Shown here one piece after another: positions 1 through 46,548 of a stretch of DNA of 46,548 bases. How positions within the stretch are numbered: the stretch's first letter is position 1; every line of letters begins with the position of its first letter. Source of the DNA: an uncultured Flavobacteriaceae bacterium (GTDB lineage: Bacteria; Bacteroidota; Bacteroidia; Flavobacteriales; Flavobacteriaceae); the NCBI GenBank assembly GCA_937923735.1, contig CALDUJ010000055.1:1-46548 (forward strand), read 5' to 3'. Position numbers and translations under genes: made by a program. The notes under the pieces are model-generated. The model was not told the origin of the DNA. It worked only from the letters and a program-made list of their open reading frames with translations, and did not search any database.

Positions 1-243
1 CCGAGACACCTTTGGCATTTTTCTCAAACAGCTATTTCAAAATTGTTTGCTAAAGAAAACATGAATGTCGAAAAAATACTTCCAATGAAATTTGATGCTT
101 ATTATGTGAGTCTCCTTTCAGAAAAATATAAATCCGGATGGATGAATATTTTCAGAGCTTTTTTCATCGGACTAACTTCAAATATCAAAGCAAAATCTTC
201 ATTGGAGTACTCATCCCTGATTTACGTGATTAAAAACAGCTAA
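1..243 (+). CDS. Class I SAM-dependent methyltransferase, C-terminal fragment (5' truncated by window edge)
   Basis: Frame 1 is open from base 1 (PRHLWHFSQTAISKLFAKENMNVEKILPMKFDAYYVSLLSEKY...EYSSLIYVIKNS); resembles the C-terminus of Bacteroidota SAM methyltransferases. Confidence 0.6.
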   Translation, partial: PRHLWHFSQTAISKLFAKENMNVEKILPMKFDAYYVSLLSEKYKSGWMNIFRAFFIGLTSNIKAKSSLEYSSLIYVIKNS

Positions 244-400
244 AATCCATTTTAGCCTATTTAAATTTTATAATTAACCACACTATAGAGATTTACTCGC
301 GCAAAATTCAAAGGACGCTTAAATCGCTTTATTTTAATTCAATTTCAATAAACAAAAACTATTTAATATTTTGAATTTAATAAATAAATCTTATCCTCAA

Positions 401-437
401 AGACAAACACCTTAATCGGTATTAAAGTTTGTTTTTT
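401..437 (+). terminator. Possible intrinsic terminator downstream of the methyltransferase
   Basis: Imperfect stem ACAAAC/GTTTGT plus TTAAT/ATTAA with loop CGGT, followed by a T run. Confidence 0.4.
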
Positions 438-499
438 GAATGTTAGAATTTTAAATAAAATAGATTTACTTTCGCAGCGAAATTTTAATCACAGAAAAA

Positions 500-1012
500 A
501 TGAAACAGTTTATAGTTATAGCAATTTTAGCATTTGCATTCACTTCGTGTCAACAACAAAAAATAGGGTATATCGATACGGGCGAGATTGTTAATGAATA
601 TCAAGCAAAAAAAGATCTTGAAGAAAAATTCAAAGGGAAGAAAACACAATTAGACCAAAAGAACGATAGCATTAGTAAAGCTTTTCAATTAGAGGTTCAA
701 GATTTTCAAGTAAAATCTAAGAGAATGGCTCAAAGTAAGGCTCAAGAGAAATACCAAGAGTTAGGACAGAAACAACAATTATTACAACAACAAATTCAGT
801 TTAGCGAGCAACAATTTGGACAGCAGTTCAATGCTGAGTTAGATTCAGTAATTATTAAAGTAAAAGATTTTGCTAAAGATTATGGAAAGAAAAACGGATA
901 TTCTTTTATTTTAGGAACTAGTGAAGCAACAAGCAGTGTTATTTATGGAGAAGATGCAAACGACCTTACTAAGACCATCTTAGATGCTTTAAATACAGAG
1001 TATAAAAAATAA
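500..1012 (+). CDS. OmpH/Skp-family periplasmic chaperone-like protein, predicted lipoprotein
   Basis: Signal peptide ending FTSC (lipobox-like), then IGYIDTGEIVNEYQAKKDLEEKF... and a Q/K-rich coiled coil typical of OmpH. Confidence 0.85.
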   Translation: MKQFIVIAILAFAFTSCQQQKIGYIDTGEIVNEYQAKKDLEEKFKGKKTQLDQKNDSISKAFQLEVQDFQVKSKRMAQSKAQEKYQELGQKQQLLQQQIQFSEQQFGQQFNAELDSVIIKVKDFAKDYGKKNGYSFILGTSEATSSVIYGEDANDLTKTILDALNTEYKK

Positions 1013-1033
1013 CTGATAATTGTTATATATTTG

Positions 1034-1062
1034 AAAGTCAGTCGTTTGACTGACTTTTTTTA
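1034..1062. terminator. Bidirectional terminator between the convergent ompH-like gene and holB
   Basis: Perfect stem AAAGTCAGTC-GTTT-GACTGACTTT followed by a T run; overlaps the holB stop codon. Confidence 0.8.
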
Positions 1063-2201
1063 TGCAATAACCGCGTAAGTTTAATCGATAAATCGGTAAG
1101 AATTATTTTTGAGTTCCCATTTCTTTCAATATGGTAGATGGCATCTTGTAGCTCATCCGAAATTTCTAGTATATTGCCTCCATGCACAAATGGTGCAAAC
1201 TTATTTAAATCAAAACCCTTGGATTTAGTCTCCATAAAAACAAGCTCATCAGCTTTATAATTCAAAAGCAACGCTTGTCTGAAAAAATCTAAACAAAAAT
1301 GAAGAAACTGTTTTTGGGTTTCACGACCAGTCTTGGCAATTTCTTCGCTCCAAGAAATTAAATCGTGAATAGCTGTTTTATTACCTTTTGCTTTAAATGC
1401 TGAGCGAATCCAAAAAATAAACCAAGTTTCAAACTGTGTATCTTCACTATCATGATACACTAAATCACAGGCTTTATTATAATTTCCATTAGCCTGGTGC
1501 GCAATTTTTGTGGCTACAGATGCTTCAATATTATATTGTTTAATCAAAGCTTCTTGTATAGCACCTTCAGCTAAAGGTGGAAAATGGAGCACTTGACAAC
1601 GAGACCTAATGGTATTAATTATTTGCTCTTCGTCTTCAGCAATTAATAAAAATAGGGTTTTATTTGGAGGCTCCTCAATAAGTTTAAGAAGTTTGTTGGC
1701 AGCGGCGATATTCATCTTTTCGGCTATCCAAATAAGCATCACTTTATACCCACCTTCATAAGACTTTAATGCAAGCGACTTAACGATATCCAGAGATTCA
1801 TCTACTCCAATCTGCCCCTGTTTGTTATCAACACCTAAGAGTTTATACCAATCAAATAAATTGCCATAAGGCTGCTCTTTTAAAAGCTGTCGCCACTCTG
1901 GCAAAAAATGCTTAGAGACGGGATGACTTTTAATTTTATCGTTTGTAGTAACAGGAAATGCAAAATGCAAATCAGGATGGGACATGGAGTCGAATTTTAA
2001 ATTACAAGCCGCATCGCCAGTATCATTTTCACCACCAGTATTATTACAAAGCACATATCTCGCATAGGCAATTGCCATTGGTAAAGTGCCACTACCTTCC
2101 GGACCAACAAACAATTGAGCATGCGGAATACGACCATTATCAGCACTAAAAACTAAATGTTTTTTAATGTGTTCTTGTCCAATGATGTCCTTAAAAAGCA
2201 T
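1038..2201 (-). CDS. holB: DNA polymerase III subunit delta'
   Basis: MLFKDIIGQEHIKKHLVFSADNGRIPHAQLFVGPEGSG...KLLKLIEEPPNKTLFLLIAEDEEQIINTIRSRCQ; internal ATG at 2201 preferred over the TTG at 2207. Confidence 0.92.
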   Translation of the reverse strand: MLFKDIIGQEHIKKHLVFSADNGRIPHAQLFVGPEGSGTLPMAIAYARYVLCNNTGGENDTGDAACNLKFDSMSHPDLHFAFPVTTNDKIKSHPVSKHFLPEWRQLLKEQPYGNLFDWYKLLGVDNKQGQIGVDESLDIVKSLALKSYEGGYKVMLIWIAEKMNIAAANKLLKLIEEPPNKTLFLLIAEDEEQIINTIRSRCQVLHFPPLAEGAIQEALIKQYNIEASVATKIAHQANGNYNKACDLVYHDSEDTQFETWFIFWIRSAFKAKGNKTAIHDLISWSEEIAKTGRETQKQFLHFCLDFFRQALLLNYKADELVFMETKSKGFDLNKFAPFVHGGNILEISDELQDAIYHIERNGNSKIILTDLSIKLTRLLHKKSQSND

Positions 2202-2260
2202 AAGCAAAGATATAAATGTTTAGCTGGACTAATTAGACCACCTATCAATAATTTGGAGTA

Positions 2261-2288
2261 TTGGAGGTAAAAAGTTTAGTTATATTTG
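2261..2288 (+). promoter_or_regulatory. Bacteroidota-type promoter (TTG-N17-TATATTTG)
   Basis: TTG at 2261-2263 and TATATTTG at 2281-2288, matching TTTG/TAnnTTTG; ATG at 2309. Confidence 0.5.
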
Positions 2289-2308
2289 TTTATAAATACC
2301 CCAATAAA

Positions 2309-3937
2309 ATGAAAATAGTTTTTACAAGAGTATTGTTTTTAGTGATGCCAATACTTATTTATTCGCAAGAAAACCTCAATCTACAACAACACAAAGAATA
2401 TTATATAAAAGGAGATGTTGCTGTAGTAGGCAATACTATTATAGGAAAAGATAAACTGAAGCCGTTTAACAATTTAACATTTATAAACGACGAGGTAAAT
2501 GCTAAATATGTTGATATAGATAATGACCAGTCTACATTTAGCTCAAGTTCGGCAACATTACAAATACCAGAAAACAACCAAAATATAATAAGCGCGACAT
2601 TATATTGGAGCGCAATATATAGTTATGAGAAAGGAAGAAAATCTGTGTCTGGAAAAAATTTAGTGTACAAAGGCAACGATAAAAGGGATAGTACGATTAA
2701 TATTATAAAGTTTAAAAGCCCTGGACTTGATTATAAAACAATAACTGGAGAAATTGTTTTTGATGGTTATGGCAAAAAGGGTTTTGAAGATGCTACACCA
2801 TACGTGTGCTATACTGATGTAACGCATATTATTAAGGAATCGAAGAGTATAAGCGGCGAGTACGTTGTCGGTAATATTAAAGCAACACAAGGCTATGTCT
2901 CTGGCGGAAGCTCTGGCGGATGGGTTTTGTATATTGTTTACGAATCTGTTTCAGAGACACCAAAATATATATCTACCTATCACGGACTTGTTGATGTAGC
3001 AGAAACAGAAAAAGCGTTAAGATTTTCAAATTTTAAAACTAACCAAACAGGAAAAATCAATGCAGAAATAACAATTGGAGCTCTCGAAGGCGACTCTAAA
3101 TTAAAAAAGGATCAATGTGGTATTTTAATTCCATCAAAAGGAAATAAAAAGAAATATGAAATGATGAGTAGCTCATTAAGACCCGAAAAAAACTTTTTCA
3201 ATAGTAATATTTCAGCTAATAGTGAAGAATTTAAAGAGCGGAATCCTAGCAGTAAAAACAATTTGGGTTTTGATTTAGTTCAAATAGAAGTCCCTAACGA
3301 AAAAAATAGGATTATTACCAATAACATGACTGAAACCGAATTGTTATTTAGCAGTAAATGGGACCGATTTTTTATATTTTTTACGGCATTTAAAATAGAA
3401 ATAGACCCAACATCGTATCAAAAAACCAAAAATCAAGAGATTGTAGAGTCCTCTAACGCAGAAAAAATAAAAACACCTGAAACGTTATCTAAGAATCAGA
3501 CTTCTAATAAAGAGGAAATTAACGCCACCCAGCTTAATCAAGCACCTTTAGTTTTAAAAAAGGAAATGACCACTCACCTGGAGCCTAAAGAGATTTCGAG
3601 CTCGCAAATAAAAACAACGAGTAGTGAGGTTTACACCGAAAAAGAGATTGAAGATATTAATAGGTTAATAAGAAATAGAGCTACACGAATATCCGGTGTA
3701 GATAGAGGGTATCACTTAATAACCAATGTTTTTTCCCAGCCTCATTTGGCGGCCAAATGGGAACGCTTTTTAAAATCTAAAGGCTATACACCAAAACGGT
3801 TTATTGACCCTAAAAAGAAATGGCATTACATGTCAATCGAAAGCTTTGAAGACCCTTATGTGGCATATAAAAAGGCTCAAAAATTAGCAAAGATTAACTA
3901 TTTTAAAGACATTTGGGTCTTTAAAATTAATTTCTAA
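2309..3937 (+). CDS. Secreted protein: N-terminal domain as in large gliding/T9SS adhesins plus C-terminal SPOR-like domain
   Basis: Signal peptide [32 protein letters not shown]...[20 protein letters not shown]...[14 protein letters not shown]...[11 protein letters not shown]...[11 protein letters not shown]-terminus [51 protein letters not shown]. The ORF start at 2261 lies inside the promoter. Confidence 0.7.
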
Positions 3938-3954
3938 TTTCTGTTATAGCTTAT

Positions 3955-5142
3955 ATGAAAACCTTGCAAGACTTCAACTTCGAAAATAAAAGAGCATTAA
4001 TACGCGTAGATTTTAATGTGCCCTTAAATGAGGCTTTTGAAGTTACTGATTCCACAAGAATCCAATCAGCAAAACCAACAATTATTAAAGTGTTAGAAGA
4101 TGGCGGTAGCTGTGTATTGATGTCGCACTTAGGAAGACCAAAAGGTGTGCAAGAAGAGTTTTCATTAAAACATATAGAAAATGCTATTGAAGATATTATT
4201 GGTGTTGAGGTTAAAGTAGCGAGTGATTGTGTTGGTGAAGATGTTGAAGCGTTGGCAAATAACTTGAAGCCTGGCGAAATATTATTGTTAGAGAATCTGC
4301 GATTTCATAAAGAAGAAACTGCTGGCGATAAGGATTTTGCAGAAAAGCTATCAAGACTAGGAGATATCTACGTTAATGACGCCTTTGGTACTGCGCATAG
4401 AGCGCATGCATCGACTACAGTTGTAGCGGAATTTTTTCCTGAAAACAAATGTTTTGGGAGTCTTTTAGCACAAGAAATAGAGAGCATCGATAAAGTAATG
4501 AAGACGGGCGATAAGCCAGTTTTAGCAGTACTTGGTGGTGCAAAAGTGTCATCTAAAATTACGATTATTGAGAATATCCTAGATAAAGTGGACCATCTGA
4601 TAATAGGAGGCGGAATGACATTCACTTTTATAAAGGCACAAGGAGGCAGTATAGGAGATTCTATTTGCGAAGACGATAAAATGGAGCTTGCTCTAGATAT
4701 CCTGAAACAAGCAAAAGAAAAAAATGTAAAAATCCATTTACCTGTTGATGTTTTGGCTGCAAATGCTTTTAGCAATGATGCAGATACGCAAATCATGGAT
4801 GTAACAGCTATTCCTGATGGCTGGCAAGGATTAGATGCCGGACCAAAATCAAAGGCTATCTTCGACGAGGTTGTAAACCAGTGTAAAACCATTTTATGGA
4901 ATGGCCCTCTTGGTGTTTTCGAAATGGAAAGCTTTGCTAATGGAACCATTGAACTTGGAAACTCCATTGCAGAAGCCACTAAAAACGGTGCATTCTCTCT
5001 AGTTGGTGGTGGGGATTCCGTAGCTGCGGTTAAGCAATTTGGCTTCGAAAACAAAGTGAGCTACGTTTCTACTGGAGGTGGCGCCATGCTAGAAAGCCTA
5101 GAAGGGAAAACACTGCCTGGGATTGCTGCTATAATGGCTTAG
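3955..5142 (+). CDS. pgk: Phosphoglycerate kinase
   Basis: [59 protein letters not shown] motifs. Confidence 0.98.
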
Positions 5143-5147
5143 GCACC

Positions 5148-5942
5148 ATGATTAGTCAAAAAGAATTAGTAGGTATTATTAGAAGAGATTTGTTACACCT
5201 TCTTGATACAGATATAATTTATCAATACTCATCGTATGATACTGCATTAGATGAAATTCTCTTAAAAAAATCACTTCAATTTGCTAATCCTCAAACTTTC
5301 AACGACCCATTTGATTGTAATGAAACAGTATTAAAGATTAACATTAAAAAAAAATCAGTAAGCGAAACTCTTGATTCAATTGATAAAAATCTACCTAGAA
5401 GATTAAAAAGAAAGCTTATTAAAGATGCTGATAAAAGAGAGACAGTTGAATACTACCTTAAGCGATTAAGGAAAAATTTTAAAGTTTCTTGCTTTTCAAG
5501 GTCTTATGAAGACGTCCTTCTCTGGTCTCATTATGCTAAAAAGCATTCAGGAATCTGTATTGGATTTGATTTTCCACCAGTATATGAGAATAAATTTACC
5601 CTTTGCCCGATAAGATACAGCAAAGAAATTAAGGAGATTGATGGAGGTGTTGACATGAGAAGATTAATCCCGTATTGGTTAACAATTAAATCAGAAAGAT
5701 GGATTTATGAACAAGAGATTAGGGCAATAGCTGAAAGTCAGGCTGCAAACGAACCTTATGAATACATTAATTATGACGCAAAATATATAAAGGAAGTTAT
5801 TTTTGGTTGTAATGTAAAAAATAAAAAAATCAGAGAAGCAAAAGAAAAAATAAAGAGAAGTGATTTACCTTTTGAAAATATAATATTTAAAAGAATGAAC
5901 ATCGACAAAGAAACATTTTTACTAAAGGAAGAAACAATTTAA
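5148..5942 (+). CDS. DUF2971 family protein
   Basis: IYQYSSYDTALDEILLKKSLQFANPQTFNDPFDC, LLWSHYAKKHSGICIGFDF, ERWIYEQEIRAI, IKEVIFG. Confidence 0.82.
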   Translation: MISQKELVGIIRRDLLHLLDTDIIYQYSSYDTALDEILLKKSLQFANPQTFNDPFDCNETVLKINIKKKSVSETLDSIDKNLPRRLKRKLIKDADKRETVEYYLKRLRKNFKVSCFSRSYEDVLLWSHYAKKHSGICIGFDFPPVYENKFTLCPIRYSKEIKEIDGGVDMRRLIPYWLTIKSERWIYEQEIRAIAESQAANEPYEYINYDAKYIKEVIFGCNVKNKKIREAKEKIKRSDLPFENIIFKRMNIDKETFLLKEETI

Positions 5943-6001
5943 CTTTGTTAAATCCATTACTCTTATTTCCAATTCTCAATAAAAAATACGATTTTAGCTG
6001 G

Positions 6002-6030
6002 CTTTTCGTTTTTAGAAAACGAAGGGTTTT
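6002..6030 (+). terminator. Hairpin plus T-tract immediately upstream of the lytic transglycosylase
   Basis: Stem TTCGTTTT-TAG-AAAACGAA extended by G-U pairs, then GGGTTTT; 8 nt before the ATG at 6034. Confidence 0.5.
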
Positions 6031-6033
6031 AAT

Positions 6034-7617
6034 ATGAAAAAGCTAATAATCACATCGCTACTTTTGGTGGCTGGCATTCTTACCGCCCAATCCCAAGACA
6101 CAAGTCTCGTGGAAAAAGAGCGCTATTCTGAAAGCGAATTGGAACCTGGTGAAAGCTACGTCATGGATACTATTATTGATGGTCAAGCCTATTTTAAGAA
6201 AGAGATTCCAGCAGCAATTACTGAGACACCAAAAAGAGAGTTTTTAGATGATTCTCTTGCAGCTTCGATTGATAATAAATGGCGAGAAGAATTATATAGT
6301 AATTCATTATTCGATACGATTTATAAATCTGTAACCGAGCTTACTTACGACGACGTGTATTACCCAGAATTACCGACAGATACACTAAAAGCAAGATTGG
6401 CTGAGCTCAATGCAAGAACACCCTTTAATGTAGAATACAATAAGTCTCTAGAAAATGTTATAAAATCTTACTTAAAAAACAGGCGAAAATCTCTGACCAA
6501 ATTAATGGCAATGAGTCATTATTATTTCCCAATGTTTGAAAGGGAAATGGACAATTATAACATTCCGCTGGAGATGAAATATTTGGCTATTGTTGAGTCA
6601 GCATTAAAACCAAGAGCCAAATCACGAGTTGGCGCAACAGGACTATGGCAGTTTATGTTCGCTACTGGAAAGCAATATGGATTGGATGTAAGCAGCTATG
6701 TAGATGAGCGCAGCGACCCCATAAAATCAACCGAAGCATCAGCAAAATATTTAGCAAAACTCTATGAGATTTTTGGCGATTGGGATTTAGCGCTGGCAGC
6801 CTATAATTCTGGCCCTGGAAATGTGAGTAAAGCGATTAGACGCTCAGGAGGTTATCAGAATTATTGGAATTTAAGATCGTTTCTTCCACGTGAAACAGCA
6901 GGATATGTGCCAGCGTTTTTAGCAACCATGTATATTTTCGAATATGCAGAAGAACATGGTTTTGAGAAAGTTAGACCACAATTCACCTATATAGAAACGG
7001 ATACGATTCAGGTGAAACAGATGATATCGCTCGATCAAGTAGCGGAATTAACAGGCATTAAGATTGAGGAGCTGCAGTTTTTGAATCCTTCATATAAACT
7101 AGATATCATTCCAGTTGTAAAGGGAGAAAACTATACGCTTAGATTGCCTAGAGAACATGTGGGTAAATTCGTGAATAACGAAGAGAAAATTTATGCATAC
7201 GCAAAAACCGAATTCAATAAGAGAGAAAAGGCTTTACCAAAGTTTTTTAATAACGACACTAAGATTAGATATCGTGTTAAAAGTGGTGATTATCTCGGGA
7301 AGATAGCCAGACGCTATGGTGTTAGAGTGAGTCAATTAAAGCAGTGGAATGGCTTGAGGAGCAATAATTTAAAAATTGGCCAGCGATTAACTATTTATCC
7401 AAGAAAGCCTTCAAATAGTGTGGTTTCGAAACCGAAAACTACCAGTTCGAAGAGAACGGTTTCTGCATCTGCAAAAACGTATAAAGTAAAAAGTGGAGAT
7501 TCTCTATGGAGTATTTCTCAGAAATTTCCTGGAGTTTCCATTCAAAATATCAAAGATTGGAACGATATTAGTGGTACAAAACTAAAACCAGGAATGACGC
7601 TCGTCGTTTCCAAATAA
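6034..7617 (+). CDS. Membrane-bound lytic murein transglycosylase D-like protein with LysM repeats
   Basis: SLT motifs (LAIVESALKPRAKSRVGATGLWQFM, AYNSGPGNV) and two LysM repeats (YRVKSGDYLGKIARRYGV, YKVKSGDSLWSISQKFPG). Confidence 0.93.
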   Translation: MKKLIITSLLLVAGILTAQSQDTSLVEKERYSESELEPGESYVMDTIIDGQAYFKKEIPAAITETPKREFLDDSLAASIDNKWREELYSNSLFDTIYKSVTELTYDDVYYPELPTDTLKARLAELNARTPFNVEYNKSLENVIKSYLKNRRKSLTKLMAMSHYYFPMFEREMDNYNIPLEMKYLAIVESALKPRAKSRVGATGLWQFMFATGKQYGLDVSSYVDERSDPIKSTEASAKYLAKLYEIFGDWDLALAAYNSGPGNVSKAIRRSGGYQNYWNLRSFLPRETAGYVPAFLATMYIFEYAEEHGFEKVRPQFTYIETDTIQVKQMISLDQVAELTGIKIEELQFLNPSYKLDIIPVVKGENYTLRLPREHVGKFVNNEEKIYAYAKTEFNKREKALPKFFNNDTKIRYRVKSGDYLGKIARRYGVRVSQLKQWNGLRSNNLKIGQRLTIYPRKPSNSVVSKPKTTSSKRTVSASAKTYKVKSGDSLWSISQKFPGVSIQNIKDWNDISGTKLKPGMTLVVSK

Positions 7618-7627
7618 AAATCATACA

Positions 7628-8608
7628 ATGAGAAATCTTTTAGTTGCATTGCTCTCACTTACTTTGTTTGTGTCTTGCGATGAAAGTAAGAATGCGAATC
7701 ATAGAATCTTACCAAATTCTTCAGGGAACCTGAACAGTTTACAAGTAGTTGCAGATAATATTATTTGGGAAGGCGCTGTAGGAGAGGAAATACGTAACAT
7801 ATTTGCAGCTCCAGTTAACGGTTTGCCACAAGAAGAACCACTATTTTCACTAAGGCAAATGCCTACGCAGGTGTTCTCTGGCTTTGCAACAAATAGCCGA
7901 ACAATTCTTAAAATTGAAAAAGGTAAAGAAGCAGACCTTAAAGTTGCTGAAGATGCTTTTGCAAGACCTCAAAAAATGGTAGTTGTTAGCGGCATGAACG
8001 ACCAAGAAATCATTGAGCAACTGAAAGTCAATGCGCCAAAAATTATTGCGACTTTTAAGAATGCAGATATTAAAGAGAAGATTCGAAGAATTAGCAAATC
8101 CCTCAATAAAAATAATAATATTGAAAAGAATTTGGGACTTAATATAAAGTTTCAATCTGCTTACCGTATTGCAAAAGAAGAAGACGATTTTGTCTGGATC
8201 CGTAAGGATATAAGAACCGGCACTATGGACTTAATGATATACGAATTACCTTTTGGTGCTATTAAAAGGAATGACAGTACCATAAACGATATTATAAGAA
8301 TGCGAGATTCTATTGGGAAAGTACATATTCCTGGTGAAAAAGAGGGTTCTCACATGCAGACAGAAAAGTCCTTTTCACCATTGTTATTTGAAACCATTAT
8401 AGATAATAAACCAGCTTTGGAAACCAGAGGCACATGGGACATTAAAGACGGTGCGTTTATGGCAGGACCATTTGTTAATTATATAATTGAAGACAAAATT
8501 AATAGCAGATTGGTAGTTATGGAAGGCTACGTATTTGCACCTTCTGTGCAAAAAAGAGATTATATGTTTGAGCTGGAAGCGATTATAAAGTCTGTTAAGA
8601 TTAAATAA
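7628..8608 (+). CDS. DUF4837 family lipoprotein
   Basis: Lipobox FVSC; conserved Bacteroidota context downstream of the lytic transglycosylase. Confidence 0.8.
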   Translation: MRNLLVALLSLTLFVSCDESKNANHRILPNSSGNLNSLQVVADNIIWEGAVGEEIRNIFAAPVNGLPQEEPLFSLRQMPTQVFSGFATNSRTILKIEKGKEADLKVAEDAFARPQKMVVVSGMNDQEIIEQLKVNAPKIIATFKNADIKEKIRRISKSLNKNNNIEKNLGLNIKFQSAYRIAKEEDDFVWIRKDIRTGTMDLMIYELPFGAIKRNDSTINDIIRMRDSIGKVHIPGEKEGSHMQTEKSFSPLLFETIIDNKPALETRGTWDIKDGAFMAGPFVNYIIEDKINSRLVVMEGYVFAPSVQKRDYMFELEAIIKSVKIK

Positions 8609-8624
8609 AAGAACTTTAGAACAT

Positions 8625-8654
8625 AAAAAACCCAGACAATTGTCTGGGTTTTTT
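8625..8654. terminator. Bidirectional intrinsic terminator
   Basis: 30-bp perfect palindrome AAAAAACCCAGACAATTGTCTGGGTTTTTT. Confidence 0.9.
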
Positions 8655-8675
8655 ATATCTATTTAAAAGATAAAA

Positions 8676-8849
8676 CTACTCTTTTTTGTCAGCAGTTTCA
8701 TCTTCTTTACTTGCGTCTTTAAATTCCTTGATACCACTACCAAGGCCTCTCATTAATTCTGGGATTTTTTTTCCTCCAAATAATAATAAAACAACAACGA
8801 CGATTAATACTATCTGGGCTGGCCCGAAGGCTAATATGTATAAACTCAT
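8676..8849 (-). CDS. tatA: Sec-independent protein translocase TatA/TatE, 57 aa (absent from the supplied ORF track)
   Basis: Reverse complement translates as [57 protein letters not shown]; TatA hallmark [24 protein letters not shown]. Confidence 0.95.
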
Positions 8850-8870
8850 GATATTCTGTATTTAGATAAA

Positions 8871-8878
8871 CAAAGTTA
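8871..8878 (-). promoter_or_regulatory. Candidate -7 element (TAACTTTG) for tatA
   Basis: Minus-strand TAACTTTG about 20 nt upstream of the ATG; no clear -33 TTG. Confidence 0.35.
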
Positions 8879-8931
8879 ATAATTATACTCTAATAAATAC
8901 GTTTTAATGAGAACTTTAGCATATTACTAAA

Positions 8932-8960
8932 TTGCATTGTGCGTAATTTATTTAATTTTG
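8932..8960 (+). promoter_or_regulatory. Bacteroidota-type promoter (TTG-N18-TAATTTTG)
   Basis: TTG at 8932-8934 and TAATTTTG at 8953-8960; only 7 nt before the ATG at 8968. Confidence 0.5.
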
Positions 8961-8967
8961 TGACTCT

Positions 8968-9828
8968 ATGGCAAAAAAAGACGGTAAAATAGCAGATAAG
9001 CTTTTGCATAAGTACAGATTGGTGATTCTTAATGAAGACACCTTTGAAGAGCGTCTTGCTATTAAATTAACTAGACTGAATGTATTTGTTATTTTATCGG
9101 TCACAGGTATTTTTCTCATAGCAATGACAACGCTCCTTATTGCTTACACACCATTAAGAGAGTATATTCCCGGTTACTCCTCTACCGCTTTAAAGCTCAA
9201 GGCTACAGAACTTAATTATAAAACAGACTCATTGCAACAAGTAATAGCAATGAACGATAAATATTTGAGTTCTATTAAGCGTGTACTTCAGGGTGATGTA
9301 ACGACTGTCGATTTTAACCGCGATTCCATAATTGAAGCCACTAAAATTGAAGCCAGCGAAGCCGATTTGAATCCAAGTAGAGAAGATTCTCTTCTTCGAG
9401 CAAAAGTGGATAAAGAAGATAAATATAATTTGTTTGAATCAGCTACCTCTAAGGCAAATTTTGTGCTTTTCCCTCCTGCTAATGGCAGTATAAGTCAAGA
9501 ATATAATGTAAAAGAAAAGCATTATGCGGTAGATGTCGTTGTGGCAAAAGACACACCAATAAAGGCTACTGCGGATGGTGTAGTTATTTTCTCAGAATGG
9601 ACTACAGAGACAGGGTATGTGATTATAATGGAACATAGTCATGGACTTATATCTGTTTACAAACATAATGCCTCATTGACAAAATCCCAAGGCGACCTTG
9701 TAAAAGCCGGAGAGGTTATAGCAACTGCAGGTTCTACGGGAGAATTAACTACTGGGCCGCATTTACATTTCGAACTGTGGAGCGATGGCTACCCAATTAA
9801 TCCAACCAATTTTATAGACTTTGAATAA
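8968..9828 (+). CDS. M23 family metallopeptidase
   Basis: N-terminal TM helix; HYAVDVVVAKDTPIKATADGVV, GYVIIMEHSHGLISVYKH, GPHLHFELW. Confidence 0.93.
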   Translation: MAKKDGKIADKLLHKYRLVILNEDTFEERLAIKLTRLNVFVILSVTGIFLIAMTTLLIAYTPLREYIPGYSSTALKLKATELNYKTDSLQQVIAMNDKYLSSIKRVLQGDVTTVDFNRDSIIEATKIEASEADLNPSREDSLLRAKVDKEDKYNLFESATSKANFVLFPPANGSISQEYNVKEKHYAVDVVVAKDTPIKATADGVVIFSEWTTETGYVIIMEHSHGLISVYKHNASLTKSQGDLVKAGEVIATAGSTGELTTGPHLHFELWSDGYPINPTNFIDFE

Positions 9829-11331
9829 ATGTTCTTAAAGCCTCTTGCAGCAAAATTATTCGCAAAAAAAGTAAAAAAATCAGTCGATTTATGGGTTAAA
9901 AGACCTCTTGAAACCCAAGAGAAAGTATTTCGCCAACTCATCTCTAAAGCCGCAGAAACGCAGTTTGGTAAGGATCATGACTTTGTGAGTATCAATAGCC
10001 ATGAGGATTTCGTAAAACGTGTTCCAGTAAAAGATTACGAAGCCTTAAAACCCTATGTAGAGCTTGTTGTGGCTGGTGAAGAAGATATTTTATGGCCTGG
10101 AAAACCGTTATATTTTGCCAAAACTTCAGGAACGACTTCTGGTGTAAAATACATTCCAATTACTGAGCAATCTATAAAAGCGCAAGTAGAATCTTCTCGC
10201 AACGCTATTTTACTTTATATTAATGAAACAGGAAACAGCAAGTTTGTAGACGGCAAGATGATTTTCCTTCAAGGAAGCCCAGAACTCAACAAAAAAAATG
10301 GGATTAATGTTGGTCGTCTTTCAGGTATTTCAGCGCATTATGTTCCTAAATATCTTCAAAAAAATCGATTGCCTTCATGGGAAACCAATTGTATAGATGA
10401 TTGGGAAACCAAAGTGAATGCCATAGTTGAAGAAACCGTCAATGAGAATATGACCGTTATTGCAGGCATACCTTCTTGGGTACAAATGTATTTTGAGAAA
10501 CTTCAAGAAAAGACAGGTAAACAAGTTGGAGAGATTTTTAAGAACTTCAATCTATTCATTTTTGGAGGTGTTAATTATGAACCCTATCGAGCAAAGTTTG
10601 AGAAGTTAATTGGGAGAAAAGTTGATAGTATAGAGCTATACCCTGCAAGTGAAGGTTTTTTTGCATTTCAAGACAAGCAAAACGACAAAGGAATGCTTCT
10701 TCAATTAAATTCAGGAATTTTTTACGAGTTTATAAAGGCCGGTGAGTTTTTTGAAGAAAACCCTAAGCGTATTACTATAAAAGATGTTGAGGTGGGGGTT
10801 AATTATGTCATGATAATTTCAACTAATGCTGGATTGTGGGCATATAACCTTGGCGATACTATTCAATTTACTTCTACAAATCCCTATAAAATCATAGTTT
10901 CTGGACGCATCAAACATTTTATTTCGGCTTTTGGAGAGCATGTTATAGGAAAAGAAGTAGAGCAAGCAATGAATGAAGCTACAGCAAATACAAATATAAG
11001 AGTTTCAGAATTTACAGTAGCGCCTCAAATCAATCCAAAAGAAGGTCTTCCGTATCACGAATGGTTTATAGAATTTGAAAACGAGCCAGAAAATCTTTCC
11101 GATTTGTCAAAACATTTGGACGACTCACTTCAGAAACAAAATAGTTATTATTTTGATTTAATTGAAGGAAAAGTATTGCGACCTTTAAAGATTTCAATTG
11201 TCAAAAAAGATGGATTTACAACCTATATGAAATCTATCGGCAAATTAGGAGGGCAAAATAAGATTCCAAGACTAGCTAATGATAGAAAAATTGCTGATGT
11301 TTTAAATCAACAGAATTTAACCAAGAAGTAG
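9829..11331 (+). CDS. GH3 (auxin-responsive promoter) family acyl-adenylate enzyme
   Basis: YFAKTSGTTSGVKYIPIT, LYPASEGFFAFQ, YNLGDTIQFTSTNPYKIIVSGRIKHFISAFGEHV. Confidence 0.92.
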   Translation: MFLKPLAAKLFAKKVKKSVDLWVKRPLETQEKVFRQLISKAAETQFGKDHDFVSINSHEDFVKRVPVKDYEALKPYVELVVAGEEDILWPGKPLYFAKTSGTTSGVKYIPITEQSIKAQVESSRNAILLYINETGNSKFVDGKMIFLQGSPELNKKNGINVGRLSGISAHYVPKYLQKNRLPSWETNCIDDWETKVNAIVEETVNENMTVIAGIPSWVQMYFEKLQEKTGKQVGEIFKNFNLFIFGGVNYEPYRAKFEKLIGRKVDSIELYPASEGFFAFQDKQNDKGMLLQLNSGIFYEFIKAGEFFEENPKRITIKDVEVGVNYVMIISTNAGLWAYNLGDTIQFTSTNPYKIIVSGRIKHFISAFGEHVIGKEVEQAMNEATANTNIRVSEFTVAPQINPKEGLPYHEWFIEFENEPENLSDLSKHLDDSLQKQNSYYFDLIEGKVLRPLKISIVKKDGFTTYMKSIGKLGGQNKIPRLANDRKIADVLNQQNLTKK

Positions 11332-11356
11332 TAACTTTGCAACCCAAAGAAGCTAT

Positions 11357-13051
11357 ATGAACAGTAAAAAACATCAAGGACGTACAAGAGCACAAGAAAG
11401 CAGTAGCGCTATTGAACGTATGTACATTACGATGCGACATCTGTTTAACCGAGGTTTTTACAAGCCTATGGGGGTTTCTGGAGAAACATTAAGAGAAGCT
11501 TTATTATTGCTTCGCCCAGAAATATATGGCTCTATCGCGGAAGAAAAGGCGGAATTAGAAGGCTTACTGTATGTGCTTGACAGACTTCCAAAAGGCATAG
11601 AGGAGTGTTCTTTTATTAATTTAACTAGTGATGAAGGCTACGGAAATTCACATTTTAAAGCTATTATCCCACCGAAAAGACGACGTAATTGTTATCGTAT
11701 AGATAACGAACAAATGAATATTGAGATAACACGAGGACGTTCAGATATTTACGATATTCTCACCCATCTAACGTTTTTGTTTATCGAATCTCATAAAATC
11801 AGTCATAGTGTTTTGATTGATGATGATACTGGTGCTACTACAAGAGACTGGCAAAAACTGGAAAAAGCAGTGTTGTCTAAAAGAGAATTAACCCAAATTG
11901 AAAAAGAAATTGCGTTGTCTCACACTGCTAATATTTTAGGCAGAACTTTTGACGAACTTAATGCTGTATATTCTAAATTCTCTACGCCCAAATATCCTGA
12001 GCGTTTCTTATCAATTATCTATTGGCTAGGGAAGCTTGCCATAGAAGAAACTGTTAATAATAAGAAAAGGACAATTACTTTTAGCTCTGTTTTAAGAGAG
12101 CGATTGGGACACCATTTACACGGAGAAATATGGGCCACGAACGCTAAAGAAGTTTTAAAGAAGCACAATTTGCTTGAGCGCCCAATTCATATCATAAGTG
12201 CAAATATGCATAGTGTTATGAATACGATTTTTGCACCTACAGCTCTTAAAGCACTAGTGTCCAAAAAAGATATTTTTGATGTTTACAAAGACCTTAGCGA
12301 GGATGTTAACAATGCACTTTGTACTAAAGTTACTAAGCAAGCGTTACAGAACGGAATGTTGTCTATAAATGATTCGTCTGGATCTAATATTGATGTACAA
12401 ATTTTCGACACTTCTAAAATCGAATTATCTAAAACAGGTTTAAACATTGAAGAAAAAAAACATGTCTCAAAAAAACCCGTTATATTCGTAATGGATTATG
12501 CTTTCGGTGAACAGGCGTACGAAACTATAGATGAACTTTTAAAGCCGTATGAAAATGGTGACGAAAAAATTCATTTAAACGTAGAGTCAGTTTCTATAAT
12601 GGGTAAAGCAGGAATACTAACAGGAGGAAAAGGAGATATCATGATACCTTCTGCTCATATTTTTGAAGGAACAGCCGATAACTATCCTTTTAAAAATGAA
12701 TTGCGAAAAGAAGATATAGATGGTAAAGGCGTAAATGTTTTTGATGGCTCAATGGTAACAGTTTTGGGAACCTCATTACAGAATAAAGAAATTTTGAAAT
12801 TCTTTCACGAATCCACATGGAACGTAATAGGTTTAGAGATGGAAGGAGCTCATTATCAAAAGGCCATTCAAGCGGCCTCAAAAGTACGAGGAAGTATTAA
12901 TCCAAAGGTAAAAGTAAGATACGCTTATTACGCTAGTGATAACCCTTTAGAAACAGGAAGTACATTAGCATCTGGAGGATTAGGGACATCGGGAGTAAGA
13001 CCAACATATGTAATTACTAGAGCAATTCTAGAGCAAATATTTAATAATTAA
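11357..13051 (+). CDS. DUF6909 family protein with a nucleoside-phosphorylase-like C-terminal region
   Basis: Recognisable Bacteroidota family next to GH3; C-terminus has GKAGILTGGKGDIMIP, GLEMEGAHYQKA and YASDNP. Confidence 0.75.
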   Translation: MNSKKHQGRTRAQESSSAIERMYITMRHLFNRGFYKPMGVSGETLREALLLLRPEIYGSIAEEKAELEGLLYVLDRLPKGIEECSFINLTSDEGYGNSHFKAIIPPKRRRNCYRIDNEQMNIEITRGRSDIYDILTHLTFLFIESHKISHSVLIDDDTGATTRDWQKLEKAVLSKRELTQIEKEIALSHTANILGRTFDELNAVYSKFSTPKYPERFLSIIYWLGKLAIEETVNNKKRTITFSSVLRERLGHHLHGEIWATNAKEVLKKHNLLERPIHIISANMHSVMNTIFAPTALKALVSKKDIFDVYKDLSEDVNNALCTKVTKQALQNGMLSINDSSGSNIDVQIFDTSKIELSKTGLNIEEKKHVSKKPVIFVMDYAFGEQAYETIDELLKPYENGDEKIHLNVESVSIMGKAGILTGGKGDIMIPSAHIFEGTADNYPFKNELRKEDIDGKGVNVFDGSMVTVLGTSLQNKEILKFFHESTWNVIGLEMEGAHYQKAIQAASKVRGSINPKVKVRYAYYASDNPLETGSTLASGGLGTSGVRPTYVITRAILEQIFNN

Positions 13052-13062
13052 GAGTTTTAAAA

Positions 13063-14139
13063 ATGAGTAATAAATTACCAGAAACAGGCGGTTCAGAAGA
13101 AGTAGATTTAGGGCAGTTGTTTAAGCTTATTGGCAAAGCGTTTGAGAGACTTTTCAAATTCTTAGCAGACTTAATAAATAAGTTATTTCTTGGATTAGTC
13201 TGGCTAATCTTCTTTTTAAAAAAACATGCTGTAAAAATCTTTTTGGCTGGAGTTTTAGGTTTTGCCCTTGCATTTATTAAAGAAAAAGTTTCTGGACCTG
13301 TGTTTGTTTCTAGCGTTACTGTAAACCAAAATTACAACACAGGAGAAAATTTATATAGTTTAATTAATTATTATAATTCCTTGACTAAGCAAAAAGGTTC
13401 AGCTACTATTGCTAAAGCATTGGATTTGAGCGAATCAGACAGCAACAATTTTGTCAGTTTTGAAATCGAACCTGTTGTAAGTGAAAATTATAGAATTAAG
13501 AACTATGACGCTTATATAAAGGAATTAGACTCTGCTATTGCTGCCAGTATTGATTATGATACATATTTAGAAAATACAATGAAGCATGACTACAGGCAAC
13601 AAAAAATATTTATTAAGACAAAAGAATCTAGAAATTTACTCCCAATCTTTCAGAAAATAATAGATAAAGTAAGTTTATCAGAGTTTTTTAATACTAGACA
13701 AAAAAGAGATTTAGAAGAATTAAAAAATAAAGAATTAGCCTTAAAACAAGCCATCATTGAGTCAGATTCTCTTAAAAACACTTATAAGAGGGTGTTAGAA
13801 ATGCCTATTGATAAAAAAGGCAGTGAATCTGGAACAAACATTACAATAGAAGGTTCAGAGACAAAAAACAAAACTAAGGAATTCGAACTCTATCAAAATG
13901 ACCTTGAACTGCGAAGGGAATTAGTTGCGATAGAGCGACAAAAACAAGATAAGGAGGAGATTATAGAAATAGTTTCGAGTGAATTCACAAGCGGTACAGT
14001 TGACAACAAAACCACGATACTAGGTAAAGAGATAAGTCGTAAAATTGCTTATGCAATTTTTTTCTCGACAATTATATTTTTGTTACTTCTAGGTGTTGAA
14101 TTGAACAAATTTATAGACCGTTATAAGGATAAGGTTTAA
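13063..14139 (+). CDS. Wzz/chain-length-determinant-like membrane protein
   Basis: TM helix near residues 55-75, coiled-coil periplasmic region, C-terminal TM helix; first gene of the polysaccharide locus. Confidence 0.6.
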   Translation: MSNKLPETGGSEEVDLGQLFKLIGKAFERLFKFLADLINKLFLGLVWLIFFLKKHAVKIFLAGVLGFALAFIKEKVSGPVFVSSVTVNQNYNTGENLYSLINYYNSLTKQKGSATIAKALDLSESDSNNFVSFEIEPVVSENYRIKNYDAYIKELDSAIAASIDYDTYLENTMKHDYRQQKIFIKTKESRNLLPIFQKIIDKVSLSEFFNTRQKRDLEELKNKELALKQAIIESDSLKNTYKRVLEMPIDKKGSESGTNITIEGSETKNKTKEFELYQNDLELRRELVAIERQKQDKEEIIEIVSSEFTSGTVDNKTTILGKEISRKIAYAIFFSTIIFLLLLGVELNKFIDRYKDKV

Positions 14140-15149
14140 TGACTATTCTTGTTACAGGAGGTGCGGGTTTCATAGGGTCAAATTTTATCCTTCATCATTT
14201 ACAAAAAGCCCCTGAAGTAAATATCATCAACCTCGACAATTTAACCTATGCTGGTAATTTAGAAAACTTAAAGGAAATAGATTCTCTAAGTAATTATAGA
14301 TTTGTTAAAGGAGACATAAGAGATTTAGCAGTTGTTAGTAAACTTTTTTCGGAGTACAAAATTGATAACATTATACATTTTGCTGCAGAAACTCATGTCG
14401 ATAATTCGATAGAAACACCATTTAATTTTATAAATACTAACATAATTGGGACGTTTAATCTTTTGGAGGTATCTTACAGAAAATGGATGAATGGACCATT
14501 CGAAACTAAACCAGATTATATTAATAGTAGGTTTCATCATATTTCTACTGACGAAGTATATGGAACTCTTGGTAACGAAGGGTTGTTTACTGAAAAGACT
14601 CCTTATGCTCCGAATAGCCCATATAGCGCGTCCAAAGCTTCGTCAGATTTTTTGGTCAGAAGCTACTTCCATACTTATGGATTAAATGTTGTTACAACTA
14701 ACTGTAGCAATAATTATGGACCCAAACAACATGACGAAAAATTAATTCCAACAATTATAAGAAAAGCTTTATTAGAAGAAAATATACCTATTTATGGAGA
14801 TGGTTTAAATATAAGAGACTGGCTATATGTTAAGGATCATTGCAAGGGGATTGATAATGTGTTTTACAATGGAAAAAGTGGAGAAACCTATAATATAGGC
14901 GGTAAAAATGAGCACACTAATTTGTATATTGCTCAAACAATCTGTGATATTTTAGACAGAAAATTTCCTAGAAAAGGAAGTAAGAGCTATAAAGACCTTA
15001 TTACATTTGTTACCGACAGACCTGGGCACGATTTTCGCTATGCGATAGACGCATCTAAAATAGAGGAAGAGCTTAACTGGAAGGCTGAAGAGAATTTAGA
15101 AAGTGGTATCCTAAAAACAATAGATTGGTACGTTAATAAATACAATTAA
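14139..15149 (+). CDS. rfbB: dTDP-glucose 4,6-dehydratase
   Basis: MTILVTGGAGFIGSNF, HFAAETHVDNSI, STDEVYGTLG, YSASKASSDFLVRSY; TAATG overlap with the upstream gene. Confidence 0.96.
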   Translation: MTILVTGGAGFIGSNFILHHLQKAPEVNIINLDNLTYAGNLENLKEIDSLSNYRFVKGDIRDLAVVSKLFSEYKIDNIIHFAAETHVDNSIETPFNFINTNIIGTFNLLEVSYRKWMNGPFETKPDYINSRFHHISTDEVYGTLGNEGLFTEKTPYAPNSPYSASKASSDFLVRSYFHTYGLNVVTTNCSNNYGPKQHDEKLIPTIIRKALLEENIPIYGDGLNIRDWLYVKDHCKGIDNVFYNGKSGETYNIGGKNEHTNLYIAQTICDILDRKFPRKGSKSYKDLITFVTDRPGHDFRYAIDASKIEEELNWKAEENLESGILKTIDWYVNKYN

Positions 15150-16007
15150 ATGAAAGGTATAATTTTAGCAGGAGGATTAGGCACTCGTTTATACCCTATC
15201 ACGTTGACGGTAAGTAAACAATTATTACCAGTCTACGATAAACCAATGATATATTATCCACTTTCTACCCTTATGTCAGCTGGGATTAAAGAAATTTTAA
15301 TAATATCCACATCCAAAGACCTCCCTAAATTTAAAGACCTCTTAGGAAATGGCAATAATTATGGTTGCCAATTTTCTTATGCTATCCAAGAAAAACCAAA
15401 TGGTTTGGCAGAAGCCTTTTTAATTGGAGAAGAATTTATAGGAAATGATAAAGTTGCATTAATTCTCGGCGACAACATATTTTATGGTTCTGGATTAGAA
15501 GAAACACTTATATCTAGTATAAAAACTGAAGGTGCTGTTATTTTTGCATATCATGTTCAAGATCCAGAGCGTTATGGGGTTGTTGAGTTTAATAAGGAAA
15601 AGAAAGCTATATCCATAGAAGAAAAGCCAGTTAAAGCAAAATCAAACTATGCTGTTCCTGGAATATATTTTTATGACAACAATGTTGTTGAGTTTGCAAA
15701 GAACATAAAACCCAGTAAAAGAGGTGAGTTAGAAATAACAGATATTAATAAAGCTTATCTCAATAAGAACATGCTAAACGTGCAAATCCTGGATAAAGGT
15801 ACTGCATGGTTAGACACAGGAACCTTTAATTCGCTTATGCAAGCATCTCAATTTGTTCAAGTGATTGAGGAAAGACAAGGGCTTAAAATTGGTGCAATAG
15901 AAGAAACTGCTTATAAAAAAGGGTTTATATCCAAAAAAGAACTTAATCAATTAGCCGCAGGTTTAATAAAAAGTGGATATGGAGAGTATTTACTCCGATT
16001 AGAATAA
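15150..16007 (+). CDS. rfbA: Glucose-1-phosphate thymidylyltransferase
   Basis: [53 protein letters not shown]. Confidence 0.97.
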
Positions 16008-16565
16008 ATGGTTGTAGAAGAAACAAAATTAAAGGGTTGTTTTGTGCTAACTCCGAGAGTATTTGAAGATTCGAGAGGTAAGTTCTTCGAAAGTTATAAC
16101 AAAACAACATTTAAAAAGGCAATAGACATTAAAACAGATTTCGTCCAAGATAATCAGTCCATTTCCAAAAAAGGTGTTTTGAGAGGAATTCATTTTCAAG
16201 AAGGCAAGCATTCTCAGGCAAAATTAGTTAGTGTAACTAAGGGTGTTGTACAGGATATATGCGTTGATATAAGAAAGGACTCAAACACATTTGGAGAACA
16301 CTTTTCAATTATTCTGAGTTCAGAAAATCACAAGCAAGTATACATTCCAAGGGGTTTCGCACATGGGTTTTTGGTGTTGAGCGATTATGCAATATTTAAT
16401 TATAAATGTGATAATTACTACCATAAAAGCTCAGAAAGAGGAATTATTTATAATGACCCAACGTTAAATATAAACTGGCAGCTAGATAAAAATAGTTTCC
16501 TATTATCTCACAAAGACAAACAATTACCAACACTGCGTGGTTATTTAGATGAAAAAAAAGACTAA
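16008..16565 (+). CDS. rfbC: dTDP-4-dehydrorhamnose 3,5-epimerase
   Basis: DSRGKFFESYN, FVQDNQSISKKGVLRGIHFQ, VYIPRGFAHGFLVLS. Confidence 0.96.
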   Translation: MVVEETKLKGCFVLTPRVFEDSRGKFFESYNKTTFKKAIDIKTDFVQDNQSISKKGVLRGIHFQEGKHSQAKLVSVTKGVVQDICVDIRKDSNTFGEHFSIILSSENHKQVYIPRGFAHGFLVLSDYAIFNYKCDNYYHKSSERGIIYNDPTLNINWQLDKNSFLLSHKDKQLPTLRGYLDEKKD

Positions 16566-17355
16566 CATCTTAGTAACAGGTTCAGGAGGACAACTTGGTT
16601 TGACTTTTGTTGATTTGGAAAAAAACAATTTTAGTAGAGATTTGAATTGGATATACTTGTCTTCTAATGAACTTGACATTACACAAAAAAACCAAATAGA
16701 CAAAACCCTTGAAGAACATAATTTTGATTATTGTATCAATTGTGCTGCCTTCACAGATGTAAATCAAGCAGAAAAATCACCAGAAAAAGCTTTTAATGTA
16801 AACGCAGAAGGAGTAAAACTTTTAGCCAAAGCATGTAAAACAAGAAACATAATTTTGATTCATATATCAACAGACTATGTGTTTGATGGCGAAAAAGACG
16901 CTCCTTATCAAGTTGACGACCCTACAAATCCAATTAATCAGTATGGCAAGTCAAAACTTCTGGGGGAAGAGTATATAAGAGATATATTAGCAAAATATTT
17001 CATCATCAGGACATCGGCACTTTATAGTAAAATTCATGGCAGTAATTTTTACAGAACGATTTTAAATAAAGCTAGAAGAGAGAAAAGGCTTTATGTAACC
17101 GACTCTCAAGTGACTTGTCCGACAGCTACAGAAACTCTTGCAAAGTTTATAATAGATTTAATTATCTCAGGCAATAGTAATTATGGCACATTACATTTTC
17201 ATGATGAAAAAATAATGTCCTGGTATGAATTTGCTAATCAAATACTATCGGAGAATAATTTATCTGGCGAGATATGTCTTGTTAAAAGTAACAAATATGG
17301 TACTTTTGTGCGTAGACCCAAAAATTCAATTTTATTAATAAATAGATTAAAGTAA
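16549..17355 (+). CDS. rfbD: dTDP-4-dehydrorhamnose reductase (apparently short C-terminus)
   Basis: NILVTGSGGQLGLTF, HISTDYVFDG, YGKSKLLGEEYI; ends RRPKNSILLINRLK*. Confidence 0.9.
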   Translation: MKKKTNILVTGSGGQLGLTFVDLEKNNFSRDLNWIYLSSNELDITQKNQIDKTLEEHNFDYCINCAAFTDVNQAEKSPEKAFNVNAEGVKLLAKACKTRNIILIHISTDYVFDGEKDAPYQVDDPTNPINQYGKSKLLGEEYIRDILAKYFIIRTSALYSKIHGSNFYRTILNKARREKRLYVTDSQVTCPTATETLAKFIIDLIISGNSNYGTLHFHDEKIMSWYEFANQILSENNLSGEICLVKSNKYGTFVRRPKNSILLINRLK

Positions 17356-18374
17356 TGCTGGATCTAAAAGGAAAATCAATTTTAATTACTGGAGGAACAG
17401 GTTCTCTTGGCAAGGCTCTAACAAAACATATTCTCAACAAATACCCTGAAATAAGAAAGCTAATCATTTTTTCTAGAGATGAGCAAAAACAATTTCAGAT
17501 GGCTCAAGAATATCCTGTTGAGAAATATCCTCAAATACGTTATTTTATTGGAGATGTTAGGGATAAGGAAAGATTGATTCGCGCATTTCAAGGAGTAGAG
17601 TATGTTATTCATGCTGCTGCTATGAAACATGTTCATATAGCAGAATACAATCCAGATGAATGTATAAAAACTAATATCGGAGGAGCTGAAAATGTTGTTG
17701 ATGCATGTTTTAAAACTAAAGTAGAACGCCTTGTTGCTCTATCAACAGACAAAGCTTGTGCGCCAATAAATCTTTATGGAGCAACTAAGTTAACATCAGA
17801 CAAATTGTTTATAGCTGCAAATAACATAAAGGGAGACAATCCAATACGCTTCTCTGTAGTTCGCTATGGGAATGTTATGGGTTCTAATGGGTCAGTAATA
17901 CCATTTTTCATTAATAAGAAGATGACAGATGGTGTGTTACCGATTACAGACCCGAATATGACAAGGTTCAATATTTCTTTACAAGGCGGTGTAGATATGG
18001 TCATGCATGCATTGGAGCATGCATGGGGCGGGGAATTATTTGTTCCTAAAATACCTTCTTACCGAATAATGGATGTAGCAAATGCAATAGGACCTGATTG
18101 CGATAAGCCTGTTGTAGGAATTAGACCAGGAGAAAAAGTTCATGAGGAGATGATAACAGCATCAGATTCTTTCTACACCTACGACTTAGGAAAATATTAC
18201 TCAATCCTACCTGCGGCTCACCAATGGAACCTGCAAGATTACATAAAAACCTTTAACGCCGTTAAAGTTGAACAAGGGTTTAGTTACAACTCTGGAGAAA
18301 ATAATGACTGGGAAACAGTTGATTCCCTGAGGCATCTAATAAAAGAACACGTAGATTCTAACTTTAAAGTGTAA
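17355..18374 (+). CDS. pseB: UDP-GlcNAc 4,6-dehydratase (inverting)
   Basis: KSILITGGTGSLGKALTKHIL, AAAMKHVHIAEYNPDECIKTNIGGAENVV, ALSTDKACAPINLYGATKL. Confidence 0.95.
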   Translation: MLDLKGKSILITGGTGSLGKALTKHILNKYPEIRKLIIFSRDEQKQFQMAQEYPVEKYPQIRYFIGDVRDKERLIRAFQGVEYVIHAAAMKHVHIAEYNPDECIKTNIGGAENVVDACFKTKVERLVALSTDKACAPINLYGATKLTSDKLFIAANNIKGDNPIRFSVVRYGNVMGSNGSVIPFFINKKMTDGVLPITDPNMTRFNISLQGGVDMVMHALEHAWGGELFVPKIPSYRIMDVANAIGPDCDKPVVGIRPGEKVHEEMITASDSFYTYDLGKYYSILPAAHQWNLQDYIKTFNAVKVEQGFSYNSGENNDWETVDSLRHLIKEHVDSNFKV

Positions 18375-19522
18375 TGAGTTCTATAATACCATACGGAAGG
18401 CAACATATAGAAAAAGAGGATATAGAGGCCGTAGTAGATACCCTTACTGCAGATTTTCTTACACAGGGCCCAAAAGTCAAAGAATTTGAAGATAAGTTTG
18501 CTAAGTATGTAGGTGCAAAATATGCAGTCGCAGTTAGCAATGCTACTGCTGGATTACATATTGCAGTTTTAGCTCTGGGTTTAAAGCCAGGAGAGCGAGT
18601 TATCACCACACCTATAACATTTGCTGCATCAGCTAATTGTGTACGTTATGCCGGTGGCGAAGTTTGGTTTGCCGATATAGACCCAGAAACATATCTATTA
18701 TCTTTAGAGAGCACCAAGCAACTCCTGGAAAGTAAACCTAAAGGATTTTTTAAAGGCATAATCCCAGTAGATTTTGCAGGATTGCCAGTTAACCTTGAAG
18801 CTTTCAGGAAATTGGCTGATGAGTATGATTTATGGATAATTGAAGATGCTTGCCACGCACCTGGCGGATATTTTACAGATTCTTCAAATAAAAAACAAAT
18901 GTGTGGAAATAGTAATTATGCCGACATAGGTATTTTTTCTTTTCATCCCGTAAAGCACATAGCCTGTGGAGAAGGAGGCATGGTTACCACTAACTCTAAA
19001 ACAATTTATGATAGGTTAATGCGATTAAGAACACATGGTATAACCAAAGAACACATGAGCGAAAATCATGGCGGGTGGTTTTATGAAATGCAAGAACTAG
19101 GCTTTAATTATAGACTTACAGATATTCAATCAGCATTAGGCATTACTCAGCTTGCCAAAAATAAGAATGGCGTAATTGTAAGAAACAAAATAGCTAATAA
19201 ATATAAAAAGGCATTTAAGGGTAAAATCAAATTCCAAAGCCTTCCCACTGGTGGGACTTATAATGCGCATCATCTCTTCGTAATCGAAGTAGAAAACAGA
19301 AAAGGATTATATGACTTTTTGAGAACCCATAATATTTTTGCTCAAATACATTATATACCCGTGCATACTTTACCTTATTATAAGGAAATAGGTTATGGCA
19401 GCGCAGACCTATCCAATGCAGAAAAATATTATTCTAATTGTATTAGTTTGCCAATGTATCCTACATTAACCGATAAAGAACAAATGTTTGTAATCGAAAA
19501 AGTTCTATCCTATATTAAATGA
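18374..19522 (+). CDS. pseC: UDP-4-amino-4,6-dideoxy-N-acetyl-beta-L-altrosamine transaminase
   Basis: PYGRQHIEKEDIEAVVDTL, DFLTQGPKVKEFE, FSFHPVKHIACGEGG (PLP lysine). Confidence 0.94.
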   Translation: MSSIIPYGRQHIEKEDIEAVVDTLTADFLTQGPKVKEFEDKFAKYVGAKYAVAVSNATAGLHIAVLALGLKPGERVITTPITFAASANCVRYAGGEVWFADIDPETYLLSLESTKQLLESKPKGFFKGIIPVDFAGLPVNLEAFRKLADEYDLWIIEDACHAPGGYFTDSSNKKQMCGNSNYADIGIFSFHPVKHIACGEGGMVTTNSKTIYDRLMRLRTHGITKEHMSENHGGWFYEMQELGFNYRLTDIQSALGITQLAKNKNGVIVRNKIANKYKKAFKGKIKFQSLPTGGTYNAHHLFVIEVENRKGLYDFLRTHNIFAQIHYIPVHTLPYYKEIGYGSADLSNAEKYYSNCISLPMYPTLTDKEQMFVIEKVLSYIK

Positions 19523-20043
19523 AAGCTATTAGGATAGAATCCCAAAGGCTACTTTTTGAGCCCCTATCTTTAAGACATCTCTCAGAGGATTATGTTGATT
19601 GGCTTAACAATAAAGAAGTTAATAGATATTTAGAATCTGGAGGAGATTATACACTAGAAAAGCTTAAGACTTTTTTAAAAGAACAACAAAATAAGGACAT
19701 ACTTTTTTGGGCAATTTTTATTAAAAGCTCAAATAAACATATTGGTAACATAAAGATTGACCCAATAAACCATAAAAACAATTCTGGAGAATATGGGATC
19801 ATGATGGGCGATTCTTCAGAATGGGGGAAAGGGTATGCTAAGGAGGCATCATTAAGAATTATAGATTACTGTTTTAATGAGCTTAAGCTATCTAAAATAA
19901 CATTAGGGGTTATTGATGCTAATAGAGTGGCATTAAAATTGTATAAAAAGATTGGTTTTATAGAAGAGTCTATTAAAAAAGATTATGGTATTTATGATGG
20001 TAGATTATGTAGTTCAATACGTATGGTAAAGCACAATGATTAA
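19519..20043 (+). CDS. GNAT N-acetyltransferase, PseH-like
   Basis: GNAT fold signature (EYGIMMGDSSEWGKGYAKEAS...LGVIDANRVALKLYKKIGF) directly after pseC. Confidence 0.82.
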   Translation: MKAIRIESQRLLFEPLSLRHLSEDYVDWLNNKEVNRYLESGGDYTLEKLKTFLKEQQNKDILFWAIFIKSSNKHIGNIKIDPINHKNNSGEYGIMMGDSSEWGKGYAKEASLRIIDYCFNELKLSKITLGVIDANRVALKLYKKIGFIEESIKKDYGIYDGRLCSSIRMVKHND

Positions 20044-20911
20044 CAAAATAATACTCGGAACAGTTCAATTAGGCTTAGATTATGGAATAAATAACCATTC
20101 AGGAAAACCATCTAAACAACGTGCATTTCAAATTCTTGAAAACGCTCATAATTTTGGTATAACCAAACTAGATACTGCAGAGTCTTATGGTAATTCCGAA
20201 TATATTATTGGTGATTTTCACAAAGAAAACCCCAATAAAATTTTTGATGTTATTACTAAATTAGCAGCCAATAGTGATTTGGCTCCAAAGAATTTTATGA
20301 GGCATATTGCTGAGAGCTGTAACAGATTGTATGTCGATAGGCTTTATGGTTATATGTTTCATAATTATAAAAGCTTTAAAGATAAAGAGGGCTTATACGA
20401 ACAATTACTACTTGCTAAAGATAAAGGCTTAATTAAAAAAGCAGGAATCTCTCTTTATAATAACGAAGAATTAGAAGATGTTTTAGAACATTACAACAAT
20501 TTCGATTTAATTCAAATACCATTTAATCTTTTAGATAATGCATCAAAGCGTCAAAATGTACTAGAAAAGGCAAAAGAAAAAAATGTTGAGGTGCATACTC
20601 GATCTGTCTTTTTACAAGGTGTTTTTTTTAAGAAAATAAAAAGCCTACCAAAAAAGCTAGAGCCATTAGGAACTTATTTAATTACGCTCGAAAATATTAT
20701 GCTCGAAAACGATATTGACACTCAAGCCCTAGCATTAAACTATGTTTTACAAAAAAACTATATAGATAATGTCTTAATCGGTGTCGAAACACCAGAACAA
20801 TTAGTAAATAATATTAAAGCATGTAATAATGACAATCATATTCCACATGACATTATTGATGCTATTATTGTTAAGGAAAAAGAACTATTAAACCCCTCAA
20901 ATTGGAATTAA
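20036..20911 (+). CDS. Aldo/keto reductase within the NulO module
   Basis: LGTVQLGLDYGI; ITKLDTAESYG; candidate catalytic D, Y, K and H present. Confidence 0.88.
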   Translation: MINKIILGTVQLGLDYGINNHSGKPSKQRAFQILENAHNFGITKLDTAESYGNSEYIIGDFHKENPNKIFDVITKLAANSDLAPKNFMRHIAESCNRLYVDRLYGYMFHNYKSFKDKEGLYEQLLLAKDKGLIKKAGISLYNNEELEDVLEHYNNFDLIQIPFNLLDNASKRQNVLEKAKEKNVEVHTRSVFLQGVFFKKIKSLPKKLEPLGTYLITLENIMLENDIDTQALALNYVLQKNYIDNVLIGVETPEQLVNNIKACNNDNHIPHDIIDAIIVKEKELLNPSNWN

Positions 20912-20912
20912 T

Positions 20913-21677
20913 ATGAGTACCATAGTAGTCACGCAAGCAAGATCTGGCTCTACTCGCCTACCAAACAAAGTTTTGCTCAAAGTTAAGGATAAGACATTAT
21001 TACAGATTCATATAGATAGGATTAAACGGGCAAAGCTAGTAGATGATATATATATCGCTACTACTACTGAGATTGGCGACGATGTAATCGCAAATCTAGC
21101 TGAAAACTTAAAGGTTAAATACCATAGAGGAAGTGAAGATGATGTGTTAGATCGGTTTTATCAAACGGTTAAAGATATTAGGCCAGATTTTATTGTCAGA
21201 TTAACTTCAGATTGTCCATTGATTGACCCTAAGCTCCTAGATGAAGTGATAGTAGAAGCAAAAAAGTTAAACGTTGACTATTATGCTAATATTATTGAGG
21301 AGCGTTTTCCAGACGGACAAGATATTGAGGTTTTTAAATTCAGTGCTTTAAAAAAAGCATGGAAAGAAGCCAAACTGAGTTCGGACAGAGAGCACGTCAC
21401 ACCTTACATAAGAAATAATTCGACATATAAAGGAGGGAATTTATTTACCTCAAGCAACCATAATCTAAAAGATAATTATAACCATGTCAGACTAACGGTT
21501 GACGAACCTCAAGATTTAGAAGTCATAAAAGAAATTGTAAAAGATTTGGGCTTAGACAAAGATTGGAAAACCTATGCAGATTACTATTTAGAAAATGAAA
21601 AAGTAAGAAGCTTAAACAATTCCATAGCCAGAAACGAAGGCTATCAAAAATCGATTAGTAAAGAGAAAAACAATTAG
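20913..21677 (+). CDS. SpsF-type cytidylyltransferase (probable CMP-NulO synthetase)
   Basis: IVVTQARSGSTRLPNKVLLKVKDKTLLQ, HRGSEDDVLDRFY, RLTSDCPLIDP. Confidence 0.87.
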   Translation: MSTIVVTQARSGSTRLPNKVLLKVKDKTLLQIHIDRIKRAKLVDDIYIATTTEIGDDVIANLAENLKVKYHRGSEDDVLDRFYQTVKDIRPDFIVRLTSDCPLIDPKLLDEVIVEAKKLNVDYYANIIEERFPDGQDIEVFKFSALKKAWKEAKLSSDREHVTPYIRNNSTYKGGNLFTSSNHNLKDNYNHVRLTVDEPQDLEVIKEIVKDLGLDKDWKTYADYYLENEKVRSLNNSIARNEGYQKSISKEKNN

Positions 21678-21708
21678 TATTTTTAAGTGAATATTTATTC
21701 TTTAAAAG

Positions 21709-23022
21709 ATGAAAAACAGAACTGGACAAACACTCTATAAAAAGGCAAAAAAATTAATTCCTGGAGGAACTATGTTATTGTCAAAACGACCAGAAATGTT
21801 TCTACCAGAGAATTGGCCTTCGTACTTTTCTAAAGCAAAAGGGTGTAGAGTTTGGGATTTAGACGGCAAAGAATATGTCGATATGTGTATAATGGGTATT
21901 GGCACTAATACCTTAGGATATGGTAATGATGAGGTTGATGAAGCCGTTTTGAGGTCAGTTAAGAAGGGTAATATGAGTACATTTAATTGTCCGGAAGAAG
22001 TTGCTTTAGCAGAAAAATTAGTAGAGATTAATCCTTGGGCAGACATGGTGAGATTTGCTAGAAGTGGAGGAGAAGCAAACTCGATAGCCATTAGGATTGC
22101 TAGAGCAGCTTCTGGTAAAGACAAAGTTGCAATTTGCGGTTATCATGGATGGCATGACTGGTATTTATCTGCTAACCACAATAAGGGAGATGAATTATCA
22201 AGCCACCTATTATCTGGACTAAACCCAAATGGCGTTCCAAAGAACTTAAAAAATACAGTTTATCCATTCCATTACAATAACTATGAAGAGTTACTATCCA
22301 TTGTCAATCAAAATGATATTGGAGTTATTAAAATGGAAGTGATGCGAAATTTTGGTCCTGAAGACAATTTTCTACAGAAAGTTAGAGATTTGGCTAACAA
22401 ACGTAACATAGTATTGATTTTTGATGAATGCACATCAGGTTTTAGAGAAACTTATGGAGGCATATACAAGAAATATGGTGTTGAACCTGATGTTGCCATG
22501 TATGGTAAAACAATAGGTAATGGCTACGCCTTAACAGCAGTAGTTGGAAAAAAATCTGTTATGGAAGCAGCACAAACATCATTTATAAGCAGTACTTTTT
22601 GGACAGAAAGAATTGGTCCAACGGCAGCATTAAAAACCCTTGAGGTTATGAAAAAGATGGAATCTTGGAACATTATAACAGAGCAGGGTTCTAAAATTCA
22701 AAAACTCTGGAAATCATTGGCAAAGACACACGACTTAACTATAAATATTTCAGGAATGCCAGCTTTAAGCACTTATAGTTTTAGTAGTGATAATGCTATG
22801 AAGTATAAAACACTTGTAGCCCAGGAAATGCTTAAAAAAGGGTTTTTAGCAAGTACTAATTTTTACGCATGTACAGAACATACCGATAAGCATATAGAAA
22901 ATTACATTGACGCTTTAGATGATGTTTACAACTCAATTTCTGAATGTGAAAAAGGAAATAAGAACATAAATAATCTTCTAGAAGGTCCTGTTTGCCATTC
23001 AGGCTTCAAGAGGTTGAATTGA
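21709..23022 (+). CDS. Class-III PLP aminotransferase, glutamate-1-semialdehyde aminomutase-like
   Basis: KKLIPGGTMLLSKRPEMFLP, VRFARSGGEANSIAIRIARA, GYHGWHDWY, IFDECTSGFR, MYGKTIGNGYAL. Confidence 0.9.
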   Translation: MKNRTGQTLYKKAKKLIPGGTMLLSKRPEMFLPENWPSYFSKAKGCRVWDLDGKEYVDMCIMGIGTNTLGYGNDEVDEAVLRSVKKGNMSTFNCPEEVALAEKLVEINPWADMVRFARSGGEANSIAIRIARAASGKDKVAICGYHGWHDWYLSANHNKGDELSSHLLSGLNPNGVPKNLKNTVYPFHYNNYEELLSIVNQNDIGVIKMEVMRNFGPEDNFLQKVRDLANKRNIVLIFDECTSGFRETYGGIYKKYGVEPDVAMYGKTIGNGYALTAVVGKKSVMEAAQTSFISSTFWTERIGPTAALKTLEVMKKMESWNIITEQGSKIQKLWKSLAKTHDLTINISGMPALSTYSFSSDNAMKYKTLVAQEMLKKGFLASTNFYACTEHTDKHIENYIDALDDVYNSISECEKGNKNINNLLEGPVCHSGFKRLN

Positions 23023-24032
23023 TGAAAAAAATAATATTTAGGGCAGATGGAAATTCTGAAACGGGTCTAGGGCATCTTTACAGACTTTTTAGTCTGGTTG
23101 AAATAGTCAAGGAGCATTATGATTTCATTTTCTTAACTAAACAGACTTCCACTTTGGCTGTTATACCAGAAGATTATAATGTATCTACAATCCCAGAACA
23201 TATTATAATTACTGAAGAACCACAATGGATTAAGTCCAATTTTTCTTATGAATCTCATTTTATAATAGCTGATGGGTACCATTTTGACTCAACATATCAA
23301 TACGACATCAAGCAATTTAAATTTAGCCTAATTTATGTAGATGACCTAGCCAAAGATATCATGTTTGCTGACCTTGTTATCAATCACTCACCTTATCTTA
23401 AGTTAGAGGATTACGATAAACAAGCTTATACCCAACTGGCATTGGGCACATCTTACGCTCTGCTTAGACCAGCATTTTTGGAGGCTGCAAGACAGAAAAG
23501 ACAAATTGGTAAAATAGATAGTGCATTTGTGTGTTTTGGCGGTGCAGACCCATTTAACCTTACATTAAAGGCTCTTAAAGGATTATTATTAAGAAAGGAT
23601 ATACAACACATTCATGTGGTTCTAGGAGCTGCCTACAAGCATTCAGAGATTTTTGAAATATCAGATACTTTTAAAGATAAGGAGGTTTTAATACATAAAA
23701 ATTTGTCCGAACTACAGCTTGTTAAAATTATGAAGGCATGCCAATTCGCAATTGCTCCTGCTAGCACAATATTATATGAACTTTGCTGTATAAAAATGCC
23801 AATTTTAAGTGGTTATTATGTTGATAACCAAAAACTCATATATAATGGTTTTTTGAATCAAGATGCTATTTATGGAGGAGGCAATATGCAGCATTACAAC
23901 ACAAAAGACTTCTCTAACGAAATAGAATCTATACTATCACTAAAAACCCATGTAAATACTATAGAGTCTCAAGGCACATTATTTGACGGTGAGATAAAAA
24001 CTAGACTTTTAAATTTAATTAACTCAATATGA
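23022..24032 (+). CDS. pseG: PseG-like UDP-sugar hydrolase
   Basis: FRADGNSETGLGHLYRLFSLVEI; PseG-like organisation (YVDDLAKDIMFADLVINHSPYL, CFGGADPFNLTLKAL). Start moved from 22992 to ATG 23022. Confidence 0.85.
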   Translation: MKKIIFRADGNSETGLGHLYRLFSLVEIVKEHYDFIFLTKQTSTLAVIPEDYNVSTIPEHIIITEEPQWIKSNFSYESHFIIADGYHFDSTYQYDIKQFKFSLIYVDDLAKDIMFADLVINHSPYLKLEDYDKQAYTQLALGTSYALLRPAFLEAARQKRQIGKIDSAFVCFGGADPFNLTLKALKGLLLRKDIQHIHVVLGAAYKHSEIFEISDTFKDKEVLIHKNLSELQLVKIMKACQFAIAPASTILYELCCIKMPILSGYYVDNQKLIYNGFLNQDAIYGGGNMQHYNTKDFSNEIESILSLKTHVNTIESQGTLFDGEIKTRLLNLINSI

Positions 24033-24910
24033 TGAGAATTGCGATATTATGCAGTGGAGGTTTAGGCTTAGATACTTTAAAAAAAGTAACACCAGAGTAT
24101 AATGTTGTTTGCGTTTTAACAGACAGTAAATCAACTGAAATAATAGAGTTTTCTAAGGAAAATAATATTCCATATTTTGCCGGCAATCCTAGAAATAATA
24201 AGGGTTTTAATTTTATAAAAAATTTTAGCATTGACATTATTGCTTCAATAAACTACCTGTTTCTTATTGAAGAAGATATTATTAATCATCCTAATAAGCT
24301 TTCGTTTAATATTCATGGCTCCTTGTTACCAAAATATAGAGGAAGAACACCACATGTTTGGGCAATTATTAACGACGAAAAAGAAGCTGGTATTACAGCA
24401 CATGTTATTGATGCAGGTTGTGATACAGGAGATATTATTCATCAAATAAAAATTCCAATTCTACCTGATGATACTGGAGCTAATATGTTAGAAAAATATG
24501 CTCAAGCTTATTTTCCTCTAGTGAAAAAAGTGCTTAGAGATATTGAATGCAATCAATTAAAATTAACTGAACAAGACGAGTCTTTGGCTACATATTTTGG
24601 GAAAAGAACACCTTTAGACGGTGCAATTAACTGGAATTGGGATAGGAAAAGAATAAAAAACTGGATAAGAGCTCTAGCAGACCCTTATCCAGGAGCATTT
24701 ACTTTTTATAAAGGACAGAAAATAGTGATAGACAAAGTATCTTTTTCAGATTTAAAAGTAAATGATAAGCAAAACAATGGCGAAATAATTACTGTGAAAC
24801 CTTCAGTGATTGTGAAAACCAAAAACGGCGCCATTAAGCTAGAAAGCATAAGAACAGAAAATTGTACTTTTAACCTAGGAAAAAAGTTTGATAATGAAAA
24901 TAGGGAATAA
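24029..24910 (+). CDS. Formyltransferase (ArnA/Fmt-like), predicted sugar N-formyltransferase
   Basis: FNIHGSLLPKYRGRTPHVWAIINDEKEAGITAHVIDAGCDTGDII: Asn-His-Asp catalytic residues conserved. Confidence 0.88.
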   Translation: MMRIAILCSGGLGLDTLKKVTPEYNVVCVLTDSKSTEIIEFSKENNIPYFAGNPRNNKGFNFIKNFSIDIIASINYLFLIEEDIINHPNKLSFNIHGSLLPKYRGRTPHVWAIINDEKEAGITAHVIDAGCDTGDIIHQIKIPILPDDTGANMLEKYAQAYFPLVKKVLRDIECNQLKLTEQDESLATYFGKRTPLDGAINWNWDRKRIKNWIRALADPYPGAFTFYKGQKIVIDKVSFSDLKVNDKQNNGEIITVKPSVIVKTKNGAIKLESIRTENCTFNLGKKFDNENRE

Positions 24911-25934
24911 AGAAATTGGTGGAAATAATCCATGTTTTATTATAGCAGAATTATCTGCAAACCATAATGGAGATTTAGAAGTAGCCAAGGATACGATAAG
25001 AGCTGCAAAAAAAACGGGTGCCGACGCTATAAAACTTCAAACATATACTCCAGATACCCTAACCATTGATTGTGATAATGAGCATTTTCGAATCGAAGAA
25101 GGAACACTATGGGATGGGAAGACACTATATGAGTTGTACGGTGAGGCATATACTCCATGGGAGTGGCATAAAGAACTTTTTGAGGTAGCAAAAGAAGAAG
25201 ATTTAGTGTGTTTTTCTTCTCCTTTTGATTTTACAGCAGTAGATTTTTTAGAAGAATTAAATACTCCAGCATATAAGATAGCCTCTTTTGAAATTCAAGA
25301 TATTCCACTCATAGAATATGCAGCATCTAAAGGTAAACCTATAATAATGTCTACAGGAATAGCAGAACTTAAGGACATTGAATTAGCTGTAGAGACTTGT
25401 AAAAAAGTAGGTAATAATGAAATAGTATTGTTAAAATGTACATCATCTTACCCTGCTCCATTAGAGTTAGCCAACTTGAATACAATATTAGACATGAAAA
25501 AGAGGTTTGATGTTGAGGTTGGGTTTAGTGACCATACATACGGCAGCTTAGCACCAACTATTGCAACGACTTTAGGAGCTAAAGTAATAGAAAAGCACTT
25601 TATATTAGACAAGAATATTGGAGGGCCAGATGCTGATTTCTCATTAGACCTAGGAGAGTTTACAGATATGGTTCAAAAAGTTAGAGATACAGAAAAATTA
25701 CTTGGAGAAACATCTTATGAGTTATCTGAAAAAGTAAAAAAGAATAAGAAATTTGCTAGGTCTCTGTTTGTTGTTGAAGATGTTAAAAAAGGAGATGTAT
25801 TAACTATAAATAATATAAAATCTATAAGACCTGGTTATGGGTTACACCCAAAGCACTTAAATAGTATCATAGGGCAGGTATTTAAGGAAGACCTTAAAAA
25901 GGGCACACCTCTTAAGATGGAACACCTTAACTAA
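24888..25934 (+). CDS. pseI: Pseudaminic acid synthase
   Basis: CFIIAELSANHNGDLEVAKDTIRAAKKTGADAIKLQTYTPDTLT, LYELYGEAYTPWEWHKELF, YKIASFEIQDIPLIEY, C-terminal SAF domain. Confidence 0.96.
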   Translation: MIMKIGNKEIGGNNPCFIIAELSANHNGDLEVAKDTIRAAKKTGADAIKLQTYTPDTLTIDCDNEHFRIEEGTLWDGKTLYELYGEAYTPWEWHKELFEVAKEEDLVCFSSPFDFTAVDFLEELNTPAYKIASFEIQDIPLIEYAASKGKPIIMSTGIAELKDIELAVETCKKVGNNEIVLLKCTSSYPAPLELANLNTILDMKKRFDVEVGFSDHTYGSLAPTIATTLGAKVIEKHFILDKNIGGPDADFSLDLGEFTDMVQKVRDTEKLLGETSYELSEKVKKNKKFARSLFVVEDVKKGDVLTINNIKSIRPGYGLHPKHLNSIIGQVFKEDLKKGTPLKMEHLN

Positions 25935-25936
25935 GT

Positions 25937-27181
25937 ATGCAAAAAAAAATATTAGCATTAGTACTTAGAGGAGCATCGATGGGCTCTAAATTTTTATTAA
26001 TTATTGGCTTATCTAAAGTATTAACTACCGAAGACTACGGGGTTTTTAGTTTAATAATAACAACATTAACATTCCTGATGTTTTTTTTAGGTCTTGATTT
26101 CTATAATTTTTCACATCGTGAGATTATAGAAAAAGACCACTCTAAAATTCAATTTTTAGTTAATCAATTTTGGTTTCATTTGTTTTGTTATGTACTTTAC
26201 ATACCAATTATATATCTGATTTTTGGAGCTGATATTATACCAATAACATATATATATCCTTTTTATCTGCTACTTGTTTTTGAGCATTTAGGGCAAGAGT
26301 TATTTAGATTTTTCAACTTGTTTAACAAGCCCAATATCGCCAACTTAATTTTGTTAATTAGAACAGGTTTTTGGATAGTGATTATGCTCATTTTTGAATA
26401 TTTAATTTTCAATAATACGCTTACCATAACATCTATATTATATTACTGGATTGGAGGATCCTTGTTAGCCATTATATTTGCAATTGCATACATAATATCT
26501 CAGAAAAGTGTAAATCTCAATGACATCAATTTTTTTAAAATCGATAAAAGCTGGATAAAAGCTGGAATTAGGATAAGCATTCCTTTTTTTCTAGGCACTA
26601 TCGCTTACAAGGTAATTGAATATTCAGACAGATACATGATAGACTGGTTTATGGGGAAAGCTGAGGTGGGCGTCTATTCTTTTTTTGCAAATTTCGCAAA
26701 CATAGTTAATATAGTAGTTAACACCATAACGATTACTTTACTAGTTCCAAACTTATTAAGAGCAGTTAGTTCTGAAAAAGAAGAAGAGATTAAATTAAAA
26801 ACCAAACAATTTTCTAGAGAGCTATACTTAACCACATTATTGGTAAGTCTTATTATCGTCGGTTTAATATATCCAGTACTAAGTTGGCTTGATAAGCCTG
26901 AATTTTCTGCTGAGATTCGAGTATATTTCGTAATTCTTCTTGCCAATATATTATTCAACGCATCATTAATATATCATTATTTGCTTTATGCATACAAGAG
27001 GGATAAAGATATTTTAATGCCAGCTGTATATGCTTCCGGAACTAATATACTGTTAAATGTCATTTTCATACCCATATTTGGGCTAATTGCTGCGGCACTA
27101 TCAACTTTAGTGAGTTTCGGCTTAATTTTAATACTGAAAAGAAAGTTTTGGTCGAAAACAAAAAACCTTGAAATGTTATGA
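25937..27181 (+). CDS. Oligosaccharide flippase, Wzx-like
   Basis: Polytopic MATE/Wzx-like protein (LALVLRGASMGSKFLLIIGLSKVLTTEDYGVFSLI). Confidence 0.88.
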   Translation: MQKKILALVLRGASMGSKFLLIIGLSKVLTTEDYGVFSLIITTLTFLMFFLGLDFYNFSHREIIEKDHSKIQFLVNQFWFHLFCYVLYIPIIYLIFGADIIPITYIYPFYLLLVFEHLGQELFRFFNLFNKPNIANLILLIRTGFWIVIMLIFEYLIFNNTLTITSILYYWIGGSLLAIIFAIAYIISQKSVNLNDINFFKIDKSWIKAGIRISIPFFLGTIAYKVIEYSDRYMIDWFMGKAEVGVYSFFANFANIVNIVVNTITITLLVPNLLRAVSSEKEEEIKLKTKQFSRELYLTTLLVSLIIVGLIYPVLSWLDKPEFSAEIRVYFVILLANILFNASLIYHYLLYAYKRDKDILMPAVYASGTNILLNVIFIPIFGLIAAALSTLVSFGLILILKRKFWSKTKNLEML

Positions 27182-28188
27182 ATTTAGTAAGTATTTTTGT
27201 TGCAATTGCTCCAAATCACATTTCAAACTTCGAGAACATAATTGAAAGCGATAAAGATATACGCTTCACAGTTTTACTAAACCCAGGGAACTTTAAGTTC
27301 AAACCAGCCGTTTGGAATCAAGTAATCGAAGGTGACTTAAATTTAAGATATACAGAATCTTCAAAATTTAACAAGTTAAAATATCAATTAGGAAAGCTTA
27401 TTGGTTACAAATCTTTTATAGCTCAGGTGAAGAAGCATCTGCCTAAAGCCCAGCAATATAGATATTATTACTGTAATTTAGACGACATACTTACTAATCA
27501 TATCTTTTACTATTTTGATGGTAAGGACATTACAATTGATAACTATGTTGTAGAAGACGGAATACTTAATTATTATTATCCGAAGACTAATAACAAAAAA
27601 TTAAAATTAAAGAAAGTACTTTGTAAATATTTACTGGGGGTTGATATAATCCCTGAAAACAATCACCCTACAGGAATACATTTAGATAAAGTTAATGCAC
27701 AATACGTAAGATTACCTGAAAAATCTATCTTCCCAGAAAAATCTAATCAGCTTCCATTTGTTAAGATAAACTATGAGCCTGTAAAAAATATTATTCTTGT
27801 TGTAGGGCAAGATATAATGCATAATAGCGATGAGGGTTCAAATTACTACAAGAAAAAGCTAAAAGAGCTTTTTGGTCATATTCTGAAGAGAATGGAAAGA
27901 GATTGTAAAATTATATACAAACCTCATAGAAATGGAGATTATACAATTGCAGAAGAAATACTAGAAGTAACTTTCACGAATTTTGAACTATATTTAGACA
28001 TTACTCCAATTGAAGAATGTTTGACGCAAATAAAACCAGCTTATATATATTCGTTTAACTCAAGTGCTTTAATTAATTTAAAGCTAGCATTAGAAAGAAA
28101 GGATATCTATATAGCTGGGTTACCTTATAATAAAAACAGTGAGTTAACCAGCCTTTTTAATAGTATAGGAATAGAAATTTTGTCATGA
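27178..28188 (+). CDS. Putative GT-B glycosyltransferase, sialyltransferase/polysialyltransferase-like
   Basis: Ordered motifs YVVEDGILNYY (D/E-D/E-G type), IIYKPHRNGD (HP-motif region), YIYSFNSSALINLKLAL (S motif). Confidence 0.55.
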   Translation: MNLVSIFVAIAPNHISNFENIIESDKDIRFTVLLNPGNFKFKPAVWNQVIEGDLNLRYTESSKFNKLKYQLGKLIGYKSFIAQVKKHLPKAQQYRYYYCNLDDILTNHIFYYFDGKDITIDNYVVEDGILNYYYPKTNNKKLKLKKVLCKYLLGVDIIPENNHPTGIHLDKVNAQYVRLPEKSIFPEKSNQLPFVKINYEPVKNIILVVGQDIMHNSDEGSNYYKKKLKELFGHILKRMERDCKIIYKPHRNGDYTIAEEILEVTFTNFELYLDITPIEECLTQIKPAYIYSFNSSALINLKLALERKDIYIAGLPYNKNSELTSLFNSIGIEILS

Positions 28189-29468
28189 CATTAGCAGTTA
28201 ATATTTTAATCTTAATAATTTTCTTACTGTTCCTGTACATTATATTAAAGCAAGACTTCAAAATATTTTTTCTATATGGCTTACTAGTATTTCAGGGACT
28301 GGCAATAGTACCGTCACTAATATACATAGAGCAAGGAATTTTTATAAGTGAGCAAGGAAGAGAAAGTTATTTTGTGGGAGCGACATTTGCCTATGTTGTT
28401 TATTTTATTATTACGTTCTTAATTTTATTTCTAACCTTTAATTCGCTAAAAAAGTTTAAGGCTATTACTCCAAGATTTAATATTGCTGGAAGACCGGCTG
28501 ACAAAAAAATAATTTATTACATAGCAATATTTACACTTGCTCTTTTGTTTTTTAACGCGAGTCAATCAAAACTTCCTTTATTTGACTCCTCGGTATCAAG
28601 ATTTACATATTGGGAGAATTCGAAGTTTCCATTTTTGAACAAAATACTAGGAAATATATCAGTTTTTATACCCTTTATATTGGGGGTTTTGTACAAAGAC
28701 AATAAGTTTAGAAGTATATTAATATTAATGCTTTATTTTACATATAACTTTTTAATAGGCCAAAAGTTTTCCCCCATTGTTTCTGGACTTTTTTCTTTTT
28801 TTCTACCGATAATAATTATCTCTGATATAAGAATAAATTTTAGAACTATTTTTAACAGAAAAATCATATTCTCTTTCCTCGTCTTGTTTGGAGTTGTTTA
28901 TACTATAATCTACAAGCGTTATGAAAAAACAAGCCCCTATGCAATTATTAAAATTTACGACCCCAACGAAGCTATTTTCTACAGGGCATTTGGATTGCAA
29001 GGGCACTTGATGTGGGGGTCTGTAGAAACTTATGTTTACAATGGCGAAAAACAATCGTATAAGTTTTCAGATCTCTCAAGAGGAATGCATAAGTTAATGG
29101 ATCGATTTGCATTAAAGCGCAGAGGCTACGAACAAGCTAAAGAAAGTGGGTTTAATTTCACTAACGGATATCCATCCATCTTATTTTATGTTTATCCAAC
29201 GGTTATTTCCCTAATTGTACATGTTTTAATGACTATAATTTTTCTAGGATTTACAGGCTGGTTGTTAACGAGATTTATTTTACATGAATCCTATGTTTTG
29301 GCTGTTGTTATGTACCAATTATTTAATTGGGTGATTTATGCATTTACTATGGGGTATTTCTATAAACTCAAATATATGGCAGTTTTTTTAGTATGCTACG
29401 CAATTTTTGTAGTTTTGAACAACTCAAAAAAGAACATTCAACTCAAAAGATTTATTGATAATGATTAA
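28185..29468 (+). CDS. O-antigen polymerase, Wzy-like
   Basis: Polytopic membrane protein with an extended loop (RAFGLQGHLMWGSVETYVYNGEK...); position within the locus. Confidence 0.72.
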   Translation: MTLAVNILILIIFLLFLYIILKQDFKIFFLYGLLVFQGLAIVPSLIYIEQGIFISEQGRESYFVGATFAYVVYFIITFLILFLTFNSLKKFKAITPRFNIAGRPADKKIIYYIAIFTLALLFFNASQSKLPLFDSSVSRFTYWENSKFPFLNKILGNISVFIPFILGVLYKDNKFRSILILMLYFTYNFLIGQKFSPIVSGLFSFFLPIIIISDIRINFRTIFNRKIIFSFLVLFGVVYTIIYKRYEKTSPYAIIKIYDPNEAIFYRAFGLQGHLMWGSVETYVYNGEKQSYKFSDLSRGMHKLMDRFALKRRGYEQAKESGFNFTNGYPSILFYVYPTVISLIVHVLMTIIFLGFTGWLLTRFILHESYVLAVVMYQLFNWVIYAFTMGYFYKLKYMAVFLVCYAIFVVLNNSKKNIQLKRFIDND

Positions 29469-30495
29469 GCATATTATATACTTAGTTCTAATATTATTTA
29501 CCATCCTTAATTGTAAGAAGGACAATAAAACTAGTAATAAAGCAGGAATAGAAGAAACGGTTAGCAGCACTAAAGACTCTTTGATTTCCTTACTAACGTT
29601 GGATGATTCATTTAAAACTAACGACGTTAGAAGATATGGAGTCTTTCCAGGCAAAGGTATAGGAACACACCCAACTACTGGAAACAAAAAAATGGATGAA
29701 CTTTTAAATTTAGCTGAAAACGGAGTTGAACTTACTTTCCCTAAAGGCACATATAAAACTGTTCTAATCATTTCGGATAGAAAGAACATCAGTCTCAATT
29801 TTGAAGAAGCTGCTTTTACGGGTGCAATTCAAGTTGTTGGAACAACAGAAAACGTTGTAAAAGATATTAATTTAAAGGGCACCTTAGCTTCATATAGCTC
29901 ATTTTTCACTAGATATGCTGACAAAATAAAAATAGACTCGCTAATTTTGAAAAACGACAAGTCAATTAATATTTCAAATTTCAACAATACGGGGTGTAGC
30001 ATCTACACAGGCACATTGTCGTTGTATATGGATTATCTAAAAATAGAAGGAACTGGCTCAGATGGAGATCAGTATAGATATACTCCTGCAGCCCTAATGA
30101 TTCATGGAAAATCTCCAGCACCTAATGATATTTTGATTAATAAAGCTGAGGTTGAATCATCAGATAGACATGGTGCTTACCTGTCAGGGAAGTACATAGA
30201 AATTAAAAAGCTTGATATATTATCCTATGGAAAAGGCAAATCTGATAATATGATACCAATAGCTTACACTCAAGCAGGAGATGAAAAGAAGATTACTGGT
30301 GTTTGGCTGAATGATTTTGAAGACTCAGCAATTCTTGACTTAACTATTAACACTAGTGGAACTAATATAACAGATGCACTTTTTTTGGATTCTGGAGATA
30401 GCACTTTAGCTTCAGTAATTTCTAAACTTACAATAGAGGGGCCTAACAAGAAGATTAGGACTGCCGAAGCTACTAATGTTAAATACACTCAATAA
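29455..30495 (+). CDS. Predicted lipoprotein with right-handed parallel beta-helix repeats
   Basis: Hydrophobic leader ending ILNCKKDNK; LTFPKGTYKTVLIISDRKNISLNFEEAAFTG and repeating short beta-strand/Asn pattern. Confidence 0.6.
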   Translation: MIMIKHIIYLVLILFTILNCKKDNKTSNKAGIEETVSSTKDSLISLLTLDDSFKTNDVRRYGVFPGKGIGTHPTTGNKKMDELLNLAENGVELTFPKGTYKTVLIISDRKNISLNFEEAAFTGAIQVVGTTENVVKDINLKGTLASYSSFFTRYADKIKIDSLILKNDKSINISNFNNTGCSIYTGTLSLYMDYLKIEGTGSDGDQYRYTPAALMIHGKSPAPNDILINKAEVESSDRHGAYLSGKYIEIKKLDILSYGKGKSDNMIPIAYTQAGDEKKITGVWLNDFEDSAILDLTINTSGTNITDALFLDSGDSTLASVISKLTIEGPNKKIRTAEATNVKYTQ

Positions 30496-31735
30496 ATTAA
30501 TGAGTAATATAATGGAATATAAGGATAGGATTCAAAATACCTGCCTTGCTCTATTTATTCTAGTAATCCCATTCGAATTAATTTTCACACCTATTGCTCT
30601 AACAATCTTAATTATAAGCCATCTAATTTTTGGAAGTAAAAATGAGCGGAATACTTCTTTTTTAATGCCTCTTCCCGTTTGGTTAATAATTATTCTTTTT
30701 CTTTTACATCCAGCAGGCATGCTTATAAATGAAGAATTAGAGTTTTCTTATAAGAGAATAGATACACAACTTTTAATGTTTTTTGTACCACTGGCTTTAT
30801 TGTTAGTAAACTTAAAACCAAAGCAAATCACAATCATTAAAAAAACAATCATCTTATCTTCTGTTATATTCTGCCTGCTAGCAATCACATTACTCATTTA
30901 TAATTTGATTGTAAATTTTGAACATAAAGGCGACTATAACTTTGTTCAAACATCAATGTATCATTTTCATTATCCATATGATGTTCTTTACATTAATATT
31001 GCTTACATACTACTTCTGTTCAATAAGTTCTTCAATAAATTTAAATTGGCTATATCGACTTTGTTTTTTATAATCATTGTTCTCTCTGGCGTTAGGATTG
31101 GCCTAGCGATGTTTTTTTTACTTACAGTTACTTATACCTTTTTTAATTTTAAACGCTTAGTAAACATTAGAAGTTTATTGATTTTACTAGGGCTAATAAT
31201 TTTGGGGCTGATAATGATTAAAAATAGTAAATACGCAAGCGATAAATTTTTTGATTCGTTAGAAAAAATAGGTTTTGATACAGGAAAATACGTTTCAGAG
31301 ATAGGAGAAAAATATCACAAAATATCTCTTAGAGAGAAATTATGGTCATCTGCAAAACAAGCATTTAGTGAGAACCGAAATAAAATAATTGGTTATGGCC
31401 CGCAAGGCTCAAGAGAGGTGTTAGATAGAACTTATAAAGAAAAGAATTTAAACCAATTAATAGGTTTAAATTCACATAATCAATATCTGACAACATTGTT
31501 AAACAATGGTATAATTGGGTTGTTAATTTTAATCTCAATAATTTCGATAGGGTTTATTTCAAGTTTAAATAAAAAATCCGCACAAAATTTTTTACTTGTT
31601 TTTGTTATTGCAATTGCATTTATTACAGAATCTATGCTAGAAAGGCAAAAAGGAGTAACCATTTTCACAGTAATATTGACTACAGTATGTATTAGCAATA
31701 ATTTAAATTCAAGGATAATTGATGGGTCTGTATAG
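30476..31735 (+). CDS. O-antigen ligase (WaaL-like) family protein
   Basis: Polytopic; VRIGLAMFFLLT and LNSHNQYLTTLLNNGIIGLLILI ligase/polymerase signature; ATG at 30500 may be the true start. Confidence 0.82.
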   Translation: MLNTLNKLMSNIMEYKDRIQNTCLALFILVIPFELIFTPIALTILIISHLIFGSKNERNTSFLMPLPVWLIIILFLLHPAGMLINEELEFSYKRIDTQLLMFFVPLALLLVNLKPKQITIIKKTIILSSVIFCLLAITLLIYNLIVNFEHKGDYNFVQTSMYHFHYPYDVLYINIAYILLLFNKFFNKFKLAISTLFFIIIVLSGVRIGLAMFFLLTVTYTFFNFKRLVNIRSLLILLGLIILGLIMIKNSKYASDKFFDSLEKIGFDTGKYVSEIGEKYHKISLREKLWSSAKQAFSENRNKIIGYGPQGSREVLDRTYKEKNLNQLIGLNSHNQYLTTLLNNGIIGLLILISIISIGFISSLNKKSAQNFLLVFVIAIAFITESMLERQKGVTIFTVILTTVCISNNLNSRIIDGSV

Positions 31736-31850
31736 AGTTTAATTTTATACTGAACATTATTTATCATATAAAGCTCAAAAAACCTTGAACAATCCGCCTT
31801 TAAATTTATATTTCTCTATTTTTATAGATGTCTTTTTATACACAGCTAAC

Positions 31851-31858
31851 TATATTTG
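31851..31858 (+). promoter_or_regulatory. Candidate -7 element (TATATTTG) in the intergenic gap before GT4
   Basis: TATATTTG 18 nt before the GTG start; no convincing -33 element. Confidence 0.3.
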
Positions 31859-31876
31859 TATAAAATTTGAGTCTGA

Positions 31877-33013
31877 GTGAGAAAACTAAAAATTGCACAT
31901 ATTTTGAATTCTGTAGGAGGAGTTGATGTCTCGCTCAGGTTGATTTTAAAACATATAAATTCAGAAAAATTTGAATCTATAGTTATTCATGGCGAGAAAG
32001 ATACTGATACAGATTATTTGGACAATAAAGGAAGAAAAATTAAAGACTACAAGGTTTCCATAGAGAGAGACATAAGTATTTTCAGAGACTTAAAGGCTAT
32101 ATACAGTACATACAAGATTATTAAAAAAGAAAGGCCGAATATTATACATGCGCACAGTGCAAAAGGAGGAATTATTGCAAAAACCATAACTACTTTTCTT
32201 AAGATTCCTGTTTTGCATACACCACAGGCCTATTCTTTTCTTAGTGCGCAAAACGGGTTAAAGAGAAGTATATATTTAGGTATTGAAAAGATTTTTAGAG
32301 GACCAAACAATAAAATATTGGCTTCTTCAAAATCTGAACAAAATAGAGCAATTAAAGAAGTAGGTTATAAACCTGAGGCAGCTTTGTTGTTCAACAATTC
32401 TATAGATCCAATTCCAGAAGTTGTTAGTGAATTATCAATTGCTAAAACTTGGCCTGACTTGTATATATGTACAGTAGGCAGACCATCTTATCAGAAAAAC
32501 ACTGAATTATTGCTACAAGTTTTAGCAAAAGTAAAGGAACAAATTCCGGATATTCATTTGGTTATTGCTGGTGTTGGGTACCATTCCCCTAACCTTAAAA
32601 AGGTGAAATCATTAATTAATGAACTGAGCTTAAATGACAATGTTACAATGTTAGAATGGACCTCAAGGGAAGATATATTTAATATTATCAAGAACTCTAA
32701 ATTCTATGTCACAAGCGCTAGATATGAAGGCCTCCCATATTCAGTTATTGAAAGTTTGGCGCTAGGTAAAGCTGTTATAGCAACAGACTCAGATGGAAAT
32801 AGAGATTTAGTTGTAGATAATTTTAATGGTTTTTTGGTTAAGAATGATGATTCTAATTTATTTGTGAGAAGAATAATTAATCTATTTAATTCTGATATGT
32901 TAAGTGCGAAATTTTCTCAAAATTCACTGATTCTATATGAAGAAAACTTCAATATGCATAAAAATATCAGAATTTTGGAAGACATTTATGTAAATAATAT
33001 AAGAAGACATTGA
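31877..33013 (+). CDS. Glycosyltransferase family 4 protein (GTG start)
   Basis: KIAHILNSVGGVDVSLRLIL, IIHAHSAKGGIIAK, CTVGRPSYQKNTELLLQVL, YEGLPYSVIESLALGKAVIATD. Confidence 0.92.
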   Translation: MRKLKIAHILNSVGGVDVSLRLILKHINSEKFESIVIHGEKDTDTDYLDNKGRKIKDYKVSIERDISIFRDLKAIYSTYKIIKKERPNIIHAHSAKGGIIAKTITTFLKIPVLHTPQAYSFLSAQNGLKRSIYLGIEKIFRGPNNKILASSKSEQNRAIKEVGYKPEAALLFNNSIDPIPEVVSELSIAKTWPDLYICTVGRPSYQKNTELLLQVLAKVKEQIPDIHLVIAGVGYHSPNLKKVKSLINELSLNDNVTMLEWTSREDIFNIIKNSKFYVTSARYEGLPYSVIESLALGKAVIATDSDGNRDLVVDNFNGFLVKNDDSNLFVRRIINLFNSDMLSAKFSQNSLILYEENFNMHKNIRILEDIYVNNIRRH

Positions 33014-33169
33014 GCATTTATATAAGCATTCTTGTTTAAGAAGTTTTCTTTAACTCAAAAAAACTCTACAAAGATTTGTATTGTTTGAGTTTAGACACTT
33101 AAATAGTAATTGCAACTTATCAGGATTTTTCTAATTTACTTTTCTATTTTTGTTGCTTAAATAATTAAC

Positions 33170-34570
33170 ATGAAAGTGAAAAACATTTGTTGTATTGGTG
33201 CTGGATATGTCGGCGGACCAACCATGGCAGTAATTGCCGAAAAATGCCCACACATAAAAGTGACTGTGGTCGACATAAATGAAAGTAGAATTGCTGCTTG
33301 GAATGGAGAAAATTTTGATGAATTACCAGTTTTCGAACCAGGCTTAGGAGATATTGTTAAAAAAACAAGAGGACGTAATTTGTTTTTTTCCACTAATGTT
33401 GACCAGGCTATTAATGAAGCAGAAATGATTTTTATTTCTGTTAATACCCCAACTAAAACTTACGGAAAGGGCAAGGGTATGGCAGCAGATTTAAAATATA
33501 TAGAGTTATGTGCTCGACAAATAGCTAGAGTATCAAAAACAGATAAAATAGTTGTTGAGAAATCTACTTTACCGGTAAGAACAGCCTCGGCTATTAAAAG
33601 CATATTGGACAATACAGGAAACAATGTTCAGTTTGAAATACTATCTAATCCTGAATTCTTGGCGGAAGGAACAGCGGTTGAAGATTTATTATTCCCAGAT
33701 AGAGTTTTAATTGGTGGAGACAATAGTACAGATTCCGGCCAAAAAGCCATACAAGCTCTAGTTGAAATTTATTCAAATTGGGTTGCTAAAGAAAGAATAC
33801 TTACTACTAATGTGTGGTCCTCTGAGTTATCCAAATTAACAGCAAACGCTTTTTTAGCTCAAAGAGTTTCTTCTATCAATGCGATGTCTGAAATATGCGA
33901 AAAAACAGGTGCGGATGTTAGTGAAGTTGCTAAAGCTATAGGTATGGACAGCCGAATTGGGTCGAAATTTTTGAAAGCATCTGTTGGATTTGGAGGATCT
34001 TGCTTCCAAAAAGACATCTTAAATTTGGTTTATATAGCTAAAAGCTATGGATTAGACCAAGTTGCAGACTATTGGGAACAAGTTGTAATTATGAATGACC
34101 ATCAGAAACAAAGGTTTTCAGATAATATAGTTAGTACATTATACAATACAGTTTCTGGTAAAAAAATAACGTTTTTAGGATGGGCATTTAAAAAAGACAC
34201 TAATGACACTCGTGAATCTGCGGCAATAAATGTGGCCGATAATTTATTAAGCGAGAGAGCAAATGTTTCTGTTTATGATCCCAAGGTAAGTTCAAAACAA
34301 ATTTATGCAGATTTAGATTACCTAGGAACAAGGTCAAATGAAGAAAACAAAGACCTATTGAGTGTTTATAAAGATCCTTATGAAGCTTGTAAGGATTCTC
34401 ATGGAATTGCTATCTTAACGGAGTGGGATGAATTCAAAAATTACGATTGGAAAAATATATATAAACAGATGAATAAACCTGCTTTTGTATTCGATGGTAG
34501 AGGCATTCTGGATAAAGATGAATTAGGTTCTATTGGTTTTATTTATTATAAAATAGGAAGCGGCGATTAA
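33170..34570 (+). CDS. UDP-glucose 6-dehydrogenase
   Basis: [75 protein letters not shown]. Confidence 0.95.
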
Positions 34571-34623
34571 TCTGGGATTTTCCATTAAGTCAATCCGCAT
34601 AACTTTAGATAAAGAATAATTAC

Positions 34624-35610
34624 ATGAAAAACATTTTAATAACTGGAGCTGCTGGTTTTCTAGGGTCACATTTATGTGATAAATTTATTAATCAAGGTTT
34701 TCATGTAATCGCCATGGATAATCTCATTACCGGAGATTTAAAAAACATTGAGCACTTATTTAAATTAGAAAACTTTGAATTTTATCACCATGATGTTTCT
34801 AAGTTTGTTCATGTATCAGGAGAACTAGATTACATACTACACTTTGCTTCTCCAGCCAGTCCAATCGATTATCTGAAAATCCCCATCCAAACATTAAAAG
34901 TTGGATCTTTAGGAACACATAACCTGTTAGGTTTAGCAAAAGAAAAAAAGGCGCGAATACTTATAGCATCAACATCCGAAATTTATGGAGACCCTCTGGT
35001 ACATCCACAATCAGAAGATTATTATGGAAATGTGAATACAATTGGGCCAAGAGGTGTTTATGATGAAGCCAAAAGATTCCAAGAATCTATAACTATGGCT
35101 TATAATAGATTTCATGGATTGGAAACACGGATTGTAAGGATTTTTAATACATATGGCCCAAGAATGAGACTTAATGATGGCCGTGTAATACCAGCGTTTA
35201 TGGGACAAGCTCTAAGAGGAGAGGATTTAACTGTTTTCGGAGACGGGTCTCAAACAAGATCATTTTGTTATGTTGATGACCAAGTAGACGGGATATACAG
35301 GTTGTTAATGAGTGATTATTCTTTACCAATTAATATTGGTAATCCTCATGAAATATCAATTAAGGATTTTGCAGAAGAAATAATTAAATTAACTAACTCT
35401 AATCAGAAAATTATTTACAAAGATCTTCCTCAAGACGATCCAATGCAAAGGCAACCCAATATTTCGCTAGCAAAAAAAATACTTGGATGGGAACCCAAGG
35501 TTGGAAGGGAAGAAGGAATGCAAAAAACATTTGAATACTTTAGCTCTCTGAGTGATGAGGAACTAAGAAAAAGAGATCATAAAGATTTTACTAGCCATAT
35601 AAAAAAGTAA
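34624..35610 (+). CDS. UDP-glucuronate decarboxylase-like SDR (UXS type)
   Basis: [106 protein letters not shown]. Confidence 0.92.
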
Positions 35611-35611
35611 T

Positions 35612-36964
35612 TTGAGCCTTTTTAAACACGGTAGATACATAGGTTATTTAAGGCCAATGTCTTATGGCATTGATTTTATCATTATTATTGGATTAGCTCT
35701 ATTTTACTTTTTTAAGGGCCTAGATCCGTTAGTCTTTTGCTCATTTACAATTCTTGGCTGGATAGTCTTGTCAATAAACTCTAAATTCTACGAAGTATAT
35801 AGATTTACCCGCGTTGTTACTATATTAGGACTTATAGTTAGACAATTGGTATTGTTTGCACTAATGATGTTTGCCTTTTCAGGTTTTTATAGTGATTTAA
35901 ATATTAAGCCACATGTAATAATTAAATACGTCTTTGCGGTTTTTTTAAGTATAGCTATTGTTAAGTTCGCAATTTATTTCCTTTTAAAGCGCTACAGAAA
36001 AACTTTTGGCGGGAACGTAAGGACAACAGTTATTTTAGGGAAAAATGCGAAAACAGCTCAATTAGAGAGGTTGTTTAACTTCAATCAGGAATACGGCTAC
36101 TCTCATCAGAAAACTTTTAATGTTAAGGAAGAGGGAAATCTAGAGAACTGTTTTAATTTTATTTTGGATAATCAAATAGAGGAAATTTATTGCTCAATTT
36201 CTGAGCTTTCTAATAAACAAATTCGAAACGTTATAGATTTTGCTGACAATAACCTTAAGATATTAAAGTTCTTGCCAGATAATAAAGATATTTATTCAAA
36301 GAAACTTAAATATGAGTATTATGATTATACTCCAATACTTTCCTTGAGAGAGATTCCAATAGAGGATCCTATTAATAAAATAGTAAAAAGGGCTATCGAT
36401 ATAGTATTTTCTTCTGCTATAATCGTATTTCTTTTATCATGGTTAACCCCTTTACTTGCGATACTAATAAAGTTAGAATCTAAAGGACCTATCTTTTTTA
36501 AGCAATCCCGTAATGGAATGAATTATAAGGAATTTGATTGTTATAAATTTAGGTCAATGACTCCAAATAAAGATGCAAATTTATTTCAGGCCACAAGGGG
36601 TGATAATAGAGTTACTAAGGTTGGTAAATTTATCAGAAAGACAAGTATTGATGAACTACCTCAATTTTTTAATGTGTTGTTTGGCGATATGTCTGTTGTA
36701 GGCCCTAGACCACACATGGTCAGTCACACAGATATGTATGCTAAGCGTATAGATAAATTTATGGTTCGGCATTTTGTTAAGCCAGGAATAACAGGAATGG
36801 CTCAAGTAAAAGGTTTTCGGGGAGAAATTGAAACAGACAAAGACATAATAAATAGAGTTAAATACGATATTTTTTATATAGAAAATTGGTCACTTCTATT
36901 AGATTTTAAAATAATAGCACAAACGTTTTTTAATGCTATAAAAGGAGAGGACAAAGCTTATTAA
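35612..36964 (+). CDS. Initiating undecaprenyl-phosphate sugar transferase (WcaJ/polyprenyl glycosylphosphotransferase type; TTG start)
   Basis: KRAIDIVFSSAIIVFLLSWLTPLLAILIKLESKGPIFFKQSRNGMNYKEFDCYKFRSM, RKTSIDELPQFFNVLFGDMSVVGPRPHM, VKPGITGMAQVKGFRG. Confidence 0.95.
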   Translation: MSLFKHGRYIGYLRPMSYGIDFIIIIGLALFYFFKGLDPLVFCSFTILGWIVLSINSKFYEVYRFTRVVTILGLIVRQLVLFALMMFAFSGFYSDLNIKPHVIIKYVFAVFLSIAIVKFAIYFLLKRYRKTFGGNVRTTVILGKNAKTAQLERLFNFNQEYGYSHQKTFNVKEEGNLENCFNFILDNQIEEIYCSISELSNKQIRNVIDFADNNLKILKFLPDNKDIYSKKLKYEYYDYTPILSLREIPIEDPINKIVKRAIDIVFSSAIIVFLLSWLTPLLAILIKLESKGPIFFKQSRNGMNYKEFDCYKFRSMTPNKDANLFQATRGDNRVTKVGKFIRKTSIDELPQFFNVLFGDMSVVGPRPHMVSHTDMYAKRIDKFMVRHFVKPGITGMAQVKGFRGEIETDKDIINRVKYDIFYIENWSLLLDFKIIAQTFFNAIKGEDKAY

Positions 36965-36968
36965 AAGC

Positions 36969-38132
36969 TTATTCAAGAATTTTAATTAATCTATTCAACT
37001 GATGAGTGAAACTAAACTTTTTTAGAGAGATTTCCTGAATATTTCTTTTGATGGAAATGTTTAGCTCGGGTTTCGTTATATTCTTAAGAACCTTATTTAA
37101 ATCATTATAATTAGCTGCTTCTACAACCCATCCAAGTTTGCAGTCTTTTATGACATCTTCACCTTCTCCACCACCAAAATAGAGAATAGGCAAACCTAAT
37201 CTAGAATATTCAAATATTTTTGAAGGCACAGAACCATATATCCTATTTAATAAGGGTATAATCGTTAAATCATACTGCACTAGGATAGCGTGTAACTCAG
37301 AGCGTTTAACCTCTCCATGATAGTGTATGGGTAAATTTGGATTTGAGGCAATAAAACCCTCTATTTTCTTTGTTTCTGCTCCAGCTCCGTAAATATGAAA
37401 TTCGATGTTAGAATAATCTAAATTTTCACATAATTTATATATACCCTGAGCAATTCCCAAGAGACCTGCGTATACCATTTTTATTTTCTCAGAAGAGTTA
37501 GGTTTCTCAAGGAGTTTAGGAGGATTGAAATCTGGATAGTTTCTATATAAAAATGTTTTTTTGTCTGGGATGATTTTAGAAACGTGAGTTAGTATTTCCT
37601 GGCTTTGTCCAATCACCATTGTTGCCTTTCTATAGTTAAAATGCTCAATACGCTCTAACATTTTGTAGCTAAAATTCCTTTTAAAAGCACCCAACTCCAA
37701 TCCAGCGATTGGCCAAAGGTCAGATACGTTTAAAATTAATTCACGCTTTTTGCTTAAAAAAAGCATACATGTAAAAGCGACAAGTAAGGGTGGTGATTGT
37801 ACAATTACTGTCCTAGGGATTTTATGGGATAGAAAAAACCAAACTAAACTTAAAGAATAAGAAAGCATGGCAAATAATCTCAGAATCTTGTTTTTGGAGT
37901 TGCTTGCATAAATCCAAAGGCGATGAATTGTAATATTATTGTCTATAGACTTGTGACTGAACTTTCCTTTAAATTCTTTAAAAATTTTACCTGTTGGGTA
38001 GTTAGGTAAAGGCGTTACAATGGATACTTCGAAATTATGCTTTTCAAGCCCTTTAGCTAAATGAAAAATCCGATTGGAAGCAGCACCTGTCTCAGGAGGA
38101 AAATAACTTGTAATAATAAGTACTTTCTTCAT
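36969..38132 (-). CDS. Glycosyltransferase family 4 protein (WbuB-like)
   Basis: KVLIITSYFPPETGAASNRIFHLAKGLEKHNFEVSIVTPLPNYPTGKIF. Confidence 0.92.
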   Translation of the reverse strand: MKKVLIITSYFPPETGAASNRIFHLAKGLEKHNFEVSIVTPLPNYPTGKIFKEFKGKFSHKSIDNNITIHRLWIYASNSKNKILRLFAMLSYSLSLVWFFLSHKIPRTVIVQSPPLLVAFTCMLFLSKKRELILNVSDLWPIAGLELGAFKRNFSYKMLERIEHFNYRKATMVIGQSQEILTHVSKIIPDKKTFLYRNYPDFNPPKLLEKPNSSEKIKMVYAGLLGIAQGIYKLCENLDYSNIEFHIYGAGAETKKIEGFIASNPNLPIHYHGEVKRSELHAILVQYDLTIIPLLNRIYGSVPSKIFEYSRLGLPILYFGGGEGEDVIKDCKLGWVVEAANYNDLNKVLKNITKPELNISIKRNIQEISLKKFSFTHQLNRLIKILE

Positions 38133-39226
38133 TACAGATTATAAATTTCAACCAAACAATTAGCTATCCTATTTGCCGCATTACCATCCCAAAGCTCAGG
38201 AATACTTCCTTTTTTCCATTCTCCAGAAAGAAGAATATTAAAGGCTTCAGAAATTTTATTGGAATCACTCCCAACTAACATATTAGTTCCTAAATCACAT
38301 GTTTCTGGTCGTTCTGTACTGTCTCTTAAGGTTATGCATGGCACATTCATTACTGTGGTTTCTTCAGTTATACCACCAGAATCGGTTAAAACTGCAAAAG
38401 CATTTTCAACAAGATAATTAAATGAGAGGTATCCTAGTGGGTCCACATAATGTAGATTGTTGAAAGTTAAATCTAAACCTTCTAATATTTTTTTTGTTCT
38501 AGGATGCACAGGAAATATAATAGGATAATCCTTACCCAATGAGGTGATTTGAGTAATCAAGCTTTTTAAACTCTGTTCTTCATCTACATTGCTTGGTCTA
38601 TGGAGTGTCATGACCATATATTTCTTTTTCTTCAGACCTAGTGTATCCCAAATTGAAGGTGGATTAAATCGAGGCCTGTTTTTTAACAAAGTGTCAATCA
38701 TTACATTACCAACAAAAAAGATATTCTCGCCATCAACACCTAAAGATTTCAAATTTTCATTAGCATAAGAAGAGGTTGTGAAAAAATAGTCAGTTAAGCT
38801 ATCGGTAACAATTCTATTAATTTCTTCAGGCATTTTCATGTCTCCAGAACGAATACCTGCTTCAACATGCGCAACATCTACTCCAGCTTTTTTCGCTACA
38901 ATTGTACATGCCATTGTTGAGGTGACGTCACCAACAACCATAACCAAATCACAAGGATGTTTATCTAATTCTTTTTCAAACCCAATCATTATAGCAGCCG
39001 TTTGCTCGGCTTGTGTGCCACTTTTCACCTCTAAATTGGTGTCTGGAAAAGGAATGTTAAGTTCATAAAAAAACGTATCACTTAGATTCTTATCGTAATG
39101 TTGACCAGTGTGTACTAATCTATAACTAATGTCATATCCATGTTCGTTTTTTTTTCTAATTGCCTCAATAATTGGTGCAATTTTCATGAAATTGGGCCTA
39201 GCTCCTGCTACAATAGTTATGGTCAT
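38132..39226 (-). CDS. wecB: UDP-N-acetylglucosamine 2-epimerase (non-hydrolysing)
   Basis: ITIVAGARPNFMKIAPII, VHTGQHYDKNLSD, VVGDVTSTMACTIVAKKAGVDVAHVEAGIRSGDMKMPEEINRI, LTDSGGITEET. Confidence 0.96.
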   Translation of the reverse strand: MTITIVAGARPNFMKIAPIIEAIRKKNEHGYDISYRLVHTGQHYDKNLSDTFFYELNIPFPDTNLEVKSGTQAEQTAAIMIGFEKELDKHPCDLVMVVGDVTSTMACTIVAKKAGVDVAHVEAGIRSGDMKMPEEINRIVTDSLTDYFFTTSSYANENLKSLGVDGENIFFVGNVMIDTLLKNRPRFNPPSIWDTLGLKKKKYMVMTLHRPSNVDEEQSLKSLITQITSLGKDYPIIFPVHPRTKKILEGLDLTFNNLHYVDPLGYLSFNYLVENAFAVLTDSGGITEETTVMNVPCITLRDSTERPETCDLGTNMLVGSDSNKISEAFNILLSGEWKKGSIPELWDGNAANRIANCLVEIYNL

Positions 39227-39229
39227 TAA

Positions 39230-40540
39230 TTATTTTATTAAGGATGAAAATTGTTTCAATTTACCACTTTTACTGCGTTTGAGTAATTCTTGTCTTTCAA
39301 AAGTAATATCTAATCCACTTTCAAGATAGGCTTCAATTTCTTTTTTTATAAGTTCTTTTTTTTCTTTTGAAATGTCTTCACTGCTTCCATATATAATTTT
39401 GAAATGGGATAAACTCAGTTGCTGAATAATAAACTCCTTAACTGCTCCGTCATCTTCAATAATACTTTTGGTAATGTAATAAAAGGTGAGTCCAGCCGCT
39501 TTTTTCCCGCTTGGGAGTACTGCTATATCGTTGGTCCTGCCAATGAGTTTTTTTAATATGGGCTTCTTAATTGTGCTAGCCTCTGAAAGTATTCCGATAT
39601 CACCAATATCGTATCGTATAAAGGGTTGTGCTTTATTATAGAGCGATGTAATAACGAGACGTCCTTCTTCGCCATAAGGAAGTGGGTTATTGTGCTCATC
39701 CAAGACTTCAACAAAAAGTGTTTCGGAATTGACTTGCCACTCATTCTTTGGATTCTGGAATGCTATTAAATCTAATTCGGACGCCCCATATTCATTAACT
39801 ACAGGTACACCAAATTGAGTTTCCATAAGTAATTTATCATCTTCGAAAAGCATTTCAGAAGTTACAACACAAGCTTTTAAAGTTGGGCAAACAGTATTTA
39901 AAACAATGTCTTTTTTTTTGAGAAATTTAGCGAATTGTAATATGGAACTAGTATAACCATTGGTGTAGACAAATGGATTGCTCTTAAAGATAGTCAACCA
40001 TTTTTCTAAGGCAGAGTCGCTTAAATCAAAAACGTTAAACCTCACCCTATTGCTTATAATGTCTTTAAGTTTTTCAATATAATAGCTCTTTCCTCTCAAA
40101 GGAATACCATAAAAACGCGCTTGTTTTGTCGAGCTAAAATTAAGTCCAAACCAACCAAATCTATCTTGTATAATGGCCCAGGTTAAGGCGTGGGCAAATT
40201 TATCTTTAGCAAAGAAAAAAGGGTTGCCAGAAGCGCCAGATGTTTTATCTATATATATATTTCTTTTTGAAAAACCTTTAGACAATAGTTTCTCCAGAGG
40301 TTGCTGTAAATCGTTTTTGGTAAGTATGGGGACGCTATTCCAGTCTAAAGGATTCAAATCTTTAGCAAAAGATTTATAGAAATCATTGTTTTCTGAGTGA
40401 TAAGAAACTATAGATTGCTTTTGTTGGTCAACATAATGTTCAAACTCCACATTGTTTTTTTGCTGAATTTCACCTAAAACCCGTTTAGCTTTCGCTATCG
40501 GAAAACCACTAATTTTTAAACTAAGGTCGAATAAATTCAA
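39230..40540 (-). CDS. Phenylacetate-CoA ligase-like adenylate-forming enzyme (CapK-like)
   Basis: IDKTSGASGNPFFFAKDK, VVNEYGASELDLIAFQ, GRLVITSLYNKAQPFIRYDIGDIG, KLIGRTNDIAVLPSGKKA. Confidence 0.9.
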   Translation of the reverse strand: MNLFDLSLKISGFPIAKAKRVLGEIQQKNNVEFEHYVDQQKQSIVSYHSENNDFYKSFAKDLNPLDWNSVPILTKNDLQQPLEKLLSKGFSKRNIYIDKTSGASGNPFFFAKDKFAHALTWAIIQDRFGWFGLNFSSTKQARFYGIPLRGKSYYIEKLKDIISNRVRFNVFDLSDSALEKWLTIFKSNPFVYTNGYTSSILQFAKFLKKKDIVLNTVCPTLKACVVTSEMLFEDDKLLMETQFGVPVVNEYGASELDLIAFQNPKNEWQVNSETLFVEVLDEHNNPLPYGEEGRLVITSLYNKAQPFIRYDIGDIGILSEASTIKKPILKKLIGRTNDIAVLPSGKKAAGLTFYYITKSIIEDDGAVKEFIIQQLSLSHFKIIYGSSEDISKEKKELIKKEIEAYLESGLDITFERQELLKRSKSGKLKQFSSLIK

Positions 40541-40630
40541 AAGAAAAATGCTTGAGCTATGTTTGCGTAAATTAATTATTTTTTAAGCGTAAAAGCAATT
40601 ATTTTTGTCTTTTAAACAAAACAACCATTT

Positions 40631-41902
40631 ATGAATATTTTAGTTTTGGGTTCTGGAGGAAGAGAGCACACGTTTGCATGGAAATTAGTTCAGAGTGAAA
40701 AATGCAATAATTTGTTTGTAGCTCCAGGTAATTCAGGAACCGCAGAAATAGCCAAAAACGTACCAGTTGGGGTTAACGATTTTGAGGGGATTAAAGAGGT
40801 TGTTTTAAACAATAACATCTCTATGGTTGTTGTTGGTCCAGAGGATCCACTAGTTAATGGTATTCATGATTTTTTTCTGAATGACGATGCGCTTAAGTCA
40901 GTAAACGTTATTGGCCCTCAAAGAGCAGCTGCGGAACTAGAAGGAAGTAAAGAGTTTGCTAAGGAGTTTTTGGACAGACATAATATTCCAACGGCAGCAT
41001 ATGGGAGCTTCACTAAAGACAGCTTAGAAAAAGGCTATGCCTTTCTGGAAACTATGAAGCCACCTTACGTTTTGAAGGCAGATGGACTGGCTGCGGGAAA
41101 AGGAGTGTTGATTATTGATGATATTAACGAAGCTAAGTCTGAATTAAAGAACATGCTTGTAGACTCCAAGTTTGGAGAGGCAAGTACCAAAGTAGTAATT
41201 GAAGAGTTTCTTAGTGGAATTGAACTAAGTTGTTTTGTATTAACAGACGAAGAAAACTACAAGATTTTACCAACTGCTAAGGATTATAAGCGGATAGGAG
41301 AAGGAGATACAGGTCTTAATACAGGTGGTATGGGAGCAATATCTCCAGTGCCTTTTGCAAATGAGGAGTTTATGCAAAAAGTGGAGGATAGAATTGTTAA
41401 ACCTACTATAAAAGGATTAAAAAAAGACAATTTGCCTTACAAAGGATTTGTATTTATAGGACTCATTAAAGTTGGAGACGACCCATTTGTTATTGAATAC
41501 AATGTAAGGATGGGGGACCCAGAAACTGAAGTCGTATTGCCAAGAGTACAAAACGATTTAGTTGAGATTTTTCAGGCAATGGGAAACCAAAGATTAAATG
41601 AAATAGAATTAAAAATAACACCACAAGCAGCAACAACAGTGATGATGGTTTCTGGCGGATATCCAGAAGCTTATGAAAAAGGCAAGGAAATTATTGGGGT
41701 TGAAACAGTAGAAGGCTCAATTCCGTTTCATGCAGGTGCACAAATACAAAACGGAAAAGTAGTGACTTCAGGAGGGCGTGTTATGGCTATGACTTCTTAT
41801 GGCGAAACATATCAAGAAGCCATAAAAAAATCTTACCAAAACATTGAAAAAGTCAAGTTTGATAAGATGTATTATCGTAAGGATATTGGTTTTGACCTAT
41901 AA
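40631..41902 (+). CDS. purD: Phosphoribosylamine--glycine ligase
   Basis: MNILVLGSGGREHTFAWKL, VVVGPEDPLVNGI, GPQRAAAELEGSKEFAKEFL, VLKADGLAAGKGVLI, DTGLNTGGMGAISP. Confidence 0.98.
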   Translation: MNILVLGSGGREHTFAWKLVQSEKCNNLFVAPGNSGTAEIAKNVPVGVNDFEGIKEVVLNNNISMVVVGPEDPLVNGIHDFFLNDDALKSVNVIGPQRAAAELEGSKEFAKEFLDRHNIPTAAYGSFTKDSLEKGYAFLETMKPPYVLKADGLAAGKGVLIIDDINEAKSELKNMLVDSKFGEASTKVVIEEFLSGIELSCFVLTDEENYKILPTAKDYKRIGEGDTGLNTGGMGAISPVPFANEEFMQKVEDRIVKPTIKGLKKDNLPYKGFVFIGLIKVGDDPFVIEYNVRMGDPETEVVLPRVQNDLVEIFQAMGNQRLNEIELKITPQAATTVMMVSGGYPEAYEKGKEIIGVETVEGSIPFHAGAQIQNGKVVTSGGRVMAMTSYGETYQEAIKKSYQNIEKVKFDKMYYRKDIGFDL

Positions 41903-42124
41903 ATAAGAGTGAGAGGTAATACTCTTATCCTCTTCTCCGTTTTTATCAAAAGTTCTTAATTGCATCATCCAATATACAAAGGCAATAAAGCCTATGATCA
42001 TAAATATCCATGACATAATGTTGGCGCCAAACCAACTCTCGAGCTCTAATGCTCTCAAAGCGTCAAAAGGAGCAAATAATACATTAACAAATAAATCTTG
42101 TATAGCGTAGAAAAAATCTTTCAT
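41897..42124 (-). CDS. DUF6341 family small membrane protein
   Basis: MKDFFYAIQDLFVNVLFAPFDALRALELESWFGANIMSWIFMIIGFIAFVYWMMQLRTFD; start adjusted to ATG 42124. Confidence 0.8.
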   Translation of the reverse strand: MKDFFYAIQDLFVNVLFAPFDALRALELESWFGANIMSWIFMIIGFIAFVYWMMQLRTFDKNGEEDKSITSHSYL

Positions 42125-42143
42125 TGGTATTATATTTACAAGG

Positions 42144-42173
42144 CAAATATACAAAACGCATAAATGATTACAA
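42144..42173 (-). promoter_or_regulatory. Bacteroidota-type promoter (TTG-N19-TATATTTG) for the DUF6341 gene
   Basis: Minus strand: TTG (CAA at 42171-42173), N19, TATATTTG (42151-42144); overlaps the start of the divergent DUF6427 gene. Confidence 0.55.
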
Positions 42174-43087
42174 GGATTTTTGATAAATCTAAACCTGTTA
42201 ATTTTATAATAGTGCTGGTTATAACACTTGTTGCTTTTTTGTTATTGCAGATTAGTGTTTTTCAGGAAGATTGGAGTTTAAACTATATTCTCACACAGAT
42301 TGGAAAGTTTCTACTCTGTCTATTAACGATGTCATTACTTAATTTTATCGTTAGTAAAAACAACCTAACGCAGAATAGTAGTTACAAAATATTGTTGTTC
42401 AGCTTGTTTTTTGCAATGATTCCATATACATTAAACAACTTGGACGTATTGATTTCTAACCTCTTTATTCTATTGGCCTTAAGAAGAATTATTAGTCTTA
42501 AATCTTTACTAAAAGTCAAGAATAAACTCTTAGATGCCTCAGTACTTATCGCAATTGCTTCTTTTTTTCATTTTTGGAGTATATTATTTATGCTATTGGT
42601 ATTTGCAGCATTGTTGTTTTACTCAGAGAACAAAGTTAAAAATTGGATTATACCATTTGTAGGTCTCGCCACAGTGGCGTTGATATTTATAGCATATCAT
42701 GTAGTTCGTTTTGACACTTATGGTGATTTTACCTTATATGTAGATAATATTGATTTTAATTTTGAAAATTATAACTCTTTAAAAATGGTAATTGCAATTA
42801 CCATTCTTTTATCATTTGGGCTTTGGGCATCTTTATTTTATATAAAAACCATCAATAAAAAGCTAAAAACGTTTAGACCATCTTTTATTATAGTATTAAT
42901 AATGGCTATGATAGCGGTTGTAGTTGCACTTGTTTCTCCAAATAAAAATGGAAGTGAAATTTTGTTTCTTTTTGCACCACTCGCAATCATTATAACAAAC
43001 TATATTGAAGTGATACAAGAAAAATGGTTCAAAGAAATATTAATTGGAGTTCTTATTTTAATCCCTATCTCTTTTCAGTTTTTTTAA
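42164..43087 (+). CDS. DUF6427 family membrane protein
   Basis: Polytopic membrane protein (MITRIFDKSKPVNFIIVLVITLVAFLLLQ...) in the usual position beside DUF6341. Confidence 0.75.
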   Translation: MITRIFDKSKPVNFIIVLVITLVAFLLLQISVFQEDWSLNYILTQIGKFLLCLLTMSLLNFIVSKNNLTQNSSYKILLFSLFFAMIPYTLNNLDVLISNLFILLALRRIISLKSLLKVKNKLLDASVLIAIASFFHFWSILFMLLVFAALLFYSENKVKNWIIPFVGLATVALIFIAYHVVRFDTYGDFTLYVDNIDFNFENYNSLKMVIAITILLSFGLWASLFYIKTINKKLKTFRPSFIIVLIMAMIAVVVALVSPNKNGSEILFLFAPLAIIITNYIEVIQEKWFKEILIGVLILIPISFQFF

Positions 43088-43092
43088 TTGAA

Positions 43093-43124
43093 TTGTCTTC
43101 TGCATTTATTTCATTGTATCTTTG
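43093..43124 (+). promoter_or_regulatory. Candidate promoter (TTG-N21-TATCTTTG) for DUF4254/GT9
   Basis: TTG at 43093-43095 and TATCTTTG at 43117-43124; ATG at 43146. Confidence 0.45.
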
Positions 43125-43145
43125 CAGAATATAAAATAGACATCT

Positions 43146-43754
43146 ATGTTTACTGATAAAGCGAACGCCATTTTTCAGAATGTAATTGACACATATCACG
43201 TCATCAATACAGTTGACCAACCGTTTAAAAATATTTATGATAAGAACAATGAAGCCCTAGAGCATCTTTTATACAGAAAATGCTGGATAGACACAGTCCA
43301 GTGGCATTACGAGGATATTATTAGAGACCCAAATATCGACCCAGTTGCTGCATTAAAATTAAAGCGTCAAATTGATGCATCCAACCAAGATAGAACAGAT
43401 ATGGTAGAGTATATCGACAGCTATTTTCTAGAAAAATATAAAGATGTTAATGTAAAAGGAGATGCAACAATCAATACCGAAAGTCCAGCTTGGGGTGTGG
43501 ATAGATTGTCCATTCTAGCTTTAAAAATATATCATATGAATGAAGAAGCTACAAGAACGGATGCATCAGACACACATAGAGATACTTGCCAAAAAAAGTT
43601 GAATATCTTGTTAGAACAACGAGTTGACTTGTCCACTGCTATTGACACTTTATTGAATGACATTAAGAACGGCGACAAATACATGAAAGTTTACAAACAA
43701 ATGAAGATGTATAATGACGACGAATTAAATCCTGTTCTTCGCTCGCAGAAGTAG
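43146..43754 (+). CDS. DUF4254 family protein
   Basis: LLYRKCWIDTVQWHYEDIIRDPNIDP...RQIDASNQDRTDMVEYID; paired with GT9 downstream. Confidence 0.85.
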   Translation: MFTDKANAIFQNVIDTYHVINTVDQPFKNIYDKNNEALEHLLYRKCWIDTVQWHYEDIIRDPNIDPVAALKLKRQIDASNQDRTDMVEYIDSYFLEKYKDVNVKGDATINTESPAWGVDRLSILALKIYHMNEEATRTDASDTHRDTCQKKLNILLEQRVDLSTAIDTLLNDIKNGDKYMKVYKQMKMYNDDELNPVLRSQK

Positions 43755-43770
43755 TTGATTCTTATCTGTA

Positions 43771-44790
43771 ATGCCAAAACTCCCAAAACATATTCTTGTT
43801 ATACGCCTTTCTGCAATGGGGGATGTCGCTATGACAGTTCCAGTTTTAAGAGCATTTTCGGAGCAACATCCAGACGTTAAATTGACCGTTCTCACCAGAA
43901 AATTCTTTACCCCTTTTTTTAGAGATATTCCAAATATAAATGTTTTTAATGCTGATGTTAAAGGAAGACATAAAGGTGTTTTAGGACTATATCGTCTTTC
44001 AAAAGAATTAAAAGCCCTTAATATTGATGCTGTTGCTGATTTGCACAATGTCTTAAGAAGCAAGATTTTAAAGATATTTTTAAAAGGCGCTGCTTTTGCT
44101 CAAATTGATAAAGGGAGAGCAGAAAAAAAGGCTTTGATTTCTGGCAAAGCATTTAAACAATTAAAATCAACGCATCAGCGCTATGCAGATGTTTTTGGGG
44201 CATTGGGATTTAAGCTTAGCCTTTCCAACCCTACTTTTGATGGACAAAAACAGCTTTCGAAGCAAGTTCAAGACACATTAGGTGAAAAATCTCAAAGTTG
44301 GATTGGTATTGCACCTTTTGCTCAATACGAATCCAAGATGTATCCAATGGATTTAATGGAAAAAGTTATTGAGCAACTCTCTAACAACAGTAAAATCTTT
44401 CTTTTTGGAGGTGGGGATTTTGAGGTAAAAAAACTTGATGAGGTCCAAGCTAAATTTAATAACGTTATTAATGTAGCAGGAAAATTCACATTAAGTGAGG
44501 AACTAGACATCATTTCTAATCTAGATATCATGCTTTCCATGGATTCAGGGAATGCTCATATAGCAGCAATGTTAGGAAAAAAAGTGGTAACTATTTGGGG
44601 AGTGACACATCCTTTTGCTGGTTTTTATCCTTTTAATCAAACTATGGATTGGGCTATTTTGGCAGACAGAGATAAGTTCCCAAAAACACCAACATCTGTA
44701 TATGGAAACAAATATCCAGAAGGGTATAAAGATGCTATGCGGAGCATTTCCTCTAAAAGAATAGTCGATAAAATCGAATCTTTGTTGTAA
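43771..44790 (+). CDS. Glycosyltransferase family 9 (heptosyltransferase-like)
   Basis: ILVIRLSAMGDVAMTVPVLRAFSEQHP, WIGIAPFAQYESKMYP, SMDSGNAHIAAMLGKKVVTIWG. Confidence 0.92.
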   Translation: MPKLPKHILVIRLSAMGDVAMTVPVLRAFSEQHPDVKLTVLTRKFFTPFFRDIPNINVFNADVKGRHKGVLGLYRLSKELKALNIDAVADLHNVLRSKILKIFLKGAAFAQIDKGRAEKKALISGKAFKQLKSTHQRYADVFGALGFKLSLSNPTFDGQKQLSKQVQDTLGEKSQSWIGIAPFAQYESKMYPMDLMEKVIEQLSNNSKIFLFGGGDFEVKKLDEVQAKFNNVINVAGKFTLSEELDIISNLDIMLSMDSGNAHIAAMLGKKVVTIWGVTHPFAGFYPFNQTMDWAILADRDKFPKTPTSVYGNKYPEGYKDAMRSISSKRIVDKIESLL

Positions 44791-44817
44791 AAAAAGCCCC
44801 ACTCAAGTGAGTAGGGC
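44790..44817 (-). terminator. Intrinsic terminator oriented for minus-strand transcription
   Basis: Minus strand: GCCCTACTCACTTGAGTGGGGC followed by a T run; abuts the GT9 stop. Confidence 0.65.
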
Positions 44818-45029
44818 CAAAATTTAAACGTATTCATCTTAATAAATAGATAATCCCAAAATCTAAATAACGCTTAAAACTATTATAAAGGTATTTCCTT
44901 TTAATTTTAGCAAAAATTAATTGAAAGAATATCTGTTTAAAATTCGACAAAAAACATATTTTATCGATTAAAAGCACTTTTTATAGACAAAAAGAAATTA
45001 TTATTAATCAGTCGGAAATTTAAGAAGTT

Positions 45030-46085
45030 CTAAACATCATCATAATCCACATGAATTGATGCTGATGTCGGGTGTGCTTGACATGTTAAAATAAGTCCGT
45101 CTTCTATCTCTTTTTCTGTCAGAATATTATTTTGTCTCATTGTAGCACTTCCTTGGGTAACTCGAGCTAAACAACTGCTGCAAATCCCTCCTTGACAAGA
45201 GTAAGGAGCATCTAGGTCTTCATCTAAAGCAGCTTCTAAAATGGTTTGTTTCTGAGACATCTCGAAAGAATGTTCCTCGTCATCAACCATAATAGTAATG
45301 TTGGTTTTCCCTGTACTTATTATATCTTCTTTTATGTCCTTGGGTTTAGCTGCTTTAAAGAGTTCAAAATGAATAGTAGTTTCGTCAATTTTATGTTCAG
45401 TCAATACATCTTTAACAGTATGTATCATAGCTTCAGGGCCACAAAGATAAAAGGCATCAATAGTGATGTGTTTATATTCGTTTTTAACAATTAAGTTTAC
45501 CGTGCTTTTTTCAATTCTCCCAAAAATGGCATTTTCTTCTTGCGCCTGACTAAAGACGAACTTGATAGTAAAACGGTCTTTGTACTGATGGCGAAGTTCT
45601 AACAATTCATTTAAGAACATTGTGTCAGCTGTAGTCTTGTTACCGTAAACCAAAATAACTTTGCTGTGTACCTCTTCTTCTAGCGCACATTTTATAATGC
45701 TCAATATAGGTGTGATACCACTACCAGCTGCAAATAACGCTATGTTTTTTGTTTTTTTATCGTTGGGCACGAAAATAAATCGACCGTTTGGAGTAGCAAC
45801 TTCCAGAGTATCGCCTTCATTTAGTTCGTTATTTGCAAAAGAGGAAAAAGTGCCATCTTTCACTTGCTTCACAGCTACGGTTAGCTCCTCACTTCTAGGA
45901 GATGAGCAGATAGAGTAATCGCGGCGAACTTCATTGCTGTTAATTATAGATTTTAAAGTAATGTATTGTCCAGCTTTAAAAGAAAAATCGGTTTTTAGAT
46001 GGTCGGGAACATCAAAAGTTATGCTAACCGATTTATCTGTTACTTTAAGTAATTTTTTTATCCTAAGATGATGGAATTGAGACAT
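45030..46085 (-). CDS. Ferredoxin-NADP+ reductase/2Fe-2S oxidoreductase (PaaE-like)
   Basis: RRDYSICSSPRS, FAAGSGITPILSIIKCAL, YLCGPEAMIHTV, APYSCQGGICSSCLARVTQG (2Fe-2S). Confidence 0.93.
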   Translation of the reverse strand: MSQFHHLRIKKLLKVTDKSVSITFDVPDHLKTDFSFKAGQYITLKSIINSNEVRRDYSICSSPRSEELTVAVKQVKDGTFSSFANNELNEGDTLEVATPNGRFIFVPNDKKTKNIALFAAGSGITPILSIIKCALEEEVHSKVILVYGNKTTADTMFLNELLELRHQYKDRFTIKFVFSQAQEENAIFGRIEKSTVNLIVKNEYKHITIDAFYLCGPEAMIHTVKDVLTEHKIDETTIHFELFKAAKPKDIKEDIISTGKTNITIMVDDEEHSFEMSQKQTILEAALDEDLDAPYSCQGGICSSCLARVTQGSATMRQNNILTEKEIEDGLILTCQAHPTSASIHVDYDDV

Positions 46086-46148
46086 AAATTTGTTTTCTAC
46101 AAAAATACTAAAGTGCTTACCGATTTACTTCAATCACAGTAAAAATTA

Positions 46149-46189
46149 ATACATAAGAGTTTTATGCATAAATAAATTATGTATATTTG
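46149..46189 (+). promoter_or_regulatory. Candidate PadR operator overlapping a -7 element
   Basis: ATACATAA (46149-46156) inverted to TTATGTAT (46177-46184), inner palindrome TTATGCATAA (46162-46171), TATATTTG at 46182-46189. Confidence 0.5.
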
Positions 46190-46196
46190 TTTAACC

Positions 46197-46535
46197 ATGA
46201 GTAATTCAAAATTATATAAGGGAAGTTTATCAACCATTATATTGAAACTGTTAGGAGAAACGGATAGAATGTATGGTTATGAAATTACCCAAAAAGTTAA
46301 AGTTCTTACTAAAGGAGAGTTGATAATGACAGAAGGTGCTCTGTATCCAGCATTGCACAAATTAGAAGCAGAAGGTTTTTTAGATGTTGAAGTTGTAAAA
46401 GTAGACAACAGGATGCGCAAGTATTACAGGCTCACAGAAGAAGGTAATAAGGAAACTTCAAATAGAATTGCGGATTTGCAGAATTACATGGAAACCATGC
46501 AGTTTCTTATCAAACCAAAACTGACTTTAGAATAG
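46197..46535 (+). CDS. PadR family transcriptional regulator
   Basis: LYKGSLSTIILKLLGETDRMYGYEITQKVKVLTKGELIMTEGALYPALHKLEAEGFLDVE; ATG at 46197 preferred over 46179. Confidence 0.93.
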   Translation: MSNSKLYKGSLSTIILKLLGETDRMYGYEITQKVKVLTKGELIMTEGALYPALHKLEAEGFLDVEVVKVDNRMRKYYRLTEEGNKETSNRIADLQNYMETMQFLIKPKLTLE

Positions 46536-46548
46536 TGGAAACATTAAG

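Follow-up and report, generated by a model that had tools for sequence, protein, structure and literature searches.

What sugar does a pseudaminic acid (Pse) gene cluster make when it carries enzymes that the canonical pathway (PseB-C-H-G-I-F) does not use? The question is raised by an uncultured Flavobacteriaceae bacterium, in which a 46,548-nucleotide stretch of DNA (hereafter the window), on one of the 209 pieces of a 2.74 Mb assembly, holds a Pse-type nonulosonate (NulO) locus with an interleaved aldo/keto reductase (AKR), class-III PLP aminotransferase (AT3), formyltransferase (FT) and GNAT acyltransferase.

A nine-gene run with added enzymes

ORF and domain calls place nine intact genes at 17355-25934, in the order given in Table 1. 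Neighboring genes overlap or are near-contiguous, with gaps of at most about 31 bp, so the run is likely a single operon. An earlier sequence-only reading of this DNA had given correct coordinates and had named pseB, pseC, pseG, pseI and the GNAT, AKR, AT3 and FT genes, all of them intact; it had omitted the cytidylyltransferase, which is central to the interpretation considered below.

Table 1. Genes of the nonulosonate run and the two genes that follow it
Feature	Coordinates	Strand	Evidence
PseB, UDP-GlcNAc 5-inverting 4,6-dehydratase	17355..18374	+	TIGR03589 494 bits, cutoff 408
PseC, UDP-4-amino-4,6-dideoxy-L-AltNAc transaminase	18374..19522	+	TIGR03588 453 bits, cutoff 424
GNAT acyltransferase, slot 1 (pseC/AKR gap), proposed C8-amine cap	19519..20043	+	PF13302 8e-22
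Aldo/keto reductase (AKR), proposed C8-OH to 8-ketone	20036..20911	+	PF00248 2.9e-35
SpsF-like cytidylyltransferase, proposed CMP-NulO synthetase	20913..21677	+	PF02348 8.6e-34
Class-III PLP aminotransferase (AT3), proposed 8-ketone amination	21709..23022	+	PF00202 1.9e-40
PseG, UDP-sugar hydrolase	22992..24032	+	TIGR03590 176 bits, cutoff 154; possible ATG start at 23022
ArnA/Fmt-like formyltransferase (FT), slot 2, proposed 7-formamido	24029..24910	+	PF00551/PF02911 (Formyl_trans_N + Formyl_trans_C)
PseI, pseudaminic acid synthase	24888..25934	+	TIGR03586 521 bits, cutoff 340
Wzx-like flippase	25937..27181	+	PF01943 1.2e-16
Possible NulO transferase, weakly polysialyltransferase-like	27178..28188	+	PF07388 1.6e-4, just under its cutoff

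PseB, PseC, PseG and PseI, which pass their curated NCBIfam cutoffs, are common to the window and the canonical pathway. Where PseF would be expected, the window instead has an SpsF-like enzyme that falls below the PseF cutoff (TIGR03584, 20.6 bits against 205.7); PseH is apparently replaced by the FT, and AKR, AT3 and a second acyltransferase are added. The catalytic motifs that had been pointed out for the added enzymes are indeed present. The AKR tetrad D46/Y51/K75/H109 is intact and invariant across 76 relatives, the PLP lysine K267 of AT3 and its D239 are kept in at least 98% of 87 relatives, and N94/H96/D132 of the FT, which we take to be catalytic, align to the ArnA motif. In the PDB, AT3 is closest in sequence to GSA aminomutases; an aminopentol aminotransferase and C-6' aminoglycoside aminotransferases rank lower. 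The AKR, which adjoins the SpsF-like gene, belongs to a NulO-linked subfamily: a single profile gives 186–296 bits to AKRs from EpaA-like fusions, from SDR-partnered loci and from AT3-partnered loci, compared to 58–63 bits for the two other AKRs of the window genome.

A C8 precedent in EpaA and EpaB

A related enzyme pair, reported in 2025 from Acinetobacter baumannii prophages, points to a site of action. EpaA, a cytidylyltransferase-AKR fusion, and EpaB, an SDR, convert Pse5Ac7Ac to its 8-epimer as determined by NMR, the C8 inversion having been shown for the two as a pair, with the oxidizing member not singled out (PMC12053666). The cytidylyltransferase and AKR domains are common to the window, which differs in having them as separate genes and in having a class-III aminotransferase in place of the SDR; the likeness to EpaA is one of domain layout, not of direct sequence comparison. 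By ORF and domain calls, an EpaB-type SDR is absent from 17355-25934. Searches for EpaA itself gave none in phage and viral-contig collections, and 369 genomes of the class of genome G149 gave only the already known G323.

Three further loci pair the AKR with an SDR. One pse operon (L129) encodes a 544-aa cytidylyltransferase-AKR fusion and a 262-aa SDR, matching EpaA/EpaB in domain layout and partner size, while L119 and L156 carry AKR and SDR as separate genes within pse operons; the SDR is of the adh_short_C2 family in all three. By tree and HMM scores, the AKRs of these loci fall in the same subfamily as that of the window. As AT3 stands where the EpaB-type SDR would, C8 amination is the likely outcome: by analogy, the AKR would make an 8-ketone, which is then either reduced by an SDR or aminated by AT3.

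Two acyl slots

We then considered which amine might carry which acyl group. Across the surveyed loci, three kinds of possible amine modifier occur in the gap between PseC and AKR (slot 1): a GNAT that does not reach the PseH cutoff, a methyltransferase and, in the case of L194, an FT. The gap between PseG and PseI (slot 2) is occupied by PseH above cutoff (L041, 117 bits), by PseG-PseH fusions or by formyltransferases. The slot-1 GNAT of the window scores 47.9 bits against the PseH profile (cutoff 93.1) and, in a tree, groups apart from cutoff-passing PseH and among slot-1 GNATs that come almost entirely from AT3 loci (3 label changes, compared to 18.9 in shuffles). Slot-1 GNATs were found in 20 of 42 AT3 loci and 1 of 23 others (Fisher p = 0.00025), in a survey where most loci were collected via AT3; among the loci not collected via AT3, the association was not significant (p = 0.16).

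The FT, with its Formyl_trans_N domain inside a pse operon, scored 134 bits to ArnA and 54 bits to PseJ in a PDB search. It shares the formyltransferase fold with PseJ (PDB 6ci4), a named Pse formyltransferase, and differs from it in being longer, in having a C-terminal domain and in lying nearer to ArnA. FTs of the window type also occur in two loci without AKR or AT3 (L124, L159). Because the FT fills the PseH/PseJ slot and recurs without AKR and AT3, it probably makes the 7-formamide, and because the slot-1 GNAT is mostly found with AT3, it is the GNAT that probably caps the new C8 amine.

The sequence-only reading had placed the formyl group on the C8 amine, with the C7 amine as its alternative; these comparisons make the C8 placement less likely. 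In that arrangement C8 is still aminated, the GNAT is PseH and yields the 7-acetamide, and the FT formylates the new amine; we consider it unlikely. The weak PseH-likeness of the GNAT speaks for it, as does L194, where an FT in slot 1 adjoins AKR, suggesting that formylation of the new amine may occur in some loci. Against it, the place of the window FT is taken elsewhere by true PseH or PseG-PseH fusions, L041 carries PseH in addition to a slot-1 GNAT, and FTs of this type are present in L124 and L159, where AKR and AT3 are missing.

Distribution of the AKR-cytidylyltransferase-AT3 cassette

By ORF clustering, many phyla share one arrangement, pseB-pseC-(variable gene)-AKR-cytidylyltransferase-AT3-(PseG/acyl genes)-NeuB/PseI, and the cassette was found together with a NulO synthase in Bacteroidota, Pseudomonadota, Chlorobiota, Cyanobacteriota, Spirochaetota, Verrucomicrobiota and others. 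We quantified this in the best 80 of at least 587 loci from an AT3 search, 57 of which had good flanks. Within these 57 well-flanked loci, NeuB/PseI lay within 8 kb in 49 by HMM (about 50 in total with L033, recovered by tblastn), a cytidylyltransferase was fused or adjacent in 53, and an AKR lay within 1.2 kb in 43, with several more farther off. A cytidylyltransferase-AT3 fusion was present in 51 of the 80 best loci, and a cytidylyltransferase-AKR fusion in L033, L050 and L129 and, by HMM, in L071; fusions of one enzyme to either partner tie all three activities together. In a Flavobacteriaceae sample, AT3 was present in 10 of 399 genomes, with NeuB/PseI close by at 10 of 10 loci. Cultured strains with the cassette include Polaribacter sp. 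BAL334 and Paucihalobacter ruber. In the sample of the G149 class, with G149 as the starting point, PseI lay within about 5 kb in three of the four AT3 genomes, and the contig of the fourth stops just past AT3.

The sequence-only reading had named a lack of co-occurrence with pseI as a finding that would refute its proposal. The survey does not refute it: a NulO synthase gene accompanies the cassette in about 50 of the 57 well-flanked loci among the best 80 of at least 587. A chance sharing of the operon, in which AKR and AT3 would act on a different sugar of the polysaccharide, is quite improbable. The dTDP-sugar genes present upstream in the window and the AT3 homologues in loci without NulO genes (L076, L078, L081) would fit such a coincidence, but the order kept across phyla, the cytidylyltransferase fusions and the adjacency to a NulO synthase would not.

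By extension, the AKR-cytidylyltransferase-AT3 cassette may be a general module that aminates C8 of nonulosonates in many phyla, PseC-less versions included, with the variable neighbor acylating, formylating or methylating the amine; we give this broader proposal an even chance. Four loci with AT3 and without AKR (L020, L048, L058, L065) count against the C8-amination model proposed for the operon, which leaves them unexplained. They have the arrangement pseB-cytidylyltransferase-AT3-NeuB, pseB not being called in L058, and in L048 a DUF218 protein follows the cluster.

The survey also returned several variants. In seven loci (L012, L027, L051, L064, L067, L072, L073) PseC is missing, an RmlD-like reductase accompanies AKR and AT3, and NeuB lies at a distance; as these loci retain AKR and AT3, the new amine should not be the one at C7. 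Divergent AT3 proteins (231–273 bits) with the same AKR and cytidylyltransferase partners were seen in L149, L150, L151, L152 and L154, indicating that the E-value cut undercounted the cassette. In an IMG/VR contig classed as viral (L161), NeuB occurs with a GNAT, a weak cytidylyltransferase and an AT3 relative (51%). On a haloarchaeal Halorussus plasmid (L179), a gene of the NeuB family lies close to another AT3 relative (50.6%). In Bacteroidota pse clusters, a GNAT-like family stands in place of PseG (L008:11309-11872; L006:11303-12319, N-half; 17 further loci): 19 loci have the family without a PseG match and 41 PseG loci are without the family.

Proposed pathway

From gene families, catalytic residues, co-conservation and gene fusions we infer each reaction after PseI, its site at C8, the order of reactions and which amine bears the formyl and which the acyl group. 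We think it rather probable that the operon makes a CMP-activated Pse bearing an amino group instead of a hydroxyl at C8, with a 7-formamido group from the FT and an 8-acyl group from the GNAT. PseB and PseC would provide UDP-4-amino-4,6-dideoxy-L-AltNAc, whose 4-amine, C7 of the final sugar, would be formylated by the FT; PseG would remove UDP and PseI would condense the sugar with phosphoenolpyruvate. Acting on the free or the CMP-linked nonulosonate, the AKR would then oxidize the C8 hydroxyl to the ketone and AT3 would transaminate it, the slot-1 GNAT would acylate the new amine and the SpsF-like enzyme would add CMP. The predicted product, 5-acetamido-7-formamido-8-acylamino-3,5,7,8,9-pentadeoxynon-2-ulosonic acid, would enter a Wzx/Wzy surface polysaccharide.

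Oxidation and transamination at C8, as suggested in the sequence-only reading, is therefore retained as the best explanation, helped by EpaA/EpaB and by co-occurrence, with the formyl group moved. That the cassette instead epimerizes C8, with AT3 being no transaminase on this sugar, is suggested by the pairing of AKR relatives with an SDR in C8-epimerizing systems, but is most improbable for a run that has no EpaB-type SDR and whose AT3 retains its PLP lysine and aspartate.

Relation to known sugars and earlier reports

The building blocks of the predicted sugar have natural counterparts. An 8-amino-3,5,7,8,9-pentadeoxynonulosonate occurs in the O-polysaccharide of Flexibacter (Tenacibaculum) maritimus, and 7-formamido-Pse is known from Pseudoalteromonas. 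As far as our literature search reached, genes have not been assigned to the former, and nonulosonate genes go unmentioned in the genome paper of T. maritimum. Besides C8, Pse has a free secondary hydroxyl at C4, but amination there by AKR and AT3 has very little to recommend it, as we know of no natural 4-amino nonulosonate, whereas an 8-amino one is on record. The site of EpaA/EpaB is likewise C8 (PMC12053666).

The oxidation and transamination proposed at C8 have a parallel in the formation of a further 2-ulosonic acid, 8-amino-Kdo (named in PMC3210612).

In Shewanella, KdnA and KdnB form this 8-amino sugar; the likeness is one of chemistry only, and the enzyme families are presumably different from those of the window's AKR and AT3. 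The 274-Da flagellin sugar of Shewanella was considered as a C8-aminated case and rejected, its oxonium ion (C11H19N2O6+) having two nitrogens.

A Pse-like sugar of 403 Da is attached to the flagellin of Aeromonas hydrophila AH-1 (oxonium ion m/z 404.4, at low mass resolution); the authors of that work proposed a nitrogen-free formula for it. An even m/z of an even-electron ion indicates an odd number of nitrogens, and the odd mass of 403 thus implies an odd number in the AH-1 sugar. By composition calculation, 403 fits several triamino compositions and also amidino diamino ones. In the literature AH-1 counts among the strains with one sugar and an island of the small type (group I or III), and the A. 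hydrophila strains assigned to group I belong to subgroups that carry AKR and a class-III aminotransferase. The link between this sugar and a triamino Pse made by the cassette is suggestive only.

The gene order itself has been noted before, in 2021, in the Aeromonas flagellin glycosylation islands of groups IA-IE, for which the available portion of the report gives no function for the AKR or the aminotransferase (PMC7874193). Subgroup IA, with pseB-pseC-AKR-pseF-class III aminotransferase-pseG-pseI, has the same order as the window; its setting is flagellar, and an FT, present in the window, is not mentioned in that portion (PMC7874193). Available excerpts likewise state no function for a related SpsF-AKR fusion in Vibrio, or for the AKR and aminotransferase among comparable genes of the O-antigen locus in L. 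pneumophila serogroup 6. In a 2026 Clostridium survey, none of the relevant terms occurs. The description of the pathway as undescribed thus stands for function, as far as these partial sources go, and not for gene order, which was already in the Aeromonas report (PMC7874193).

Together, these data make the cassette a candidate for the missing genes of a rare, chemically known 8-amino nonulosonate, with a possible bearing on the unexplained AH-1 flagellin sugar. The cassette is common enough to alter genome-based predictions of surface-sugar structure and, if it is truly a general C8-amination module, it would represent a broad, unrecognized branch of nonulosonate chemistry.
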